Assembly (NCBI GenBank): GCA_017473865.1
Contig: JAFUJB010000002.1
Location: 27,403-91,402, forward strand
Reading direction: 5' to 3'
Origin: Clostridia bacterium
GTDB lineage: Bacteria; Bacillota; Clostridia; Oscillospirales; CAG-272
DNA: 64,000 nucleotides
The position numbers and the translations under genes are program-made. The notes under the pieces are model-generated. The model made no database searches. It saw nothing but the letters and a program-made list of their open reading frames with translations, and had not been told where the DNA came from. Positions 1-64,000 of this stretch are shown one piece after another (position 1 is the stretch's first letter; each line of letters opens with the position of its first letter).

Positions 1-975
<975 letters not shown>

Positions 976-998
976 TTACCTCCTAAATAATGCGCCGA

Positions 999-1409
<411 letters not shown>

Positions 1410-1423
1410 TTATTAACATTTAA

Positions 1424-1452
1424 TTAACATTTATGCTGCCAAGTAATAAAAT
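1424..1452 (+). promoter_or_regulatory. SigA-type promoter of the AGCS symporter gene
   Basis: TTAACA, 17-bp spacer, TAAAAT, ending 34 bp before the ATG at 1487. It diverges from the groS promoter. Confidence 0.55.
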
Positions 1453-1486
1453 AGCGCCCGAAAGAATATAAATCCATAAAAACAAA

Positions 1487-2818
1487 ATGGAGAAAACTGT
1501 GCAGAACATACTTGATTTTTTTAACACGTTTATATTCGGACCTGCGTTGCCCTTTGTAGTATTTGCCTTTGGGGGATGGCTTTTTATAAAATACGGTTTG
1601 TTTATTATATGCAGACCGCAGAAGATAATATCAGTAATTACGAGAAAAAACACAAAAGACGGCATTTCTCCCTTCAAAACGGCAATGTTAGCTTTGGCGA
1701 GTACGCTGGGGGTAGGGAACATAGTAGGGGTATCGACCGCCATATATTCGGGGGGACCTGGGGCGGTATTCTGGCTGACTTTAAGCGCATTTGCCGCAAT
1801 GCCCCTCAAATACGGTGAGGTCGTTCTCGCAATGAAAACGCGCGAAAATAAAAACGGAGAATACAGAGGCGGCGCAATGTATTATATGCGTAAGCTTCTT
1901 AAAAGCAAAACGCTGCCCGTCATCTTTGCATTTCTGTGCATTGTAAACGCGTTCACCGTTGGAAATATCGTACAGATAAACGCGGTAACAGAGTCTTTTG
2001 AAAAGTTCTTTTCAGCCAAGCCGATTTTTATCGGTACTTTGATGTCAGTCATAATTTTTCTGTCCATATCAAAGGGGACGAAAAGGGTGTCGGGAATTAC
2101 GTCAAAGCTTATACCGCTTGCAACTGCTATCTATACTCTCCTGTCGCTCTATATAATTATTGTAAACTTCGGCAAGCTCGGAAGCGTTTTGAGTCTGATC
2201 ATAAAAGAAGCTTTCAGCGTTAAAGCGGCGATAGGCGGTGTAGGCGGATATGCGATAACAAGGGCAATGCGCTACGGTGTCGCGAGGGGGATAATGTCAA
2301 ACGAAGCGGGCAGCGGAACGTCGCCTATCGCGCACGCAAAGTCTAACCTTGAAAGTCCCGCTGAACAAGGCTTTTGGGGCATATTCGAGGTGTTTGCCGA
2401 TACGGTTGTAATGTGTAATCTGACGGCTCTCGTCATACTGTTTTCATATACCGAAGGAGTAGTTGAAAAAGGCTTGACGGGAATGGAGCTTGTACTCTTT
2501 TCCTATTCAAAATATGCAGGGAATATTGCAGGATATATAATCGTCATATCCGTATTTTTGTTTGCATACGCAACGGTAATATGCCAAGGCTTCTACGGCA
2601 GAGAATGTGTATACTATCTCTCCGAAAAAAAGGCGTATACAAGTATATATACGCTGCTTTATTGCCTCGCTGTCGTCTATGCTTCGCAAATATCGGGCAA
2701 GCTTCTCTGGAGTCTTACCGACTTCAATATCTCTCTTATGACCTTGATAAATACCGTATGTATACTCATACTTTCAAATGAAATAAAAAAAGAAACGGAT
2801 GCGTATTTTGCTGAGTGA
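1487..2818 (+). CDS. Sodium:alanine symporter family (AGCS) amino-acid transporter
   Basis: A 443-residue polytopic membrane protein. GVGNIVGVSTAI (about 75-86) with GGPGAVFW (89-96), and SNEAGSGTSPIAHA near 271-284, are hallmark motifs of the alanine or glycine:cation symporter family, which couples amino-acid uptake to Na+ or H+. About ten hydrophobic segments can be read and the length is normal. The exact substrate (alanine, glycine or glutamine) cannot be told from sequence. The ATG at 1487 has only a weak upstream ribosome site but follows a good promoter. It stands alone, divergent from groS and followed by a long repeat region. Confidence 0.9.
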   Translation: MEKTVQNILDFFNTFIFGPALPFVVFAFGGWLFIKYGLFIICRPQKIISVITRKNTKDGISPFKTAMLALASTLGVGNIVGVSTAIYSGGPGAVFWLTLSAFAAMPLKYGEVVLAMKTRENKNGEYRGGAMYYMRKLLKSKTLPVIFAFLCIVNAFTVGNIVQINAVTESFEKFFSAKPIFIGTLMSVIIFLSISKGTKRVSGITSKLIPLATAIYTLLSLYIIIVNFGKLGSVLSLIIKEAFSVKAAIGGVGGYAITRAMRYGVARGIMSNEAGSGTSPIAHAKSNLESPAEQGFWGIFEVFADTVVMCNLTALVILFSYTEGVVEKGLTGMELVLFSYSKYAGNIAGYIIVISVFLFAYATVICQGFYGRECVYYLSEKKAYTSIYTLLYCLAVVYASQISGKLLWSLTDFNISLMTLINTVCILILSNEIKKETDAYFAE

Positions 2819-2860
2819 AAACTATTTACCATAATAAATCGAAGTATTCAACCCATCTTA

Positions 2861-3232
2861 GTCTCGCGTACGCTCGACAGCTCTCCCGAAGGGAGAGCCT
2901 TTTTGGCGAGTGTAACCACTTGCCCTCGTCAGAGGAAGCCGAGAAAGAAAACGCTCTCGCGTTTTCTTGGAAAGGCACAAATAGTCAGGGGCTTCGCCCC
3001 CGAACCCCCGTTCGCTGAACATTATGGCTTCCACAAAACCGTGTTGTCTTGCGGCGTTGCCGCCAGGAGCTTCGCTCCCGAACCCACACAAAAGGACACT
3101 TTTGGAAAAGTGCCCTCTTGACTCCCTCAAAACTTTTCTTATTGGGTTAACGGGACGTCGCCCATACAAATTGTTAACGCGCGTTAAAGGGTTCAGCCGG
3201 GAGGGAACTGTCGAGCGACTGAGAGACTGAAG
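2861..3232. repeat. MITE-like intergenic repeat with imperfect inverted ends and many tetraloop hairpins
   Basis: This fills most of the 599-bp gap between the symporter and the next gene. The left end contains CGCTCGACAGCTCTCCC and the right end carries its imperfect reverse complement around GGGAGGGAACTGTCGAGCG, sharing an exact CGCTCGACAG core, so the ends are inverted repeats. Inside are short GC hairpins closed by TTCG- or CGAA-like loops: CTCTCC/GGGAGAG near 2882, GAAAACGC/GCGTTTTC near 2949, GGGGC-TTCG-CCCC near 2989 and GGAGC-TTCG-CTCC near 3067. A 31-bp stretch (3064-3094) recurs exactly, inverted, at 61387-61417. The remaining flanks (2819-2860, 3233-3350) show nothing I can name. 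Confidence 0.75.
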
Positions 3233-3351
3233 GAGAAAGGGCTTCAATGAAGTAAACTTAAATTTAAAGTCACGCGGGCTCATTTCGTCACGTTTCATGC
3301 CACCGCCCCAAAGGTGTAGGCAAAAAGTTACACTATATCGCAAAAAATATA

Positions 3352-3380
3352 TTGACATTTCTTGTGAAATAATGTAGAAT
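3352..3380 (+). promoter_or_regulatory. SigA-type promoter of the Thr-rich lipoprotein gene
   Basis: Consensus TTGACA, 17-bp spacer, TAGAAT. It ends 37 bp before the ATG. Confidence 0.75.
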
Positions 3381-3417
3381 ACCTCGCGTTAAATGCTAAA
3401 AAAGAGGTAATCAATCT

Positions 3418-4353
3418 ATGAAATCAATTAATAAGCTTATGTTAACGTTTTTGTTGTGCGTAGTAGTTGTTTTTTGTGCTTGTGGCAAGGAAGATATAAC
3501 TAACACTCCAATTGATAATGAAACTATTTTGGATGATACAACCGCCGACAGTACCGGAACGACAGTTTTATTTGAAACGACGGGAACACCCGAAGATGAA
3601 ACCACTACCCACGTTTCAGAAACCACCATACTTGTAGAAGAAACCTCTACAGAGACTTCTGTACCCGAAGAAGAAACAACAGTAACTCCTGAGTCTACAA
3701 ATGCCCCTGAAACTACAGAAGCTATAAAAGCTCCTAATACAACACAAGTTGATTTACCACACAATCATAACTATTATCGCCCCCAACATCCTTGGGTATA
3801 TGTAAATAATGGTGTTTGGGATGGTTCGGGGTGGCATGATGAGCAAAACAGAGGGAAAATTCGTCCGACTTGTACCGAAAGAGGATTTACAGTTTATGTT
3901 TGTTCTGACTGCGGACATGTAAAATATGATGATTACGTGTCAGCTCTTGGTCATAGTTATACAACTTGGTATGTTGTAAAAGAAGCTACAACTACAGAAA
4001 CTGGCATTAAGGAATGTAGGTGTAGCAGATGTGGTAAAGCACCTATCACTGAAGAAATTCCTAAGAAGGATGCGGTTGCAGATGAATGCTTTATCGATCC
4101 TCGAATTACAAAGCGTAAAATTTTTGGAAAGACTGTGTATGAATATGGTGACTGTGACGTTTGTGATAGACGTACTTGGGGTAATGTTCTTTCAATATTT
4201 ATTTTAGATAATGGTGGACTTCATGTAATTTATGATGACAAAAATGGTGAAATGGTAGAATTTGATGTTTTACCTTTAGATAACTATGCAAGTGGTGGAA
4301 ATATACTTGATGATGGAACTTATACAACTTCGTACGTTGGTGCTTTTTCTTAA
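3418..4353 (+). CDS. Putative lipoprotein with Thr/Glu-rich linker and Cys-rich C-terminal module
   Basis: 311 residues, no confident family name. A lysine-bearing start and hydrophobic core lead to FCACGK, a plausible lipobox with the lipidated Cys at about 22. Residues 25-115 are a low-complexity linker rich in Thr, Glu, Val and Pro, as in surface proteins that span the cell wall. From about 145 there is a Cys-paired segment (CTERG, CSDCGH, GHSYTTW, CRCSRCG) like the short repeats with CxxCG and GHxY found in many clostridial surface proteins. The gene is visibly more AT-rich than its neighbours, suggesting recent acquisition or relaxed selection. It has its own promoter, an AAAGAGGT ribosome site and a terminator, so it is monocistronic. 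Confidence 0.7.
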   Translation: MKSINKLMLTFLLCVVVVFCACGKEDITNTPIDNETILDDTTADSTGTTVLFETTGTPEDETTTHVSETTILVEETSTETSVPEEETTVTPESTNAPETTEAIKAPNTTQVDLPHNHNYYRPQHPWVYVNNGVWDGSGWHDEQNRGKIRPTCTERGFTVYVCSDCGHVKYDDYVSALGHSYTTWYVVKEATTTETGIKECRCSRCGKAPITEEIPKKDAVADECFIDPRITKRKIFGKTVYEYGDCDVCDRRTWGNVLSIFILDNGGLHVIYDDKNGEMVEFDVLPLDNYASGGNILDDGTYTTSYVGAFS

Positions 4354-4409
4354 AATAGTGCAGAAAAGCTATATTTGTGTTGATTAAATGGGTGTTTGAA
4401 GTTTTTTGC

Positions 4410-4433
4410 CCCGCTTTTTTACAAAAAAGCGGG
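4410..4433 (+). terminator. Terminator hairpin after the lipoprotein gene
   Basis: CCCGCTTTTTT and AAAAAAGCGGG pair around a 2-base gap. It lies between convergent genes. Confidence 0.6.
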
Positions 4434-4440
4434 AAATAAA

Positions 4441-4472
4441 ATGGGTACGCGTTTTGCGTACCCATATTTTTT
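4441..4472. terminator. Bidirectional terminator between lipoprotein gene and hom
   Basis: ATGGGTACGC and GCGTACCCAT pair around GTTTT, with a T-tract on the plus side and a T-rich stretch on the minus side. It serves the convergent ends of both neighbours. Confidence 0.75.
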
Positions 4473-4475
4473 ATA

Positions 4476-5669
4476 TTAAAGAATTTCGAGACAAGAAAGA
4501 ACGTCGAGCTTTTCAAGGAGCTTGTCGAGGTCGGCTTTTTTGATTTCGTTTGTAATAAACGCAAATTCGCCGTCTTTGTCAGATAAAGCTTTGTATTCAC
4601 CGAATACTTCTTTAACAGCGTTTTCGCCCGACTTTGTGCATACGTAGTATTTTGCAACCTTTTCACATGCACATGCAAGGTCGTTTCTTTCTGCTTTTGC
4701 CCACTGCTGATTTTTAAGCTCGGGCCTGCCTGCAATGTCAACGATGTCGGCAACAACTGCACTTGCCGTAGGCATCATACCTGCGCCTCTGCCGATAAAT
4801 ATTACGTCGTCAACAGCGTTTCCGTTTACCATAACTCCGTTGAATACGTCGTCAACCTTGGAAAGAAGGTTTGTATAGGGAACAAGTCGGGGAGCAACCG
4901 AAACAGCCATCTTGCCGTTAACGTCTTTTGCCTGACCGATGAGCTTAATGGAATATCCTGCCTCTGCGGCATTCTTTACGTCTTCAAGTCTGATCTTTGA
5001 AATACCCTGAGTTGAAACCTCGGAGGGATTGATAAGCTTTCCGAATGCAATTGCTGCAAGTATACAAATCTTTCTGCAAGCGTCAATACCTTCAACGTCA
5101 GCAGTGGGATTAGCTTCTGCATAGCCTTTCTGCTGAGCTTCTTTGAGGGCAACCTCAAACGTCTTACCGAAGTCGATCATCTGTGTGAGAATGTAGTTTG
5201 TTGTACCGTTGAGAATACCGTTGATCTCGTTAATCTTGTTTGCCGCAAGGCATGTTCCGAGAGGACGGAGAACGGGAATACCGCCGCCTACACTTGCTTC
5301 AAACAGATATCTTGCGTTATTTTCTGCGGCAAGCTTAAGAAGCTCGTCGCCCTTTTCGGCAACTACCTCTTTGTTTGACGTAACTACTGATTTACCTTTC
5401 TTGAGAGCCTGTTCCGAGAAATCGAATGCAGGGTGAAGACCGCCCATAGCCTCTGCAACAATGCTTACTTCGTCGTCGTTGAGAATAATATTGTAGTCGT
5501 GAACTACTTTATCGGCAAAGGGACTGTCGGGGAAATCTCTCAGGTCGAGGATATATTTGACGTTGACTTCGTCGCCAACGTGTTCTTTTATAATTTCTTT
5601 ATTCATTGTGAGCACTTCGGCAACGCCGCTTCCGACAACGCCAAAGCCTAAGATTGCTATGTTGATCAT
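4476..5669 (-). CDS. hom: Homoserine dehydrogenase
   Basis: 397 residues. It reduces aspartate semialdehyde to homoserine with NAD(P)H, feeding threonine, methionine and isoleucine synthesis. The Rossmann GFGVVGSG is at residues 8-15, the SNKEVVA segment near 98-104, and the substrate/dimer region GILNGTTNYIL near 150-160. The C-terminus (about 355-397) is a short ACT-like tail rather than a full regulatory domain, so feedback control is uncertain. GAGGT lies upstream of ATG 5669. It follows the transglutaminase-like gene by 18 bp on the same strand and is probably co-transcribed with it. Confidence 0.95.
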   Translation of the reverse strand: MINIAILGFGVVGSGVAEVLTMNKEIIKEHVGDEVNVKYILDLRDFPDSPFADKVVHDYNIILNDDEVSIVAEAMGGLHPAFDFSEQALKKGKSVVTSNKEVVAEKGDELLKLAAENNARYLFEASVGGGIPVLRPLGTCLAANKINEINGILNGTTNYILTQMIDFGKTFEVALKEAQQKGYAEANPTADVEGIDACRKICILAAIAFGKLINPSEVSTQGISKIRLEDVKNAAEAGYSIKLIGQAKDVNGKMAVSVAPRLVPYTNLLSKVDDVFNGVMVNGNAVDDVIFIGRGAGMMPTASAVVADIVDIAGRPELKNQQWAKAERNDLACACEKVAKYYVCTKSGENAVKEVFGEYKALSDKDGEFAFITNEIKKADLDKLLEKLDVLSCLEIL

Positions 5670-5687
5670 AATTTTACCTCGTGTTTT

Positions 5688-6869
5688 TTATTCGTTGATA
5701 TAATATATCTGAACCGTAACGGAATAGCCGTCTTTGGTTGCAATAAATGCCTGATATGAGCGTGAGAGGATGGACTTTTCGTATTCACCGTTAACTTTGT
5801 CAATTGCTTTCAGCAAGCTTTCTTTGTAATCCTCTTGGTTGTTTGTGTATATGGGATAAATCTCAAAATACTTTTCTTTTTCTTCGACTGCGTTTTTGAT
5901 CTGATTATATGCGATTTCTTCAAATTTATCGGGGGAAACGACCTTTGCGCCTTTTTGCGAATAGTAGTTTTCCGTTGAAGAACAGCGCGGCAGCTTGAAA
6001 TCCTTATACATCAGATGCGATTTTGAAATTTCCGAGTCGGAAAGATTGAAAAATCCGTGAAACGCAAAGTCTGACAGCGCTTCTATGTCGGGATCGTTCC
6101 AAGTACAGTCTATATGATAATATTGGTCATCTTGTTTTACGATGTTCCAAAGATGAGGCTCAACGTCGGTGGCACCTTCGACGATAATACATTCGATACC
6201 GCATCTGTTGAGCAGTATTTTATACGCCGCAGAATAGCCGTCGCAATATGCAAGCTTGTTTATCAATGCTCCGTAAGCCGTATGAGCTGTGAGCGGAATG
6301 TTTTTTTGGTTAGTTGTCGTACCGGCATAGGTACAGTGTTTTGTCAAAAAGTCGTGAATGGCGACTGCCTTTTCAAAATCCGACATATCCTCGGTGGCGT
6401 ATGCGACGCCTGCCGCGCTTACCGCTTCAATCTCCATTTTCATATTATTGATATCAGAAACCGAGAACAGAAAGTTCATTTCGACGTAGGACTTATAGTC
6501 ATCGCAAAACAGCTTGAAGGATGCGGTATCGAGATAAAAATATTCGGGACAATCAAAGGAAATCGCTTTTGCGACTCTCTTGAACTCATCTTCCGAGTAT
6601 TTATAGGGAAGTATCTCGGTGCCTCTCTTATAAGCCTTTGCAGACTCTGAAATAGCTTTGAAAAGTAATTGTTCTTTATATGTCAACTGATTAAAATAGT
6701 AAAGCTCGTCTGAATGTTCCGATTCCAATTCGGATACTTTTTTCTCTTGTATGCGGTATCTCATTTCGATGGAAGCATATATTGCACCAATGCAGATAGC
6801 GCAGAATATCAAAATATATATGGGAATGAGGATAAGCAACCGTTTTTTGCTTTTTTTGATAGATATCAT
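5688..6869 (-). CDS. Membrane-anchored transglutaminase-like superfamily protein
   Basis: 393 residues. One N-terminal membrane segment (about 10-33) is followed by a coiled, charged stretch and an outward-facing domain. The triad of the transglutaminase-like cysteine-protease fold is readable: Cys209 in AYCDGYS, His239 in PHLWNIV and Asp254 in HIDCTWND. Such proteins usually act as proteases or peptide cross-linkers at the cell surface; the substrate is unknown. Transcribed from its own good promoter and followed by hom after 18 bp, a pairing without an obvious metabolic link. The ATG at 6869 has GAGGAGAT upstream. Confidence 0.8.
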   Translation of the reverse strand: MISIKKSKKRLLILIPIYILIFCAICIGAIYASIEMRYRIQEKKVSELESEHSDELYYFNQLTYKEQLLFKAISESAKAYKRGTEILPYKYSEDEFKRVAKAISFDCPEYFYLDTASFKLFCDDYKSYVEMNFLFSVSDINNMKMEIEAVSAAGVAYATEDMSDFEKAVAIHDFLTKHCTYAGTTTNQKNIPLTAHTAYGALINKLAYCDGYSAAYKILLNRCGIECIIVEGATDVEPHLWNIVKQDDQYYHIDCTWNDPDIEALSDFAFHGFFNLSDSEISKSHLMYKDFKLPRCSSTENYYSQKGAKVVSPDKFEEIAYNQIKNAVEEKEKYFEIYPIYTNNQEDYKESLLKAIDKVNGEYEKSILSRSYQAFIATKDGYSVTVQIYYINE

Positions 6870-6892
6870 CTCCTCAATGCATACTAAAGCCC

Positions 6893-6921
6893 ATTATAAC
6901 ACACATTTTTTTTGATTTCAA
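6893..6921 (-). promoter_or_regulatory. SigA-type promoter of the transglutaminase-like gene and hom
   Basis: Minus strand TTGAAA at 6921-6916, 17-bp spacer, TATAAT at 6898-6893. Confidence 0.75.
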
Positions 6922-6981
6922 TATCTGTATACACATTTTAATTAAATTTGGCAAAATGTAGTATAAAAAAAAGAAAAGGAC

Positions 6982-7010
6982 TTGTATTATTTAAAAAGAT
7001 ATTGTATAAT
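6982..7010 (+). promoter_or_regulatory. SigA-type promoter of the Gfo/Idh/MocA gene at 7068
   Basis: TTGTAT, 17-bp spacer, TATAAT. It diverges from the preceding promoter. Confidence 0.7.
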
Positions 7011-7067
7011 TAATCAGTAAACTAATAGCAAATAAAAAACAATTACATATTTTCGGAGGAAACCACT

Positions 7068-8114
7068 ATGAAAAAGGTAAAATGGGGTGTAATCGGCGCG
7101 GGCGGTATTGCTGACCGTCGTACAATACCCGGTATGATGCTTGCAGACAACGCAGAGCTTGTTGCAGTAATGGAAATCAATATGGAGCTTGCAGAAAAGA
7201 TCAGAGCGAAGTATGGTTGTAAATATGCATACGACAATTATCAGGAGCTTATTGACAATCCCGAAGTTGAAGCAATTTACATCGCATCTCCCGTATTTGC
7301 TCACGTTGAACCTGCAATGGCAGTTGCAAAGGCAAAGAAGCACCTTCTTTGTGAAAAGCCCATCGCTATGACTGTTGAACAGACAAAAGAGATTATCGAG
7401 GCTTGCAAGGCAGCCGGCGTTAAATATGCAACAGGCTTTATGATGAGATTCGGTGCATATCATATGGCAATCAAGAAGCTCATCGAAGAAGGCAAGATCG
7501 GTAACGTTGTATCCGCGAGAGCACAGCTTTCCGGTTGGTTCCCGGAATCAGCAAAGAACTGGCGTCAGGACAAGAAGCTTTCGGGCGGCGGTGCACTTGT
7601 TGATATGGCTGTACACTGCATTGATATTCTTGAATATATGATTGGCTCAGAAACAGAAGAAGTAGCGGCTTTTGTTGATACAAGAACGTTTACTTACAAC
7701 GTTGACGACTCTGCAAACATTCTTATCAAGCTCGGTAACGGTGCTGTTGGTTACGTTGACGCACACTTTAACGTTCCCGATGCGGCTGTAAAGAACCGTG
7801 TTGAAATCTACGGAACGAAGGGCTCGGTTATCTGCGAAAAGACCATCGGTCAGATCGATGAAGGTAACGTTGAGGTTTATATGTCCGAAGACAAGGGCTA
7901 CGATGCTCAGCAGGACAGAACAGATTCCGAAGCAGTCAAACTCGACGTTGAGTTTGGCAATATGTACACAAGAGAGATCGAATCTTTCTCCAATTCAATT
8001 CTTAACGATGCGGAAGTTGCAATTCCCATGGAAGTCGGTCTCCACATTCAGCAGGTTACTGACGCTGCATACAGATCGGCAGAAAACAAGAAGATCGAAA
8101 AAGTACTTAAGTAA
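7068..8114 (+). CDS. Gfo/Idh/MocA family NAD(P)-dependent dehydrogenase
   Basis: 348 residues. N-terminal Rossmann motif GVIGAGGIA at residues 8-16, the family EKP motif (CEKPIAM, about 95-101) that contributes the catalytic lysine, and GGGALVDMAVHCIDIL near 172-187 with the catalytic-region His. These enzymes oxidise or reduce sugars, inositols and related polyols; the substrate cannot be assigned. AGGAGGAAACC precedes the ATG. It is a single-gene unit with its own promoter and a double terminator. It is a diverged relative of the tandem pair at 46206-48359. Confidence 0.88.
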   Translation: MKKVKWGVIGAGGIADRRTIPGMMLADNAELVAVMEINMELAEKIRAKYGCKYAYDNYQELIDNPEVEAIYIASPVFAHVEPAMAVAKAKKHLLCEKPIAMTVEQTKEIIEACKAAGVKYATGFMMRFGAYHMAIKKLIEEGKIGNVVSARAQLSGWFPESAKNWRQDKKLSGGGALVDMAVHCIDILEYMIGSETEEVAAFVDTRTFTYNVDDSANILIKLGNGAVGYVDAHFNVPDAAVKNRVEIYGTKGSVICEKTIGQIDEGNVEVYMSEDKGYDAQQDRTDSEAVKLDVEFGNMYTREIESFSNSILNDAEVAIPMEVGLHIQQVTDAAYRSAENKKIEKVLK

Positions 8115-8123
8115 TTTAACAAC

Positions 8124-8204
8124 GTGGGTATATGAGCTTCGCGCATATACCCACATATTGTTTAAATACCAGAGAGAGTGTGTGCCATAGCACACACTCT
8201 CTCT
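8124..8204 (+). terminator. Two tandem terminator hairpins
   Basis: The first, 8124-8154, pairs GTGGGTATATG with CATATACCCAC. The second, 8171-8204, pairs AGAGAGAGTGTGTGC with its exact complement around CATA and is followed by GTTTTG. They separate convergent genes. Confidence 0.7.
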
Positions 8205-8222
8205 GTTTTGATAATAAAGCCT

Positions 8223-8639
8223 TTATGCTGTTTGTTCTTTTTGAAACGTTTGTATAAGCTTTTTTGATAGAAAAAAGGCGGGAATACAAAGCAGAAACCA
8301 AAGAACTGAATATAAAAGACATATCTGTCCGCAGACGTTCAGCGGAGTTTTTGAATAGTCCCATACGTTCCATCCGAGCCATACGTTGACGATACATCCC
8401 GTTATAAATTCATTGAAAGTAATAAACAATGCGCCGAGACAATATTTCAATATAGGCGGCGTGTAAGAGAAAGCTTTTTCAAATGCGTATATTCCGAGCA
8501 GGCACACTCCTGCACATATACCCATTGACCAGTGGGTATATCCCCGCCACAGTATTTCGAGGAACATATACGCTATACCGCCAAGTGTAAATACGGTTGG
8601 ATATTCAAAATATTTATATAACAAAGTGACCACCCCCAA
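8223..8639 (-). CDS. Putative ABC-transporter type IV / CmpB-like membrane protein
   Basis: Up to 138 residues with four or five hydrophobic segments. The run WRGYTHWSM and the later WDYSKTPLNVCGQICLLYSVLW are typical of the small integral-membrane family annotated as putative ABC-transporter type IV (Pfam ABC_trans_CmpB). Its function is not established. No ATG suits the start: TTG 8639 opens the frame, GTG 8633 and TTG 8624 are alternatives, and TTG 8624 has a GGGGGTGG ribosome-like site just upstream. That site is buried in the stem of the hairpin at 8628-8653. It lies downstream of the yfhO-like gene on the same strand, 28 bp away. Confidence 0.7.
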   Translation of the reverse strand: MGVVTLLYKYFEYPTVFTLGGIAYMFLEILWRGYTHWSMGICAGVCLLGIYAFEKAFSYTPPILKYCLGALFITFNEFITGCIVNVWLGWNVWDYSKTPLNVCGQICLLYSVLWFLLCIPAFFLSKKLIQTFQKEQTA

Positions 8640-8653
8640 GTTTGAGGGTGGTC
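8628..8653. terminator. Hairpin overlapping the start of the CmpB-like gene
   Basis: GACCACCC and GGGTGGTC pair around a ten-base loop. A T-tract follows only in the plus direction. In the minus direction the stem covers the likely ribosome site of the gene at 8223, so it may act as an intercistronic attenuator or translation-blocking stem. Confidence 0.5.
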
Positions 8654-8667
8654 AGCATTTTTATTGT

Positions 8668-11433
8668 TTATTCAGTTTCTTCGGTATTTTCTGTTTTTTC
8701 TTGTTTATCGGAAACTTTTTCAACTTCGGAAAAATCAAAGTTCTGATAGAATTCGTCTATTGATTCTTTAACCTTTAATGCTTTCTTTTTTCTGGATTTT
8801 TTGATTGAAAGATCAAGTATAACGATGACGGCAAAGAGTATAATGCCCATACAAGAAATGACAGAGCCCTGAACGAAGCAGTCGGGCAGATATTTCAGCT
8901 CAAGCACGTGTTCGCCCTGAGGGATCTCGGCTGCGAGCAGGGAATTAGCCGTCATTGTGAGCGGCAGTTCTTCTCCATCACAAATTATATGCCATCCCTC
9001 GTCGTAGGGAATTGACGTAAAGAGCAGTTCTTCTTTTTCATCAACGGTAATCTTTCCTTTAAAATAGGTAGCCGTATATTCGTCGATAGCAAAGCTGTTT
9101 TCGTTAAGTCTTGCAAATACGTCTTTAAATACCTCTGTATCAAGCGACCAGAAATATTTTTGATCGCGCAGAATATAGAGGTTTTCGTCTTGAAGAGTTG
9201 CTCTCAGTTTTACGGTTTCGTCTTCGTCAAAGCTGCCGAGAGAAATAATGCGGTCTGTCTCATTATCAAAGAAGGTGCCCCAATCTCTGTTATTAAGCGA
9301 AAGATCGACCTTTCTCGGATAGTCTGAAGGGTAGAAGAAGAATATCTCGTCTGTCGTACCCGCCGTAAACATATAGCTTATCGAGGCGTCGAGCGACGTA
9401 TTCATAGGGGTATATTTTAGATATTCGTGAGTTGCATATTCCGAGCGTGTATTCTGCAAAGATTCCGTTACGTTTTCAATCGGCTTGAAAAGCATAACCG
9501 TTTCTTTTTCGCCGAGCATAGCCGTAACAGTAGCGTTAAGAAGCTCAAAAGGAGTGGAGAAGAAATTAAAATCAACCTCTTCCATCTGTGTGGACACCGC
9601 AAACGCAATGCTCATTGCATAGGGGTTTTTGTATATTCTGTGGTCGTCGGTTTTGTGTATTTGTTCGTAGAGCTCGCTGTTTTGGTCTGTATCGATTATA
9701 TACTTAATGCCAAGCAGCGAATCGGAAACAGGAGTACCGCCGAGGTATTTCGACCAGTGGGATTTAGACGAATAACCAAGCTGGTTAAGAAGCTTGATAA
9801 CCGAAGCATTCAGCGTTGACGTAGAGCTTGACAGACCGTTTATATCGAGGGTCATATTGTCATTGGTTTTTCTGTGCGACGTTTTTTCCATACGGTAGAA
9901 CGAATCGTCTTTGTTATGGATATAGTCGACAAGCGGATCAAGCTCATCAATAAACTCTCTGTACGACGTTCTTGAACTGAAAACGACGTCTCTGTCGAGC
10001 GAATCGAGGTTTAGATAGCCGTTAATAAGCAGTTCGGTCGAAACGATAATTGCAAGAATAAGAGCGGTGAAATTTTCGCCTTTTTCTTTGTGATGGAAAT
10101 AAAGGGTAATAAGATAAACACCGGCGAGTATAAGACTGAGCCAGATGCACAGAATGCCGTCAATATATTCATACTCCTGATTTTGCACTGATACGATAAT
10201 AAATATAAGAGCAAGGCAAACCGCGACTACGTGGTTAAACTTTATCTCTTTTATAAAGCAAAACGCCTTATGCGCAAAGGTAACCATCAAGAAACACAGC
10301 ATAAAGCTGTAACGGTAGTTGAGCCAGTTAGGGTTCTGCAGTCCGTGCCAGAATATGTCGATTGTCGAGCCGGAGAAAGAGAAGAGTAGTGCTGAAAGTA
10401 TAAGCGCGGACCATATTTTTTCACGGGGGGATATTTTTTTCGTGATGAAGTAAATGGGGAGAAGTATGAGCGTAAGTACTCCGCAGTATATAAACGGCAG
10501 TCCGCTCGGACGTACGGTGTCGTACGAGTTGGGGAGCATTTTTGCAAAAAGCTCAAAGAAATTGAACTTAGTATTTAAGTCGTATTTCGGATCTGAAAAA
10601 TCGTTCTTGCCGAATTTAAGAGAGTAGTATACGGTAAAGATTATTACTGCCGCCATCGCTATGGCAATAAGCGAGAAAAGCAATATACGCAAGAATGATT
10701 TAATGAAGTGATACGATTCGCCGGTTTCATTGTATTCATCCGAATATCCGTATGCAAAATAATAGAAGAATGAATACAGAACAATGAAAATGCAGACCAT
10801 ATAACCAATATAGAAATTGGACATAACGGTGATTGCAAGTATAATTGTATACAGGATATACTTCTTTTTGTTTATAAGACTTTCAAGACCGAGAATAAGA
10901 ATGGGCAAGAAGAGTAAAGCGTCTATCCACATTGTGTTGTGGCCGTTAACGACAGCGTACGCCGTAAGCGCGTACATTGTTGAAAAAATAACGGTTGCAA
11001 ACCTATTTTTTGCTCTGCCCGAGTAGTGAAGATATACGGCAAAGTTAAAGCCGGAGAGACCTGCTTTAAGAATAAATATGGTAAGGAGAGCTTCCGTTAT
11101 GGATTTTTCGGGGAAGAATGCGATTAGGAGGTTAAAGGGGCTTGCAACGTAATATGCAAACATACCCATAAATTCGCCGCCCATAGCTCTTTGCCACGAA
11201 TAGAGCAGACTGCCGTCGCCGTGCAAAATGTCGCGCAGTTCTTCAAAGAAATACACGTACTGTGCGTTCAGGTCGAGTACAAGTACCGATTCTTCGCCTA
11301 ATGGGTATACGTCTCTCAAGAGATAGATTATTAAAAACAGCAGTGCGGGAACTGCAAATGCCAAAAGAAGATACGGGCTGAATCTGATTTTTTTGTCTTG
11401 TTTTATTTCAGTTGATAAATTCAAATCCGTCAT
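8668..11433 (-). CDS. YfhO family membrane protein (GT-C type)
   Basis: 921 residues. A first membrane helix at about 22-42 is followed by the acidic loop VLDLNAQYVYFFEEL (about 53-67), then many hydrophobic helices to about residue 460, an outward C-terminal domain and a last membrane helix near 870-890 with a charged tail. This matches YfhO (Pfam YfhO), polytopic proteins linked in other Firmicutes to glycosylation of lipoteichoic acid or other surface polymers using lipid-linked sugars. Activity here is inferred. Its ATG overlaps the stop of the DUF951 gene in an ATGA arrangement, so the two are translationally coupled. Confidence 0.88.
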   Translation of the reverse strand: MTDLNLSTEIKQDKKIRFSPYLLLAFAVPALLFLIIYLLRDVYPLGEESVLVLDLNAQYVYFFEELRDILHGDGSLLYSWQRAMGGEFMGMFAYYVASPFNLLIAFFPEKSITEALLTIFILKAGLSGFNFAVYLHYSGRAKNRFATVIFSTMYALTAYAVVNGHNTMWIDALLFLPILILGLESLINKKKYILYTIILAITVMSNFYIGYMVCIFIVLYSFFYYFAYGYSDEYNETGESYHFIKSFLRILLFSLIAIAMAAVIIFTVYYSLKFGKNDFSDPKYDLNTKFNFFELFAKMLPNSYDTVRPSGLPFIYCGVLTLILLPIYFITKKISPREKIWSALILSALLFSFSGSTIDIFWHGLQNPNWLNYRYSFMLCFLMVTFAHKAFCFIKEIKFNHVVAVCLALIFIIVSVQNQEYEYIDGILCIWLSLILAGVYLITLYFHHKEKGENFTALILAIIVSTELLINGYLNLDSLDRDVVFSSRTSYREFIDELDPLVDYIHNKDDSFYRMEKTSHRKTNDNMTLDINGLSSSTSTLNASVIKLLNQLGYSSKSHWSKYLGGTPVSDSLLGIKYIIDTDQNSELYEQIHKTDDHRIYKNPYAMSIAFAVSTQMEEVDFNFFSTPFELLNATVTAMLGEKETVMLFKPIENVTESLQNTRSEYATHEYLKYTPMNTSLDASISYMFTAGTTDEIFFFYPSDYPRKVDLSLNNRDWGTFFDNETDRIISLGSFDEDETVKLRATLQDENLYILRDQKYFWSLDTEVFKDVFARLNENSFAIDEYTATYFKGKITVDEKEELLFTSIPYDEGWHIICDGEELPLTMTANSLLAAEIPQGEHVLELKYLPDCFVQGSVISCMGIILFAVIVILDLSIKKSRKKKALKVKESIDEFYQNFDFSEVEKVSDKQEKTENTEETE

Positions 11434-11645
11434 ATATTATCCTCTCCTTTTTTGCATAAAGCGTATTCGACTTTTTTTATATTTTTTTCAAGCTTTACAC
11501 GCGGAACTGTAAGGTCGTGCCCGCATCCCGTACATTTTATTCTTATATCGCTGCCTGTACGCAAAACCTCAAACGAGGAAGAGCCGCAGGGGTGCTTTTT
11601 TTTCATAATGAGCGTATCGCCCTTTTCGAACTTCGGAATGTTCAA
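11430..11645 (-). CDS. DUF951 family small protein
   Basis: 71 residues. The segment KKKHPCGSSSFEVLRTGSDIRIKCTGCG is diagnostic for DUF951, with three Cys (one in HPCG and a CxxC pair) that could form a zinc site. The function is unknown. The start is a TTG with GAGAGG about 10 bp upstream, and no ATG is available in frame. It is the first gene of a two-gene operon with the YfhO protein, overlapping it by four bases. Confidence 0.85.
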   Translation of the reverse strand: MNIPKFEKGDTLIMKKKHPCGSSSFEVLRTGSDIRIKCTGCGHDLTVPRVKLEKNIKKVEYALCKKGEDNI

Positions 11646-11685
11646 AACAAGTACCTCTCAAGTAGTATTATTTCTACAAACATAA

Positions 11686-11714
11686 ATTATATCATAAATG
11701 GAGATTATTGTAAA
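11686..11714 (-). promoter_or_regulatory. SigA-type promoter of the DUF951-yfhO operon
   Basis: Minus strand TTTACA at 11714-11709, 17-bp spacer, TATAAT at 11691-11686. Confidence 0.7.
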
Positions 11715-11732
11715 TAAATTATTTGTTAAAGA

Positions 11733-11760
11733 TTGCAAAAAGTAAAAAACGTGATAGAAT
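11733..11760 (+). promoter_or_regulatory. SigA-type promoter of cinA
   Basis: TTGCAA, 16-bp spacer, TAGAAT. It ends 37 bp before the cinA ATG. Confidence 0.6.
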
Positions 11761-11797
11761 ATATAATAAGAATATGATCAAAACGGAGTAAGGTAAG

Positions 11798-13042
11798 ATG
11801 AAAATTAATTGCGCGGAAATACTTTGCGTTGGAACCGAAATACTTATCGGTGATATAGTCAACACCAACGCGGCATATATATCAAAAAGACTTGCGGCGC
11901 TGGGGGTTAACCAATACCATCAGGGCGTTGTGGGAGATAACCCGCAGAGACTGAAGATTTTTTTGAAGGAAGCATTAGATAGGGCTGACCTTGTTATATT
12001 AACGGGCGGACTTGGCCCCACCTATGACGATTTGACCAAAGAGACAGTTGCTGAAATTATGGGCAAAAAAATGGCGCTTCACCAAGAGTCGTATGAAAGA
12101 CTAAAGGAATTTTTCGTACAGCGTAATATCGAAATGACGGAAAACAACGTAAAGCAGGCGTATATGCCTGAAGAATGTATGGTTTTGCAGAACGACTGGG
12201 GAACCGCTCCGGGAGCTATTATAGAAAATAAAGAAGAAAATAAGGCGGCGATAATTCTTCCCGGTCCCCCGCGGGAGATGAAACCTATGTTCGAAAAATA
12301 CGTCGTGCCTTATATTGAAAGCCTGAGCGATAGCGTATTTACGAGCAAAAATGTAAATATTTTCGGTATGGGCGAGTCAAAGGTTGAGAGCATACTGATT
12401 GATTTAATGCAGAACTCAACCAATCCTACGGTTGCCCCCTACGCCGCAGACGGCGAGGTAAGACTGCGCGTTACGGCAAAAACCGCAGAAAAAGAGGAGG
12501 GCGAAAAGCTTTGCTCTGAGATGATCGAAAAACTTATGCAGACCGAAGTCGGCAAATATATATACGGGGTAGATACGACGGTTGAAGAAGCTCTGGTAAA
12601 AAAGCTTACCGAAAAAAACAAGAAGATAGCGGTGGCGGAATCGTGTACGGGAGGGCTTGTTACGGGCAAAATAACAAGCGTCAGCGGTTCGTCTGCCGTT
12701 CTTGACGGAAGCGTAGTCTCTTATGCTAATGAAATAAAAGCAAGTCTGCTGAACGTTGAGAAAAACGTACTCGATACGTTTGGAGCAGTGTCTGAACAGT
12801 GTGCTTTGCAGATGGCGGACGGCGTAAGAAAGCTTATGAACGCCGATATAGGAATAAGTATCACGGGAATTGCGGGACCTACGGGAGGAACTCCTGAAAA
12901 GCCGGTAGGTACTGTATACATTGCGGTCAGCACAGAAGAGGGAAGTGAGTGTCAAATGCTTACCCTCAGAAACAACGGTCGCGAATACGTAAGAAACGTA
13001 TCGGCAAAGAACGTTTTGCATCTTGCTATGAATGCATTTTGA
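11798..13042 (+). CDS. cinA: CinA family protein (nicotinamide-nucleotide amidase)
   Basis: 414 residues with both usual domains. The N-terminal molybdopterin-binding-like domain has VGTEILIGDIVNTN and TGGLGPTYDDLT (about residues 70-81). The C-terminal CinA domain (about 255-414) has AESCTGG and ITGIAGPTGGTPEKPVGTVYIAV. By family knowledge the C-terminal part deamidates NMN for pyridine-nucleotide recycling, and the N-terminal part may act as ADP-ribose pyrophosphatase. In Gram-positives cinA can be co-expressed with recA in competence, but recA is not adjacent here. Single-gene unit between a promoter and a strong terminator. Confidence 0.95.
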   Translation: MKINCAEILCVGTEILIGDIVNTNAAYISKRLAALGVNQYHQGVVGDNPQRLKIFLKEALDRADLVILTGGLGPTYDDLTKETVAEIMGKKMALHQESYERLKEFFVQRNIEMTENNVKQAYMPEECMVLQNDWGTAPGAIIENKEENKAAIILPGPPREMKPMFEKYVVPYIESLSDSVFTSKNVNIFGMGESKVESILIDLMQNSTNPTVAPYAADGEVRLRVTAKTAEKEEGEKLCSEMIEKLMQTEVGKYIYGVDTTVEEALVKKLTEKNKKIAVAESCTGGLVTGKITSVSGSSAVLDGSVVSYANEIKASLLNVEKNVLDTFGAVSEQCALQMADGVRKLMNADIGISITGIAGPTGGTPEKPVGTVYIAVSTEEGSECQMLTLRNNGREYVRNVSAKNVLHLAMNAF

Positions 13043-13054
13043 GTAAAAACAATA

Positions 13055-13096
13055 TGTCTGTATACGGCGGAGTCCGTATACAGACAATTTTTTTAT
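13055..13096 (+). terminator. Terminator of cinA
   Basis: A perfect 13-bp stem (TGTCTGTATACGG with its complement) is followed by a run of seven T. Confidence 0.88.
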
Positions 13097-13113
13097 TTTT
13101 ATTGAAAAATGTA

Positions 13114-13142
13114 TTGACAAAAGAAAGGTAATGTGCTATGAT
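13114..13142 (+). promoter_or_regulatory. SigA-type promoter of the amino-acid ABC transporter operon
   Basis: Consensus TTGACA, 17-bp spacer, TATGAT. The leader to the ATG at 13228 is about 80 bases, and I see no named riboswitch in it. Confidence 0.8.
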
Positions 13143-13227
13143 ACGTACATCGACTTTATCAAAGTAAAGTAATAAAGCGACAGAACATGATTAAAGCGTC
13201 AAAAAAGGCGCTTCGGAGGTACTTATT

Positions 13228-14028
13228 ATGAAAAAAATATTATCATTGGTTATGAGCGTTTTGCTCATTATCGGAACGGTTTTCGCATTTGCATCTTGCG
13301 GCAAAAAAGATGACAACAAGCTTGTTTGCGGTGTAACACTTTTTGAAAACATGAATGAAAAAGACGAAAACGGCAACTGGACAGGTTTTGAATCCGAATT
13401 CGCAATTGAAGTTGGTAAGATTCTCGGTATGGAAGTTGAATTCCAGATCATCGACTGGGGACAGAAGTACAATGAGGTTAACTCCGGCGCAATCGACTGC
13501 ATTTGGAACGGTTTTACTGCAAACTCCAGCGATGACGGCATCAAAAGATCCGATCTCGTTGATTTCTCATACGGCTATATGCTCAACCAGCAGTGCATCG
13601 TTGTTAAGAAGGACAAAGTTGATACATACAAGACAGAAGCTGACCTCAGCGGTAAGAAGGCTTGCGTTGAAGGCGGTTCTGCAGGCGCGGCATACGCTAA
13701 AACCGTAACAGACGAAGACAAGATCTTTACGGCAACAGCTCAGATCAATGCTTTCACAGAGGTTAAGTCGGGAGCTGTAGATTTCATCGTTGTTGACATT
13801 CTTCTTGCTCAGAATATCTGCGGTAAGGGAGACTATGAAGACCTCGCAATCGTTGAAGCGATCGAGCTCGAATCCGAGATCTATGCGGTTGGCTTCAAAA
13901 AGGGCTCTGACCTTACAGAAAAGGTAAACGCAGCAATCAAGACTCTCGAAAAAAATGGCAAACTTATGGAGCTCGCAAAGAAATACGGCTTTGAAAACGT
14001 ACTTAAGGTTACCGAAACGATCGAATAA
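13228..14028 (+). CDS. Polar amino-acid ABC transporter substrate-binding lipoprotein
   Basis: 266 residues. A signal peptide ends in FASC with the lipidated Cys at about 24, tethering it outside the membrane. The mature part is a family 3 solute-binding protein: FESEFAIEVGKILG, DCIWNGFTAN and the GKKACVEGGSAGAAY hinge region are characteristic. These proteins capture polar amino acids such as Glu, Gln, Cys or Arg for the ABC importer; the ligand is not clear. TCGGAGGT precedes the ATG. First gene of a three-gene operon with the permease 34 bp downstream. Confidence 0.93.
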   Translation: MKKILSLVMSVLLIIGTVFAFASCGKKDDNKLVCGVTLFENMNEKDENGNWTGFESEFAIEVGKILGMEVEFQIIDWGQKYNEVNSGAIDCIWNGFTANSSDDGIKRSDLVDFSYGYMLNQQCIVVKKDKVDTYKTEADLSGKKACVEGGSAGAAYAKTVTDEDKIFTATAQINAFTEVKSGAVDFIVVDILLAQNICGKGDYEDLAIVEAIELESEIYAVGFKKGSDLTEKVNAAIKTLEKNGKLMELAKKYGFENVLKVTETIE

Positions 14029-14062
14029 TAAAGGGTAACATTAATAAAAAGGAAATATAGTA

Positions 14063-14707
14063 ATGGGATTTTGGGAAGTAACATTAAGTTTGCTTGGCGG
14101 ACTTAAATACACCTGCCTGATATTTGCGCTAACACTCGTGTTAGCGCTTCCTTTAGGTTTGGTGATAGCTTTCGGCTCAATGTCAAAATTCAAGCCGTTT
14201 GCTTATCTTGTAAAAACATTTGTATGGATCATACGCGGTGTACCGCTTATGCTTCAGGTCATCATATTTTTCTACGTGCCGGGATTTCTTCTCGGAACAC
14301 CCCTTCTTTCGCGTTTTGCCTCGGTAATTGCAGCGTTTGTAATCAACTACGCCTGTTATTTTTCCGAGATCTACCGCGGCGGAATCGAGAGTATTCCGAA
14401 AGGACAGTATGAAGCGGGACAAGTGCTTGGTATGACCAAGACTCAGGTTTTTTTCAAGGTTGTACTTATGCAGGTCGTCAAGAGAATTCTTGCACCTATG
14501 TCAAATGAGGTTATAACGCTTGTTAAGGATACTGCTCTTGCGAGAGTAATTATGATCGTTGAAGTGATTCAGGCAGCGCAGAACTTTGCGGCATACGGAC
14601 TTATGTGGCCTCTGTTCTATACAGCGGTTTTCTATCTCGCATTCGTTGGCTTACTTACCATTCTTTTTGGTTGGTTTGAAAAGAAGCTTGACTACTATAG
14701 GATATAG
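14063..14707 (+). CDS. Polar amino-acid ABC transporter permease
   Basis: 214 residues with five predicted membrane segments, the normal HisM/GlnP size. The cytoplasmic EAA-type loop RGGIESIPKGQYEAGQ lies near 105-120 and contacts the ATPase. Only one permease gene is present, so it probably forms a homodimer. AAGGAAATA precedes the ATG. A curious 22-bp perfect palindrome (14126-14147) occurs inside codons for alternating Ala, Leu, Thr and Val, and is probably a coding accident. Confidence 0.93.
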   Translation: MGFWEVTLSLLGGLKYTCLIFALTLVLALPLGLVIAFGSMSKFKPFAYLVKTFVWIIRGVPLMLQVIIFFYVPGFLLGTPLLSRFASVIAAFVINYACYFSEIYRGGIESIPKGQYEAGQVLGMTKTQVFFKVVLMQVVKRILAPMSNEVITLVKDTALARVIMIVEVIQAAQNFAAYGLMWPLFYTAVFYLAFVGLLTILFGWFEKKLDYYRI

Positions 14708-14725
14708 GTTTGAAAGGAGCTTTTT

Positions 14726-15505
14726 ATGGCAGTTTTTGAAGCAAGAAATATAATAAAAAGTTTCGGCAAGACCGAGGTTCTCAAAGGCGTCAGCTTTTCA
14801 ATTGAAAAGGGCGAAGTGTTGTGTGTTATCGGTTCGAGCGGAAGCGGTAAGACCACTCTTTTGCGCTGTGTAAACTTCCTTGAAACTCCTGATGTTGGGC
14901 GGTTTTATCTGAATGGAGATCTCTTATTTGATGCGGCTGACAAAAAAGCGAAGACCGACGAGGAGATAAGACAAAAGCGTCTGCATTTCGGACTCGTTTT
15001 CCAGTCTTTTAACCTTTTTCCGCAGTATACTGCTTTGGAAAACGTATCTCTTGCCCCCCTTCTTCATGCAAAGGAGCGTCCCGATTATAAGGAGAATAAA
15101 AAACAGATAAGAGAAGAAATTTTATCTCATTCCTCTGACCTTCTCAGAAAAGTAGGACTCGGGGACAAGATGGATAATTACCCCTGTCAGATATCGGGCG
15201 GTCAGCAGCAACGTGTTGCAATTGCCCGTGCGCTTGCTCTTAAACCTGACGTACTCTGTTTTGACGAGCCAACGTCGGCGCTTGACCCTGAAATTACCGT
15301 TGAAGTTCTTGCAGTAATGAAAGAGCTTGCGGCGGAGGATATGACAATGCTTGTTGTAACTCACGAAATGGGATTTGCAAGAGAAGTATCTGATAAGGTA
15401 ATCTTTATGGACGAGGGCGTAATTGCCGAGCAGGGAAACGCAAAAGAAGTATTTGACAATCCTCAGTCAAAGAGACTTCAGGAATTTTTAAGTGTAATGA
15501 AATAA
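14726..15505 (+). CDS. Polar amino-acid ABC transporter ATP-binding protein
   Basis: 259 residues with all ABC motifs: Walker [10 protein letters not shown] (36-44), Q-loop near [10 protein letters not shown], signature [14 protein letters not shown] (about 155-168), Walker [10 protein letters not shown] (about 174-182) and the switch His in VVTHEM. It hydrolyses ATP in the cytosol to drive the permease encoded 18 bp upstream. AAAGGAGC precedes the ATG. Last gene of the operon, followed by a terminator. Confidence 0.96.
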
Positions 15506-15539
15506 ACAATGCGGATATGTACCGCTAGTTTTTAAAAAA

Positions 15540-15569
15540 AGTATGGGTTTGCTTGCCCATACTTTTTTG
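15540..15569 (+). terminator. Terminator of the amino-acid transporter operon
   Basis: AGTATGGG and CCCATACT pair around eight bases, followed by TTTTTT. Confidence 0.8.
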
Positions 15570-15587
15570 TTATAAGGTAATTTTAAG

Positions 15588-15632
15588 GCTCTCCCCGCGG
15601 GAGAGCTGTCAGCGCAGCAGACTGAGAGGGGA
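15588..15632. repeat. Short copy of the CTCTCC/GGGAGAG intergenic repeat end
   Basis: Read on the minus strand this has AGTCTGCTGCGCTGACAG followed by the CTCTCCC hairpin. It matches the left inverted end of the repeat at 2861, where the same parts occur in the same order. Only one end is present, so it is a solo end or remnant. Confidence 0.65.
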
Positions 15633-15642
15633 AAAACAAAAA

Positions 15643-15674
15643 ATCACGGCACACCCGAACGGGTATTCCGTGAT
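15643..15674 (-). terminator. Terminator of the ClC gene (exact twin of the hairpin at 17642)
   Basis: An interrupted stem (ATCACGG...CCGTGAT with ACCCG/CGGGT inside) is followed on the minus strand by TTTTTTGTTTTT. The 32 bases are identical to 17642-17673. Confidence 0.8.
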
Positions 15675-15729
15675 TATGATGCGAGTGTTCACGACGAAAC
15701 TAATCAAAAGTTGAAGTTAAAGCCGGATT

Positions 15730-17331
15730 CTATTCGAGACGCATGATTTTGTCAATTTCTTCGCATTGGTCTCCGACCAGCACTTCAAATTCGTTAGCGG
15801 TTGCCACGGGATCATAGGTCGTATAATGTACGGTAAGGATATCCCCCTCGGCAATTCCTATCTTGTTTGTTTTGTTTGGGCCTCTTTCTATTGACAGCAT
15901 AGTGCAGGAAGCGGGCCAAAGAATGTCACGGATGTCCTTGTCGATTACGAAGGATCCTTTGTATACAGTCAGCGGCACCTCGATAACATGAGGCATTTTT
16001 CCCTTATGGATCGCATGCGCTTTTGATTTAATGACCGTGCTTGTAAAGTCGGAGAGGCCGGATACCTCAACCATAATAAATGCAGCCGTAACGGCAGCGG
16101 TTAACAAAAGAATATTATTAAAACCGCCGAGCGATTCAAATGCGAATAGGCATGCAGTCACAGGAATACGCATAGATGCTCCTAAAAACGACACCATACC
16201 GATGACAACCAAAAGAGCGTAATATTCTTCACTTATAAAGTTGAGCGATATAAACAACTCGGCGCAAATCGTGCCCAAAATAGCACCAAAGGCAAGTGTG
16301 GGAAGGAAAATACCGCCCGTAACTCCGGCAGTATTTGATACCATCATAAAAATAGCGCGTATGATGAAAAAGCTGATGAGAAGATACCAGAAGTTTTCTG
16401 TCTCAAGGCGATGTTCGCCGATAAGATGCTCTATAAGATGGTGTCCTGATCCGAGTATTTTCGAGAAGAAGAAACCCACAAGGGAGACAAACGCAAAAAT
16501 AACAGGAAGCTTAATCTTTACAGAAAGGGATTTAAGCTTTTTTCTTAAAAAAATATCTACGAGATTATAGAGTTTGATAAAGAGTATTGAGCATACACCG
16601 CACAAGAGTCCGATAATTATAGGTATGTAGATCAGATTGAGAGGGAGTGTGGGGAGCAGGCTCGTTTCAAAAAGAGTGGCGGATTCCATACCAAAAGCAG
16701 CTAAAAGATGTGACATCAATTGGCTGACAATAACAGAGACGGAAACGACCGAAAAAAGAAGCGGAGAAAAGGTCTTGTGTAATTCTTCCATCGAAAACAT
16801 TACCGCGGTTATGGGTGATCCCGTTGCCAATGCAAAGCCAGAAGCAGCACCGCCGACCATCATATAACGTCGCCATCCTCGGTGTTTTTTTCTGCCGACA
16901 ACTTGAATAACGCCGTCACCGATCGCGGTACCCATCTGCACACAAGGTCCTTCCGTTCCAAGCGGAACGCCGACAAGAAACGTGATCAATGCAGAAATAG
17001 GAAGAAAGAAAATGCTTTTTACCCAGTTGAAATTTACGATTCCGCGTATTGCCGCAATCGACGTGGGGATGCCTCCTCCGCGACAACTGTGTGAGAATGT
17101 TATTATAAGGCTTGCGATGAATCCCATAAGAAGAGCGCCGGCAATCAGCAAGGGGAGAAACCGTGGCTCGTGCTGTACCTTTTCATATAGTCTTTCGGAT
17201 AATTCCACAACATAGCTTGAGGCAATTTTGAAGGCAATGACAAAGAGCGATGAAACAACTCCCGTGATGATAGAAAACACAAGACAAGGGATAAGAAGAT
17301 TTTTTATGTAATGAGAGCGATATTTGTTCAT
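15730..17331 (-). CDS. ClC-family chloride channel / Cl-/H+ antiporter with C-terminal RCK_C domain
   Basis: 533 residues from ATG 17331. The frame is open to 17412, but that lies upstream of the predicted promoter (17370-17398), so the shorter start is chosen. Selectivity-filter motifs are readable: GGGIPTS (85-91, normally GSGIP), GTEGP (125-129, normally GREGP) with gating Glu127, and GSPITAVMFSMEEL (171-184), where Glu183 aligns with the proton glutamate of the E. coli antiporter. That argues for an exchanger rather than a channel. The last 80 residues look like an RCK_C (TrkA-C) ligand-binding domain. It is flanked by two identical hairpins. Confidence 0.9.
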   Translation of the reverse strand: MNKYRSHYIKNLLIPCLVFSIITGVVSSLFVIAFKIASSYVVELSERLYEKVQHEPRFLPLLIAGALLMGFIASLIITFSHSCRGGGIPTSIAAIRGIVNFNWVKSIFFLPISALITFLVGVPLGTEGPCVQMGTAIGDGVIQVVGRKKHRGWRRYMMVGGAASGFALATGSPITAVMFSMEELHKTFSPLLFSVVSVSVIVSQLMSHLLAAFGMESATLFETSLLPTLPLNLIYIPIIIGLLCGVCSILFIKLYNLVDIFLRKKLKSLSVKIKLPVIFAFVSLVGFFFSKILGSGHHLIEHLIGEHRLETENFWYLLISFFIIRAIFMMVSNTAGVTGGIFLPTLAFGAILGTICAELFISLNFISEEYYALLVVIGMVSFLGASMRIPVTACLFAFESLGGFNNILLLTAAVTAAFIMVEVSGLSDFTSTVIKSKAHAIHKGKMPHVIEVPLTVYKGSFVIDKDIRDILWPASCTMLSIERGPNKTNKIGIAEGDILTVHYTTYDPVATANEFEVLVGDQCEEIDKIMRLE

Positions 17332-17369
17332 ATTATAACTGATCCTAATTTTTAAAGTCACGTCCGCAT

Positions 17370-17398
17370 ATTGTAGCACAAACATTGAGTATTTGCAA
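17370..17398 (-). promoter_or_regulatory. SigA-type promoter of the ClC gene
   Basis: Minus strand TTGCAA at 17398-17393, 17-bp spacer, TACAAT at 17375-17370. Confidence 0.65.
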
Positions 17399-17470
17399 TA
17401 ATAAATTATCATTTTGCAAAGGAAAATGAAATAATATGGCAGTTATTTTGATTGCACCTATTTGACCTAG

Positions 17471-17566
17471 TTTTTCATTCCCATTACATTGGTCGATGGA
17501 AATGCCGCATATGCAGGGAAATATTCCGATACTGTTACGTTTATAGCTCTTTGGGAGGATAAATAA
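17471..17566 (+). pseudogene. Remnant of the C-terminus of a secreted beta-rich protein
   Basis: After an in-frame TAG the frame reads FFIPITLVDGNAAYAGKYSD, then TVTFIALWEDK and stop. The AGxYSDTVTF ending resembles C-termini of small secreted beta-sandwich proteins of Firmicutes. No start or upstream body is present, so it looks like a leftover tail. The family call is a guess from pattern only. Confidence 0.35.
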
Positions 17567-17577
17567 GGAGGGATAGA

Positions 17578-17754
17578 ATGAAGAAATAAACGGTTTTACT
17601 GTTATGCTTCTTACTGCTGTTTTCGTACGGCATAACAAAACATCACGGCACACCCGAACGGGTATTCCGTGATGTTTTGTTCTTTTCTCTTTTCTCTCTT
17701 ATCTTTTATCTGGAAAAGTCGCGTGTTTTTAAGAGAAAAGTGAAGAGAGAATAG
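17578..17754 (+). pseudogene. Possible broken small secreted-protein gene with a stop at codon 4
   Basis: AAGGAGGG lies 5 bp before ATG AAG AAA TAA. Beyond the TAA the same frame continues TVLLLCFLLLFSYG, a good signal-peptide core, and then runs into the repeat hairpin at 17642. The good ribosome site plus signal-like core suggests a gene start inactivated by a nonsense change and truncated by later sequence. It could instead be chance. Confidence 0.35.
17642..17673. terminator. Second copy of the 32-bp terminator hairpin
   Basis: Identical to 15643-15674, with GTTTTGTT-type tails on both sides. It sits between tRNA-Leu and the ClC gene on the minus strand and would block read-through. Confidence 0.65.
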
Positions 17755-17772
17755 TGAAAAGTGAAGAGAACA

Positions 17773-17806
17773 AAAAGAAAAAGCCGCTATTCGCGACTTT
17801 TCTTTT
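17773..17806 (-). terminator. Terminator of tRNA-Leu
   Basis: On the minus strand AGAAAAGTCGC pairs imperfectly with GCGGCTTTTTCT and is followed by TTTTG, directly after the tRNA 3' end. Confidence 0.7.
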
Positions 17807-17890
17807 TGGTGCGAGAAACGGGACTTGAACCCGTACGGTAAATCCACACGCCCCTCAAACGTGCGCGTCTGCCAGTTCCGCCACTCTCGC
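17807..17890 (-). tRNA. tRNA-Leu (anticodon GAG)
   Basis: 84 bases including an encoded CCA. The acceptor GCGAGAG pairs with TTCTCGC. The anticodon loop TTGAGGG sits on a CACGT/GCGTG stem, giving GAG for CUC/CUU codons. There is a long class II variable arm, and the T-arm is ACGGG-TTCAAGT-CCCGT. All parts expected of bacterial tRNA-Leu are present. Confidence 0.95.
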
Positions 17891-17970
17891 AAAGTGTGCT
17901 GTACAAGCAACATTTAGTATTATACACATTTTTTTGCCATTGTCAATATGTTTTCGAAAAAATTATAAAT

Positions 17971-17997
17971 ATATTTTTAAGGGCACTTTCATATACT
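17971..17997 (+). promoter_or_regulatory. Putative SigE-type (mother-cell) promoter of spoIIID
   Basis: ATATT at 17971-17975, 14-bp spacer, CATATACT at 17990-17997. The SigE consensus is kmATATT-N14/15-CATACAmT; the -10 matches 7 of 8. In Bacillus subtilis spoIIID is SigE-dependent, so context agrees. A weaker SigA-like pair (TTGTCA/TATAAA, 18-bp spacer) overlaps. Confidence 0.6.
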
Positions 17998-18029
17998 GTA
18001 CCAAGCATTTTTAAGGGTTGGTGTTTTAT

Positions 18030-18287
18030 ATGAATAACTACAATTCAAAATTCCGAGAACGCAGCGAACTGTTTGCCGAATATATAGTCGAAAACAACGC
18101 AACCGTAAGGCAAACGGCACATTTTTTTGCAATAAGCAAAAGCACTGTTCACAAAGATCTGGTAACAAAATTGAGATACATAAATCCAAGTCTTTACAGC
18201 GAGGTAAAGAAAGTACTCGATACAAACAAGGCTGAACGCCACCTGCGAGGCGGGGAAGCGACAAAAAGAAAATATAAAAATATATAA
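18030..18287 (+). CDS. spoIIID: Sporulation transcriptional regulator SpoIIID
   Basis: 85 residues, the normal size. A helix-turn-helix (about 24-44) contains ATVRQTAHFFAISKSTVHKDL, followed by the family's basic C-terminal helix RHLRGGEATKRKY (about 70-82). Both are diagnostic. SpoIIID is a mother-cell DNA-binding protein that tunes the SigE regulon and prepares for SigK. TTG 18018 and GTG 18021 are in frame, but ATG 18030 fits the family start and the AAGGG ribosome site at 18013-18017. Its presence, with dpaAB elsewhere in the window, points to an endospore former. Confidence 0.95.
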   Translation: MNNYNSKFRERSELFAEYIVENNATVRQTAHFFAISKSTVHKDLVTKLRYINPSLYSEVKKVLDTNKAERHLRGGEATKRKYKNI

Positions 18288-18312
18288 TATGATTACAAAA
18301 TTCCCTCACAAC

Positions 18313-18341
18313 TTGACAGAATACGCTAAAAAAGGTATAAT
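18313..18341 (+). promoter_or_regulatory. Perfect consensus SigA promoter of the AraC-type gene
   Basis: TTGACA, 17-bp spacer, TATAAT, ending 43 bp before the chosen ATG. Confidence 0.85.
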
Positions 18342-18384
18342 AATATCAAGAGGAAGTTTGAAAAAACATCACGGAGGGGATAAG

Positions 18385-19248
18385 ATGCCAAAGAGAATAA
18401 TGATTACGGAATATCCCGTAGAGTACGTTCCGTTCAATCCCCCGGAAAATAAATGCTTTTACGGGTTCCCTGAGAATCAGGATCTTCCCGACAGTAATAT
18501 AGCGTCAATGCATTATCATTCGAGCTATCAGATAGGCGTATGTCTTTCGGGGAACGGAGTTTTCCTACTTGAAAACGATATATATGCTGTAAAAGCAGGG
18601 GATGCGGTACTCATTGCCCCCGACGTTATTCATTGCTCAAAGAGTATTAAAAATAGCAATTGCAACTGGGATTTCGTATATTTTGATCCCTTTGAGATGA
18701 AAAACAGATATCCCGAGCTTATCTTGCCGAAAAGCTGTATCTGCACTCAGGAAAACGAGGGAGAGCTGAATACGCTTCTCAAAAAGATAATTCAAGAGGG
18801 CAGAACGTGCCGCGACGAATATGAAAGACTTTCGGCACTGTATTTTTATACTTATTCGTTGCTTTCAATGCGTAAGGGAGCAGTCCCCGATGCCTCGGCA
18901 GAGGCAGAAAGTATAAAAAATGCTGAAGAAACCGATATATACAACATTATGCCCGCCCTCAAGGAGATAGCTTTCAGATTTGACGAATCTATATCCGTGG
19001 CAGAACTTGCAGATATATGTAATCTGAGCGAATCTCATTTTACCCGTATTTTTAAGAAGAGTACGGGGATGTCTCCCTATAACTATACGCTTAAATTCAG
19101 AGCAAAAGTAGGCGCGGCGCTTTTGAAGGCTACCGAAAAAACGGTTAATGAGATTTCCGACTGCGTAGGCTTTAAAAATGCGAGTGATTTCTACAGACAG
19201 TTTACAAAATATTATTCTTGTTCACCGATGGATTATAGAAAGTCATAG
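18385..19248 (+). CDS. AraC/XylS family transcriptional regulator
   Basis: 287 residues from ATG 18385, chosen for its GGAGGGG site 8 bp upstream and its place after a perfect promoter; the frame opens at 18289 but that would include the promoter. The N-terminal cupin-like ligand domain contains MHYHSSYQIGVCLSG and AGDAVLIAPDVIH. The C-terminal double helix-turn-helix (about 190-287) has ISVAELADICNLSESHFTR followed by the family signature ending VGFKNASDFYRQFTKYYSCSP. It probably senses a sugar or similar metabolite; the target is not evident from neighbours. Confidence 0.92.
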   Translation: MPKRIMITEYPVEYVPFNPPENKCFYGFPENQDLPDSNIASMHYHSSYQIGVCLSGNGVFLLENDIYAVKAGDAVLIAPDVIHCSKSIKNSNCNWDFVYFDPFEMKNRYPELILPKSCICTQENEGELNTLLKKIIQEGRTCRDEYERLSALYFYTYSLLSMRKGAVPDASAEAESIKNAEETDIYNIMPALKEIAFRFDESISVAELADICNLSESHFTRIFKKSTGMSPYNYTLKFRAKVGAALLKATEKTVNEISDCVGFKNASDFYRQFTKYYSCSPMDYRKS

Positions 19249-19279
19249 TTTTTTATGACCAAACAGAAAGGATGTTACT

Positions 19280-20062
19280 ATGTCGCGTTTTATCGGTTCA
19301 TTTATGGATGACAACGAGCTTGACAGACCCGATCTGAACAAGTGTCCCGATTGCGAATGTTTTTTTCCGCAAGACAACTGCCCAATATGCGGTAAGGAAT
19401 GCCCGGAAGAAATGCGCGCGGGAAACAGAAAGAAACAAAAAAAGAAAAAAGAGCGTAACGGAAAGTCTAAAGTCGTTGAGTATGTCGACTGGTACCACCG
19501 TTGGTGGTTCATCATTCTGATGCTTTTCATCTTTCCGATTATAGGCATTATTCTTCTTGCAGGCAGCCCTTACAGAAAGAATGTGAAAATAACCATAATT
19601 GCCGTTGCTGTAATATATACCATAGTTTCGACGTTTGGCATTGGAACGATAATCGGAGGTATTAAAAACACCTTTGAAAAGCCGGTCGACAGTACGCTTT
19701 CTTATGAAGAATATACACAGAAATGTACGATGGTAAGCCCCGAAGATTTTTACAGAAGCCCCGAAGAATATAAAAAAGATTTTGTCGGAATGAACCTTGT
19801 GGTCAAAGGCTTTTTCTATTATCTCGAAGGCAGTTACACAAACCGTAAATTCAATGATTATATAGTTTGTGAATACGTTGAAAACGGCAATACATTCGTG
19901 ATCCTTGTCCGTGACTGCCGTTCTGGAGGAAAAAACCTTGTTGCAGGCGACAAAATTACGGTATTCGGCGAAGGAGCGGGGAATGTGAGTGTTACCGATC
20001 AAGAATATAACACAAAATCAGGTCCCTGCATCAATGCGGCATTTATTGATTTAAGTGAATAA
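19280..20062 (+). CDS. Zinc-ribbon membrane protein with C-terminal outward domain, function unknown
   Basis: 260 residues, no named family recognised. A Cys-rich N-terminus (C22PDC25, C34PIC37 and extra Cys at 27 and 41) looks like a zinc ribbon, followed by a lysine-rich stretch (51-60). A membrane hairpin (about 74-92 and 100-125) leads to a polar domain of about 135 residues that could be a small OB-like beta fold (VKGFFYYLEG, KITVFGEGAG). The ribosome site is AAAGGATG. It follows the AraC gene by 31 bp and may be read through from it. A terminator follows. Confidence 0.75.
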   Translation: MSRFIGSFMDDNELDRPDLNKCPDCECFFPQDNCPICGKECPEEMRAGNRKKQKKKKERNGKSKVVEYVDWYHRWWFIILMLFIFPIIGIILLAGSPYRKNVKITIIAVAVIYTIVSTFGIGTIIGGIKNTFEKPVDSTLSYEEYTQKCTMVSPEDFYRSPEEYKKDFVGMNLVVKGFFYYLEGSYTNRKFNDYIVCEYVENGNTFVILVRDCRSGGKNLVAGDKITVFGEGAGNVSVTDQEYNTKSGPCINAAFIDLSE

Positions 20063-20065
20063 CCA

Positions 20066-20098
20066 AAAGCGCACAGTTGATTTGCTGTGTGCTTTTTT
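20066..20098 (+). terminator. Terminator after the zinc-ribbon protein
   Basis: AAAGCGCACAG pairs with CTGTGTGCTTT (one G-T), followed by a T-run. Confidence 0.82.
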
Positions 20099-20145
20099 AC
20101 GTAACCGATTTCGAAAATATAATATATATAAATTCAAAAATACTA

Positions 20146-20174
20146 TTTACAAAAGAGCAATTTTAATGTAAAAT
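20146..20174 (+). promoter_or_regulatory. SigA-type promoter of the pyrH-frr block
   Basis: TTTACA, 17-bp spacer, TAAAAT, ending 44 bp before pyrH. Confidence 0.65.
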
Positions 20175-20218
20175 GATTAAGATAGATAAATTGTGCGTTA
20201 TTTACGGAGGATGTAAAA

Positions 20219-20941
20219 ATGGCAGACACAAAACCTGTATACAAAAGAGTATTGCTCAAGCTTTCCGGCGAAGCACTTGCAAAGGATTGCGGTAAAGGCG
20301 AAATACTCAATTATGACTTTATAAACGAAGTATGCGCGTCTGTAAAAAAATGCGTAGAGCTTGGAGTTCAGGTAGCCATCGTTGTCGGTGGAGGTAACAT
20401 TTGGCGCGGCGGCAGACAGGGTGCGAAAATGAACAGAAGCAGAGCTGACCATATGGGTATGCTTGCAACTGTAATTAACTCTCTTGCACTTCAGCAGGCT
20501 TTTGAAGAAGTAGGTACAGAGGCAGTTGTAATGACTGCTATTGATATGGAGAGAATAGCAGATCCTTTTACACAGCGCGATGCGGTAAAACACCTTGAAA
20601 ACGGTAAGGTAGTTATTTTTGGCGGCGGTACGGGATGTCCTTATTTCTCGACAGATACGGGAGCTGTACTCCGTGCTGCAGAAATTAACGCAGATGCCGT
20701 ACTTATGGCAAAAAATATTGATGGAGTTTATACAGCAGACCCCAAGCTTGATAAAAACGCTAAAAAGCTTGACGAGATAAGCTACGTTGACGTGCTTAAC
20801 AACGGGCTTAAGGCTCTTGACTGGACGGCGGCTTCGTTTGGACTTGAAAATAAGCTCACTATTCAGATGTTTGCTCTTGACGATCCCGAAAATATAATCC
20901 GTGTTATCAAGGGCGAAAAGCTTGGCACCATTCTTAAATAA
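20219..20941 (+). CDS. pyrH: UMP kinase
   Basis: 240 residues, the normal hexameric bacterial UMP kinase size. The amino-acid-kinase fold motifs are present: RVLLKLSGEAL near the start, VVGGGNIWRGG (about 58-68), the FGGGTGCPYFSTDTGAVLRA segment that binds UMP and phosphates, and DGVYTADPK. It phosphorylates UMP to UDP with ATP for nucleic-acid and sugar-nucleotide synthesis. CGGAGGAT precedes the ATG. First gene of the conserved pyrH-frr-uppS-cdsA-dxr-rseP-ispG-polC order; the usual rpsB-tsf pair is not upstream here. Confidence 0.97.
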   Translation: MADTKPVYKRVLLKLSGEALAKDCGKGEILNYDFINEVCASVKKCVELGVQVAIVVGGGNIWRGGRQGAKMNRSRADHMGMLATVINSLALQQAFEEVGTEAVVMTAIDMERIADPFTQRDAVKHLENGKVVIFGGGTGCPYFSTDTGAVLRAAEINADAVLMAKNIDGVYTADPKLDKNAKKLDEISYVDVLNNGLKALDWTAASFGLENKLTIQMFALDDPENIIRVIKGEKLGTILK

Positions 20942-20983
20942 GTTAAAAAATAAACAGTTAAAAATATATCGGAGGACTTTATT

Positions 20984-21538
20984 ATGAAACTCGCAACAAA
21001 AGACTATGAAAACAAAATGCAGAAATCCATTTCCGCATACCAGAACGAACTTGAATCCATCAGAGTAGGCAGAGCAAATCCTGCTGTTCTTAACAAGATC
21101 ACTGTAGATTACTACGGTGTACCCACCCAGATCAACCAGATGTCCGAAGTAAAGGTTACAGACGCCAGAACGATCGTAATTTCACCCTGGGATGCAACGA
21201 CTCTCAAGAGCATTGACAGAGCGATCACAGCATCCGACCTCGGCATTACTCCCGCAAACGACGGTAAGGTACTCAGACTTACGTTCCCCCAGCTTACAGA
21301 AGAAAGACGTAAGGAAATTTCCAAGCAGATTTCGAAGATGGGCGAAGATGCAAAGGTTGCAGTCAGAAATATCCGCCGTGACTTTAACGATAAGGCAAAG
21401 GATATGAAGAAAAAGAACGAAATGACTGAAGACGAACAGAAGCAGTCGGAAAAAGAAATTCAGGATTTGACAGATAAATACATTAAAGAAATAGATGCCA
21501 TTACAGCCCGTAAAGAAAAGGAAATCATGGATATCTGA
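20984..21538 (+). CDS. frr: Ribosome recycling factor
   Basis: 184 residues, one short of the typical 185. IRVGRANPAVLNKITVDYYG and the LTEERRKEISKQ helix are clear family signatures. RRF splits post-termination ribosomes with EF-G. CGGAGGAC lies upstream of the ATG. It follows pyrH by 42 bp, the usual pairing. Confidence 0.97.
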   Translation: MKLATKDYENKMQKSISAYQNELESIRVGRANPAVLNKITVDYYGVPTQINQMSEVKVTDARTIVISPWDATTLKSIDRAITASDLGITPANDGKVLRLTFPQLTEERRKEISKQISKMGEDAKVAVRNIRRDFNDKAKDMKKKNEMTEDEQKQSEKEIQDLTDKYIKEIDAITARKEKEIMDI

Positions 21539-21548
21539 CAAAACACAC

Positions 21549-21582
21549 GGGTGTGTGCCTAAAGAATGGCGCACGCCCATTT
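21549..21582 (+). terminator. Terminator hairpin after frr
   Basis: GGGTGTGTGCC pairs with GGCGCACGCCC through two wobble positions, followed by ATTTTATT. Confidence 0.7.
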
Positions 21583-21596
21583 TATTGATTGATAAC

Positions 21597-21629
21597 AGAG
21601 AGTGTGTGGGTAAAGCCCACACACTCTCT
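21597..21629 (+). terminator. Second hairpin between frr and uppS
   Basis: AGAGAGTGTGTGGG pairs with CCCACACACTCTCT around a short loop, immediately before the uppS ribosome site. No strong T-run follows, so it may act as an attenuator or mRNA-processing stem rather than a full stop. Confidence 0.55.
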
Positions 21630-21646
21630 TGGTTGGAGTTTTTACT

Positions 21647-22372
21647 ATGTTTGGTATAAAGAAAAAGCAAAAAAGCGAAAAAATAATGGCAGATGAGAAT
21701 CTGAAGCACATTGCCTTTATTATGGACGGTAACGGAAGATGGGCGAAGCAAAAGGGAATGCCCAGAGAGTTTGGGCACAAAAAGGGTGCTGAGACTATGA
21801 AAAATATAGTCAGATACTGCGGCTCGATAAACGTTAACTGCGTAACGGTATATGCCTTTTCCACGGAAAACTGGAAGCGTCCCGAAGCGGAAGTAAACGC
21901 TATTATGGAGCTTCTCGGACAGTATATCGACTATCTTTACACGGTTATGGAAAAAGACGATATACAGGTTCATTTTCTTGGCGACAAGGGAAGATTTACG
22001 CCTGAACTGAGAGCAAGGCTTGAGAAGGCTGAGGCAGATTCGGCAAAATACAGTAAGATACTTAACGTCGCTCTTAATTACGGCGGCAGAGACGAGATTG
22101 TACACGCCGTAAATGCTCTTATCAAGCAGGGCAAGACTGAAATAACCGAACAAGACATAGAAGCAAATCTTTATACCTCGCACTGTCCGCCCCCCGATCT
22201 TATCGTAAGAACGGCGGGAGAGATAAGAACGTCAAACTTTCTTATGTGGCAGGGAGCATACTCGGAGCTTTATTTTACCGATGTGTTGTGGCCTGATTTT
22301 TCGGAAGAGGACGTTGACAATGCGGTCAAAGAATATTACAAGCGCACGAGGCGCTTCGGCGCTGTCGTCTGA
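21647..22372 (+). CDS. uppS: Isoprenyl transferase (undecaprenyl diphosphate synthase)
   Basis: 241 residues from ATG 21647. The cis-prenyltransferase signature FIMDGNGRWAKQKG holds the catalytic Asp at about 27, the middle has TVYAFSTENWKRP, and the end has PPPDLIVRTAGEIRTSNFLMWQGAYSELYF. It condenses eight IPP units onto FPP to make the lipid carrier for cell-wall synthesis. The ATG is preceded by GGTTGGAG; an in-frame GTG upstream lacks a better site. It feeds on the isoprenoids made by dxr and ispG in the same block. Two hairpins separate it from frr. Confidence 0.96.
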   Translation: MFGIKKKQKSEKIMADENLKHIAFIMDGNGRWAKQKGMPREFGHKKGAETMKNIVRYCGSINVNCVTVYAFSTENWKRPEAEVNAIMELLGQYIDYLYTVMEKDDIQVHFLGDKGRFTPELRARLEKAEADSAKYSKILNVALNYGGRDEIVHAVNALIKQGKTEITEQDIEANLYTSHCPPPDLIVRTAGEIRTSNFLMWQGAYSELYFTDVLWPDFSEEDVDNAVKEYYKRTRRFGAVV

Positions 22373-22392
22373 CGGCGGTTTTGGAGGTTTTT

Positions 22393-23232
22393 ATGAAAAC
22401 AAGAGTTATAACTGCGGTTGTTTGTATAGCGTTGTTTATACCCGTACTCATATTTTCGGATACGGTTGTATTTCCCATCGTGCTCTCCGCGGCTGCCGTT
22501 ATCGGCGTATATGAAATGCATAAGTGCATAGATATGAAAAAATGGTTTGTTATGGCGCCATCGGTTTTGTATGCATTGGCATTGCCATTATGTGCACGTC
22601 TCTTTTACTTTGAAAATGAACAGGGTTTTTACGGTTTTGCACACAAGGTGCTTGTCGTTTATATGTTTGTAATGTTTGTCCTTGCGGTTTTTTCAAAGGG
22701 GAAAATAGATATTTCAAGTGTTCTTGCGGCAACGATTACTACTTGCTTTATTGTAAACGGATTTTCAAGCATAGTACTGCTCCGCGATTTTACAAACGGA
22801 CAGTATTTTTACCTGCTCGTATTCCTTTGCCCTTGGATTACAGACACTTTTGCATATTTTACGGGTTATTTTCTTGGAAAGCACAAGCTTATCCCCGACG
22901 TAAGCCCAAAGAAAACAGTCGAGGGAGCTGTCGGCGGCACGGTTTGTTGCTCGCTTATGCTTGTTTTGTACGGATTTATTCTTACAAAGCTTGTTGACGG
23001 AATGAACGCTAATTATATAGCATTGGCGCTTGTCGGTATCGTTCTTTCCATTGTGTCGCAGTGCGGCGACTTAATATTCTCGCTCATTAAGAGAAAATAC
23101 GGAATTAAGGACTACGGTAATCTTATGCCCGGACACGGCGGCGTGCTTGACAGATTTGATTCTGTAATTGCGACAGCACCTTTTGTACTTATGATGTTTG
23201 GTATGTCGGGCATATTCAAGCTGTTTTATTAA
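22393..23232 (+). CDS. cdsA: Phosphatidate cytidylyltransferase
   Basis: 279 residues with about seven membrane segments. The C-terminal signature is split between SPKKTVEGAVGG (about 176-187) and KDYGNLMPGHGGVLDRFDS (about 239-257). It makes CDP-diacylglycerol from phosphatidic acid and CTP. ATG 22393 has GGAGG 6 bp upstream; an in-frame ATG 12 bases earlier overlaps that site and is rejected. It lies 20 bp after uppS. Confidence 0.96.
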   Translation: MKTRVITAVVCIALFIPVLIFSDTVVFPIVLSAAAVIGVYEMHKCIDMKKWFVMAPSVLYALALPLCARLFYFENEQGFYGFAHKVLVVYMFVMFVLAVFSKGKIDISSVLAATITTCFIVNGFSSIVLLRDFTNGQYFYLLVFLCPWITDTFAYFTGYFLGKHKLIPDVSPKKTVEGAVGGTVCCSLMLVLYGFILTKLVDGMNANYIALALVGIVLSIVSQCGDLIFSLIKRKYGIKDYGNLMPGHGGVLDRFDSVIATAPFVLMMFGMSGIFKLFY

Positions 23233-23249
23233 AAAAGAGGGAATAAAAA

Positions 23250-24416
23250 ATGACCGAAAAAAAGACAATAGAAAAGAGCATAGCGATTTTCGGCTCAACG
23301 GGTTCTATCGGAACTCAGAGTATTGAAGTTGCAAGAAAGCATAACATAAAAGTTAAGGCGCTGACCGCAAGAGGCGATATTGAAAAGCTAGAAGAACAGA
23401 TAAGAGAATTTAATCCTCAATACTGTGCGGTTCTTGACGAAGAAAAGGCGAAAATATTGAAACAAAAAGTAGCCGACACAAGCACTTGCGTTACGGGCGG
23501 GGAGAAAGCTATTGAAGAACTTGCTTATAATGTAAAATGCGATATGCTTCTCAACTCGATTATAGGAAAAGCGGGACTCCGCCCCACACTTGCTGCTATC
23601 GAATCGGGGAAAAATATTGCTCTTGCAAACAAGGAGACTCTTGTAACTGCGGGAACTATTGTTATGAACAAGGCGAGAGAAAAAGGCGTATCTGTGTTGC
23701 CCGTTGACTCGGAGCATTGTGCGATTTTTCAATGTCTTGAAGGCTATCCGAAAAAGCAGGTAAGCCGACTTATTCTGACTGCTTCGGGCGGGCCCTTTTT
23801 TGGAAAGAAGAGGGAAGAGCTTGCGGGGATAACTCCCGAAATGGCACTCGCTCACCCGACGTGGAATATGGGGCAAAAAATTACCATTGACTCGGCAACT
23901 CTTATGAATAAGGGCTTTGAAGTTATCGAAGCCTGCCACCTTTTTGATATAGACGTCGAAAAAGTTGACGTTGTAGTTCACAGAGAGAGCATAATACATT
24001 CAATGGTGGAATATATTGATAATGCTGTTTTGGCGCAGATGGGCGTTCCCGATATGCGAACCTGCATACAGTACGCAATAACTTATCCCGACAGATTTGA
24101 TGGGCTGCAGGAAAAGCTTGACCTTGCCAAAGTAGGCAAGATGACGTTTGCAGAACCCGACAAAGAAACGTTTGTATTGCTTGACCTTGCATATAAATCT
24201 ATGAAAATGGGCGGACTTATACCCGCTGTACTTAACGGCGCAAACGAAGAGGCGGTATATTTATTCTTGAATCACAAGATTTCGTTTACCGACATTATGG
24301 ATATGGTAAAAGAGGTAGTATTGGGTTACAAGAATATTGACACGCCTACAATTGAACAAATCGAAGAGGCGGACAGAAACGCACGCAGACTTGTAAGAGA
24401 GCTTGCTTGCAGATAA
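23250..24416 (+). CDS. dxr: 1-deoxy-D-xylulose 5-phosphate reductoisomerase
   Basis: 388 residues. NADPH-binding IFGSTGSIGTQSIEV lies at the N-terminus, the catalytic loop VDSEHCAIFQCLEG near 153-166, and LTASGGPFF and HPTWNMGQKITIDSATLMNK follow. It commits DXP to the MEP pathway, giving MEP for IPP synthesis. It starts 17 bp after cdsA. With ispG two genes downstream it shows that this organism uses the MEP route. Confidence 0.97.
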   Translation: MTEKKTIEKSIAIFGSTGSIGTQSIEVARKHNIKVKALTARGDIEKLEEQIREFNPQYCAVLDEEKAKILKQKVADTSTCVTGGEKAIEELAYNVKCDMLLNSIIGKAGLRPTLAAIESGKNIALANKETLVTAGTIVMNKAREKGVSVLPVDSEHCAIFQCLEGYPKKQVSRLILTASGGPFFGKKREELAGITPEMALAHPTWNMGQKITIDSATLMNKGFEVIEACHLFDIDVEKVDVVVHRESIIHSMVEYIDNAVLAQMGVPDMRTCIQYAITYPDRFDGLQEKLDLAKVGKMTFAEPDKETFVLLDLAYKSMKMGGLIPAVLNGANEEAVYLFLNHKISFTDIMDMVKEVVLGYKNIDTPTIEQIEEADRNARRLVRELACR

Positions 24417-24451
24417 CACCGCTAAATACTTGAAAAGAGGAAAAAACTGCA

Positions 24452-25474
24452 TTGACTGTAATAATTGCAATACTGATATTCGGATTTCTCATATTTATTC
24501 ACGAGCTTGGACACTACCTGACGGCAAGACTGTTTAAGGTAGGTATAAACGAATTTGCGCTCGGTATGGGGCCGAAAATATTAACCAAAACATCAAAGAA
24601 AACAGGAATAGCATACTCCCTCAGGCTGTTGCCTATAGGCGGATTTGTAAGCATGGTGGGAGAGGATGAAGACAGCAACGACGAGAACGCTTTGAACAAC
24701 AAGCCCGTATGGCAGAGAATGATAATCGTTGCGGCGGGTGCGTTTATGAACGTGCTTGTCGGTGTTCTTGTGGTTCTCATAATCGTTTGCTCGACAAAAA
24801 ACCTTGCTACGAATATAGTTGCGGAATTTAACGAAAATTCAGTACTGCAGGACTATGGGCTCATGGTCGATGACCAAATAATCAAAATAGGCAAACAGTC
24901 CGTATATACGGGAAGAGATATGGTTGAAGCGGTAATGTTCGAAGGAGCCGGTCCCGTTGACGTAACCGTAAAAAGAGACGGAAAAAAAGTCGTATTGGAG
25001 GACGTTGAATTTCCTAAAATCTCGCAGGGGAAAATGACTTTCGGAAGAATTGATTTCAAGGTCTATGGCGAGCGAAGAAGCTTTAGCAACATAATAAAGC
25101 ATACTGTGTTTTACAGCAAATCCACCGTTAATATGATATGGAAATCACTTTTATATCTGGTAACGGGCAAAGTAGGAGTCGAGCAGATGTCGGGACCCAT
25201 CGGGGTAACGTCGGCAATTGGCGATGCAGCAAAGTCAGGACTTACAAATTTGCTTGACCTTACTGCAATGCTTGCTTTGAATCTCGGCATATTCAATATG
25301 CTTCCTTTTCCCGCACTCGACGGCGGACGTTTTGTATTTATGTTATACGAGCTTATATTCAGAAAGCCCGTCAAGAGAGAAGTAGAAGGGTATATACACT
25401 TCGCGGGGCTTTGCCTGCTTATGCTTCTTATGCTTATAGTAGGCTTTAATGACGTAAAAAATCTGTTTAAATAA
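24452..25474 (+). CDS. rseP: RIP zinc metalloprotease (RseP/RasP, site-2 protease family)
   Basis: 340 residues. The zinc-binding HELGH is at 17-21 in the first membrane helix, a single PDZ-like domain spans about 125-200 (LMVDDQIIKIGKQSVYTGRD), and the C-terminal LPFPALDGGRF (about 284-294) supplies the Asp ligand. It cuts membrane-embedded substrates, such as anti-sigma factors or signal-peptide remnants. The start is TTG 24452 with AAAGAGGAAA upstream; no ATG is in reach. Usual place between dxr and ispG. Confidence 0.95.
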   Translation: MTVIIAILIFGFLIFIHELGHYLTARLFKVGINEFALGMGPKILTKTSKKTGIAYSLRLLPIGGFVSMVGEDEDSNDENALNNKPVWQRMIIVAAGAFMNVLVGVLVVLIIVCSTKNLATNIVAEFNENSVLQDYGLMVDDQIIKIGKQSVYTGRDMVEAVMFEGAGPVDVTVKRDGKKVVLEDVEFPKISQGKMTFGRIDFKVYGERRSFSNIIKHTVFYSKSTVNMIWKSLLYLVTGKVGVEQMSGPIGVTSAIGDAAKSGLTNLLDLTAMLALNLGIFNMLPFPALDGGRFVFMLYELIFRKPVKREVEGYIHFAGLCLLMLLMLIVGFNDVKNLFK

Positions 25475-25492
25475 TAAATTTGGGAGAAAAAG

Positions 25493-26554
25493 ATGGAAAG
25501 ACGTACATCCAAAAAAGTTAAAGTCGGTAATACGTATATCGGCGGCGATTCGAAAATATCGGTACAGTCGATGACCAACACCGATTCAGCCGATTTTGAA
25601 GCAACCTACAGACAGATAAAAAGACTTGAAGAATGCGGCTGTAACATTGTCAGAATGACGGTGCCCGATATGGATGCGGTAAAAACCGTTTATTCCATCA
25701 AGAATTCGGATATAAAAATCCCCATAGTAGCCGACATACATTTTGACTATAAAATGGCTATCGAGGCGGCGAATGCAGGGGCTGACAAGATAAGAATTAA
25801 CCCCGGAAATATAGGCAGTGAAGACAGAGTAAAGATGGTCGTAGATACCTGCTTTGAAAAAAATATTCCCATAAGAATAGGCGTAAACAGCGGGTCTTTG
25901 GAAAAATCAATACTTGAAAAATACGGCAGACCTTCGGGCGAGGCTTTGGCGGAGAGTGCACTATACCACGCGTCATTGCTTGAAAAGTTTGACTTTACGA
26001 ATATTATACTTGCAGTCAAATCGTCAAGGGTTGCCGATATGATAAAAGCAAACAGAATTCTTGCAAGCAAGACTGAATACCCGTTACATCTCGGCGTTAC
26101 CGAGGCCGGAACGGTACATAAAGGCGTGATAAAATCAGCCGCAGGTATAGGAAGCCTGCTGCTTGATGGAATAGGCGATACAATAAGAGTATCACTTACT
26201 GCAGACCCTACTGAAGAAATCAGAGAGGGTAAGGCGATACTGTCTGCATTGGGACTTACTGAAGAATGCGGAATAAACATAATTTCGTGTCCCACCTGCG
26301 GAAGAACAAAGATAGATCTTATCGGAATCGCAAATGAATTTGAGAAAAGAACGGCGGACTTGAAAGTCAACAAGAGAATCGACGTTGCTATTATGGGCTG
26401 TGTAGTTAACGGCCCCGGTGAAGCCAAGGAGTGCGACATAGGCATTGCAGGCGGTGTCGGAGAAGCTGTACTTTTCAAAAAGGGTGAAATTATAAGAAAA
26501 ATTGACGAAAACAGAATTATAGACGAGCTCATCGAAGAAATAAAAAGAATGTAA
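25493..26554 (+). CDS. ispG: 4-hydroxy-3-methylbut-2-enyl diphosphate synthase
   Basis: 353 residues. The N-terminal TIM-barrel part has RTSKKVKVG and SVQSMTNTDSAD. The [4Fe-4S] ligands are Cys266 and Cys269 in SCPTCGRT and Cys303 in GCVVNGPGE. It reductively opens the cyclic diphosphate MEcPP to HMBPP, the penultimate MEP step. GGGAGAAA precedes the ATG, and it follows rseP by 18 bp. Confidence 0.97.
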   Translation: MERRTSKKVKVGNTYIGGDSKISVQSMTNTDSADFEATYRQIKRLEECGCNIVRMTVPDMDAVKTVYSIKNSDIKIPIVADIHFDYKMAIEAANAGADKIRINPGNIGSEDRVKMVVDTCFEKNIPIRIGVNSGSLEKSILEKYGRPSGEALAESALYHASLLEKFDFTNIILAVKSSRVADMIKANRILASKTEYPLHLGVTEAGTVHKGVIKSAAGIGSLLLDGIGDTIRVSLTADPTEEIREGKAILSALGLTEECGINIISCPTCGRTKIDLIGIANEFEKRTADLKVNKRIDVAIMGCVVNGPGEAKECDIGIAGGVGEAVLFKKGEIIRKIDENRIIDELIEEIKRM

Positions 26555-26571
26555 AAAAACAGGGTGGAATA

Positions 26572-29500
26572 ATGTCAAAGACACTTATTGAGCTGTTCAA
26601 CAGATTTGACGCAGGAGACACCAAATACGAGAGATTATTAAAAGAATGTCCCGTCAAAAACGTAAAAATAAATAAAGAACTGAAATTTGTAGAGGTTGAT
26701 ATCGAACCGAGTGAAGTCGTAGACAAAAAGACCATATACGGTCTGGAAGAGGCATTAAGAAAGTGTTATGCGCTTCAAAGTGTACGCATAAAGACCGTAT
26801 ACAAACCTGAATGGTTCGGACGCGATTACATTCCCGAGGTATTGCTTGAAGCGGGCAGACGGGGAGCGATTTCGCGCGGTTTTTTCAATGAATATAATCT
26901 TGAAATGACCGAAAATAAGATAAAACTTGAGATATCTTTCACAAACGGCGGTATTGAGCTTTTGTATTCAGCAAAGACACCCAATGTAATTTCAGAGGTT
27001 ATCTTTGAAGAGTTCGGTCTCAGATACGACGTTGAGATCGTGCGCGACGAAAACGGCGGCATTGATTTTGAAGCTTTTGTAAAAGAGCAGGAGAAAGGAT
27101 TTGCCGAAAAGATAAACAGAGCGGAAAAACAGAGAGAAGAACAGCAGAGAGTAATTGACATAAAGGCAGAAAAAGACGAAGAAAAGAAAAATCTTGAAAG
27201 AGTTACCGCGCTCGGAGAAAAAGAAAACGTATTTGAAAAGCTTGAAGGCGGCATAATTCACGTAGGCGACACCGATTTTGACACTACTGAGGCAGAATAT
27301 ATTTACGGCGAAAAATTTGATCTTGAGCCAGTTCCTATGAGAAGCTTAGACAAGCCTCTGCGCCATGCTGTAATATTTGGCGAGGTGTTTCAGGCTGAAG
27401 CCAAAGAAAACAGAAACGGTGACAAGGTTATATTTGAATTTGCCGTAACCGATAACGATTCGTCTATATTTTGTAAAATGGTTCTTGAGTCAGACGAATC
27501 ACAGATTACTCGCGAGATAAAGTCGGGCGACGTTCTTGCAATAAAGGGTAACGTGAGATTTGACAAGTTTGCAAACGAGCTTGTTATGAACGTTCTTGAT
27601 ATCGCAAGGATCAAGAAAATTACAAGACAGGACAAGTCCGAAGAAAAAAGAGTAGAGCTACATTTACATACCTGTATGTCGTCAATGGACGCAATTATCG
27701 CCCCCGAGGATGCAATCAAGCTCGCGCAGAAATGGGGACATAGGGCTATTGCGATAACCGACCACGGAAACGTGCAGGCATTCCCGAGGGCAATGTATGC
27801 TTCCGAAAAGACGGGAATGAAAGTAATCTACGGTATGGAAGCGTATTTTGTTGACGATACGGCACGTGTCGTATACGGAGACAAGACTGCAAACTTTACC
27901 GACGATGAGTTCTGTATATTTGACATTGAAACAACGGGACTCTCAGCACAGACCTGCAAGATAACCGAGATCGGCGCTGTAATATTTAAAAATGGTGAAG
28001 TAACCGACGTTTTCAGTACCTACGTCGATCCCGAATGTCCCATCCCTCAAAATATAATTGAGATTACGGGCATTACCGACGATATGGTAAAGGGTGCACC
28101 CAAGACCGAAGAAGCGGTCAAAAATTTCCTCGAATTTGTTGGAGACAGAATACTTATTGCCCACAACGCTTCATTTGACATAGGCTTTATCAAAAAGGCG
28201 TGTGAGGATCACAAGATACATTTTAAACCCACTTACATTGATACGGTCGCTCTGTCGAGATTTTTAAATCCCGATTTAAAAAAGCATAAGCTCAACATTC
28301 TTGCCGAGTACTACAACCTTGGAGAGTTCGGACACCACAGAGCGTATAACGACGCTGAAATGCTTTCAAAGATATTCGGCGTTATGTGCCAAAAGCTAAA
28401 AAAAGAGGGCGCGAGAGATACCGAAGAAATGGCGAGAATTATGGGTGAAAAAGCAGACCCGTTAAAGCTCCGACCGTATCATATGGTACTTCTTGCAAAA
28501 AATAAAATAGGCTTAAAGAATCTTTACAAGCTTGTTTCGAAGGGATATCTTGATTATTTCTACAGGAATCCACGTGTGCCAAAGACGGTTTTGAACGAGC
28601 ATCGGGACGGTCTTATCATCGGCTCAGCTTGCGAGGCGGGCGAGCTTTTCTCCGCAATTATTGCGGGAAAACCTATGAACGAGCTTATCAAAATTGCAAA
28701 ATATTACGATTATCTTGAGATACAGCCCCTTTCAAATAACCGCTTTATGATTGCAAAGGGACTTGCAAAAGACGAAGAAGACCTCAAGAACTTTAACCGC
28801 AAGGTAATAGAAGTCGCAAGGGCGGCGAAATTGCCCGTATGCGCAACCTGCGACGCGCACTTTATCGAAAAGCGCGACGAGATTCACAGAAAAATGCTTC
28901 AGTTTGACCGAGGCTTTGCGGATGAGGGTGATTCTGAGTTATACTTCAGAACTACCGACGAAATGCTTGAAGAATTTTCATATCTCGGCGAAGACACTGC
29001 ACGTGAGGTTGTAATTACAAATCCCAATCTTATAAACGATATGGTTGAGCAGATACGTCCTATTCCTACGGGCTTCTATCCTCCAAGCCTCCCCGGATGT
29101 GAAGAGGAACTGCAGGAAATGTGCTGGAAGAGAGCTAAGGAATGGTATGGCGATCCTTTGCCCGAGCTTGTAAAAAACAGACTTGAAAGGGAACTGAACC
29201 CCATTATAGGCAACGGCTTTGCCATTATGTATATTATTGCGCAAAAGCTTATCGCAAACAGTGAAGCGGCAGGATATCTCGTCGGTTCAAGAGGCTCGGT
29301 AGGTTCGTCGTTTGCCGCGACGATGTGCGGTGTAACCGAGGTTAACCCTCTGCCGCCACACTACAGATGTCCCAAGTGTAAGTACAGCTATTTCTTTAAC
29401 GACGGTTCGGTAGGCTCGGGCTTTGACCTTCCCGACAAGGACTGCCCCGAGTGCGGAACAAATATGATACACGACGGACACGATATACCGTTTGAGACGT

Positions 29501-30948
29501 TCCTTGGCTTTAAGGGCGAGAAAACACCCGATATTGACCTTAACTTCTCGGGGGTAGTTCAGGCGGATGCGCACAAATACACCGAAGTACTTTTCGGTGA
29601 AGAAAACGTGTTCAGAGCAGGTACTCTTGGAACTTTGGCTGACAAAAAAGCCTTTATGCTTGTAAACAAATATCTTGAAAACAAGGGCGTTTCGGTAAAC
29701 AGAGCTGAATTACAAAGACTGATAAACAAATGTCTCGGCATAAAGCTGACGACGGGACAGCATCCCGGCGGTGTAATAGTTATTCCTCACGAATACGACA
29801 TCTACGATTTTTCACCTGTTCAGCATCCTGCAGAAGATAAGACCAGCTCGACTATTACGACTCACTTTGAGTTCAGCCACCTTCACGATACTATATTAAA
29901 ACTTGACATACTTGGACACGATGTGCCCACCAAATACAAGATGCTCGAAAACTATTCGGGTATAAGTATTCTTGACGTGCCGATGAACGACAAAAAGGTT
30001 ATGTCGCTTTTCACCTCTCCCAACGCTCTTGGCGTAACAGAGGAGGATATCGGCAGTCAAACGGGTACGTTTGGCTTGCCTGAGTTCGGTACGGGCTTTA
30101 CAAGACAGATGCTTATTGATACACAGCCGAAATATTTCTCCGACCTTTTGCAGATATCGGGACTTTCACATGGCACGGGCGTATGGCTTGGTAACGCGAA
30201 GGACCTTATCAAAGAGGGTACTTGTACGATTTCGGAATGTATCGGTACAAGAGACAACATAATGGTCTATTTGCAGTATAAGGGACTTGAAAACGGCGAC
30301 GCATTTAATATTATGGAAAACGTCCGTAAGAAGAACAAGACCTTAACACCTGAAATGGAAGCAAAAATGAGGGAGCATAACGTACCCGAGTGGTACATTG
30401 ATTCTTGTAAAAAGATAGAATATATGTTCCCGAAAGCTCACGCCGCCGCATACGTTATGTCGGCTATCCGTCTCGGCTGGTACAAGGTATATCATCCCGT
30501 TGCATTCTATGCTGCATATTTTACCGCCGCTCCCGACGGTTTTGACGGAGAAACGGTAATGGGCGGAAGAAGCAAGGTGCTTCAGCTTATGGATCTTATC
30601 AAGGAAAAGGGAAAGGAAGCATCCGCAACAGAAAAAGAACAGTTTACTGCTATGCAGCTTGTAAACGAGGCTATGGCGAGGGGGGTAAAATTCTTACCCG
30701 TTAACCTGTATAAATCGGATGCAAAGGCGTTTTTGCCCGAAGACGGCAAGATCAGAATACCCTTTGCTTGTCTTGCGGGACTTGGCGAAAGCGTAGCTTT
30801 GAATATTGTTAAAGCAAGGGATGAAAATCCCCTTTCGATTGAAGAACTTGCCGAAAAAGCAAAACTCTCAAAGAAGATCATTGAACTTTTGCGAGTGAAT
30901 GGAGCGCTTGGAGACTTACCCGAACAGAATCAGATATCGTTTTTCTAA
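26572..30948 (+). CDS. polC: DNA polymerase III, PolC-type alpha subunit
   Basis: 1458 residues, normal for PolC. In order: an N-terminal PolC_NI/II region with a charged coiled segment (about 180-220), an OB-fold (about 255-340), a PHP domain beginning VELHLHTCMSSMDAI (about 362), the DEDDh proofreading exonuclease inserted in it (FCIFDIETTG near 447), a zinc-binding insert (CPKCKYSY ... CPECGTNM, about 935-965), and the polymerase core with PDIDLNFSG near 985. It is the main leading-strand replicase of low-GC Gram-positives, cytosolic at the fork. It ends the pyrH-to-polC block, 17 bp after ispG. Confidence 0.98.
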   Translation: MSKTLIELFNRFDAGDTKYERLLKECPVKNVKINKELKFVEVDIEPSEVVDKKTIYGLEEALRKCYALQSVRIKTVYKPEWFGRDYIPEVLLEAGRRGAISRGFFNEYNLEMTENKIKLEISFTNGGIELLYSAKTPNVISEVIFEEFGLRYDVEIVRDENGGIDFEAFVKEQEKGFAEKINRAEKQREEQQRVIDIKAEKDEEKKNLERVTALGEKENVFEKLEGGIIHVGDTDFDTTEAEYIYGEKFDLEPVPMRSLDKPLRHAVIFGEVFQAEAKENRNGDKVIFEFAVTDNDSSIFCKMVLESDESQITREIKSGDVLAIKGNVRFDKFANELVMNVLDIARIKKITRQDKSEEKRVELHLHTCMSSMDAIIAPEDAIKLAQKWGHRAIAITDHGNVQAFPRAMYASEKTGMKVIYGMEAYFVDDTARVVYGDKTANFTDDEFCIFDIETTGLSAQTCKITEIGAVIFKNGEVTDVFSTYVDPECPIPQNIIEITGITDDMVKGAPKTEEAVKNFLEFVGDRILIAHNASFDIGFIKKACEDHKIHFKPTYIDTVALSRFLNPDLKKHKLNILAEYYNLGEFGHHRAYNDAEMLSKIFGVMCQKLKKEGARDTEEMARIMGEKADPLKLRPYHMVLLAKNKIGLKNLYKLVSKGYLDYFYRNPRVPKTVLNEHRDGLIIGSACEAGELFSAIIAGKPMNELIKIAKYYDYLEIQPLSNNRFMIAKGLAKDEEDLKNFNRKVIEVARAAKLPVCATCDAHFIEKRDEIHRKMLQFDRGFADEGDSELYFRTTDEMLEEFSYLGEDTAREVVITNPNLINDMVEQIRPIPTGFYPPSLPGCEEELQEMCWKRAKEWYGDPLPELVKNRLERELNPIIGNGFAIMYIIAQKLIANSEAAGYLVGSRGSVGSSFAATMCGVTEVNPLPPHYRCPKCKYSYFFNDGSVGSGFDLPDKDCPECGTNMIHDGHDIPFETFLGFKGEKTPDIDLNFSGVVQADAHKYTEVLFGEENVFRAGTLGTLADKKAFMLVNKYLENKGVSVNRAELQRLINKCLGIKLTTGQHPGGVIVIPHEYDIYDFSPVQHPAEDKTSSTITTHFEFSHLHDTILKLDILGHDVPTKYKMLENYSGISILDVPMNDKKVMSLFTSPNALGVTEEDIGSQTGTFGLPEFGTGFTRQMLIDTQPKYFSDLLQISGLSHGTGVWLGNAKDLIKEGTCTISECIGTRDNIMVYLQYKGLENGDAFNIMENVRKKNKTLTPEMEAKMREHNVPEWYIDSCKKIEYMFPKAHAAAYVMSAIRLGWYKVYHPVAFYAAYFTAAPDGFDGETVMGGRSKVLQLMDLIKEKGKEASATEKEQFTAMQLVNEAMARGVKFLPVNLYKSDAKAFLPEDGKIRIPFACLAGLGESVALNIVKARDENPLSIEELAEKAKLSKKIIELLRVNGALGDLPEQNQISFF

Positions 30949-31005
30949 ATTGTTATTTTCTCTTAAGGGGAAATAACGAAAAAACAATTCCAAAAGGAAA
31001 CTGAT

Positions 31006-33171
31006 ATGGTATTTTCAGCAAAGACTTTAAAAAACCAATTGGCGCTGTTTAAGCCGCTTTTGAACAGTTGTTCGCTTAAGACAATGAGAAAAGGGCAGAA
31101 CAAGATAGGCGAGCTTATGGCGTCCAAGCATAAAGACAGAATAATCGAAAAAGAGCATAGTTTTGATAACTTTAAGGGTGCGTGGATAATTCCCAAGGAC
31201 GAGCGTCGTCATGGAGTAATACTCTATCTTCACGGTGGCGGATATACTTGCGGTGATCTTGAATATGCCAAAGGGTTTGCCGCAACGCTTGCCGTTGAAA
31301 CGGGAACGAGAGTTTTTTGTTCTGCATACAGACTGGCGCCTGAGTATCCTTTTCCCGCGGCTTTGGATGATGCTTTTCAAAGCTATAAGTACTTGCTTGA
31401 AAAAGGCTATAAGCCAAGCGACGTAACGCTTTGCGGAGAAAGTGCCGGCGGCGGACTTTGTTATTCACTTTGTCTGAGGCTGAAGCAAGAGCAGATAGAC
31501 CTGCCATGTTCCATAATCAGCATATCTCCTTGGACCGATCTTACGATGTCGGGAAAGACTATGGAAACAAACAAAGACAAAGACCCGACGATGACAAAGG
31601 AAATGCTCGAATTTTTCTCCGACAGCTATACTACCGACAAGAGAAACGTATTTGTGTCTCCCATTTTCAGCGATCTGTCGGATATGCCGTCTTCGCTTAT
31701 TTTTGTGGGTGAAGAGGAGGTATTGCTTGACGATGCAAGAATACTTCACACAAAGCTCTTGTCTAAAAAATGTCATTCGAAGCTTATAATAAAGCCGGAC
31801 AGATGGCACGGATACTTGCTTTTCGGCCTTGAAGAAGACAGAAAAGATTTTGAACTGATCGGAAGATTTCTCAACAAATATATGGGAAAGGAAACAAAAC
31901 TGCGTTGGCTTAAGCTTGACAATGCGGCAAAGATATACCCCGCCGCACAAAGACAAAACTGGAGCAACGTTTTTCGTGTTTCCGCAACTTTAAAAGAGGA
32001 AGTTGACAAAGATGTACTTTCGTCTGCTCTTGACGTAACTCTGCGCCGTTTTCCGTCTATTGCGGTAAAACTGCAAAAGGGCGTATTCTGGTACTATCTT
32101 GAGCAGCTTTCGGAATTGCCCGAAATAAGCGAAGAAAGCAGTTATCCTCTTACAAAAATGTCCAAAAAAGACATTGAAAAATGTGCATTCAGAATTATAG
32201 CGTATAAGAAGAGAATAGCCGTCGAGCTTTTCCATTCGCTTACTGACGGTACGGGAGCATTAATATTTCTGAAGAGTCTTGTTGCTGAATATCTGCAGCA
32301 AAAATATAAAATATCAATTCCTGCCGAAAACGGAGTACTAGGCAGACTTGAAGACCCATCGCCCGAAGAACTTGAAGACAGCTTCCAAAAATATTCGGGA
32401 AGAATAAGCGCGAGCAGAAAAGAAAACACCGCGTGGCATATGTGGGGAACACCCGAGAAAAACGGATTTTTGCATAATACCTGCTTTGAGATACCTGTTA
32501 ATCAGGTGCTTGAAAAAGCTCACGAGAAAAAAGTAAGTTTAACGACTTATTTATGCGCTGTAATGATGATGGCGCTTCAGGAGCTTCAGAAAGAAAAGGT
32601 TCCCAATATAAACAGAAGAAAGCCCATAAAGGTGCTTATTCCCGTAAATCTGCGAAATCTTTTCCCAAGCAAGACCTTGAGAAACTTTGCGCTCTATACA
32701 ACTCCTGAAATATTGACCAAGCTCGGAGAGTACAATTTCGACGAGATATGCAATATAATCGTTCATACAATGGGTAATGAAATTACCCAAAAGCAAATGA
32801 GTATGAAGATTGCCGCAAACGTAAACAGTGAGCGGATTATGGCGGTAAGAGTGATGCCGCTCTTTATAAAAAATATCGTAATGAAAGCAATATTTGACAC
32901 CGTTGGAGAATGTAAGTCGTGTCTGAGTCTTTCAAATCTCGGAAACGTAAAGATTCCTGAGGTTATGAAAGAATACGTAGAACGGTTTGATTTTATTCTC
33001 GGTGTTCAGGCGGCTGCGCCCTATAATTGCGGTGTGCTTTCATACAACGATACACTGTACGTCAATTTTATCCGCGACATAAAAGAGCCTGAGCTTGAAT
33101 ACTATTTTCACAAAGTATTGAAGGATATGGGAATTGATTCTACAGTTCAGAGTAACAAAGGAGGTATATAA
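31006..33171 (+). CDS. Fusion of an HSL-type alpha/beta-hydrolase and a condensation/alcohol-acetyltransferase-like domain
   Basis: 721 residues in two halves. Residues about 60-290 are a hormone-sensitive-lipase-type esterase: oxyanion HGGGY (76-80), nucleophile Ser146 in GESAGGG and His268 in RWHGY. At the usual catalytic Asp place the sequence reads GEEEVLLDD, perhaps Glu238 in that role. Residues about 296-710 resemble the condensation superfamily (alcohol acetyltransferase, WES/Pap-like), with the active-site pattern HSLTDG (410-415) fitting HxxxDG. The two halves could transfer and hydrolyse an acyl group on one substrate; the substrate is unknown. The stop abuts the ATG of the DUF6320 gene with no gap, so the two are surely coupled. 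AAAGGAAAC precedes the ATG. Confidence 0.8.
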   Translation: MVFSAKTLKNQLALFKPLLNSCSLKTMRKGQNKIGELMASKHKDRIIEKEHSFDNFKGAWIIPKDERRHGVILYLHGGGYTCGDLEYAKGFAATLAVETGTRVFCSAYRLAPEYPFPAALDDAFQSYKYLLEKGYKPSDVTLCGESAGGGLCYSLCLRLKQEQIDLPCSIISISPWTDLTMSGKTMETNKDKDPTMTKEMLEFFSDSYTTDKRNVFVSPIFSDLSDMPSSLIFVGEEEVLLDDARILHTKLLSKKCHSKLIIKPDRWHGYLLFGLEEDRKDFELIGRFLNKYMGKETKLRWLKLDNAAKIYPAAQRQNWSNVFRVSATLKEEVDKDVLSSALDVTLRRFPSIAVKLQKGVFWYYLEQLSELPEISEESSYPLTKMSKKDIEKCAFRIIAYKKRIAVELFHSLTDGTGALIFLKSLVAEYLQQKYKISIPAENGVLGRLEDPSPEELEDSFQKYSGRISASRKENTAWHMWGTPEKNGFLHNTCFEIPVNQVLEKAHEKKVSLTTYLCAVMMMALQELQKEKVPNINRRKPIKVLIPVNLRNLFPSKTLRNFALYTTPEILTKLGEYNFDEICNIIVHTMGNEITQKQMSMKIAANVNSERIMAVRVMPLFIKNIVMKAIFDTVGECKSCLSLSNLGNVKIPEVMKEYVERFDFILGVQAAAPYNCGVLSYNDTLYVNFIRDIKEPELEYYFHKVLKDMGIDSTVQSNKGGI

Positions 33172-33867
33172 ATGTATTGTGTAAAATGCGGAGTCAGCCT
33201 TGCTGACACAGAAAAAATATGTCCTCTTTGCGGTACAAAGGTATATCATCCTGAAATAAAGCAGGGCGAAGGGGAAGACCTTTACCCAAAGCATAAATAT
33301 CCGAAATCAAGGAGAGCGACGTATCTTTTGCAGATATTTCTTACTTTTGCGACAGTACTCGCTGCTGTTATCGTATTTTTGTGCGATATAAAGATTATGG
33401 GGACTGTAACGTGGTCGGGTTACGTTATGGGAGGACTTATTACAGGATATATTTTTATTGTATTGCCAAGCTGGTTCAAGAATCCTAACCCCGTAATTTT
33501 TGTGCCGATTGATTTTACCGTTGCTGGAGTATTCCTGCTCTATATAAGCCTTTATACAAAGGGCGGATGGTTTTTGAGTTTTGCATTTCCCGTTGTGGGC
33601 GGCATAGGATTGCTTGTAACTGCGTTGACTGTATTACTCAAATACCTCAAAAAAGGCAAGCTCTTTGCCATAGGCGGATTTTTTATGCTTCTCGGAGCGT
33701 TTATGATGCTTGCTGAATTTATGATGATAATAACCTTCAAAGTCGGAAGATTCCTCGGATGGTCGATATATCCCCTCGTATCTCTAGGAATGATTGGTGC
33801 ATTTCTTATATTCCTTGCAATCTATCGTCCCGCAAGGGAACTAATGGAAAGAAAATTTTTTATTTAA
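33172..33867 (+). CDS. DUF6320 zinc-ribbon membrane protein
   Basis: 231 residues. The N-terminus YCVKCGVSLADTEKICPLCG forms a four-Cys zinc ribbon, followed by KVYHPE and a basic stretch, then six hydrophobic helices (about 50-220). This layout matches DUF6320 proteins, which I recall beside alpha/beta-hydrolase and acyltransferase genes in Clostridia. Function unknown. The ATG directly follows the stop of the fusion gene, with its GGAGG site inside that gene's last codons. Confidence 0.75.
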   Translation: MYCVKCGVSLADTEKICPLCGTKVYHPEIKQGEGEDLYPKHKYPKSRRATYLLQIFLTFATVLAAVIVFLCDIKIMGTVTWSGYVMGGLITGYIFIVLPSWFKNPNPVIFVPIDFTVAGVFLLYISLYTKGGWFLSFAFPVVGGIGLLVTALTVLLKYLKKGKLFAIGGFFMLLGAFMMLAEFMMIITFKVGRFLGWSIYPLVSLGMIGAFLIFLAIYRPARELMERKFFI

Positions 33868-33868
33868 A

Positions 33869-34000
33869 CAAGAGAGAGTGTGTGCTGAGCATACACTCTC
33901 TCTTGTTGCATTTTAATAATGGCTGTATATAGGAAAACACCCATATACAGCCATATTGTATAAATAAAAAATGTGTGTGAGGATTCTCACACACATTTTT
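33869..34000. terminator. Three consecutive hairpins between convergent DUF6320 and pfkA genes
   Basis: 33869-33905 pairs CAAGAGAGAGTGTGTGCT with its near complement. 33919-33954 pairs ATGGCTGTATAT with ATATACAGCCAT. 33966-34000 pairs AAAAATGTGTGTGAG with CTCACACACATTTTT and has U-tracts on both strands. The last one suits pfkA as well. Confidence 0.8.
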
Positions 34001-34007
34001 ATATTAA

Positions 34008-35090
34008 TCAGTGAGCCATTTCGTAAGCTATCTGGTAGAGATTGCGGATTTTTTCGCGTCTCTTTTCGCAGTAAGCCTTCATTTCAGCTACCTGTTCAGC
34101 AGTATAGCTGTCGAGGTCGCCTTCTGCGAGCGTACCTTTATACATACGGTCGAGCTTCAATGCATAATTGATGTCCGTAGGAGTAATGTTGCCGTCGCGA
34201 ACACCGACAACAAGGTCGGATTTGCCTTCGAGAAGAAGACGAACAGCTTCGCTACCCATCTGTGTTGCTATCATTCTGTCGCGAAGTGAGGGATCGCCGC
34301 CTCTGAGTACGTGAGCGGGTCTTACGAACTTAGTTTCAATACCCGTCTTTTCCTGAAATCTCTTTGCAAACTTTTCAGAGTACTGGGGATCCTTGAGAAG
34401 AGCGGGAACACCTTCAGCAATACATACGATGAAGTTTCTCTTGTTGTTCTTTTTTGACTCAATAATCTGAGAAATAACCTTGTCTTCGTCAAATTCAACT
34501 TCGTTGATAATTATTGCCGAAGCACCCGTTGCAATGCCTGCTTCGACAGTAACCCAACCGGCGTTTCTTCCCATAATTTCAACAACGTTACAGCGAGCGT
34601 GTGATTCGCAAGTATCTCTGAGTCTGTCAATAAGGTTAATAGCAGTATTAACGGCTGTATCAAAACCGATTGTATATTCTGTGGAAGCAATATCGTTGTC
34701 GATTGTAGCGGGAATACCGATTGTGGGGATACCTCTTATTGAAAGGTCGGTAGCACCTCTGAACGTACCGTCTCCTCCGATTGCGATAATACCGTCGATC
34801 TCATTTTCTCTGCAAGTCTGAATTGCCTTCTGCATGCCCTCTTCTTCTTTAAATTCGTGGCAGCGGTCAGAATACAGAGCAGTACCGCCTCTTGAAATAA
34901 TATTGGAAACGTCTCTTGCAGTAAAACGTTTGAGCTGGGGATGAACAAGACCCTTGTAGCCTTTGTAAATACCCATAACTTCAACGTCCTTGGCAAGAGC
35001 TGCTCTTGTAACTGCGCGGAGCGCCGCATTCATACCGGGAGCGTCTCCGCCCGATGTAAGTACGCCAATTCTTCTGAATTTCTTTGCCAT
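34008..35090 (-). CDS. pfkA: ATP-dependent 6-phosphofructokinase
   Basis: 360 residues, about 40 longer than the classic bacterial enzyme because of its C-terminal tail. GVLTSGGDAPGMNAA and IAIGGDGTFRGA show the ATP site; GGDG rather than GGDD argues for ATP over pyrophosphate. The catalytic loop reads IPATIDNDI, with Ala where ATP enzymes usually have Gly and PPi enzymes Lys. It makes fructose 1,6-bisphosphate in glycolysis. ATG 35090 follows an AAGAGGAAC site. It has its own promoter and stands apart from pyk. Confidence 0.94.
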   Translation of the reverse strand: MAKKFRRIGVLTSGGDAPGMNAALRAVTRAALAKDVEVMGIYKGYKGLVHPQLKRFTARDVSNIISRGGTALYSDRCHEFKEEEGMQKAIQTCRENEIDGIIAIGGDGTFRGATDLSIRGIPTIGIPATIDNDIASTEYTIGFDTAVNTAINLIDRLRDTCESHARCNVVEIMGRNAGWVTVEAGIATGASAIIINEVEFDEDKVISQIIESKKNNKRNFIVCIAEGVPALLKDPQYSEKFAKRFQEKTGIETKFVRPAHVLRGGDPSLRDRMIATQMGSEAVRLLLEGKSDLVVGVRDGNITPTDINYALKLDRMYKGTLAEGDLDSYTAEQVAEMKAYCEKRREKIRNLYQIAYEMAH

Positions 35091-35139
35091 GGTTTGTTCC
35101 TCTTTTGTTTAAAAGTCGTTATTTTTACATTACCTGTCT

Positions 35140-35168
35140 ATTCTAATATAAAACAAGTCAAAAATCAA
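35140..35168 (-). promoter_or_regulatory. SigA-type promoter of pfkA
   Basis: Minus strand TTGATT at 35168-35163, 17-bp spacer, TAGAAT at 35145-35140. Confidence 0.6.
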
Positions 35169-35216
35169 TATATTTTGTCTTAATTTTTTGAAATTTTGCT
35201 TTCAAAAATTAAATTA

Positions 35217-35786
35217 TTATATTTTACCGAGAAAAAGGGGCATAACCTGTTGGCCCGACATTGCTTTTTCGAGTGTTTCGGGCAGCATTTCAAACTTTGC
35301 AATGAGAGATGAAGGTTTTTTGTCGGGGTCATCCTGATGCATCGGAACAAAATATATATTTTTCCTGCTTGACAGTTTTCCGATGTTTACGAGATTTGCC
35401 GACAATGCGTCGTTCGTTGCAAGAGCGATGACGAGAGGTTTGTTATTTCGCAGATGCGATTTTGCTGCCATAGTAACTGCTGAGTCTGTAATTCCGTTTG
35501 CAATTTTTGAAAGAGTATTGCCTGTACAGGGGCAGATTATCATAGCATCCGGACGTAGCTTCGGCCCTATTGGTTCAGCATCCTGAATGGTGTGGATAAC
35601 CTTTTTGCCGCATATTTCTTCAAATTTAGAGATATGATGCTCCGCCTTACCGAAGCGGGTGTCGGTCGAATACGTTTTTTCGCTCATAACGGGCAGAAAA
35701 TCAACTCCGCCATGCGCCATAGCTTCAAGTATGTCGAACGAGTGTTGAAGAGTGCAGAACGAGCCGCACATTGCGTAACATATCAT
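35217..35786 (-). CDS. dpaB: Dipicolinate synthase subunit B
   Basis: 189 residues. The flavoprotein-like fold is visible in YAMCGSFCTLQHS at the start, PCTGNTLSKIANGITDSAVTMAAKSHLRN (about 97-125) and PLVIALATNDALSANLVNI. SpoVFB/DpaB works with DpaA in the mother cell to make dipicolinic acid, the calcium chelator of the spore core. Its ATG overlaps the dpaA stop by four bases (ATGA), so translation is coupled. About 45 bp separate its stop from the pfkA promoter. Confidence 0.95.
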   Translation of the reverse strand: MICYAMCGSFCTLQHSFDILEAMAHGGVDFLPVMSEKTYSTDTRFGKAEHHISKFEEICGKKVIHTIQDAEPIGPKLRPDAMIICPCTGNTLSKIANGITDSAVTMAAKSHLRNNKPLVIALATNDALSANLVNIGKLSSRKNIYFVPMHQDDPDKKPSSLIAKFEMLPETLEKAMSGQQVMPLFLGKI

Positions 35787-36646
35787 AATGCTACCCCCTT
35801 ATAATAGGATAGTACGGTATCAGCGATGATTTTACCTGCGGTTACGGGAGCGACTTTACCGGGAAGCGAAAGTGCGAATATGACCTTTATGCCGATTAGT
35901 TTTGCGTATTCGTTGTCAACTCCTCCGGGGGAGGATGCAAGATCAATAATTACGGCATTTTCGTCGATATTATCGAGCACCTCTCTTGTTAATACGAGGG
36001 CGGGAACCGTGTTGAATATTACCGAGTTTTTGGATACGGTTTCGCAAAGGTCTTCAAACTTATAAGTTTTACAACCCTCTGCTTCTGCCCATGCAAGAAC
36101 TTCGTCTTTTCTGGCGTAGACGGTTACGTCTGCATCAAGCTTTTTGAGCGTTTTTGCGAGGATCTTTCCGATCCTGCCATAGCCGAGTATAGCACATTTT
36201 GCGCCGTTTACCGTAGTTTTCAGCTCATTCATCGCAATTGCGAGGGCTCCCTCTGCCGTCGGGATTGCATTATGGATGGCAAAACGTTCGGATTTATAAT
36301 AATCGAAGGGAAATGCACCCTTTTGCTTGAGCATTAAAAGAAAAGCGTCAGACATTTTGCCGCCCGCGACAATCATGTCTTTTTGGACGTTTTCGATTAT
36401 GTCGGTCAACAATATATCCTTGTCGCATAATGGACAAAACAATCTTACGTTGTCTGTTGTAAACGGGAGGGGTAGTATGACGAGCTTTGCGTCTTCCATT
36501 GCCTCGGGAAGCGATTGCGCTTGTTGTATGCTTGAATCTGTTTTTAGTCCGTAGACAACCGCATTGTATTTATTTTTTAACATTTCGTGTGCTGCATAAA
36601 GCTGTCTTTGGTCGCCGCCGAGCACACATATTTTTGTGTTATTCAA
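35783..36646 (-). CDS. dpaA: Dipicolinate synthase subunit A
   Basis: 287 residues. A Rossmann segment CAILGYGRIGKILAKTL (about 150-166) and an N-terminal half with VLGGDQRQLYAA match SpoVFA/DpaA. It dehydrogenates the dihydrodipicolinate-pathway intermediate with NAD(P). The start is TTG 36646 with AGGAG 9 bp upstream. The upstream region carries a SigK-like promoter, as expected of a late sporulation operon. Confidence 0.95.
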   Translation of the reverse strand: MNNTKICVLGGDQRQLYAAHEMLKNKYNAVVYGLKTDSSIQQAQSLPEAMEDAKLVILPLPFTTDNVRLFCPLCDKDILLTDIIENVQKDMIVAGGKMSDAFLLMLKQKGAFPFDYYKSERFAIHNAIPTAEGALAIAMNELKTTVNGAKCAILGYGRIGKILAKTLKKLDADVTVYARKDEVLAWAEAEGCKTYKFEDLCETVSKNSVIFNTVPALVLTREVLDNIDENAVIIDLASSPGGVDNEYAKLIGIKVIFALSLPGKVAPVTAGKIIADTVLSYYKGVAL

Positions 36647-36694
36647 TATACACTTCTCCTTTCAAAAGACCGTCATTAAGGGGAGATAACCCGA

Positions 36695-36722
36695 TATAGT
36701 ACGTACAGTCTTTATTTTTTGT
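36695..36722 (-). promoter_or_regulatory. Putative SigK-type promoter of dpaA-dpaB
   Basis: Minus strand AC at 36722-36721, 17-bp spacer, CGTACTATA at 36703-36695. The SigK consensus is AC-N16/17-CATAnnnTA, so there is one mismatch. The homologous spoVF operon of B. subtilis is SigK-dependent. Confidence 0.5.
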
Positions 36723-36796
36723 GTTTCACTGTTATCTGCTTAAAAAATATCACGCAAATAAAAGTTTCATTACAGTTTATGAGAGGGGGATTTGTA

Positions 36797-36825
36797 TTGA
36801 CAATAATAAATATAATTGTTATAAT
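36797..36825 (+). promoter_or_regulatory. Perfect consensus SigA promoter of miaB-mutS-mutL-tgt
   Basis: TTGACA, 17-bp spacer, TATAAT. It ends 78 bp before miaB. Confidence 0.85.
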
Positions 36826-36903
36826 ATTATAATAGCGAATACTGTTGGATAATGACGGCGGTATTGGAATTTCAGGTGTATTTTTTAAAAAGCGGAAGAA
36901 AAA

Positions 36904-38331
36904 ATGGAAGAAAAAATTGTTAATATTTCCCAAGAGGATATCGAAAGACAATATGAATATATGAGCCTTATGAAAGAGAGAACAAATGCAATCTCTCTTG
37001 AAAAAGGCTGTACTCCCAAAGTACACGTTCTTACCTTTGGTTGCCAGCAGAATGAGGCTGACAGCGAGTATATCGCGGGTATGGCACTTGAGATGGGATA
37101 TGAAAAGACGGATACGCCGGAAAATGCGGATCTGATAGTCGTAAACACCTGTGCTGTAAGGGAGCACGCAGAATTGAAAGCCCTTTCAATAACGGGACAA
37201 TTTAAGCATTTGAAGGCAAAAAACAGAAGCCTCAAAATCGGTATATGCGGATGCATGGTTACGCAGGAGCACCGCAAAGACGACATAAAAAATAAATATC
37301 CCTACGTAGACTTTCTTTTTGGAACGAATATGCTCTGGAGATTTCCCGAGATACTTAACGAGTCATTTGAAAGAAAAAAGAGATTGTTTTATTTTGACCA
37401 CGAAAGCTCAAACATCTGGGAAGGGCTGCCCGTAAAAAGAGAAAGCGGTTTCAAAGCCTGGATAAGTGTTATGTACGGTTGTAACAATTTCTGTTCATAC
37501 TGTGTCGTGCCTTACGTAAGGGGCAGAGAAAGAAGCAGACAGCCAAAGGATATTTTAAGACAAATCGAATGTCTTGCAAAGCAGGGATACAAAGAATTTA
37601 CTCTGCTTGGACAAAACGTAAACAGCTATGGCAAAGATCTCGGAACGGAATATGATTTTTCCGATCTTCTCAACGATATATGCGCTATAGACGGTGATTT
37701 TTGGGTAAGGTTCATGACAAGCCACCCGAAAGACGCGTCAAAGAAGCTTATTGATACAATTGCAAAGCAGGATAAGATAGTCAAGCACTTGCATCTTCCT
37801 TTTCAGGCGGGCAACGACAGAGTGCTCAGATTGATGAACAGAAAATACGATTCAAAAGGCTATTTTGAACTTGTGTCGTATGCGAAAGAAAAAATTGAGA
37901 ACGTAGGGCTCACCAGCGACGTTATCGTGGGATTTCCCACCGAGACTGACGAGGAATTTGAAGATACACTTGAAATGCTCCGTAAGGTAGAATTTGATTC
38001 AGTGTATTCGTTTATCTATTCACCGAGAAAAGATACCCCTGCGGCAAAAATGGAAGGGCAGATTCCCGACGAAACAAAGAAAAAAAGGTTTGCAAAGCTT
38101 CTTGAAGTACAAAACAGCATAACCAAAGACCTTAACAGCGAATACGTCGGAAAAACAATAAAGATTCTGGTCGAAGGCAAGAGTAAGACCGACGACGATA
38201 AATACACAGGCAGAAACGACAAAAACAGACTTGTTCACATTGACGGCGACGACAGCCTTGTGGGGCAGTTTGTAAACGTAAAAATTGACAAAGCCGATAC
38301 CTTTGCAATGTACGGTACGGTAATAAAATGA
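36904..38331 (+). CDS. miaB: tRNA-2-methylthio-N6-dimethylallyladenosine synthase
   Basis: 475 residues. An N-terminal UPF0004 domain has Cys ligands in TFGCQQNEAD and VNTCAVREHA. The radical-SAM motif YGCNNFCSYCVVPYVRGRERSR lies near 190-212, and a C-terminal TRAM domain spans about 415-475. It adds a methylthio group to i6A37 of tRNAs reading UNN codons. The ribosome site is GCGGAAGAAAA. First gene of an operon with mutS 16 bp downstream. Confidence 0.96.
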   Translation: MEEKIVNISQEDIERQYEYMSLMKERTNAISLEKGCTPKVHVLTFGCQQNEADSEYIAGMALEMGYEKTDTPENADLIVVNTCAVREHAELKALSITGQFKHLKAKNRSLKIGICGCMVTQEHRKDDIKNKYPYVDFLFGTNMLWRFPEILNESFERKKRLFYFDHESSNIWEGLPVKRESGFKAWISVMYGCNNFCSYCVVPYVRGRERSRQPKDILRQIECLAKQGYKEFTLLGQNVNSYGKDLGTEYDFSDLLNDICAIDGDFWVRFMTSHPKDASKKLIDTIAKQDKIVKHLHLPFQAGNDRVLRLMNRKYDSKGYFELVSYAKEKIENVGLTSDVIVGFPTETDEEFEDTLEMLRKVEFDSVYSFIYSPRKDTPAAKMEGQIPDETKKKRFAKLLEVQNSITKDLNSEYVGKTIKILVEGKSKTDDDKYTGRNDKNRLVHIDGDDSLVGQFVNVKIDKADTFAMYGTVIK

Positions 38332-38347
38332 ATGCGAGGAAAACAAA

Positions 38348-40936
38348 ATGGGTGTAACACCTATGATGCAGCAATACCTTGATATAAAAGAAAAGAACAA
38401 AGATTGCATAATCTTTTTCAGATTAGGCGATTTTTATGAGATGTTCTTTGATGACGCAGTCCTTGTTTCAAGAGAGCTTGAACTTACTCTTACGGGCAGA
38501 GATTGCGGTCAAGGACAGCGTGCTCCTATGTGCGGAGTGCCTTATCACGCTGTTGAAACTTACCTCGGAAGACTCGTTTCAAAAGGGTATAAAGTCGCAA
38601 TTTGTGAACAGACGGAAGATCCGTCGCAGGCAAAAGATATCGTAAGACGGGAAATCGTAAGAATAGTTACGCCGGGTACGGTAATTGAAAGCGAGCTGTT
38701 AACAGAAAACAAGAATAACTATATATGTTCTTTGTATCTTGACGGCAAGAGTGCGGGCATAACGTTTGCTGATATTTCAACGGGGGACATAAGCGCTACC
38801 GAAATTACGGGAGAACAGTATCTTGAAAGAATGCTCAATGAGATTGCGACGTATTCTCCCAAAGAGCTTATGCTCAACATAAAAAAAGAGCAGTGTATAG
38901 GTATATACAACTATGCAGTGCAGCGACTCAACGCATTTGTAAACGAAAATCAAGCAGACAGATATGAGCTTGCGAGAGCCAAGGGCGAGCTTATAAGACA
39001 GTTCGGCAAGCTTCCGACTGACAACGGCGACAACGTAAGCGATTCTATCATACGCTCGGCGGGAGCGCTGCTTGACTATATTACGGAAACACAGAAGACA
39101 GACAGCTCATATATAAAAGAGCTTAAAATATACCACTCCGGTCAGTATCTTGAAATTGATCTTAACACAAGAAGAAATCTCGAGCTTACCGAAACTATGC
39201 GTTCAAAAGAAAAGCGCGGCAGTCTTCTTTGGGTGCTTGACAAGACCAAGAGCTCGCCCGGTGCAAGACTTTTGCGTAAATGGGTGGAGACTCCGCTTGT
39301 CAATACCTACTACATAACCCGCAGACAAAAAGCGGTAGAAGAACTTTATAACGATTATTTCAAGCGTGAAGAACTCTCCGAATGTATGAAGAGCGTACTT
39401 GACCTTGAAAGACTTATGACGAAGGTTATGTACGGAAGCGCGGGAGGTAAAGACCTTAAGTCGATATCAGCCACTCTCGGTATTATACCGCAGGTAAAGG
39501 CGCTTCTTGCTGATTGTACAAGTGATAAGCTCAGTAGTATTTATAACGACATCGACGAGCTGACAGATATATATAATCTCATTGAAGAGGCGATAGTGGA
39601 AGATCCGCCGTTTTCAATCAGAGAGGGCGGCATAATCAAAAAGGGATACAACCAAGAGGTCGACAGATTAAACGACATTATTTCAAACGGCAAGCAGTAC
39701 GTAAGAGATCTTGAAGAGAGCGAAAAAGAAAAAACGGGTATCAAGAAGCTGAAGATTGGTTATAACAGGGTGTTCGGATACTATATCGAAATACTCAGAT
39801 CGAACACCGAGCCTATCCCCGAGCATTATATAAGAAAGCAGACCTTATCCAACTGCGAAAGATACATATCTCAGGAGCTTAAGGATCTTGAATCGACCAT
39901 ACTTGGCGCATCCGACAGAATCGCTGGAATAGAATATGAGATATTCCAGAAGATAAGGGAAACAATCGCATCTCAGGCAGACAGAATTCAAAAGACGTCA
40001 TATAGACTTGCATTGGTAGACGTATACGTCAGCCTTGCAGACGTAGCGGTTAAAAACAACTACGTTTGTCCCGAGGTAGATTACAGCGACGTTATCGAGA
40101 TCAAGGACGGAAGACATCCCGTAGTCGAAATGTTTGTAAAAGACAGCTATTTCGTGCCCAACGATACGACGCTTGATACGGGTAGAAACAGACTTATGCT
40201 TATTACCGGTCCCAATATGGCTGGTAAATCGACCTATATGCGGCAGGTGGCTCTTATAGTCCTTATGGCGCAGATAGGAAGCTTCGTACCTGCAAAAGAA
40301 GCGAGAATAGGCGTTGTTGACAAAATATTCACAAGAATAGGTGCATCGGACGACCTTGCGAGCGGACAGTCGACGTTTATGCTTGAAATGAATGAAGTCG
40401 CATATATTCTGAAAAACGCGACCAAAAAGAGCCTTATAATATACGATGAGATCGGCAGAGGTACAAGCACCTTTGACGGTATGAGTATTGCAAAGGCTGT
40501 AGCAGAATACAGCGCAGGTAAAAAAATCGGAGCCAAGACTCTGTTTGCCACGCACTATCACGAAATGACCTCTTTAGAGGGGCAGTATGACGGTATTGTT
40601 AACTACAACATAGCAGCAAAGAAAAAGGGCGACGAGCTGATATTCTTGCGTAAGATTGTAAGGGGCGCTACCGACGACAGCTACGGTATTGAGGTTGCTT
40701 TGCTTGCGGGAGTGCCAAATCCCGTTATAAAGAGGGCGAAAGAAATACTCAAAGATATTGAAGAGGGCGGTCAGACAGTTGTACGCGTTGTAAACCAATA
40801 TGAACAGGACGAGCTTTCATTTGACAGCATCTCAAACAACGAAGTAATAGACAAACTTAAGGGCATAGACCTTAATACTACTACGCCCATTGAGGCGATG
40901 GGCATACTTTTTGAACTTAAAAAAATGCTTGAATAA
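38348..40936 (+). CDS. mutS: DNA mismatch repair protein MutS
   Basis: 862 residues, normal. The N-terminal mismatch-reading motif lies in IIFFRLGDFYEMFFDDA (FYE at about 29-31), then connector, lever and clamp domains, then the ATPase with Walker A TGPNMAGKST (about 619-628), Walker B SLIIYDEIGRGTSTFDG and the dimer helix at the C-terminus. It recognises base mismatches and recruits MutL. It follows miaB by 16 bp and precedes mutL by 34 bp. Confidence 0.97.
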   Translation: MGVTPMMQQYLDIKEKNKDCIIFFRLGDFYEMFFDDAVLVSRELELTLTGRDCGQGQRAPMCGVPYHAVETYLGRLVSKGYKVAICEQTEDPSQAKDIVRREIVRIVTPGTVIESELLTENKNNYICSLYLDGKSAGITFADISTGDISATEITGEQYLERMLNEIATYSPKELMLNIKKEQCIGIYNYAVQRLNAFVNENQADRYELARAKGELIRQFGKLPTDNGDNVSDSIIRSAGALLDYITETQKTDSSYIKELKIYHSGQYLEIDLNTRRNLELTETMRSKEKRGSLLWVLDKTKSSPGARLLRKWVETPLVNTYYITRRQKAVEELYNDYFKREELSECMKSVLDLERLMTKVMYGSAGGKDLKSISATLGIIPQVKALLADCTSDKLSSIYNDIDELTDIYNLIEEAIVEDPPFSIREGGIIKKGYNQEVDRLNDIISNGKQYVRDLEESEKEKTGIKKLKIGYNRVFGYYIEILRSNTEPIPEHYIRKQTLSNCERYISQELKDLESTILGASDRIAGIEYEIFQKIRETIASQADRIQKTSYRLALVDVYVSLADVAVKNNYVCPEVDYSDVIEIKDGRHPVVEMFVKDSYFVPNDTTLDTGRNRLMLITGPNMAGKSTYMRQVALIVLMAQIGSFVPAKEARIGVVDKIFTRIGASDDLASGQSTFMLEMNEVAYILKNATKKSLIIYDEIGRGTSTFDGMSIAKAVAEYSAGKKIGAKTLFATHYHEMTSLEGQYDGIVNYNIAAKKKGDELIFLRKIVRGATDDSYGIEVALLAGVPNPVIKRAKEILKDIEEGGQTVVRVVNQYEQDELSFDSISNNEVIDKLKGIDLNTTTPIEAMGILFELKKMLE

Positions 40937-40970
40937 AATTGACTAACAATACGAAAAAGGGGTGAAGTGT

Positions 40971-42998
40971 ATGGGAATAATCAATGTACTTGACATTCAG
41001 GTTGCAAATATGATTGCAGCGGGCGAAGTTGTCGACAGACCTGCATCGGCGGTAAAAGAGCTTGTTGAGAATGCGATTGATGCGGGTTCGACCAAGATAA
41101 CCGTTGAGATCAAAAAAGGCGGCATTTCGTTCATCAGAGTATGCGACAACGGCAAAGGTATGAGCCGCGAGGATGTTCCCGTATGTATACAGCGCCACGC
41201 GACAAGTAAGATAAGCAATCAGTGGGATCTCGGCAAAATAACTACGCTCGGATTCAGAGGGGAGGCTTTGGCGGCTATTTCTTCGGTATCGAAGGTCAGA
41301 ATTATGACCAAAAGACGCGAAGATAAGATTGGTACGTTGATGATATGCACCCCCGGAGAAGAAGTAGCTCTTGCTGAAACGGGCTGTCCTGACGGTACGA
41401 CGGTTATTGTGGAGGAGCTTTTTGCTAACGTACCTGCAAGACGGAAATTCCTGAAAAAAGATATGACCGAAGGAATGGCAATAGCAAATATGGTCGAAAA
41501 GCTTGCATTATCAAGACCTGACATTTCGTTTAAGTTTATTTACGACGACGTTGTCAAGTTTGTAACGGCAGGCGACAATAAACTGATAAACGTTATATAC
41601 GCTTTATACGGCAGAGATTTTGCAAGAAAGATGACCAAGGTCGATTGGTTGACCGAGGGCGTAAAGGTATACGGATATATCGGCAATCCGGATAACGTAA
41701 AGAATAACAGAAACAGCCAGATAGTGTTCGTAAACGACAGATACATAAGAAACAAGACGGTGTCTGCCGCCATCGAACAGGCGTTTGATTCGTATATTCC
41801 CGAAGGCAAATTTCCTTGCTGCGTATTGAAGATAGACGTGCATCCGGCTTTCGTTGATGCAAACGTGCATCCCACCAAAGCGGAGGTTAAATTCAGCGAC
41901 GAACGACAGGTGTTTGACGCCGTATATACGACAGTAAGGAGCTCGCTTGAAAAAAGCGTAACAAGACCTGAAATTATTTCAGCAAAAGACGATTTTAACC
42001 TTGAAGAAAAAATTGAGAACAAAAAAAGAGAGGGAATTGATATAATCAATTCGTTTGTTCCCATTGAGGAAAAGTCTGAAAAAACAGTTCCCGAAAAATT
42101 AACGTTTACAAATGAAATGGATAAAACGTTAAGTACGTTTGAGAATTTTGGGCTTTTTGCTCCGCCTGTACAGCATAAAGAAACAAAACAGGAACAAAAA
42201 CAAGAAAAGGTATGGGATAAAGAAGAGAACTTTGAAATATCCTTGCCATTTGTTGAGAATGAAAATGAAACAAAAAAAGAGACTCCCAAAGAGCAGGTTT
42301 TAAAGATATCTCCCGATACGGTGCTTGATGATAACTATGGCGGAAGAAATGAAAGCCCGAGCGGTAAATATGTTTATAATTCTTCCGCAGAAGATAATGA
42401 AAAAGAAGAGCAGCTGCCTTTTTACAGAATAATCGGGGAAGCGTTCTATTCTTATATATTCGTTGAGATGGCGGATAAGGTGCTTATAATAGACAAGCAC
42501 GCCGCGCACGAAAGAATGATATTTGAAGAACTGAAAAAGAATATGAAGAAAAAGAAAGACGTTCTTCAGTTCCTTGTTGTACCCGAAAAGGTCGAGCTTG
42601 ACAGTGTTGAAAAAGCTGCCGTAAACGAGTTCTGCGACGAGATATCCGCAATCGGTTTTGAAATCAGAACCGAAGAAAACGGCGATGTAATGCTTTATGC
42701 AGTTCCTATGGGACTAAGTCTTGATGAAGCTATTGATCTGTTTATGTCCGTATGCACAAGACTTGCAACAGGCACGGGAAGCGCTGTTCTTTCAAAGGAC
42801 ATAGTATTTGAAAAAGCGTTGTATCAGGCATCATGCAAAGCGGCAATAAAAGCAGGCAGACCGGATGCTTACGAGGATACTCAGGCATTCGTAAGAAAGC
42901 TTATGGCATTGCCCGACATTAAATACTGTCCTCACGGCAGACCTGTTGCTTTTGAAATATCAAAAGACAGCATTGAAAAACAGTTTAAGCGTAAGTAA
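40971..42998 (+). CDS. mutL: DNA mismatch repair protein MutL (endonuclease type)
   Basis: 675 residues from ATG 40971, chosen for its AAGGGGTGAAG site; an upstream in-frame ATG at 40962 overlaps that site. The GHKL ATPase motifs ELVENAIDAGS, DNGKGM and GFRGEALAAIS are at the N-terminus. A 130-residue Lys/Glu-rich linker follows (about 330-465). The C-terminal domain has DKHAAHERMIFEE (normally DQHAxxERxxxE), CKAAIKAG, CPHGRP and a terminal FKR, which together mark the metal-dependent nicking MutL of organisms lacking MutH. Confidence 0.96.
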   Translation: MGIINVLDIQVANMIAAGEVVDRPASAVKELVENAIDAGSTKITVEIKKGGISFIRVCDNGKGMSREDVPVCIQRHATSKISNQWDLGKITTLGFRGEALAAISSVSKVRIMTKRREDKIGTLMICTPGEEVALAETGCPDGTTVIVEELFANVPARRKFLKKDMTEGMAIANMVEKLALSRPDISFKFIYDDVVKFVTAGDNKLINVIYALYGRDFARKMTKVDWLTEGVKVYGYIGNPDNVKNNRNSQIVFVNDRYIRNKTVSAAIEQAFDSYIPEGKFPCCVLKIDVHPAFVDANVHPTKAEVKFSDERQVFDAVYTTVRSSLEKSVTRPEIISAKDDFNLEEKIENKKREGIDIINSFVPIEEKSEKTVPEKLTFTNEMDKTLSTFENFGLFAPPVQHKETKQEQKQEKVWDKEENFEISLPFVENENETKKETPKEQVLKISPDTVLDDNYGGRNESPSGKYVYNSSAEDNEKEEQLPFYRIIGEAFYSYIFVEMADKVLIIDKHAAHERMIFEELKKNMKKKKDVLQFLVVPEKVELDSVEKAAVNEFCDEISAIGFEIRTEENGDVMLYAVPMGLSLDEAIDLFMSVCTRLATGTGSAVLSKDIVFEKALYQASCKAAIKAGRPDAYEDTQAFVRKLMALPDIKYCPHGRPVAFEISKDSIEKQFKRK

Positions 42999-43021
42999 CC
43001 GCATTTTTTAAGGAGTTATAT

Positions 43022-44155
43022 ATGGCTTTCAAGTTATTAAAGACAGAAGGAAACGCAAGAAGGGGCGAATTTGATACGCCTCACGGCAAGATACAGACCC
43101 CCGTATTTATGAACGTCGGTACAAGCGCGGCGATCAAGGGCGGCGTATCTACAATGGACCTTCGTGAAATAAAATGTCAGGTGGAGCTTTCAAATACCTA
43201 CCATCTTCATATTAGACCGGGAGACAAGCTTATAAGAGAGCTTGGGGGACTTCACAAGTTCTTTAACTGGGACGGACCTATTCTTACCGATTCGGGCGGC
43301 TTTCAGGTTTTTTCTCTTGCAAAGCTCCGTAAGATAACAGAAGAGGGCGTTGCTTTTCAGTCTCATATGGACGGTAAGAAGATATTTATGGGACCCGAGG
43401 AAAGTATGCAGATACAGTCGAATCTGGGTTCTGATATTGCTATGGCGTTTGACGAATGTGTTGAAAACCCTGCTGAATATCTCTATTCCAAGCGTTCGTG
43501 CGAAAGAACTACACGTTGGCTTGAAAGATGTATCAAAGAGCTTAACAGACTTAACTCTCTTCCCGATACCGTAAACCCAAACCAGATGCTTTTCGGTATA
43601 AATCAGGGCTGTACGTATCACGACCTGAGAGTTGAACACATGAAGCAGATTGCGGAATTTGACCTTCCCGGTTATGCTATCGGAGGGCTTGCAGTAGGTG
43701 AGCCTGCAGAGGTTATGTACGATATCATTGATACTGTCGAGCCCTTTATGCCAAAGGACAAGCCGAGATATCTTATGGGTGTCGGAACTCCTGTTAATAT
43801 ACTTGAAGCGGTACACAGAGGGGTAGATTTCTTCGACTGTGTAATGCCGAGCAGAAATGCGAGACACGCAAATCTGTTTACTTGGAAGGGTAAACTTAAC
43901 CTCAATAACGAAAAGTTCTTCAACGATCCAAGACCCATAGACGAGGACTGTAACTGTCCCGTATGCCGCTCGTACAGCAGAGCATATATTCGACATCTTT
44001 TTAAGGCAAGAGAAATGCTTGGAATGCGTTTATGCGTACTGCATAATCTCTATTTCTACAACGAGCTTATGGAAAAGATCAGAGAGTCGCTTGACAACGG
44101 TACGTTTGAGAGTTTTTATAATCATTATAGAGAAGTGCTCGAATACAGACTTTAA
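43022..44155 (+). CDS. tgt: Queuine tRNA-ribosyltransferase (tRNA-guanine transglycosylase)
   Basis: 377 residues. The substrate pocket DSGGFQVFSL, GGLAVGEPAEVMYD, the nucleophilic Asp region FFDCVMPSRNARHA (about 272-285) and the zinc-binding CNCPVCRSYSRAYIRHL (about 317-333) are all present. It swaps guanine 34 for preQ1 in tRNAs with GUN anticodons. AAGGAG lies 9 bp before the ATG. Last gene of the miaB operon, followed by two hairpins. Confidence 0.97.
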   Translation: MAFKLLKTEGNARRGEFDTPHGKIQTPVFMNVGTSAAIKGGVSTMDLREIKCQVELSNTYHLHIRPGDKLIRELGGLHKFFNWDGPILTDSGGFQVFSLAKLRKITEEGVAFQSHMDGKKIFMGPEESMQIQSNLGSDIAMAFDECVENPAEYLYSKRSCERTTRWLERCIKELNRLNSLPDTVNPNQMLFGINQGCTYHDLRVEHMKQIAEFDLPGYAIGGLAVGEPAEVMYDIIDTVEPFMPKDKPRYLMGVGTPVNILEAVHRGVDFFDCVMPSRNARHANLFTWKGKLNLNNEKFFNDPRPIDEDCNCPVCRSYSRAYIRHLFKAREMLGMRLCVLHNLYFYNELMEKIRESLDNGTFESFYNHYREVLEYRL

Positions 44156-44160
44156 AAAAA

Positions 44161-44230
44161 GGGATATGGGTTATGCCCATATCCCTGTATTATTAAAAAC
44201 GGTGTGTGGTTGCCCACACACCGTTTTTTT
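44161..44230. terminator. Two tandem hairpins between convergent tgt and Na/Pi genes
   Basis: 44161-44185 pairs GGGATATGGG with CCCATATCCC. 44197-44226 pairs AAACGGTGTGTGG with CCACACACCGTTT and ends in seven T on the plus strand. Confidence 0.82.
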
Positions 44231-45980
44231 ATACTGCATATTTTTCGTGATAGAATTTAAGTTTTTCCTGATAACTTGTTTCGCCTGATTTGAGAGCTCT
44301 TATATGCTGATGAATGTTCATATCGTGGCTCTTAAAGTCGATTATACAGCCTGCAATATTTGAGCAGTGGTCGGACGTTCTTTCGAAATCTGTAAGAAGG
44401 TCAGACCAAACAAAGCCTGCTTCGATTGAGCAGTTACCCTGCTGGAGACGCATAATATGCCTTGTACGCAACGTTTCTTTGAGGTCGTCAATTATATCTT
44501 CAAGGGGAGAAATGGCTTCAATTGCGCTCATGTCGCCCTCTGTAAAGGCTTTAAGTGAAAGCTCAAGAATTTCTTTTACTGCATCAACCATAGTGTTAAT
44601 CTCGATTTGAGCACCGGGGGAGAAAGAAAGGTTTTTCTGAATCATTTCTTCCTTGGATTCAACTATATTTACGCTGTGGTCGGAAATTCTTTCAAAATCA
44701 CCGATGATTTTGAGAAGCATAGCGGCTTCGCGGCTGTCCTCGGCGCTTATTGATTTTGTGGATAGTTTTACAAGATACGAACCAAGCGCGTCTTCGTATT
44801 TATCAGATTTTTCTTCGCCTTCTCTGACTTTTTTTGCAAGGTCATCAGAGTAATTTTTGAAAAGCTCTATTGCGTTTAGAAGAGTGCCGATAGCGCATTT
44901 TGCCATATCGATTGCAACTGCATGTGAACGTTCAAGGGCAATTGAGGGAGTTGTGAAAAGACGTTCGTCGAGAAGAGTAGTTTTTTCGGGAGTTTTGTCA
45001 ACAGGAAGAATCCAGTAGGATATCTTCTCGAGAAGGCTTGTTGCGGGAAGGAGAAGAACCGTGCAGATAATCTTCATTGCTGTGTGAGCGACGGCAATTC
45101 CGAGGAAGGATGCCGATTCGCCAAGAAGAGCCGGGTTAAATATCGCTTTTCCAATATAGAAGATAACAAGGAGTATTGCAGTACCGATAACGTTGAAAGA
45201 AAGGTGGATAATAGCAGCTCTCTTGCCGTTTTTGTTTGCACCGACGGAAGAGATCATAGCCGTAATACAAGTACCGATGTTCATACCCATTATAATAGGT
45301 ATTGCTGCACCGTAAGAAACTCGTCCTGTTGCCGAAGCAAGTGCCTGGAGAATACCGACGGATGCAGAAGATGATTGAATAATAGCTGTAAGAACAGTAC
45401 CGGCAAGAACACCGAGAATGGGATTTTCGAACATAATGAATAATTCGCGGAACCATTCAGCTTCTTTAAGAAAACCGACTGCATCGGACATGGTTTCCAT
45501 ACCGTACATAAGAGTAGCAAAACCGAGAAGAACGAGACCGACGTGGTTTTTCTTTTCGTTCTTAATGAACATATAAAGGACTATGCCTATAAGTGCAAGA
45601 ACGGGAGTGAACGACGAGGGTTTAAGTAACTGTACGAAGAAGTTTTCACCGCCGATTCCTGCAAGGCTGAGTATCCATGCGGTAATGGTAGTACCTACGT
45701 TTGCACCAATAATTACGCTTACCGATTGCTTAAGTGTAAGCAGACCCGAGTTAACGAAGCCGACAACCATAACGGTTGTTGCAGACGAAGATTGAATAAT
45801 CGATGTGATTATAAGACCCGTAAAAAAGCCTGCAAATTTGTTGTTTGTAAGTTTTGATAAAATGTTGCGCAGATTATTTCCCGCGCTGAGTTCAAGACCC
45901 TGTCCCATGACGTTCATGCCGAACAGGAATAGGCACAGACCGCCTATCATTGTTAATACATTAAAGATATACGTTTCCAT
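44229..45980 (-). CDS. Na/Pi cotransporter family protein with C-terminal PhoU domain
   Basis: 583 residues. The N-terminal half has two inverted Na_Pi_cotrans repeats, each with the QSSSATT or QSSSASV motif (SIIQSSSATTVMVVGF near 60-75 and AIIQSSSASVGIL near 199-211). Residues about 350-570 are two PhoU-like helical bundles. It takes up phosphate with sodium at the membrane and may be regulated through PhoU. No pho genes are beside it, though a PhoB-type pair lies about 5 kb away. CTTTCTTTCC-derived GAAAGGAAG precedes the ATG. Confidence 0.92.
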   Translation of the reverse strand: METYIFNVLTMIGGLCLFLFGMNVMGQGLELSAGNNLRNILSKLTNNKFAGFFTGLIITSIIQSSSATTVMVVGFVNSGLLTLKQSVSVIIGANVGTTITAWILSLAGIGGENFFVQLLKPSSFTPVLALIGIVLYMFIKNEKKNHVGLVLLGFATLMYGMETMSDAVGFLKEAEWFRELFIMFENPILGVLAGTVLTAIIQSSSASVGILQALASATGRVSYGAAIPIIMGMNIGTCITAMISSVGANKNGKRAAIIHLSFNVIGTAILLVIFYIGKAIFNPALLGESASFLGIAVAHTAMKIICTVLLLPATSLLEKISYWILPVDKTPEKTTLLDERLFTTPSIALERSHAVAIDMAKCAIGTLLNAIELFKNYSDDLAKKVREGEEKSDKYEDALGSYLVKLSTKSISAEDSREAAMLLKIIGDFERISDHSVNIVESKEEMIQKNLSFSPGAQIEINTMVDAVKEILELSLKAFTEGDMSAIEAISPLEDIIDDLKETLRTRHIMRLQQGNCSIEAGFVWSDLLTDFERTSDHCSNIAGCIIDFKSHDMNIHQHIRALKSGETSYQEKLKFYHEKYAV

Positions 45981-46036
45981 GTATTAAACTTCCTTTCTTT
46001 TTTCTTCTTTTCAATTATTATAAAATTCCATTATAA

Positions 46037-46065
46037 TATATACAGAATTTTTATAGATAAGTCAA
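46037..46065 (-). promoter_or_regulatory. SigA-type promoter of the Na/Pi cotransporter gene
   Basis: Minus strand TTGACT at 46065-46060, 17-bp spacer, TATATA at 46042-46037. Confidence 0.6.
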
Positions 46066-46160
46066 TAGGAAACGCAAAAGTTTTTTGTCGTTTTTTTATT
46101 TTTGTATCATTGCTTAAGAAAGTAAAACTATAGATATGATTTTTATAAATAATTAAAAAA

Positions 46161-46190
46161 TGCTGTATACGGGCTAGCCCGTATACAGCA
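46161..46190 (-). terminator. Terminator of the tandem dehydrogenase operon
   Basis: A perfect 30-bp palindrome (TGCTGTATACGGGCT with its complement) is followed by TTTTTT on the minus strand. Confidence 0.85.
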
Positions 46191-46205
46191 TTAAATTGCT
46201 TAAAA

Positions 46206-47255
46206 TCAGAAATTATAGTCGGGTTTAACAACCTTGCCTGTCTGAGCAGATTCAACGATAGCGAAGCAAGCTGCAACTGTCTTTGCACCTTCGTAAACAG
46301 TTGTTGTAACTTCTTTGTCGTTGAGGATGATGCTTGCAAAATCTTCAAACTCAGCAGTAGCGTTGTGGTTGTTGATTGCAACGGGAATATCAACGGGGAT
46401 TTCGGAGTTCATCTTGGAAGGATTGAGAATGGGCTCCGTTACGCCGTTGATGCTTGTTCTGTAAAGCTGGAACTTTTCGCTTCTGTTGTCGCAAATAATA
46501 GTACCCTTTGTGCCGTAGAACAAAGAACGCATAGTGTAGTTTCTCTTACATGCAACGGAAACGAAAACCTTACCGATAACGTTGTTGGGGAATTTCATAA
46601 TAGCGATGGTTGAATCGTCATAGGGAAGTTCGGGATCAAAGATCTTATGGTTTGAATATGCCTGAACTTCTTCGGGGTCGCCTGCAATCCAACGGAGAAG
46701 GTCAACAGCATGGCAACCGCCGCCGACAACGCCGTTTCTGAGAGGATCCCATCTCCAGTTACCGGGTTTAAGTATGCTTTCATAGTCGTGAGCGTATTCT
46801 GATTCAACAAACATAAGTTCGCCGATGTCGCCACGGTCGATGATTTCTTTTGCAGCCTTGAATGCGGGAGTATAACGGCAGATCTGACCAACCATAAACT
46901 TTTTGTCGGTCTTCTTAACAGCTTCTGCAATTTCAACGCATTCTTCGCGAGTAAGAGCAAGGGGCTTTTCGCAGAGGACGTGCTTTCCAGCTTCAAGAGC
47001 GGCAATAGCCATATCTTTGTGCTCTCTGTCGGGAGTAACGATAATTACAGCGTCGATATCAGGCTGAGCGATAAGTTCTTTGTAATCTGTATATCTTCTT
47101 GCAACGTTAAATTCTTCGCCGACCTTGTTCAATTTTTCTACGTCTATGTCGCAGATTGCAACCAATTCTGCTTTGGGATGGCGGACAACGCCTCTCATAT
47201 GACCTCTGGCCATATTACTGCAGGAAATTACGCCAACATTTATAATCTTTTCCAT
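46206..47255 (-). CDS. Gfo/Idh/MocA family dehydrogenase, distal of a tandem pair
   Basis: 349 residues. It starts NVGVISCSNMARGHMRGVVRHPKA, with a Rossmann fold whose glycine-rich loop reads SCSNMA instead of GxGxxG. The catalytic-lysine motif CEKPLALT and the catalytic-region GGGCHAVDLLRW follow. It lies 27 bp after a close paralog and shares its C-terminal PDYNF. The substrate is probably a sugar or polyol. AAAGGAAT precedes the ATG. The SCSN loop may mean changed cofactor binding. Confidence 0.88.
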   Translation of the reverse strand: MEKIINVGVISCSNMARGHMRGVVRHPKAELVAICDIDVEKLNKVGEEFNVARRYTDYKELIAQPDIDAVIIVTPDREHKDMAIAALEAGKHVLCEKPLALTREECVEIAEAVKKTDKKFMVGQICRYTPAFKAAKEIIDRGDIGELMFVESEYAHDYESILKPGNWRWDPLRNGVVGGGCHAVDLLRWIAGDPEEVQAYSNHKIFDPELPYDDSTIAIMKFPNNVIGKVFVSVACKRNYTMRSLFYGTKGTIICDNRSEKFQLYRTSINGVTEPILNPSKMNSEIPVDIPVAINNHNATAEFEDFASIILNDKEVTTTVYEGAKTVAACFAIVESAQTGKVVKPDYNF

Positions 47256-47282
47256 AATAACTAATTCCTTTCAGCTCAATAA

Positions 47283-48359
47283 TCAGAAATTGTAATCGGG
47301 GATAACGGGCTGACCCTTTTTAGCAGCTTCAACGATAGCGAAGCAAGCGGCAACGGATTTTGCGCCCTCGAATACTGTTGTATTAACCGGCTTATCGTTA
47401 AGAACGATGTCAGCGAAGTCTTCAAATTCAGCAGTTGCGTTGTGGTTAGCGATTGCAACGGGGAACTTAACGCTTACTTCGGAGTTGGGTTTCTGGGGAA
47501 TAAGAGAACCAACAGTTTCGCCGGCAATTTCGGTTCTGAATACTTCGATCTGAGCATTTCTGTTGTCAGCAATAATAGTACCCTTTGTACCGTAGAAAAC
47601 AGAACGCATTGTGTAGTCGCGCTTACAGCTTACGGAAACGAATACTTTTGCCATTACGTTGTTCGGGAATCTCATAATAGAGATGTGAGTATCGTCGTAG
47701 GGAAGGTCTGTAAAGATCTTCTTTGTTGAATAAGCTCTGACTTCTTCGGGGTCGCCGCCGATAATCCAGCGGAGAAGGTCAACAGCGTGGCAGCCGCCGC
47801 CGACAACGCCGTTTCTTTCGGGGTTGGATCTCCATCTTTCAGGATCGGACTTCCAGTCTTCGCAAGCTTTAAGAATCTTTTCGTAGTCGTGAGCATATTC
47901 TGATTCAACGAATACGAGATCTCCGATTTCTCCGCGGGAGATTATATCTTTAACCATCTTAAAGCTGGGAGTATAACGGCAGATCTGACCAACCATAAAC
48001 TTTTTGTCAGATTTTTTTACAGCAGCAGCGATTGCGTTGATATCGTCTCTGTTGAGAGCGAGGGGCTTTTCGCAAAGAACGTGCTTGCCTGCTTCGAGAG
48101 CAGCGATTGCCATTTCTCTGTGGAGATGGTCGGGAGTAACAATAATTACAGCGTCAATATCAGGCTGAGCGAGGAGCTCTTTGTAATCCTGGTAAACACG
48201 GCTTACGCCTCTTCTTGCAGCAACTGTATTTGCTTTTTCAAGGTTAATATCGCAAACAGCAACAAGCTTTGCCTGAGGATGAGCGATAACGCCTTTCATA
48301 TGGCCTTCGGCCATATTGCTACAGGAAATAACGCCTACGTTAAGAATTTTCTTTTCCAT
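47283..48359 (-). CDS. Gfo/Idh/MocA family dehydrogenase, proximal of a tandem pair
   Basis: 358 residues from ATG 48359, chosen for its GGAAGGAAATG site; the frame opens at 48431, upstream of the likely transcription start. It has the same layout as the downstream copy: NVGVISCSNMAEGHMKGV, CEKPLALN and GGGCHAVDLLRWI. It differs by an insert near 183-190 (WKSDPERW). The high similarity along the full length shows a local duplication. It is first gene of the pair and carries the promoter. Confidence 0.88.
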   Translation of the reverse strand: MEKKILNVGVISCSNMAEGHMKGVIAHPQAKLVAVCDINLEKANTVAARRGVSRVYQDYKELLAQPDIDAVIIVTPDHLHREMAIAALEAGKHVLCEKPLALNRDDINAIAAAVKKSDKKFMVGQICRYTPSFKMVKDIISRGEIGDLVFVESEYAHDYEKILKACEDWKSDPERWRSNPERNGVVGGGCHAVDLLRWIIGGDPEEVRAYSTKKIFTDLPYDDTHISIMRFPNNVMAKVFVSVSCKRDYTMRSVFYGTKGTIIADNRNAQIEVFRTEIAGETVGSLIPQKPNSEVSVKFPVAIANHNATAEFEDFADIVLNDKPVNTTVFEGAKSVAACFAIVEAAKKGQPVIPDYNF

Positions 48360-48402
48360 AATAACATTTCCTTCCATGTTGTAAAAATTATTATACAAAT
48401 TC

Positions 48403-48431
48403 ATTTTAACAAAAAATGTAAATAAAGTCAA
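48403..48431 (-). promoter_or_regulatory. SigA-type promoter of the tandem dehydrogenase operon
   Basis: Minus strand TTGACT at 48431-48426, 17-bp spacer, TAAAAT at 48408-48403. Confidence 0.65.
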
Positions 48432-48552
48432 TACAATAATTCAGTCATATATAACAAAAATACAAATAATTTTTCCGGTATTTTATAAAAAAATAATATT
48501 CTTATCGAATTATAAAAATTGGGGGATATTTATGCACGCTGTTGTATAAATT

Positions 48553-48583
48553 AAAAGCGTTACGTAAGCTACGCAACGCTTTT
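48553..48583 (-). terminator. Terminator of hprK
   Basis: AAAAGCGTT pairs with AACGCTTTT across a 13-base partly paired loop, just past the hprK stop. Confidence 0.7.
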
Positions 48584-48589
48584 GTTATA

Positions 48590-49513
48590 TTACTGATTAT
48601 GCATATTCATAAGTCTGTTGTTGAGTTCTTCTGCCGTATTGTAACCCATCTTCTTTTGACGGTGGTTCATTGCAGCGATTTCGAGAATGATAGCTAGGTT
48701 ACGGCCTGGCTTGACGGGAATTGTCGTTGATGGAATGTTGATTCCCATAATGTCGGTATATTCGGACTCAAGTCCGAAGCGGTCGTACATTTTTCCGTCT
48801 TCCCAAGGTTCGAGGTTAATGATCATATCAATTTTTTCAGTGTTTTTGACAGAACCCATACCGAAGAGTCTGCTGACGTCGACAATGCCTATTCCGCGAA
48901 GCTCGACGTAGTGGCGGATAATCTCGGGAGCGCTTCCGACAAGGGTTTTTGAAGATACCTTTTTAATTTCAACGGCATCGTCGGCAATAAGCCTGTGTCC
49001 TCTTTTTACAAGTTCGATTGCAGTCTCGCTTTTTCCTACGCCGCTGTCGCCGAGAATAAGCATACCTTCGCCGTACACCTCAACGAGTACGCCGTGTCTC
49101 GTAATTCTCGGAGCAAGGCTTACTTTCATTGAAGAAATAATATTTGCGGTAAATTCAGATGTTCTCCATTCGGTACGGAGAAGGGGAACGTTGTATTTTT
49201 TTGCAATAGCAATAAACTCGGGAGAAACTTCAAGTTTTGACGTAACCACGACGGCGGCGGGCTCTTTTGATAGAAATTCGTCGAGCCTTTGAAGCTGTAT
49301 TTCACGCGGAAAATCTTCAAGATAACCGTATTCGGTCTTTCCGAGAATTTGAATTCTGTGGGGATCAAAATATCCGAAATATCCCGAAAGGGGAAGACCC
49401 GGACGGCTTATATCCGATGAATCGATATATATTTCTTTGTCCGGCATAAAGAGCGTTTCAAGCTGAAATTCATTAATTATACTTTGAAGTGTAACGGTAT
49501 ATTTTTCTGACAT
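48590..49513 (-). CDS. hprK: HPr kinase/phosphorylase
   Basis: 307 residues. The N-terminal domain ends near 130; the kinase domain has catalytic His139 in RHGVLVEVYG and Walker A GDSGVGKS at 155-162. The family signature lies near EKIDMIINLEPW, and a C-terminal segment contains PVKPGRNLAIILEIAAMN. It phosphorylates or dephosphorylates Ser46 of HPr, controlling carbon catabolite repression in low-GC Gram-positives. ATG 49513 has AAGGAGCAT upstream. It has its own promoter just past the terminator of the PDZ gene; lgt, often the next gene, is absent. Confidence 0.96.
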   Translation of the reverse strand: MSEKYTVTLQSIINEFQLETLFMPDKEIYIDSSDISRPGLPLSGYFGYFDPHRIQILGKTEYGYLEDFPREIQLQRLDEFLSKEPAAVVVTSKLEVSPEFIAIAKKYNVPLLRTEWRTSEFTANIISSMKVSLAPRITRHGVLVEVYGEGMLILGDSGVGKSETAIELVKRGHRLIADDAVEIKKVSSKTLVGSAPEIIRHYVELRGIGIVDVSRLFGMGSVKNTEKIDMIINLEPWEDGKMYDRFGLESEYTDIMGINIPSTTIPVKPGRNLAIILEIAAMNHRQKKMGYNTAEELNNRLMNMHNQ

Positions 49514-49549
49514 AATATGCTCCTTAACTTTTTTCGATTGTATGGATAT

Positions 49550-49578
49550 ATTTTATCACTTACACTCGGTATTGTCAA
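49550..49578 (-). promoter_or_regulatory. SigA-type promoter of hprK
   Basis: Minus strand consensus TTGACA at 49578-49573, 17-bp spacer, TAAAAT at 49555-49550. Confidence 0.75.
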
Positions 49579-49596
49579 TAAAAAGTAAAATCAGAT

Positions 49597-49625
49597 AAAA
49601 AAGGCACGCGGAAAAATCCGTGTGC
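49597..49625 (-). terminator. Terminator of the PDZ-protein gene
   Basis: GGCACGCGGA and TCCGTGTGCC pair around AAAA (one wobble), followed on the minus strand by TTTTTT. Confidence 0.78.
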
Positions 49626-49634
49626 CCGGTAATT

Positions 49635-50180
49635 TTATTCTTCAATGTCATAGGGGCTGATGTACTTGTAATCGCCGTTTCTGTAGATAGTGTAAATAGG
49701 GATATCTTCTGCCGACAAGCTGTTGATGATATTGTTGAATTCATCAATCGAGGAAATGGGTTCACCCGAAACTTTAACGATAATATCGTTAATTTTAAGA
49801 CCTGCCGAAACATATGAATCGTCGGAGAATCCAATAACCTTTACTCCTACCGGGATGTCAAATACGTCTGCAATCTCTTCGGTAACCGTTTCAATCTTCA
49901 GAAATGGGTTAGCGTCATAACTGCTTTTGGTTTTAACAATAGATGTATGTCCAGTGGGTGAGTTGGGCGTACGGTTAAAATAAGCAGCTCTGATTGATAA
50001 TACAAAAATAAGTATACACAGGAGCATTGATGCTATAAAAACAAGGCAGAGAGCTGTACTTTTAACGTTAAGCTTTGGTTTTGGATTGCGTAAGGTTGAA
50101 TAAATGTTATAGCTTCTGCTTGACAACGGTGCGTTTACAACTTCGTTATGAGCAACATAGCTGTTGGCATTTTTATCCAA
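49635..50180 (-). CDS. Single-pass membrane protein with a PDZ domain
   Basis: 181 residues. A polar cytoplasmic tail of about 42 residues precedes one membrane helix (about 43-65). The outside part (about 100-175) is PDZ-like: GVKVIGFSDDSYVSAGLKINDIIVKVSGEPISSIDEFNNII matches the carboxylate-loop and second half of HtrA-type PDZ domains. No protease domain is present, so it may be an adaptor or regulator rather than an enzyme. The start is TTG 50180 with a strong AAGGAGGCA site. It sits between hprK and the sensor-kinase gene, all leftward. Confidence 0.7.
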   Translation of the reverse strand: MDKNANSYVAHNEVVNAPLSSRSYNIYSTLRNPKPKLNVKSTALCLVFIASMLLCILIFVLSIRAAYFNRTPNSPTGHTSIVKTKSSYDANPFLKIETVTEEIADVFDIPVGVKVIGFSDDSYVSAGLKINDIIVKVSGEPISSIDEFNNIINSLSAEDIPIYTIYRNGDYKYISPYDIEE

Positions 50181-50300
50181 TTTATCTGCCTCCTTTTTGT
50201 GTATTTACAATAAAGATTATACATAAATCATATCAGTCAAATTTTAATAAACAATGACTTGTTTGTATAAATATCTTTATAACTTTGTAAACAACGAATA

Positions 50301-51746
50301 TTATGCCTTTTGAAGAGTGAAAACAAACTCGGAATATTCGCCGTAAGCACTTGTTGCCCAAATTTCCTGACCGTGAGCTTCAATAATGCTTTTTGCAATA
50401 AAGAGTCCCAGACCGATGCCTGTTTTGTCAAGGCCTCGGCTTTTGTCGCTCTTATAGAATCTGTCGAAAATAAAGGGAAGGTCTTCGGGCGAAATACCGA
50501 CGCCTTCATTATAGACCGAGACAAACACCTGCTTGCCTTTTTCTTTTATGGAAATAACGTATTTTCCACCGTCTTTGGAGAACTTAATACCGTTGTCGCA
50601 GATATTATACAGTATCTGGTGTACGCGGTCTTTGTCGGCAAGGACGGGCAGATTAAAGCTGTCACATTCAAATTCAACCTGAAGATTCTTTTCGTCAATC
50701 TTCTTTTCGAATGAAATAAGGATCTGGCGCGCCATTTCGCATATATCGAACTGGGTTATGTTAAGCTTCTTTTCACTTGCTTCAAATCTTGATATCTCGA
50801 GCAGGGAAGAAACAAGACGGGAAAGTCTTTTTACCTCTGTCGCTACTATGCTGAGATAGTGTTCGTGTTTTTCGGGCGGGATAGCGCCGTCAAGCATACC
50901 GTCAATAAATCCCGAAATTGAGGTCATAGGAGTTCTTAAGTCGTGTGAAACGTTGGCAAGAAAAGAGCTTCGTTTTTTTTCGTGGTTCTCAAGGTCTTCA
51001 GCCATGCTGTTGAACGATTCGGAGAGCTGTGCGATTTCGTCGGTACCGTTTACAGGTACCCTTACTGAGAAATTACCTTTAGCATATTCGCCTGCAGCAG
51101 AGCTGATCTTTTTAAGCGGAGCAGTAATTTTCTTGGTAGTATAATATACGGTAAACAATGCCGCCGTCATAACGATAAGCATAGCCGTAATAACGGTTCG
51201 GTTCATTAGTTTGGAAAGCGTTGTAAGTGATGAATCGGTGGAAATCGCAAATAATACGGCGCTGGGCTCGTTTGATTTATTTTTAATGAGGAGCGCATGA
51301 TATAACTGCGGCGAAGAAAACAGATCGCCGAATGAACTGAAATCCGAATTGGTGCCGTTTTTTACAATATCTTCAACAAATTCGGAGGGAATGGTTGCGT
51401 TAACGTATTCTGCGTCTGCAAGCTTATCCGTGATAAGTACGTTTCCTTTTGTATCAGCGAGAAGAAGCACAAGATCCTTTTCATAGGAAGTAAAAAGTGT
51501 AAGCGTTCTTCGTAGGTTTGTGTAATTATAGTAGATAAAAAGCTGAATATCATTTGTGTTCGACTGTGTAAACTCATTTTCAAGAAAATCTTTAACAGTA
51601 TTCGCGGATTCTTCGGTTATGCTTTTTCTTTCGTTCATCGAGTGTGTGGCAACAATAGAGCCTACAACTACCGCAAGAACGGCGAAGCTGATGATGATAA
51701 TCGACATAAAAGCTGCTATATACCGCGTAAAAATGCTTTTAAACAT
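50301..51746 (-). CDS. Sensor histidine kinase
   Basis: 481 residues. Two membrane helices (about 10-34 and 183-202) bracket an outside sensing domain of 150 residues. A HAMP linker (about 203-255), a HisKA domain with His268 in NVSHDLRTP, and an HATPase domain with ICDNGIKFS, GVGISPEDLPFIFDRFYKSD and TGIGLGLFIAKSI follow. It autophosphorylates and passes phosphate to the response regulator encoded upstream. The signal is unknown. AGGTAATAC precedes ATG 51746. Two hairpins lie between it and its regulator gene, an unusual gap for such a pair. Confidence 0.93.
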   Translation of the reverse strand: MFKSIFTRYIAAFMSIIIISFAVLAVVVGSIVATHSMNERKSITEESANTVKDFLENEFTQSNTNDIQLFIYYNYTNLRRTLTLFTSYEKDLVLLLADTKGNVLITDKLADAEYVNATIPSEFVEDIVKNGTNSDFSSFGDLFSSPQLYHALLIKNKSNEPSAVLFAISTDSSLTTLSKLMNRTVITAMLIVMTAALFTVYYTTKKITAPLKKISSAAGEYAKGNFSVRVPVNGTDEIAQLSESFNSMAEDLENHEKKRSSFLANVSHDLRTPMTSISGFIDGMLDGAIPPEKHEHYLSIVATEVKRLSRLVSSLLEISRFEASEKKLNITQFDICEMARQILISFEKKIDEKNLQVEFECDSFNLPVLADKDRVHQILYNICDNGIKFSKDGGKYVISIKEKGKQVFVSVYNEGVGISPEDLPFIFDRFYKSDKSRGLDKTGIGLGLFIAKSIIEAHGQEIWATSAYGEYSEFVFTLQKA

Positions 51747-51764
51747 TGTATTACCTCATAAGAA

Positions 51765-51792
51765 AAACCGCCTGCAAACAAAAGGGCGGTTT
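51765..51792 (-). terminator. Hairpin 1 between response-regulator and kinase genes
   Basis: AAACCGCC pairs with GGCGGTTT, followed on the minus strand by TTTCTT. It could lower kinase expression relative to the regulator. Confidence 0.55.
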
Positions 51793-51808
51793 GTTTGTTG
51801 AATACAGC

Positions 51809-51847
51809 AGACGGTATGCGGGGAAACCACATACCGTCTTGTTTTTT
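51809..51847. terminator. Hairpin 2 between response-regulator and kinase genes
   Basis: AGACGGTATG pairs with CATACCGTCT. The T-run is on the plus side, so on the minus strand it is a stem without a tail. Confidence 0.5.
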
Positions 51848-51867
51848 ATAATATGACAGATAGTGGA

Positions 51868-52557
51868 TTACTGAAGGATCTCAAATTTGTATCCGACTCC
51901 CCATACGGTCTTAAGTATCCATTTGTCCGATACGCCCTCAAGCTTTTCACGGAGACGCTTTACGTGGACGTCAACTGTTCTTGAGTCGCCGAGGTAGTCA
52001 AAACCCCAGACTTTGTCAAGAAGCTGATCTCTTGTAAATACTCTGTTGTAATTCTGGGCAAGGAAGTAGAACAGTTCGAGTTCCTTAGGCGGAATATCTA
52101 TAGATTTGCCCTTAATCTTGAGTTCGTATTTTTGCAAGCTGACTTCAATGTTGTCAAATTTGATAACTTCATCTTCGTCCTTTGTATCTCTTGCGGAATA
52201 TCTTCTGAGTACCGCTTTGACACGGGCAGAAAGCTCTTTCATATCAAAAGGTTTTACGACAAAGTCGTCAGCGCCGAGTTCAAGTCCGAGAACCTTGTCG
52301 AACACGTCGCCTTTGGCTGTAATCATAATAACGGGTTTGGAGGACATTTCGCGTATCTCTCTGCAAACCTGCCAGCCGTCTTTTTTGGGAAGCATAATAT
52401 CAAGGAGAACAAGATCGGGTTCGTAGATCTTAAAGAAATTAATTCCTTCAGCGCCGTCATTGGCAGTCTTGATCTCATAACCTTCATTTTCAAGATAAAC
52501 GCGGAGCATTTCGCAAATATTAATATCGTCGTCGATAACAAGAATTGTGGTACTCAT
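51868..52557 (-). CDS. OmpR/PhoB-type response regulator
   Basis: 229 residues. The receiver domain has the acidic pocket Asp9-Asp10, phosphoacceptor Asp53 in LLDIMLPKKDGW, Thr80 and Lys102 in VVKPFD. The C-terminal winged helix (about 130-228) has SRTVDVHVKRLREKLEG and ILKTVWGVGYKF. It binds DNA as a dimer when phosphorylated by the kinase gene 121 bp downstream. Its target genes are not shown by context. Confidence 0.95.
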   Translation of the reverse strand: MSTTILVIDDDINICEMLRVYLENEGYEIKTANDGAEGINFFKIYEPDLVLLDIMLPKKDGWQVCREIREMSSKPVIMITAKGDVFDKVLGLELGADDFVVKPFDMKELSARVKAVLRRYSARDTKDEDEVIKFDNIEVSLQKYELKIKGKSIDIPPKELELFYFLAQNYNRVFTRDQLLDKVWGFDYLGDSRTVDVHVKRLREKLEGVSDKWILKTVWGVGYKFEILQ

Positions 52558-52614
52558 GTTTTTTTACTCCTTTTTTAAATGAATATTAAGATTGACAAAA
52601 AATTAACATAATTC

Positions 52615-52643
52615 ATAATACCACATATTTGCTTATTTGTCAA
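52615..52643 (-). promoter_or_regulatory. SigA-type promoter of the two-component operon
   Basis: Minus strand consensus TTGACA at 52643-52638, 17-bp spacer, TATTAT at 52620-52615. Confidence 0.75.
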
Positions 52644-52680
52644 TAGGGGACAAAATACGTAAAATTTTTCGGTCAAACAC

Positions 52681-52709
52681 TTGATATATACTCAAAAAAG
52701 ATATATAAT
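52681..52709 (+). promoter_or_regulatory. SigA-type promoter of ychF
   Basis: TTGATA, 17-bp spacer, TATAAT, ending 45 bp before ychF. Confidence 0.78.
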
Positions 52710-52754
52710 GATAAAGTATGATTTCAGATTATTAAAAGAAAACGGAGAAAAGTA

Positions 52755-53849
52755 ATGAAACTTGGTATAGTAGGTCTTCCAAACGTAGGAAAAAGTACGC
52801 TTTTTAACGCTATCACAAACGCGGGAGCAGATTCGGCAAACTATCCTTTCTGTACTATAGAACCCAACGTAGGCGTTGTTGCGGTACCTGACAGCAGACT
52901 TGACGTTCTTGCAGAAATGTATACTCCCGAAAAATATACACCCGCAGTCGTTGAATTCGTTGATATAGCAGGTCTTGTAAAGGGAGCGTCAAAAGGCGAG
53001 GGACTGGGAAATAAATTCCTTTCGCACATAAGAGAGGTTGACGCCATCTGCCACGTTGTCAGAATTTTTGAAGACACCAATATTATTCACGTTGAAGGAA
53101 ACGTAGATCCGCTGCGTGATATTGAAACGATCGAATACGAGCTTATTCTTTCAGATATGGAAACTGTTGAAAGAAGACTTGACAGAGCAAAGAAAATGCT
53201 CAAGGGTGACAAGAAGTACGAAAAAGAGATTACGTTCCTTGAAAGAATACTTTCGGCATTCAGTCAAGGTCAGCCCGCAAGAAAGCTTGACTATTCCGAC
53301 GACGAGCTTGAAATGCTGAAGGATATGCCCCTTCTTACAAAGAAGCCTGTTATTTACGTAGCAAACATAAGTGAAGACGATATTGCTTCCGATATAAATG
53401 AAAACTCTCATTTTGCAAAAATAAAAGAGTATGCCGACGGCGAAGGTGCTGCAGTTATTCCTATATGCACAAAGCTTGAGGCAGAGATCGCAGAACTTGA
53501 AGGTGAAGAAAAAGAAGAGTTCCTGAAAGAAATGGGACTTGAGGAAAGCGGCCTTGACAAGCTTATCAAAGCCGGTTATTCTTTGCTTGGTCTTATCAGC
53601 TTTCTTACGGCAGGTCCGAAAGAGGTAAGAGCTTGGACTATTACTAAAGGCTCGAAAGCTCCTCAGGCGGCAGGCAAGATCCACACCGACTTTGAAAGAG
53701 GCTTTATCAGAGCTGAGGTAATAGGTTATGACGAGCTTATCGAATGCGGAAGTATGACCGTTGCAAAAGAAAAGGGCCTTGTCAGAAGTGAAGGCAAAGA
53801 ATATGTAATGAAGGACGGAGACGTTGTTCTCTTTAGATTCAACGTATAA
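52755..53849 (+). CDS. ychF: Redox-regulated ribosome-binding ATPase YchF (OLA1 family)
   Basis: 364 residues, family length. The G1 motif GLPNVGKST lies at 6-14, the [21 protein letters not shown] stretch near 68-88, and a coiled-coil insert (about 130-190). The C-terminal TGS domain shows [14 protein letters not shown] and [17 protein letters not shown]. Despite its Obg-like fold the family prefers ATP. It binds the ribosome and affects stress responses. CGGAGAAAAG precedes the ATG. The exonuclease gene follows after 3 bases. Confidence 0.96.
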
Positions 53850-53852
53850 ACT

Positions 53853-54770
53853 ATGCGCTATATAGTACTTGATATGGAGTGGAATCAGCCGCGCCATCCG
53901 CTTGCCGCTGTAAAAGAGCCCGTACATCTCAAGGGCGAGATAATACAGATAGGCGCAGTCAAGCTCGATGAAAAATTCAGAACACTTGACACTTTCAACG
54001 TAATGATATGCCCAAAATACTATACGAAAATGCACTCCAGAGTGGCTGAGCTTACTATGATAAGCAATCAGGACCTGAAATACGGCAAACCTTTTGAAAA
54101 GGCGTTTGAAGATTTTTCAAGGTGGTGCGGAGAAGAATTTTGTATACTGACTTGGGGCTGGGATGACATCCCGATGCTGAGGGATAACCTCATAATATAC
54201 GGAATTGACGAAAAGTGGATTCCCGATACATACAATATACAGCCCATCTTCGATCAGCAGGTAACAAAGCAGGGAAAACAGTGCGCTCTTTCAACTGCAA
54301 TGGAGCTGCTTGGAGAGCCTCCCTTTGAGGCGCACGACGCTCTGAATGACGCATTGAGTACGGCTTGTATCTGCAGACGTCTCAATATGGAAGAGGGAAT
54401 AAAGAACTATGCCAATTGCAAAAGAAGGCTTGTTCCCGATTCTTACAATTCACCTCACGAATATAAATATTGCAAGGATGCAAAAACGGATAAAAAGCTC
54501 AATACGTTTAAGTGCCACGATTGCGGAAAAGAGGTTGAATGTGAAGGATGGCTTACGCAAAAACCCGCGAGATATATTGCAATCGGCAAATGCGAATGCG
54601 GCAAAGAGCATCTTATAAAAATCAGATTCCGCAGAAATGAAAATATGACTTACCGCGCAAACAGAACGGTATATCCGATGGACGAGTCCAGAAAAGAGTA
54701 TTACAACAAAAAGCTCGAAGAAAAGCAGAAACAAAAGCAAATACGCCTTGAAAAAATAGGCAAGAAATAA
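53853..54770 (+). CDS. DEDDh-type 3'-5' exonuclease-like protein with C-terminal Cys-rich module
   Basis: 305 residues. An exonuclease domain (about 1-185) resembles KapD and ERI-type RNases: Asp7 and Glu9 in VLDMEWNQ, IIQIGAVKLD, LTWGWDDIPML (Asp near 107) and AHDALNDALSTACI with His/Asp near 165-170. The C-terminal half adds CHDCGKEVECEGW and GKCECGKEHLIKIRF, a zinc-ribbon-like module, then a Lys/Gln-rich helix. The substrate is more likely RNA or short DNA; not known. It begins 3 bases after the ychF stop without a ribosome site of its own beyond the ychF end, so it is probably coupled. Confidence 0.82.
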   Translation: MRYIVLDMEWNQPRHPLAAVKEPVHLKGEIIQIGAVKLDEKFRTLDTFNVMICPKYYTKMHSRVAELTMISNQDLKYGKPFEKAFEDFSRWCGEEFCILTWGWDDIPMLRDNLIIYGIDEKWIPDTYNIQPIFDQQVTKQGKQCALSTAMELLGEPPFEAHDALNDALSTACICRRLNMEEGIKNYANCKRRLVPDSYNSPHEYKYCKDAKTDKKLNTFKCHDCGKEVECEGWLTQKPARYIAIGKCECGKEHLIKIRFRRNENMTYRANRTVYPMDESRKEYYNKKLEEKQKQKQIRLEKIGKK

Positions 54771-54771
54771 T

Positions 54772-54804
54772 AAAAAACCACCCGCGTAGCAGGTGGTTTT
54801 TTAT
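54772..54804. terminator. Bidirectional terminator between exonuclease and Cys-rich genes
   Basis: AAAAAACCACC pairs with GGTGGTTTTTT around nine bases, with A/T tracts on both sides. Confidence 0.85.
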
Positions 54805-55620
54805 TTAATTCTTTCTCGCACAGCTTATTGAAGGGGGATTGAATTCGCTTGTCGGAAACGACATTTTTGCAAATGCCTGACAGGGATCGTCGGGCTGAGA
54901 CATAACGCATTCCTTGTCGGGAACGCTGAATTCAGTTGCCGAAACAATATACTGACCGGGACGTTCGATCCTAATTACCGAGAAGAAGCCCAAAGAAACG
55001 TAAAGGTTCTTTCCGTTGTCTGTATCTTCAAAGCTGCCGCCGAAAAGCTCGCACAGATTTTCAGGGACTTCGTCGGGAGAACAGCAGCAACAGCAGCAGT
55101 TATTTATTTCGCCGATTTTCGTATTAAGGATAATGGGATCGAGAACTTCAACGGCTACTGTGGGAAGGTTGGTGCTCATAGTGGTGTTACAGCCGCAGTT
55201 AATTGAATTCCCCGACTGCATTTCACTCTTGAATATACTTACGTTACCTTCGCTTCCGTAAAGAATAACGTTTTTCTCGCATACGGCGAGACCTTCAAAT
55301 TCGCGGCTTCTGTTCATACCGACGCAAGCCTCGAATACGATCTTTATATAATATTTAATGTAGATTTGATAGAAACCTCTGTTGAACTGAACAGGCTCAA
55401 TATTAATATTGGCTGCGAGGATTTTTGAGCATTTTGCTCGTATACTTCCGGCGTTGTCAATTATTTCGCGGCCATAGGGCGTAAGAAATACCTTAACGTC
55501 TTCGAAGCAGTCTTTGTCGCGGCAGGAGTCAAGAATTCGGCTTACATCAACACAAACATTTTCTTTGCAGCCGAAGGAATTTGACATATTGCCGAGACAG
55601 CTTGATTTGTTATCTGCCAT
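54805..55620 (-). CDS. Cys-rich conserved clostridial protein, probable spore-coat component
   Basis: 271 residues, no signal peptide and no named domain that I can assign. It starts MADNKSSCLGNMSNSFGCKENVCVDVSRILDSCRDKDC, with a DSCRDKDC block, and later has six Cys in a row (about 174-179) in INNCCCCCCSPDEV. In between, PVQFNRGFYQIYIKYYIK and GSEGNVSIF look like strands of a beta-rich fold. About 20 Cys in all suggest disulfide cross-linking or metal binding. A SigK-like promoter upstream implies late mother-cell expression, so a coat or crust protein is the best guess. CGGAGGAATC precedes the ATG. Confidence 0.7.
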   Translation of the reverse strand: MADNKSSCLGNMSNSFGCKENVCVDVSRILDSCRDKDCFEDVKVFLTPYGREIIDNAGSIRAKCSKILAANINIEPVQFNRGFYQIYIKYYIKIVFEACVGMNRSREFEGLAVCEKNVILYGSEGNVSIFKSEMQSGNSINCGCNTTMSTNLPTVAVEVLDPIILNTKIGEINNCCCCCCSPDEVPENLCELFGGSFEDTDNGKNLYVSLGFFSVIRIERPGQYIVSATEFSVPDKECVMSQPDDPCQAFAKMSFPTSEFNPPSISCARKN

Positions 55621-55670
55621 AGAATAGATTCCTCCGTGTTATTTAAATAAAAGGCATAATACCTTTGTAA

Positions 55671-55697
55671 TATAATATGCAGGATATGAAAATATGT
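55671..55697 (-). promoter_or_regulatory. Putative SigK-type promoter of the Cys-rich protein gene
   Basis: Minus strand AC at 55697-55696, 16-bp spacer, CATATTATA at 55679-55671. This is an exact match to AC-N16/17-CATAnnnTA. AT-richness of the region raises the chance of coincidence. Confidence 0.55.
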
Positions 55698-55729
55698 TTA
55701 AGCCGATATATGAATAAATTACAAAACAG

Positions 55730-55758
55730 TTGAAACACGGACGGTTATGTGGTATAAT
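55730..55758 (+). promoter_or_regulatory. SigA-type promoter of pcrA
   Basis: TTGAAA, 17-bp spacer, TATAAT, ending 29 bp before the ATG. Confidence 0.8.
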
Positions 55759-55787
55759 ACAAAAGATAAAAGGCAGACGAGGAATAT

Positions 55788-58166
55788 ATGAAAGAAAGAT
55801 TTAAAAAACTGAAAAAAGAGTTGTTTGATAAACTCTACGATCACTTGAATCCGATGCAGAGAAAGGCGGTTTTTACCGTAAATAACCCTCTGCTTATTCT
55901 TGCGGGCGCAGGTAGCGGTAAGACAACCGTTCTGGTAAACAGAATATCCTACATAATAAAATACGGTAATTCTTATAATTCCGAACAAGTACCCTATGAC
56001 CTTGACGAAAGCGACGTAGAAAGGCTCGAAAAGGCAAAAAACGCATCGAAAGACGAGATTGCCGAGATATTGAAAGAATATGCAGTTGACCCGTGTCCGC
56101 CGTGGGCACTTCTTGCCATAACCTTTACAAACAAGGCGGCAAGAGAGATATCCGAAAGACTCGAAAGAGATCTGGGACAGGAAGTAAGCGACGTATGGAC
56201 GGGCACTTTCCATTCGGTATGTCTGCGTGTTTTGCGTAAATACGGAGACCGTGTCGGACTGAAGCCGGGAAGCATTACGATATACGACACAGACGATACG
56301 AAGAGACTTCTTTCAACCTGTATGAAAGAGCTTGACATCGACGAAAAAATGCTTAATCCCAAAATGGTGCGTAACGAGATAAGCAGATGTAAGGATAAAT
56401 TAATTACACCCGAAATGCTTGTTGAAGAGGCGAAAAACAACACACTTACAAGCAATCCGCGTCTTTTGAAGATTGCAAAGGTTTACAGCCACTATCAGAA
56501 AAAACTTGCCGAGGCAAATGCGGTAGATTTCGATGATATAATCGTCAAGACCGTAGACCTTTTGCAAAACGATGAAGAGGTAAGAAGATATTATCAGAGA
56601 AAATTCAGATACGTTTGCATAGACGAGTATCAGGATACCAACCACGCACAGTTTGTTCTGGCGTCGCTTTTTGCAGGCGGCTATAATAACATAATGGCTG
56701 TCGGCGACGATGACCAGAGTATTTATAAGTTCAGAGGGGCAACTATCGAGAATATTCTTAATTTTGACAAGACCTTTGAAAACGTAAACGTAATCAAACT
56801 CGAACAGAATTACAGATCGACGAGCTATATTCTTAATGCGGCAAACTCGGTTATAAGAAACAACTCGGGAAGAAAGGGTAAAGAGCTCTGGACGGACAAA
56901 AAGGGCGGTGAGCCAGTAGTTATCAGACAGAGCGAAACGCAGATAGACGAGGCAAAATATATTGTAAATAAGGTTACAGAGCTTGTCTTGAAAGAAAAAA
57001 GAAACTATTCGGATTTTGCCATCCTTTGCCGTATGAACGCGCAGTCGAGTACTATTGAAAACGTGCTTGTAAAGAGCGGAATACCGTTCCGTATGCTGTG
57101 CGGCCAGCGTTTCTATGAGCGTAAAGAAGTCAAGGATATCCTTTCTTATCTTTGTCTGATAAATAATACGAACGACGACCTTCGTTTGAAAAGAATTGTA
57201 AACGAACCGAAAAGAAAACTCGGCGATACGACAATGGGCGCAGTTGAAAAGATAGCCGCGGCGGAAGAATGCAGTATGTTCGAGGTGATGAGAAACTGCA
57301 CGAAATACAAGGCGCTTTCATCAGCACACACAAGACTGCTTGATTTTGTAAAGATAATTGAATATTTGCAGGAAATGGCGGAATATGTTCCGCTTAATGA
57401 GCTTGTAGAAAAGACCATAAGACTTACGGGATATGAAAATATGCTCATTGAGGGCGGTGAAGCCGAAAAAGACAGACTTGACAACGCCCTTCAGATGATC
57501 TCAAACGCAGAAGAGTATCTGACAAACAATCCGGAGGGCACGCTTGCAAGCTATCTTGACGAAGTATCACTCGTTGCTGATATTGATAACTACGATACCG
57601 AGGCTGATGCGGTAACGGTTATGACCATACACAGTGCTAAAGGGCTTGAGTTTCCCGTTGTGTTTGTTCCCGGATTTGAAGAGGGAATTTTCCCGGGAAA
57701 TCAGTCGGCTTTGTATAACGAGGAGCTTGAAGAAGAAAGAAGACTTGCTTACGTTGCAATTACAAGAGCAAAAGAAAAACTCTTCTGTACCCACGCGTAC
57801 CAGAGAATGCTTTTCGGACAGACGCAGTATAATAAGGTGTCGAGATTTATTGAAGAAATCCCCGATGACTACGTTACAAAAGAGGGAAACGAGCAGAGAA
57901 AAAGCAGCTTTGCTTTCTCAGGCTCGTATTCAAACCAAACAGGTTTTGGGCTATCAAAAGAGCTTTCAAGAAAGACAGAGGTAACAAAAAAGCCTCAGCA
58001 GACGTCTGTTTTTGAGATTGGAAATAGAGTCAAGCACGTAACTTTCGGAGAGGGAACAGTGCTTTCCGCAAAGCAAATGGGAGCAGATATACTCTATGAG
58101 GTTGCGTTTGACAACGCGGGAACGAAAAAGCTTATGAGCACTTTCGCAAAACTAAAAAGAGTATAG
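55788..58166 (+). CDS. pcrA: UvrD/PcrA-family ATP-dependent DNA helicase
   Basis: 792 residues. Superfamily 1A motifs: LNPMQRKAV (Q motif), AGAGSGKTT (about 39-47), TFTNKAAREI, VCIDEYQDTN, GDDDQSIYKFRGA, EQNYRS, VTVMTIHSAKGLEFPVVF and YVAITRAKEKL. The C-terminal end (about 745-792) is the Tudor-like RNA-polymerase-binding module with IGNRVKHVTFGEGTV. It unwinds DNA 3'-5' in repair and removes RecA and stalled polymerases. It is longer by about 50 than typical PcrA through an insert at about 64-100 between the first motifs. Own promoter and terminator. Confidence 0.95.
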   Translation: MKERFKKLKKELFDKLYDHLNPMQRKAVFTVNNPLLILAGAGSGKTTVLVNRISYIIKYGNSYNSEQVPYDLDESDVERLEKAKNASKDEIAEILKEYAVDPCPPWALLAITFTNKAAREISERLERDLGQEVSDVWTGTFHSVCLRVLRKYGDRVGLKPGSITIYDTDDTKRLLSTCMKELDIDEKMLNPKMVRNEISRCKDKLITPEMLVEEAKNNTLTSNPRLLKIAKVYSHYQKKLAEANAVDFDDIIVKTVDLLQNDEEVRRYYQRKFRYVCIDEYQDTNHAQFVLASLFAGGYNNIMAVGDDDQSIYKFRGATIENILNFDKTFENVNVIKLEQNYRSTSYILNAANSVIRNNSGRKGKELWTDKKGGEPVVIRQSETQIDEAKYIVNKVTELVLKEKRNYSDFAILCRMNAQSSTIENVLVKSGIPFRMLCGQRFYERKEVKDILSYLCLINNTNDDLRLKRIVNEPKRKLGDTTMGAVEKIAAAEECSMFEVMRNCTKYKALSSAHTRLLDFVKIIEYLQEMAEYVPLNELVEKTIRLTGYENMLIEGGEAEKDRLDNALQMISNAEEYLTNNPEGTLASYLDEVSLVADIDNYDTEADAVTVMTIHSAKGLEFPVVFVPGFEEGIFPGNQSALYNEELEEERRLAYVAITRAKEKLFCTHAYQRMLFGQTQYNKVSRFIEEIPDDYVTKEGNEQRKSSFAFSGSYSNQTGFGLSKELSRKTEVTKKPQQTSVFEIGNRVKHVTFGEGTVLSAKQMGADILYEVAFDNAGTKKLMSTFAKLKRV

Positions 58167-58169
58167 TTC

Positions 58170-58209
58170 AATAGGCATATCTGCTATGGATATGCCTATT
58201 GATTTTTTT
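58170..58209 (+). terminator. Terminator of pcrA
   Basis: AATAGGCATATC pairs with GATATGCCTATT around seven bases, followed by GATTTTTTT. Its last bases form the -35 of the next promoter. Confidence 0.85.
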
Positions 58210-58227
58210 GTGGGGCTGTGATATAAT
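58199..58227 (+). promoter_or_regulatory. SigA-type promoter of the cobalamin-riboswitch operon
   Basis: TTGATT, 17-bp spacer, TATAAT, about 15 bases before the riboswitch. Confidence 0.78.
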
Positions 58228-58239
58228 CAACGCGTATTT

Positions 58240-58385
58240 TTTGAGGGAAACAGGTGTGAATCCTGTGCGAGCCCGTCGCCGTGTTCAGCGTTAGTTTTTC
58301 ATATCCGAAGCCGCATTCGGAGAAACAGTCATTGGGGATAAACCCGAGAAGGCTTTGAAAAATGCTGTAAGCCGAAATATCTCAA
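58240..58385 (+). promoter_or_regulatory. Cobalamin riboswitch
   Basis: GAGGGAAACAGGTGTGAATC followed by CTGTGCGAGCCCGTCGCCGTG matches the conserved core (GGGAA, GGTG, AATCC and CCCGCnACTGT-like) of the B12 riboswitch. A short CCGAAGCCGCATTCGG stem follows, and GTAAGCCGAAATATCTC near 58367 stands where the B12-box lies. The genes downstream fit cobalamin uptake. The expression platform is less clear: an imperfect dyad at 58397-58440 lacks a T-run, so control may be at translation. Confidence 0.88.
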
Positions 58386-58478
58386 TTAATATAAATCATT
58401 TCGACAAGAAGTACCGCGGTATGCCGGTCGTGAAGAAATGTAAACAACAATTATATATTAAAAAAGGAGAAAAGAATT

Positions 58479-58949
58479 ATGACAACAAAACTCAGAAGAC
58501 TGTTGTCTGTAATCCTTTGTATTGCGCTTATTGCGGTGTGGGCGCTCATTACAGTCGGTTGCAGCAACAAAACAGAAAAACCTCAGACGGACGACCTGCC
58601 GTCAAACAATGACCTGCAGAACGGCGAAATTCAAAACGACGTAACTGTAGTAGGTGAAGGACAGAAGCAGTTTTATTTTTCGGTAATTGAGCTTTCGGGA
58701 AAGGAAACTAATTTTATCGTAAAAACAAACAAAAAGACAGTAGGCGAAGCTTTGGTAGATGTAAAGCTTATTGAGGGAGAGCAAGGAGCCTACGGGCTTT
58801 ACGTAAAAAAAGTAAACGGCATTGTTGCAGATTACGACGTTGATAAAACATATTGGAGTTTCAATATTGACGGCGAATACGCAATGACAGGTGTTGATAA
58901 GACCAATATAGAAGAGGGAAAATCTTATTCTTTCAAGGTGTCAAAATAA
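58479..58949 (+). CDS. DUF4430 (transcobalamin-like C-terminal domain) lipoprotein
   Basis: 156 residues. The signal peptide ends in ITVGC with the lipidated Cys at 28, followed by a polar linker (about 30-60). The remaining domain has the DUF4430 pattern: TVGEALVDVKLIEG, GLYVKKVNGIVAD and YWSFNIDGEYAMTGVDK. This domain resembles the C-terminal beta domain of transcobalamin/intrinsic factor, which covers the bound corrinoid. With the B12 riboswitch upstream and an ECF S gene abutting, the simplest role is capture or hand-over of cobalamin outside the membrane. AAAAGGAGAAA precedes the ATG. Confidence 0.85.
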   Translation: MTTKLRRLLSVILCIALIAVWALITVGCSNKTEKPQTDDLPSNNDLQNGEIQNDVTVVGEGQKQFYFSVIELSGKETNFIVKTNKKTVGEALVDVKLIEGEQGAYGLYVKKVNGIVADYDVDKTYWSFNIDGEYAMTGVDKTNIEEGKSYSFKVSK

Positions 58950-59459
58950 ATGAAACTCAAGATCAGAGAGATAGTATTATTCGGTATGCTTGGGGGATTG
59001 ATGTTTGCGCTTAAGCTGGCAATGGAGTCGTTGCCGAATATACATCTTGTAGGTGTATTGATCGTTGCGATCACCGTTGTTTATAGGATGAAAGCTCTTT
59101 ATCCTTTGTATTTGTTCGTTTTTATATTCGGACTGTATTACGGATTCAGTGTTTGGTGGCTTCCGTATCTGTATATCTGGACGGTGCTTTGGGGAGCGGT
59201 AATGCTTTTGCCCAAGAATATGCCCCCGAAGGTAGCTCCCATAGTTTATATTGCGGTGTGCGGTCTGCACGGATTCTTGTTCGGCGCACTATATGCTCCT
59301 TCGCAAGCGCTTTTGATGGGGCTTAATTTTGAGCAGACACTTGCGTGGATTGCCGCGGGAATTTTTCCGTATGACATAATACACGGAATAAGCAATACAA
59401 TCTGCGGAGTACTCATTATGCCTATAATCAATGTACTTAGACTTGCTGATAGAATCTAA
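58950..59459 (+). CDS. ECF transporter S component, probably cobalamin or a precursor
   Basis: 169 residues with about six membrane helices, normal for an energy-coupling-factor substrate subunit. The first helix region REIVLFGMLGGLMFALKLAMESLPNIHL and the later WWLPYLYIWTVLWG are typical of clostridial S components. The ATG directly follows the lipoprotein stop with no gap. The ECF ATPases and T component are not here, so it must use shared ones encoded elsewhere. Substrate is inferred from the riboswitch. Confidence 0.82.
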   Translation: MKLKIREIVLFGMLGGLMFALKLAMESLPNIHLVGVLIVAITVVYRMKALYPLYLFVFIFGLYYGFSVWWLPYLYIWTVLWGAVMLLPKNMPPKVAPIVYIAVCGLHGFLFGALYAPSQALLMGLNFEQTLAWIAAGIFPYDIIHGISNTICGVLIMPIINVLRLADRI

Positions 59460-59461
59460 AA

Positions 59462-59491
59462 ATACACGGGCATTGCCCGTGTATTTTTTTA
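59462..59491 (+). terminator. Terminator of the cobalamin operon
   Basis: ATACACGGGC pairs perfectly with GCCCGTGTAT around ATT, followed by seven T. Confidence 0.9.
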
Positions 59492-59497
59492 TACCCC

Positions 59498-59526
59498 TTG
59501 ACAAGTTAAAAATATGGTGGTATAAT
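59498..59526 (+). promoter_or_regulatory. Perfect consensus SigA promoter of the trpB leader
   Basis: TTGACA, 17-bp spacer, TATAAT. Confidence 0.88.
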
Positions 59527-59539
59527 CCACGTATAGTCA

Positions 59540-59815
59540 AAAAACAAACCGTTGATGCGGAGATAAAGTCGATGATGCTTCCACAGAGAGTCGGGGAAAG
59601 CTGAGAGCCCGATGAAAAACAAGTCGTCAAATGGACCGCGGAGGGCGCAGTCAAAGGCTTTTGCCGAGTATTCTGCGACGTATGGCACACGTCAGATGCC
59701 TGAGATATGATTGTATCTCGCAAAGGTGCATAGCTTTTTGCTATGAAACAAGGTGGCAACGCGGATAAAGTTTATTCGTCCTTGACAGATGATATCTGTC
59801 GGGGATTTTTTGTTT
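59540..59815 (+). promoter_or_regulatory. T-box riboswitch with a Trp (UGG) specifier
   Basis: Stem I has AGAGAG at 59585-59590. GATGAT (5') and GTCGTC (3') form the helix above the specifier bubble, and GCGG/CCGC the helix below. The bubble's 3' side is AAATGGA, so the codon is TGG at 59632-59634. The T-box sequence AAGGTGGCAACGCGG lies at 59750-59764. The terminator TCCTTGACAGA/TCTGTCGGGGA (59779-59805) ends in TTTTTT. Uncharged tRNA-Trp would favour the antiterminator and trpB expression. Confidence 0.93.
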
Positions 59816-59833
59816 ATAAAAAGGAGAAATAAT

Positions 59834-59869
59834 ATGTTCTTAACAAAACGATGGCGGCTCGTTGCCTGA
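59834..59869 (+). CDS. Twelve-codon ORF between the T-box and trpB, possible leader peptide
   Basis: AAGGAG lies 7 bp before ATG, and the frame encodes MFLTKRWRLVA then TGA. It contains one Trp codon and two Arg next to it. It lies after the T-box terminator, so it is translated only on read-through. I see no second attenuator between it and trpB, so its role, if any, is unclear. Confidence 0.4.
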   Translation: MFLTKRWRLVA

Positions 59870-59922
59870 ACTTTAACACAGTAAAATAATAACTACTTAT
59901 ATATACGAAAGAGGAAAAGAAA

Positions 59923-61146
59923 ATGAAATTTAACGGAATTGATTTTGATACTTATTTTAAGAATTATCCCGATGAAAACGGTTATTTCGGCAAATACGGC
60001 GGATGCTATATTTCCGAAGATCTCAAAGCGGCGATGAACGAGATTACAGAAGCATATCAGACTATATGCAAGTCAAGAAAGTTCATCGACGAACTACGCA
60101 GAATCCGCAAGGAATTTCAGGGAAGACCTACTCCTGTATCGCACCTAGACAGACTTTCGGCTAAACTTGGAAACGTTCAGCTTTACGTAAAGAGAGAAGA
60201 TTTGAACCACACGGGCGCTCACAAGCTCAATCACTGTATGGGTGAAGCTCTCCTTGCGAAGTATATGGGCAAGAAGAAAGTAATTGCAGAAACGGGCGCT
60301 GGACAGCACGGTGTTGCTCTTGCGACAGCGGCGGCATATTTCGGTCTTGAATGTGATATTTATATGGGTTCTGTTGATATTAAGAAACAGGCTCCCAACG
60401 TAGCAAGAATGAAGATACTCGGCGCAAACGTTGTTGAAGTTACACACGGTCTTGCAACCTTGAAGGAAGCAGTTGACGCGGCTTTTGAAGCGTATGCAAA
60501 GGAATACAAGGATGCTATTTACTGTATAGGCTCGGTACTCGGACCCCATCCTTTTCCTATGATGGTACGTGATTTCCAGAGCGTTGTCGGTATCGAAGCG
60601 AGAGAACAGTTTGTTGATATGACGGGTGAGCTTCCCGATGCAATCGTTGCCTGTGTAGGCGGCGGATCGAATGCGGCAGGATTTTTCTCGGGATTCTTGA
60701 ATGACCACGTTGATATATACGGTGTTGAACCTCTCGGCAGAGGTCCCAAGCTTGGCGACCACGCTGCCAGCTTAAAATACGGCACAGAGGGAATTATGCA
60801 CGGATTCAACAGCATAATGCTTAAGGATGAAAACGGCGAGCCTGCTCCCGTATATTCAGTAGCCAGCGGACTTGACTACCCTTCGTCGGGACCTGAACAC
60901 GCGTTCCTGCATGATCTTGGCAGAGTTATTTATGACGTTGTTGACGACGAAGAAACGATTGACGCTTTCTTTACACTTTCAAGACTTGAGGGTATTATTC
61001 CCGCTATTGAAAGCGCACACGCAGTTGCATACGGTATGAAGCTTGCAAAGAAGATGGGCAAGGGTTCAATCCTTATCAACCTCTCGGGCAGAGGCGACAA
61101 GGATATGGATTACGTAATCGAACACTACGGCATCAGAGAAAAATAA
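59923..61146 (+). CDS. trpB: Tryptophan synthase beta subunit, solitary
   Basis: 407 residues. The PLP lysine is Lys101 in HTGAHKLNH (usually HTGSHKINN). Catalytic Glu lies in AETGAGQHG, the phosphate loop is GGGSNAAG, and SGRGDKD is at the end. Other spots differ from the classic enzyme, such as [10 protein letters not shown] and [10 protein letters not shown]. It joins indole and serine to give tryptophan. No trpA or other trp gene is beside it, so it may salvage indole alone or pair with a distant alpha subunit. The Trp T-box upstream gives specific control. AAAGAGGAAAAG precedes the ATG. Confidence 0.94.
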
Positions 61147-61158
61147 GGCACCCGAGCC

Positions 61159-61182
61159 TACTTTCTTTTAAGGAAAGAAAGT
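61159..61182 (+). terminator. Possible terminator after trpB
   Basis: ACTTTCTTT pairs with AAAGAAAGT around a few bases. No T-run follows. Confidence 0.4.
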
Positions 61183-61187
61183 AGACA

Positions 61188-61460
61188 AAGGCGGCAACGC
61201 CGCACAACCCCGCTTTTTTGAAAAAAAGCTTGGCAAAAAACTTGCAACTTTGGTTTGTAGAAGACGTAACGTGCTTGACACACCGGTTGTTTTTTCGGGT
61301 CTTCGAGGGCGCCGCCCCCTGCAATTTTACAGAATCTGTTATGAAAAGTTTTTGCGGTTTCAAAAGGGGCTTTTTTCAAAAAGCCTCTTTTGTGTGGGTT
61401 CGGGAGCGAAGCTCCTGACATAATATGCCTTTCCTGGAAAACGCGGAAGCGTTTTCTTTT
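61188..61460. repeat. Mosaic hairpin repeat, inverted relative to the one at 2861
   Basis: Read on the minus strand this shows the same modules in the same order as 2943-3150: GAAAACGC/GCGTTTTC hairpin, GGAAAGGCA, the GGAGC-TTCG-CTCC hairpin, ACCCACACAAAAG, a paired poly-A/T stem and CAAAAACTTTTC. 31 bases (61387-61417) are identical to 3064-3094. It also holds GGCGGCAACGCCGC near 61191. The inverted CGCTCGACAG ends are not seen, so it is an internal fragment or a diverged member. Confidence 0.7.
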
Positions 61461-61528
61461 TTTCATTTTAATCAAAAATTAACTTGAAATAATAAATTAT
61501 ATATGATATAATAAAAACTCAATAATTT

Positions 61529-61614
61529 GCCTGCATAGTTAAATGGATATAAGGTTTGCGACCTGTTGACAAAATCGGAGATTTTGAACAGGTGCCCGAA
61601 ACCTTGATACTCGC
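61529..61614 (+). other. tRNA-like 5' fragment followed by a long hairpin
   Basis: GCCTGCATAGTTAAATGGAT looks like an acceptor strand and D-arm. Instead of an anticodon arm it runs into nested pairs: GGTTT/AAACC, ACCTGTT/AACAGGT and CAAAATC/GATTTTG around GGA. No T-arm or CCA follows, so it is not a working tRNA. Confidence 0.45.
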
Positions 61615-61672
61615 TTTACTCGTATGAACAAACCGAGTGAAGAATCCGTAAGCAATTACAACTGCATAAAAC

Positions 61673-61715
61673 GCCTGCATAGTTAAATGGATATAACAAA
61701 CCCCTCCTAAGTGTG
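61673..61715 (+). pseudogene. tRNA-Arg(CCU)-like 5' half
   Basis: It repeats GCCTGCATAGTTAAATGGAT and keeps a GTTA/TAAC D-stem, then CTCCTAA as in the intact tRNA-Arg(CCU) anticodon loop 95 bp downstream. The anticodon stem is degenerate and no T-arm follows, only a TTGCCTTT/AAAGGCAA hairpin. Its 5' half is not a copy of the intact gene, so it derives from another tRNA-Arg. Confidence 0.5.
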
Positions 61716-61776
61716 TGTTTTAACGCTTGCCTTTGCAAAAAGGCAAATGGTAATCTGTTTGAACTGTATCGTATAT

Positions 61777-61853
61777 GCGCTTGTACCTCAGCAGGATAGA
61801 GGGTCCGCCTCCTAAGCGGAACGCCCCCGGTTCGAATCCGGGCAAGCGCGCCA
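61777..61853 (+). tRNA. tRNA-Arg (anticodon CCU)
   Basis: 77 bases with encoded CCA. The acceptor GCGCTTG pairs with CAAGCGC. The anticodon stem is CCGC/GCGG with loop CTCCTAA, giving CCU for AGG codons. The T-arm is CCCGG-TTCGAAT-CCGGG. All arms pair well. Confidence 0.95.
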
Positions 61854-61891
61854 AAAAGTGCCGAAAACACAGTGTTTTCGGCACTTTTACT
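61854..61891 (+). terminator. Terminator of tRNA-Arg
   Basis: AAAAGTGCCGAAAACAC pairs with GTGTTTTCGGCACTTTT, directly after the CCA. Confidence 0.85.
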
Positions 61892-61983
61892 TTTTATTTC
61901 TCAATCATTTTTCTTGAGTGAGTTTTATTGTTTTTGGGGAGCAAATCAAAATTGAACTTTTACCGTTCCCCGACCTAAATCTT

Positions 61984-62058
61984 GCTAATTGCGATTAGCA
62001 GAAAATCGCCGTTTTGCTAATTGTCTGCTAATCAAATTTTTAGTAAAATTCTGCTAAT
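61984..62058. repeat. Cluster of five GCTAAT/ATTAGC motifs
   Basis: GCTAAT at 61984, 62016, 62027 and 62053 and ATTAGC at 61994; the first two form the dyad GCTAAT-TGCG-ATTAGC. It lies past the end of the LysR gene and after the tRNA terminator. I see no gene or promoter that it would serve. Confidence 0.5.
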
Positions 62059-62103
62059 TTGAGCAGGCGTATGTTCCATCCATATTTTTTAGTATATCAG
62101 CAA

Positions 62104-62970
62104 TTATCTATACTGCAAATATTCAATAAACCGTTTCACCGCAAGTGAGGCTGTTTTCTTGTTTCTCAGAGCAAGTCCGATATTACGGTATGCAGGAACA
62201 TTAAGCTCTTTTGCAAGAATTCTATATGGTACACGCTTTAATATCAGTTCGGGAAGTATCGCAATACCGAGACCGCTTTCCACCATAGACATTACCGCAT
62301 AATCATCCCAAGTGGTAAATTTAACATTTGGGGTTAGATTATTACGCTCAAAGATTTCGGAGATTTCTGCCTTTGCACCCTTTTCAAGAAGCATAAATGG
62401 CTCATCACAAAGAGCAGCTACGGGAAATCTATCGCATTCCTTTAGTGGATGATTTTCAGGGATGATCGCCATCAGTTTATCTTTCTCTAAGAAGATGGTT
62501 TCAAAATCGGGGTGTGTCGGTAAACGCAAAAATCCACAATCTACTCTGCCCGTGTGTATCCATTCTTCAATCTCGGTATAGTCACCGAGCAGAAGTTCAT
62601 AGTCGATGTTGGGGTAGTCCTTTTGAAATTCTTTTATAATGTTCGGTAGCCAATGAGTAGCCACGCTTGAAAATGTACCAATGCGGATAAGTCCCGATTG
62701 CAGACCATTCAGTTCATCCACCTGCATTTTCAGCTTATAAAAATCGGCACAAAGGTTTTGTGCGTATGGTAACAACTTCATTCCGTCACTTGTAGGCTTA
62801 ACACCGTACTTGCTTCGTTCAAGAAGCGTTACACCCCATTCTTTTTCAAGATCGGCTATCATTCTGCTGATGCCCGATTGTGTGTAGTTTAATATCTCCG
62901 CCGTTTTTGTAAAGCTGCCGTATTCCACCGTTTTTACAAACGAGAGATATTTTTGCAAATTCATATCCAT
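62104..62970 (-). CDS. LysR family transcriptional regulator
   Basis: 288 residues. The N-terminal winged helix-turn-helix (about 1-62) reads FTKTAEILNYTQSGISRMIADLEKEWGVTLLERS, the LysR signature. The effector domain (about 90-288) follows, with GTFSSVATHWLPNIIKEFQKDYP. It is divergent from the EamA gene, the common arrangement where the regulator controls the exporter, and a dyad lies between them. ATG 62970 has a GGTACTC(TT) stretch but no strong ribosome site. Confidence 0.93.
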   Translation of the reverse strand: MDMNLQKYLSFVKTVEYGSFTKTAEILNYTQSGISRMIADLEKEWGVTLLERSKYGVKPTSDGMKLLPYAQNLCADFYKLKMQVDELNGLQSGLIRIGTFSSVATHWLPNIIKEFQKDYPNIDYELLLGDYTEIEEWIHTGRVDCGFLRLPTHPDFETIFLEKDKLMAIIPENHPLKECDRFPVAALCDEPFMLLEKGAKAEISEIFERNNLTPNVKFTTWDDYAVMSMVESGLGIAILPELILKRVPYRILAKELNVPAYRNIGLALRNKKTASLAVKRFIEYLQYR

Positions 62971-62989
62971 AAAGAGTACCTATTCTAAA

Positions 62990-63010
62990 TTGTGATTTTG
63001 AACATTACAA
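62990..63010. promoter_or_regulatory. Probable LysR-type operator
   Basis: TTGTGAT, seven bases, ATTACAA: a 7-bp dyad with one mismatch that fits the T-N11-A type. It lies between the divergent regulator and transporter, next to the transporter -35. Confidence 0.55.
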
Positions 63011-63014
63011 ACAT

Positions 63015-63042
63015 TTGCTTTTGTTATGCTTGATATTATGAT
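63015..63042 (+). promoter_or_regulatory. SigA-type promoter of the EamA gene
   Basis: TTGCTT, 16-bp spacer, TATGAT, ending 34 bp before ATG 63077. Confidence 0.5.
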
Positions 63043-63076
63043 ATACTATTTTCAGTTCAAATACAAGAGGTATCGT

Positions 63077-63955
63077 ATGAATAATAAGGCATTTTTCAAA
63101 TACATATTTGCTCTGCTTCTGTTTGGCTCAAACGGCATTGTTGCGAGTTTTATTGATTTAAGCAGTCAGAACATTGTGCTGCTTCGTACTCTGGTAGGTA
63201 GTATCCTGCTGATTGCTATTTTCTTTATCAGCGGTGGAAAACTAACTTTTTATAAAAACAAAAAGCAGTTTTTGTTTCTTGCGGTATCGAGTATAGCAAT
63301 GGGAACAAGTTGGATGTTCCTATACGAAGCATACGCTCGAATCGGCGTCAGTATCGCTTCACTTTTATATTACTGCGGTCCGGTTATCGTAATGGCTTTA
63401 TCACCTTTTCTGTTCAAGGAACGGCTCACAGTAAATAAAGTGCTCAGTTTTCTTGCGGTGCTAATAGGCGTTATACTTATAAACGGGAACGCCTTTGACG
63501 GCAAGGGTGATCTGTTCGGCATTGCCTGCGGTTTGCTCTCTGCCGTTATGTATGCCTTTATGGTTATCTGCAACAAGAAGGCAAAGGATATTGTTGGACT
63601 TGAAAATTCCACGTTGCAGCTTACCATAGCATTTTTAACAGTAGCGATATTTGTGGGATTAAAACAAGGCTACGCTATGCAGATTGCGCCTACGAGCATA
63701 TTGCCGATTCTTATACTCGGTCTGTTGAATACAGGCACTGGATGCTATTTTTATTTTTCTTCAATCGGCAAACTGAACGTACAGACGGTGGCTATCTGCG
63801 GATATTTAGAGCCGTTGTCCGCAGTGTTGTTCTCGGTAGCATTCTTGAAAGAAACAATGCTACCGTTACAGATTATAGGTGCAGTTCTTATCATCGGCGG
63901 TGCAATGATTGGAGAGTTGGTAAAACCAAAGAGAACAAAAAGCAGTACACAATAA
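63077..63955 (+). CDS. EamA/DMT-superfamily membrane transporter
   Basis: 292 residues from ATG 63077, chosen for the AAGAGGTATC site; the frame opens at 63026 but that covers the promoter. About ten membrane helices in two EamA repeats: LRTLVGSILLIAIFF to VLIGVILINGNAFDG, and FGIACGLLSAVMYAFMVICNKK to IIGAVLIIGGAMIGE. It ends with a basic tail (KPKRTKSS). Such proteins export amino acids or other metabolites; the substrate is unknown. Its partner regulator is the divergent LysR gene. The last 45 bases of the window hold nothing I can name. Confidence 0.92.
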   Translation: MNNKAFFKYIFALLLFGSNGIVASFIDLSSQNIVLLRTLVGSILLIAIFFISGGKLTFYKNKKQFLFLAVSSIAMGTSWMFLYEAYARIGVSIASLLYYCGPVIVMALSPFLFKERLTVNKVLSFLAVLIGVILINGNAFDGKGDLFGIACGLLSAVMYAFMVICNKKAKDIVGLENSTLQLTIAFLTVAIFVGLKQGYAMQIAPTSILPILILGLLNTGTGCYFYFSSIGKLNVQTVAICGYLEPLSAVLFSVAFLKETMLPLQIIGAVLIIGGAMIGELVKPKRTKSSTQ

Positions 63956-64000
63956 TAAACCGAGTGAACAGAAGTTAAATGGCATACTTTCGTAGGAATA

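Follow-up and report, generated by a model that had tools for sequence, protein, structure and literature searches.

A cobalamin riboswitch followed by genes for a DUF4430 lipoprotein and a CbrT-type ECF S component: a probable corrinoid uptake unit in a Clostridia bacterium

We describe here a two-gene unit of a Clostridia bacterium that probably serves in riboswitch-controlled corrinoid uptake, in which a lipoprotein would capture the vitamin outside the cell and feed a CbrT-type S component. The window, by which we mean the whole stretch of 64,000 nucleotides analysed, carries in the region 58199-59491 on the + strand a transcription unit in the order riboswitch, ribosome-binding site, lipoprotein gene, S gene and terminator-like hairpin, and there is no spacer between the lipoprotein stop and the S start codon. 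All three parts named in the original prediction are present: a cobalamin riboswitch (RF00174, which scores 36.4 bits where the gathering score is 31.5), a DUF4430 domain (33.1 bits, with the cut-off at 23.8) and an S component gene at zero spacing. The features of the locus and its flanks are as follows.

55788-58166: UvrD/PcrA helicase gene, upstream flank (Pfam UvrD-helicase, 1.6e-81, and PcrA_UvrD_tudor)
58168-58202: terminator-like hairpin before the unit (terminator scan)
58199..58227, + strand: promoter-like site TTGATT-17-TATAAT just 5' of the riboswitch, a consensus match only (the consensus scan gave 8 such sites in the region against 5.0 expected)
58240..58430, + strand: cobalamin riboswitch, with the RF00174 core at 58244-58382, an outer helix from about 58240 and an L13-like hairpin at about 58411-58428
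58460..58469, + strand: ribosome-binding site AAAAAAGGAG, 5' of the lipoprotein gene (from the sequence)
58479..58949, + strand: exported lipoprotein gene, 156 aa, probable CbrS counterpart (ATG at 58479, TAA stop at 58947-58949)
58791..58802, + strand: codons of Tyr105-Gly-Leu-Tyr108, aligned with haptocorrin Trp359-Gly-Pro-Tyr362
58950..59459, + strand: CbrT-type ECF S component gene, 169 codons (ATG at 58950, directly after the lipoprotein TAA)
about 59460..59491, + strand: intrinsic-terminator-like hairpin with a T run, end of the unit (read from the sequence; absent from the terminator scan output)
59543-61146: T-box and PALP gene like trpB, downstream flank

The riboswitch match at 58244-58382 on the + strand (E 1.3e-5 over the window) spans positions 45-169 of the RF00174 model and is the single match to that model reported in the organism's own assembly. 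Folded by itself, the window leader has a minimum free energy no lower than that of shuffled sequences (z 0.05), and the support for its structure is thus comparative. An alignment of 22 leaders, the window included and all of them chosen for matching RF00174, gives 40 predicted pairs, 25 of which have changes on both sides, and adds the outer helix. The B12 box of the window reads AGCCGAAATA, where the Rfam consensus has AGCCAGGAGA. In fact, all 22 leaders carry the box as AGYCGRAATR and none as AGYCMGGAGA, the consensus form, which agrees with the Rfam consensus line. The terminator scan returned nothing between the aptamer and the start codon, which makes control at the level of translation likely.

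Riboswitches recur in front of related pairs. At the 40 of 80 named loci that were scanned, RF00174 precedes the pair with a score above its cut-off in 33 (18/20 and 15/20). Of 146 genomes tested, our own included, 65 encode the S protein, at 66 places in all, and RF00174 lies within 1500 bases upstream of at least 26 of these 66, a lower bound since strict filters lose weak matches; two of the 26 (in G010 and G073) are below the cut-off. Among the relatives' loci L004-L032 (n = 29), eight have RF00174 and one has AdoCbl-II over the cut-off. The remaining 20 include 12 with a below-cut-off match to AdoCbl-II and two with one to RF00174, in the same place and on the same strand (E 8.6e-5 to 0.08), while six (L007, L017, L018, L029, L030 and L031) remain without a riboswitch match when E values up to 1 are admitted.

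The first gene encodes a lipoprotein with a lipobox cysteine, Cys28, after a hydrophobic leader, in agreement with the surface tether that had been proposed; this signal was read directly from the leader and the cysteine. The cysteine is present in 29 of 29 members of the lineage DUF4430 family (alignment A2), and it has Gly, Ala, Ser or Asn before it in all but one of 77 named relatives (76 of 77), the exception being truncated by a contig end. Pfam places DUF4430 (PF14478) at residues 87-153 with an E value of 7.6e-8, and this is the only family over its cut-off in the 156-residue protein; neither a substrate-binding-protein family nor an alpha6-alpha6 domain was matched, and because the latter is missing from the same protein, we do not class it as a transcobalamin. 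DUF4430 is matched in all 55 members of a wider set (A4) at E up to 0.01, and by profile comparison the window family aligns with five distant partners (98.2%, E 4.2e-14).

The original prediction had likened the domain to that of animal B12 carriers, and the likeness is recovered by a broad profile of 20 diverse DUF4430 partners (A7), which reaches haptocorrin at 2.6e-5, intrinsic factor at about 0.1 and the structure 3U7Z at 8.6e-30; the lineage-only profile A2 reaches haptocorrin only at 0.046. In the profile alignment, the haptocorrin stretch R-S-W-G-P-Y, which by our reading of the spacing corresponds to residues 357-362, stands over G-A-Y-G-L-Y of the window protein. Arg357, Trp359 and Tyr362 are bulky beta-domain residues described as stabilizing the haptocorrin-corrinoid complex (PMC4350170). 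An aromatic-Gly-x-Tyr/Phe stretch at 105-108 is found in 27 of 29 sequences of A2 and in 51 of 55 of A4, and the two corrinoid-contacting aromatic positions of haptocorrin are conserved in 51/55 of the latter set. The aromatic-Gly-x-Tyr stretch is present in just 9 of the 20 diverse sequences of A7, and three named Lactobacillales DUF4430 proteins, together with other distant ones, do not have it. The nearest solved DUF4430 structure, 3U7Z, is titled a putative metal binding protein; as to the basis of that title, the code was not found among the literature matches listed (the best 15 of 165).

For the product of the second gene, Pfam gave nothing up to E 10, the ECF S families PF12822 and PF07155 included, and NCBIfam gave nothing either; nor did CbrT-like proteins score over an NCBIfam cut-off. 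It is by profile comparison only that the window protein is tied to ECF S components. Distant homologues, such as that at L123, match PF12822/PF07155 over the cut-off. The profile of 29 S sequences, window included (A1), finds chain A of 6FNP, the S component of ECF-CbrT, at 5.9e-7 and over nearly its whole length, and this is the sole PDB chain that it matches up to E 10. Aligned by hhalign with six CbrT-like proteins, four from named Lactobacillales plasmids and two from other genomes, the same profile scores 98.6% (E 7.7e-16, 157 columns); the profile of those six in turn reaches 6FNP at 6.8e-57, and a single member of the six does so at 5.3e-26. Tested on a panel of eleven proteins (Z=1000), the window S profile matched nine CbrT-like S proteins with E values between 4e-36 and 2.5e-9. 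Of the two pMF1298-5 proteins in the panel, the S component called CbrT reached just 0.27, and the presumed CblT gave no match. The profile thus recognizes only part of the CbrT family and, since the pMF1298-5 CbrT is missed as well, the panel separates CbrT from CblT only weakly. The CblT assignment on pMF1298-5 itself rests on PMC6722938 and on the position of the gene near cobS. A reading of the window protein as CblT, the alpha-ribazole S component, was set aside for want of a profile match, for which the missed CbrT makes a weak control. Four remote S homologues (L183-L186) form the C-terminal parts of proteins that open with two ABC ATPase domains, and this ties the S fold family to ECF transporters. 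Hydrophobic segments run along the window protein, and a small-xxx-small motif in helix 1, which we take to be the AxxxA motif by which S components dock, is conserved in 28/29 and 66/66 cases.

The pairing of the two genes is conserved. A DUF4430 gene lies directly upstream of the S gene at 29 of 30 loci, our own included, and the exception (L031), which is without DUF4430, has a stop within its S frame. For the named loci, the same arrangement is seen in 77 of 80 by HMM, with L067 as the 78th by Pfam. One of the three HMM misses, L059, starts at the S gene. At L067, the DUF4430 protein is seen by Pfam only (3.2e-15), and before it lies a 382-residue protein with a weak match to a toroid of the squalene-hopene cyclase family (22.4 against 26.1 bits). 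L041 has no DUF4430 gene directly upstream of S, and its S gene adjoins that of RACo, the activator of corrinoid proteins (PF14574, 1.1e-76). In a draw across the phylum, the S profile matched in 61 of 398 genomes; of 29 phylum-wide loci beyond our own (L118-L146), 11 have DUF4430 (10 by HMM, and L125 by Pfam at 4.2e-17), and the other 18 are mostly weaker S matches.

The gene neighbourhoods of relatives point to B12. A Lactobacillus intestinalis plasmid carries nrdJ, DUF4430, ECF S and cob(I)yrinic acid a,c-diamide adenosyltransferase genes, which matches the published order nrdJ-cbrS-cbrT-pduO of L. delbrueckii (PMC5997447), and by this synteny the window lipoprotein is probably the counterpart of CbrS, the DUF4430 nature of the L. 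delbrueckii protein being itself inferred through L. intestinalis. The L. plantarum plasmid pLp900-2 has nrdJ, adenosyltransferase, DUF4430 and S genes, and L123 has DUF4430, S and cobalamin adenosyltransferase genes. The link of the S component to B12 that had been proposed is thus supported by its CbrT homology, by the riboswitch and by the NrdJ, adenosyltransferase and RACo neighbours in relatives. With both genes linked to cbrS-cbrT and S to a solved B12 transporter, the locus is functionally more coherent than the original prediction knew. Our own genome also encodes a methionine-synthase-like protein with B12-binding domains.

Other relatives are built on a larger plan. At L170, one protein combines a toroid-like region (below the cut-off) with DUF4430 (4.3e-13), and it is accompanied by an EcfT-like protein (22.7 against 25 bits), tandem ABC genes and S, with a below-cut-off RF00174 match in front. 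L159 has a similar set behind RF00174 over the cut-off, its EcfT-like gene being unmatched at 1e-5. L187 has EcfT, tandem ABC genes, a toroid/SLH protein and S. At L162, a single protein of 1034 residues, encoded behind RF00174, joins DUF4430, a toroid and SLH anchors, and the 7 kb examined contained no S gene.

Taking these data together, we propose the following mechanism. Low cellular cobalamin would lead the riboswitch to permit expression of both genes. The DUF4430 lipoprotein, on the outer face of the membrane, would then bind cobalamin or related corrinoids, presumably with the same face that the beta-domain, or lid, of the animal carriers uses. It would then pass the vitamin to its neighbour in the membrane, the CbrT-type S component, or keep it bound there, and the S component would transport it into the cell; in most relatives the energy would come from the general ECF motor (EcfA, EcfA' and EcfT). 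Computation establishes the riboswitch, the lipoprotein signal, the homologies to DUF4430 and to CbrT and the conserved pairing. What we infer is that each protein binds the ligand, that the two make contact, which way the vitamin is passed and that the organism itself uses the motor. The beta-domain of the animal carriers has been proposed as the primary corrinoid site (PMC3360681), and two separated fragments of intrinsic factor are reported still to bind CNCbl tightly and to re-form a tight complex (PMC6257451), so that a lone beta-like domain could bind a corrinoid. A heme ECF transporter is said to take heme from several host proteins by affinity (PMC7299338), which suggests that an S component may be able to take a large tetrapyrrole from a protein. 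ECF-CbrT restores cobalamin-dependent growth, and the paper that reports this mentions cbrS once, in its gene-order sentence, with no mention in its passages on constructs (PMC5997447); the lipoprotein is thus probably not essential for transport and would be an aid to it rather than a required part. Weighing against the mechanism as a whole are this single mention of cbrS, the three genus assemblies described below that lack EcfT, a close EcfA' and the adjoining methyltransferase gene, the slightly more frequent absence of EcfT from S-positive genomes, the distant DUF4430 proteins that lack the aromatic stretch, the poor haptocorrin score of the lineage-only profile, the missed CbrT of pMF1298-5, the S gene of L041 with no DUF4430 gene before it and the six loci with no riboswitch match.

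Several other readings have to be weighed against this one. The lipoprotein might be a lid rather than a shuttle, closing over cobalamin seated on the outer face of S, so that the two would form a split, membrane-bound carrier. The animal carriers hold cobalamin between an alpha6-alpha6 barrel and the beta-domain (PMC6257451), and the window lipoprotein is a beta-like domain alone, coupled with S; the primary-site proposal and the behaviour of the intrinsic factor fragments also speak for a lid. The sequences, on the other hand, hold nothing that separates lid from shuttle, and some relatives keep a toroid, in the same chain at L170 and in a neighbour at L067 (both below the cut-off), where S would not be needed as a cup. 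We regard the lid as a real possibility, if still on the unlikely side. The stronger form of this idea, in which DUF4430 and S clasp cobalamin together, S takes the place of the alpha-domain and the lid-and-cup principle is common to a Gram-positive importer and the animal carriers, is a speculative one to which we give limited weight. Were it true, the relatives with toroid and DUF4430 beside S would be bacterial full-length counterparts, and the B12-box variant would mark a distinct subgroup of riboswitches, perhaps with its own ligand preference. That variant, found in every aligned leader, could alter the choice of ligand and so bears also on whether another corrinoid or a precursor (cobinamide, pseudocobalamin or alpha-ribazole) is imported, with cobalamin as the regulatory signal only. 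CbrT is reported to carry cobinamide too (PMC5997447); additional cobinamide transport is, however, compatible with the capture-and-feed mechanism preferred here, the NrdJ and adenosyltransferase encoded in the operons of related pairs need complete cobalamin, and the S profile recognizes nine CbrT-like proteins but leaves the presumed CblT unmatched, although the pMF1298-5 CbrT (0.27) makes this a weak control. We thus consider exclusive import of another compound unlikely.

It is also conceivable that the lipoprotein is a metal-binding or structural partner that binds no corrinoid, while S imports alone. The title of 3U7Z points in this direction, as does the transport of B12 by ECF-CbrT, for which the passages on constructs report no need for CbrS (PMC5997447). 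No evidence behind that title was found among the literature matches listed, however, and the haptocorrin profile match, the corrinoid-contacting aromatics in register and the close pairing with riboswitch and S genes all argue for a corrinoid role, so that we hold a partner of this kind to be quite improbable. Finally, the S component of our own genus might work as a solitary transporter, without an ECF motor. As to the shared motor of the original prediction, EcfT (PF02361) is present in 139 of 146 genomes and in 59 of the 65 that encode S, against 80 of the 81 that do not; it is missing slightly more often in S-positive (6/65) than in S-negative genomes (1/81; Fisher p 0.045). The motor was found neither in the organism's own assembly, which is 70% complete, nor in two of the four genus mates. 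No motor genes lie alongside the pair in the window, and EcfT was found neither in our own assembly nor in G001 (84%) or G003 (97%). Queries from G002 found EcfA' and EcfT in G004 (82% and 75% identity), and in the three other assemblies (our own being G000) EcfT was not found and ABC ATPases matched more weakly (5.2e-30 at best, against 2.2e-154 for G004). The absence of EcfT and of a close EcfA' from three of five genus assemblies, one of them 97% complete, is what speaks for a solitary S component. The same three assemblies, however, also lack a methyltransferase gene that lies beside the motor genes in G002 (PF10672, 7.5e-14) and G004, as a single unbinned contig would explain, and an assembly gap is thus as good an explanation as loss of the motor. 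Since the genus mates G002 and G004 do have the motor module, and the helix 1 motif is kept almost throughout, a solitary transporter appears to us very improbable.

The capture-and-feed unit is closest to CbrS-CbrT of L. delbrueckii (6FNP), with which it would share a small exported DUF4430 protein before a CbrT-family S component in a B12 context. The S proteins are only distantly related, as the profile E value indicates, the window pair forms a unit of its own after a cobalamin riboswitch, and its DUF4430 protein retains the carrier-like aromatic-Gly-x-Tyr stretch missing from the three named Lactobacillales proteins. CbrT-type loci with a motor of their own (CbrUVT in PMC6593275 and PMC6722938) likewise combine a CbrT-like S component, DUF4430 and a cobalamin riboswitch match (L159 and L170), and they differ in having tandem ABC genes alongside and large DUF4430 proteins with toroid-like regions. 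The beta-domain of haptocorrin, intrinsic factor and transcobalamin resembles the window domain in the haptocorrin homology and the two aligned contact aromatics. The window protein, on the other hand, has no alpha-domain, is lipid-anchored and bacterial, and binds corrinoids only putatively. BtuF-BtuCD also has an external binding protein that feeds a membrane B12 importer, the role we ascribe to the window lipoprotein, and is made of other protein families, the window lipoprotein being DUF4430 rather than a member of a Pfam substrate-binding family. The surface lipoproteins of Bacteroides described as capturing B12 are similar in that description and belong to a Gram-negative system (PMC6143338).

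The pair is thus a riboswitch-controlled form of the known cbrS-cbrT kind, of which the lipoprotein, with its putative binding, is the interesting part. The original prediction knew of no detailed study of such a pair. For the lipoprotein this stands as far as the open PMC literature goes; the S family, on the other hand, has been studied, and the pair has been named. The prediction of CbrT reportedly goes back to Rodionov 2009. CbrS has been named and has no study of its own among the open PMC matches listed. Six papers mention DUF4430, and none of the matches listed (for some queries the best 20 of 211 or 15 of 165) examines B12 binding by a bacterial protein of this family, a weak negative that covers open PMC papers only.

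Transporters for B12 and its precursors are described as an open problem in numerous gut-bacterial genomes (PMC6593275), and the present locus, in a gut bacterium, indicates a widespread and little-studied Gram-positive route of B12 capture. The S subunits of ECF importers have been described as membrane proteins, unlike binding lipoproteins (PMC7299338). If the lipoprotein binds corrinoids, ECF importers would use a binding lipoprotein after all, for a large substrate, and a bacterial protein would play a part similar to that of the lid in animal B12 carriers. The S protein, encoded in 65 of the 146 genomes and, in the form found in the window, nameless in Pfam and NCBIfam, has relatives encoded in at least 559 stretches of a GTDB collection.

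Both domains of the animal B12 carriers have predicted counterparts adjoining an importer subunit at L067, one of the loci fetched from other genomes, where a toroid (the barrel-like counterpart of the carriers' alpha-domain), DUF4430 (similar to their beta-domain) and the ECF S component are encoded by consecutive genes, the toroid match lying below the Pfam cut-off. At L170 and L162, both with cobalamin riboswitch matches nearby, the two regions are joined in single bacterial proteins, a two-domain layout like that of transcobalamin, with the toroid-like region first in some and last in others.

L067 342-3013: weak toroid protein, then DUF4430 lipoprotein, then CbrT-like S component
L170 3429-4985: single protein with toroid-like region and DUF4430
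L162 2307-5411: single protein with toroid-like region and DUF4430

The S component is also found fused to, or beside, parts of the ECF motor. Four proteins of about 790-890 amino acids each amount to an ECF transporter minus T in a single chain, and at L187 the neighbour of the S component is a toroid protein in place of DUF4430.

L183 142-2802, L184 7-2589, L185 336-2936, L186 576-2960: one protein each, two ABC ATPase domains first, CbrT-like S domain last
L187 2187-6838: operon of EcfT, tandem EcfA, a toroid protein bearing SLH anchors, and the S component

Among the named loci, L041 (727-2304) is alone in lacking a DUF4430 gene ahead of S; RACo, the corrinoid-protein activator, occupies the usual place of that gene. 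At L031 (1501-1992), the S homologue carries an in-frame TAG, has no DUF4430 partner and adjoins an RNase P RNA and a TPP riboswitch; it looks like a decayed copy.

In all 22 aligned cobalamin riboswitch leaders (window 58240-58390 and 21 related, all chosen for RF00174 matches), the B12 box reads AGYCGRAATR in place of the Rfam consensus, a variant that may mark a subgroup of these riboswitches. Further along the window lies a second leader:

59543-59869, short reading frame included: T-box leader (RF00230, 95.9 bits), 5' of the trpB-like gene

A possible 11-codon frame with its own ribosome-binding site, MFLTKRWRLVA, which includes a Trp codon, is found 3' of the T-box leader (59834-59869). 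A strict search of all fetched loci, few of which extend that far, found the pattern of this peptide only in copies that come from the genome of the window itself.

The surroundings of the DUF4430-S pair vary. At L122 (2443-3438), the two genes precede one for a biotin-type carrier, identified by eye, and a member of the OAD_beta family (PF03977, 4.8e-86), a combination likewise present in sodium-pumping oxaloacetate or methylmalonyl-CoA decarboxylases; L124, L125 and L126 are arranged similarly, as judged by eye. Gut-1 RNA matches lie immediately 3' of the S gene at L026 (192-373) and L028 (1237-1416), one per strand in each, those on the + strand being below the cut-off. Finally, the pair is present in a sequence submitted as a plasmid of Subdoligranulum variabile, OY725838.1 (L147).
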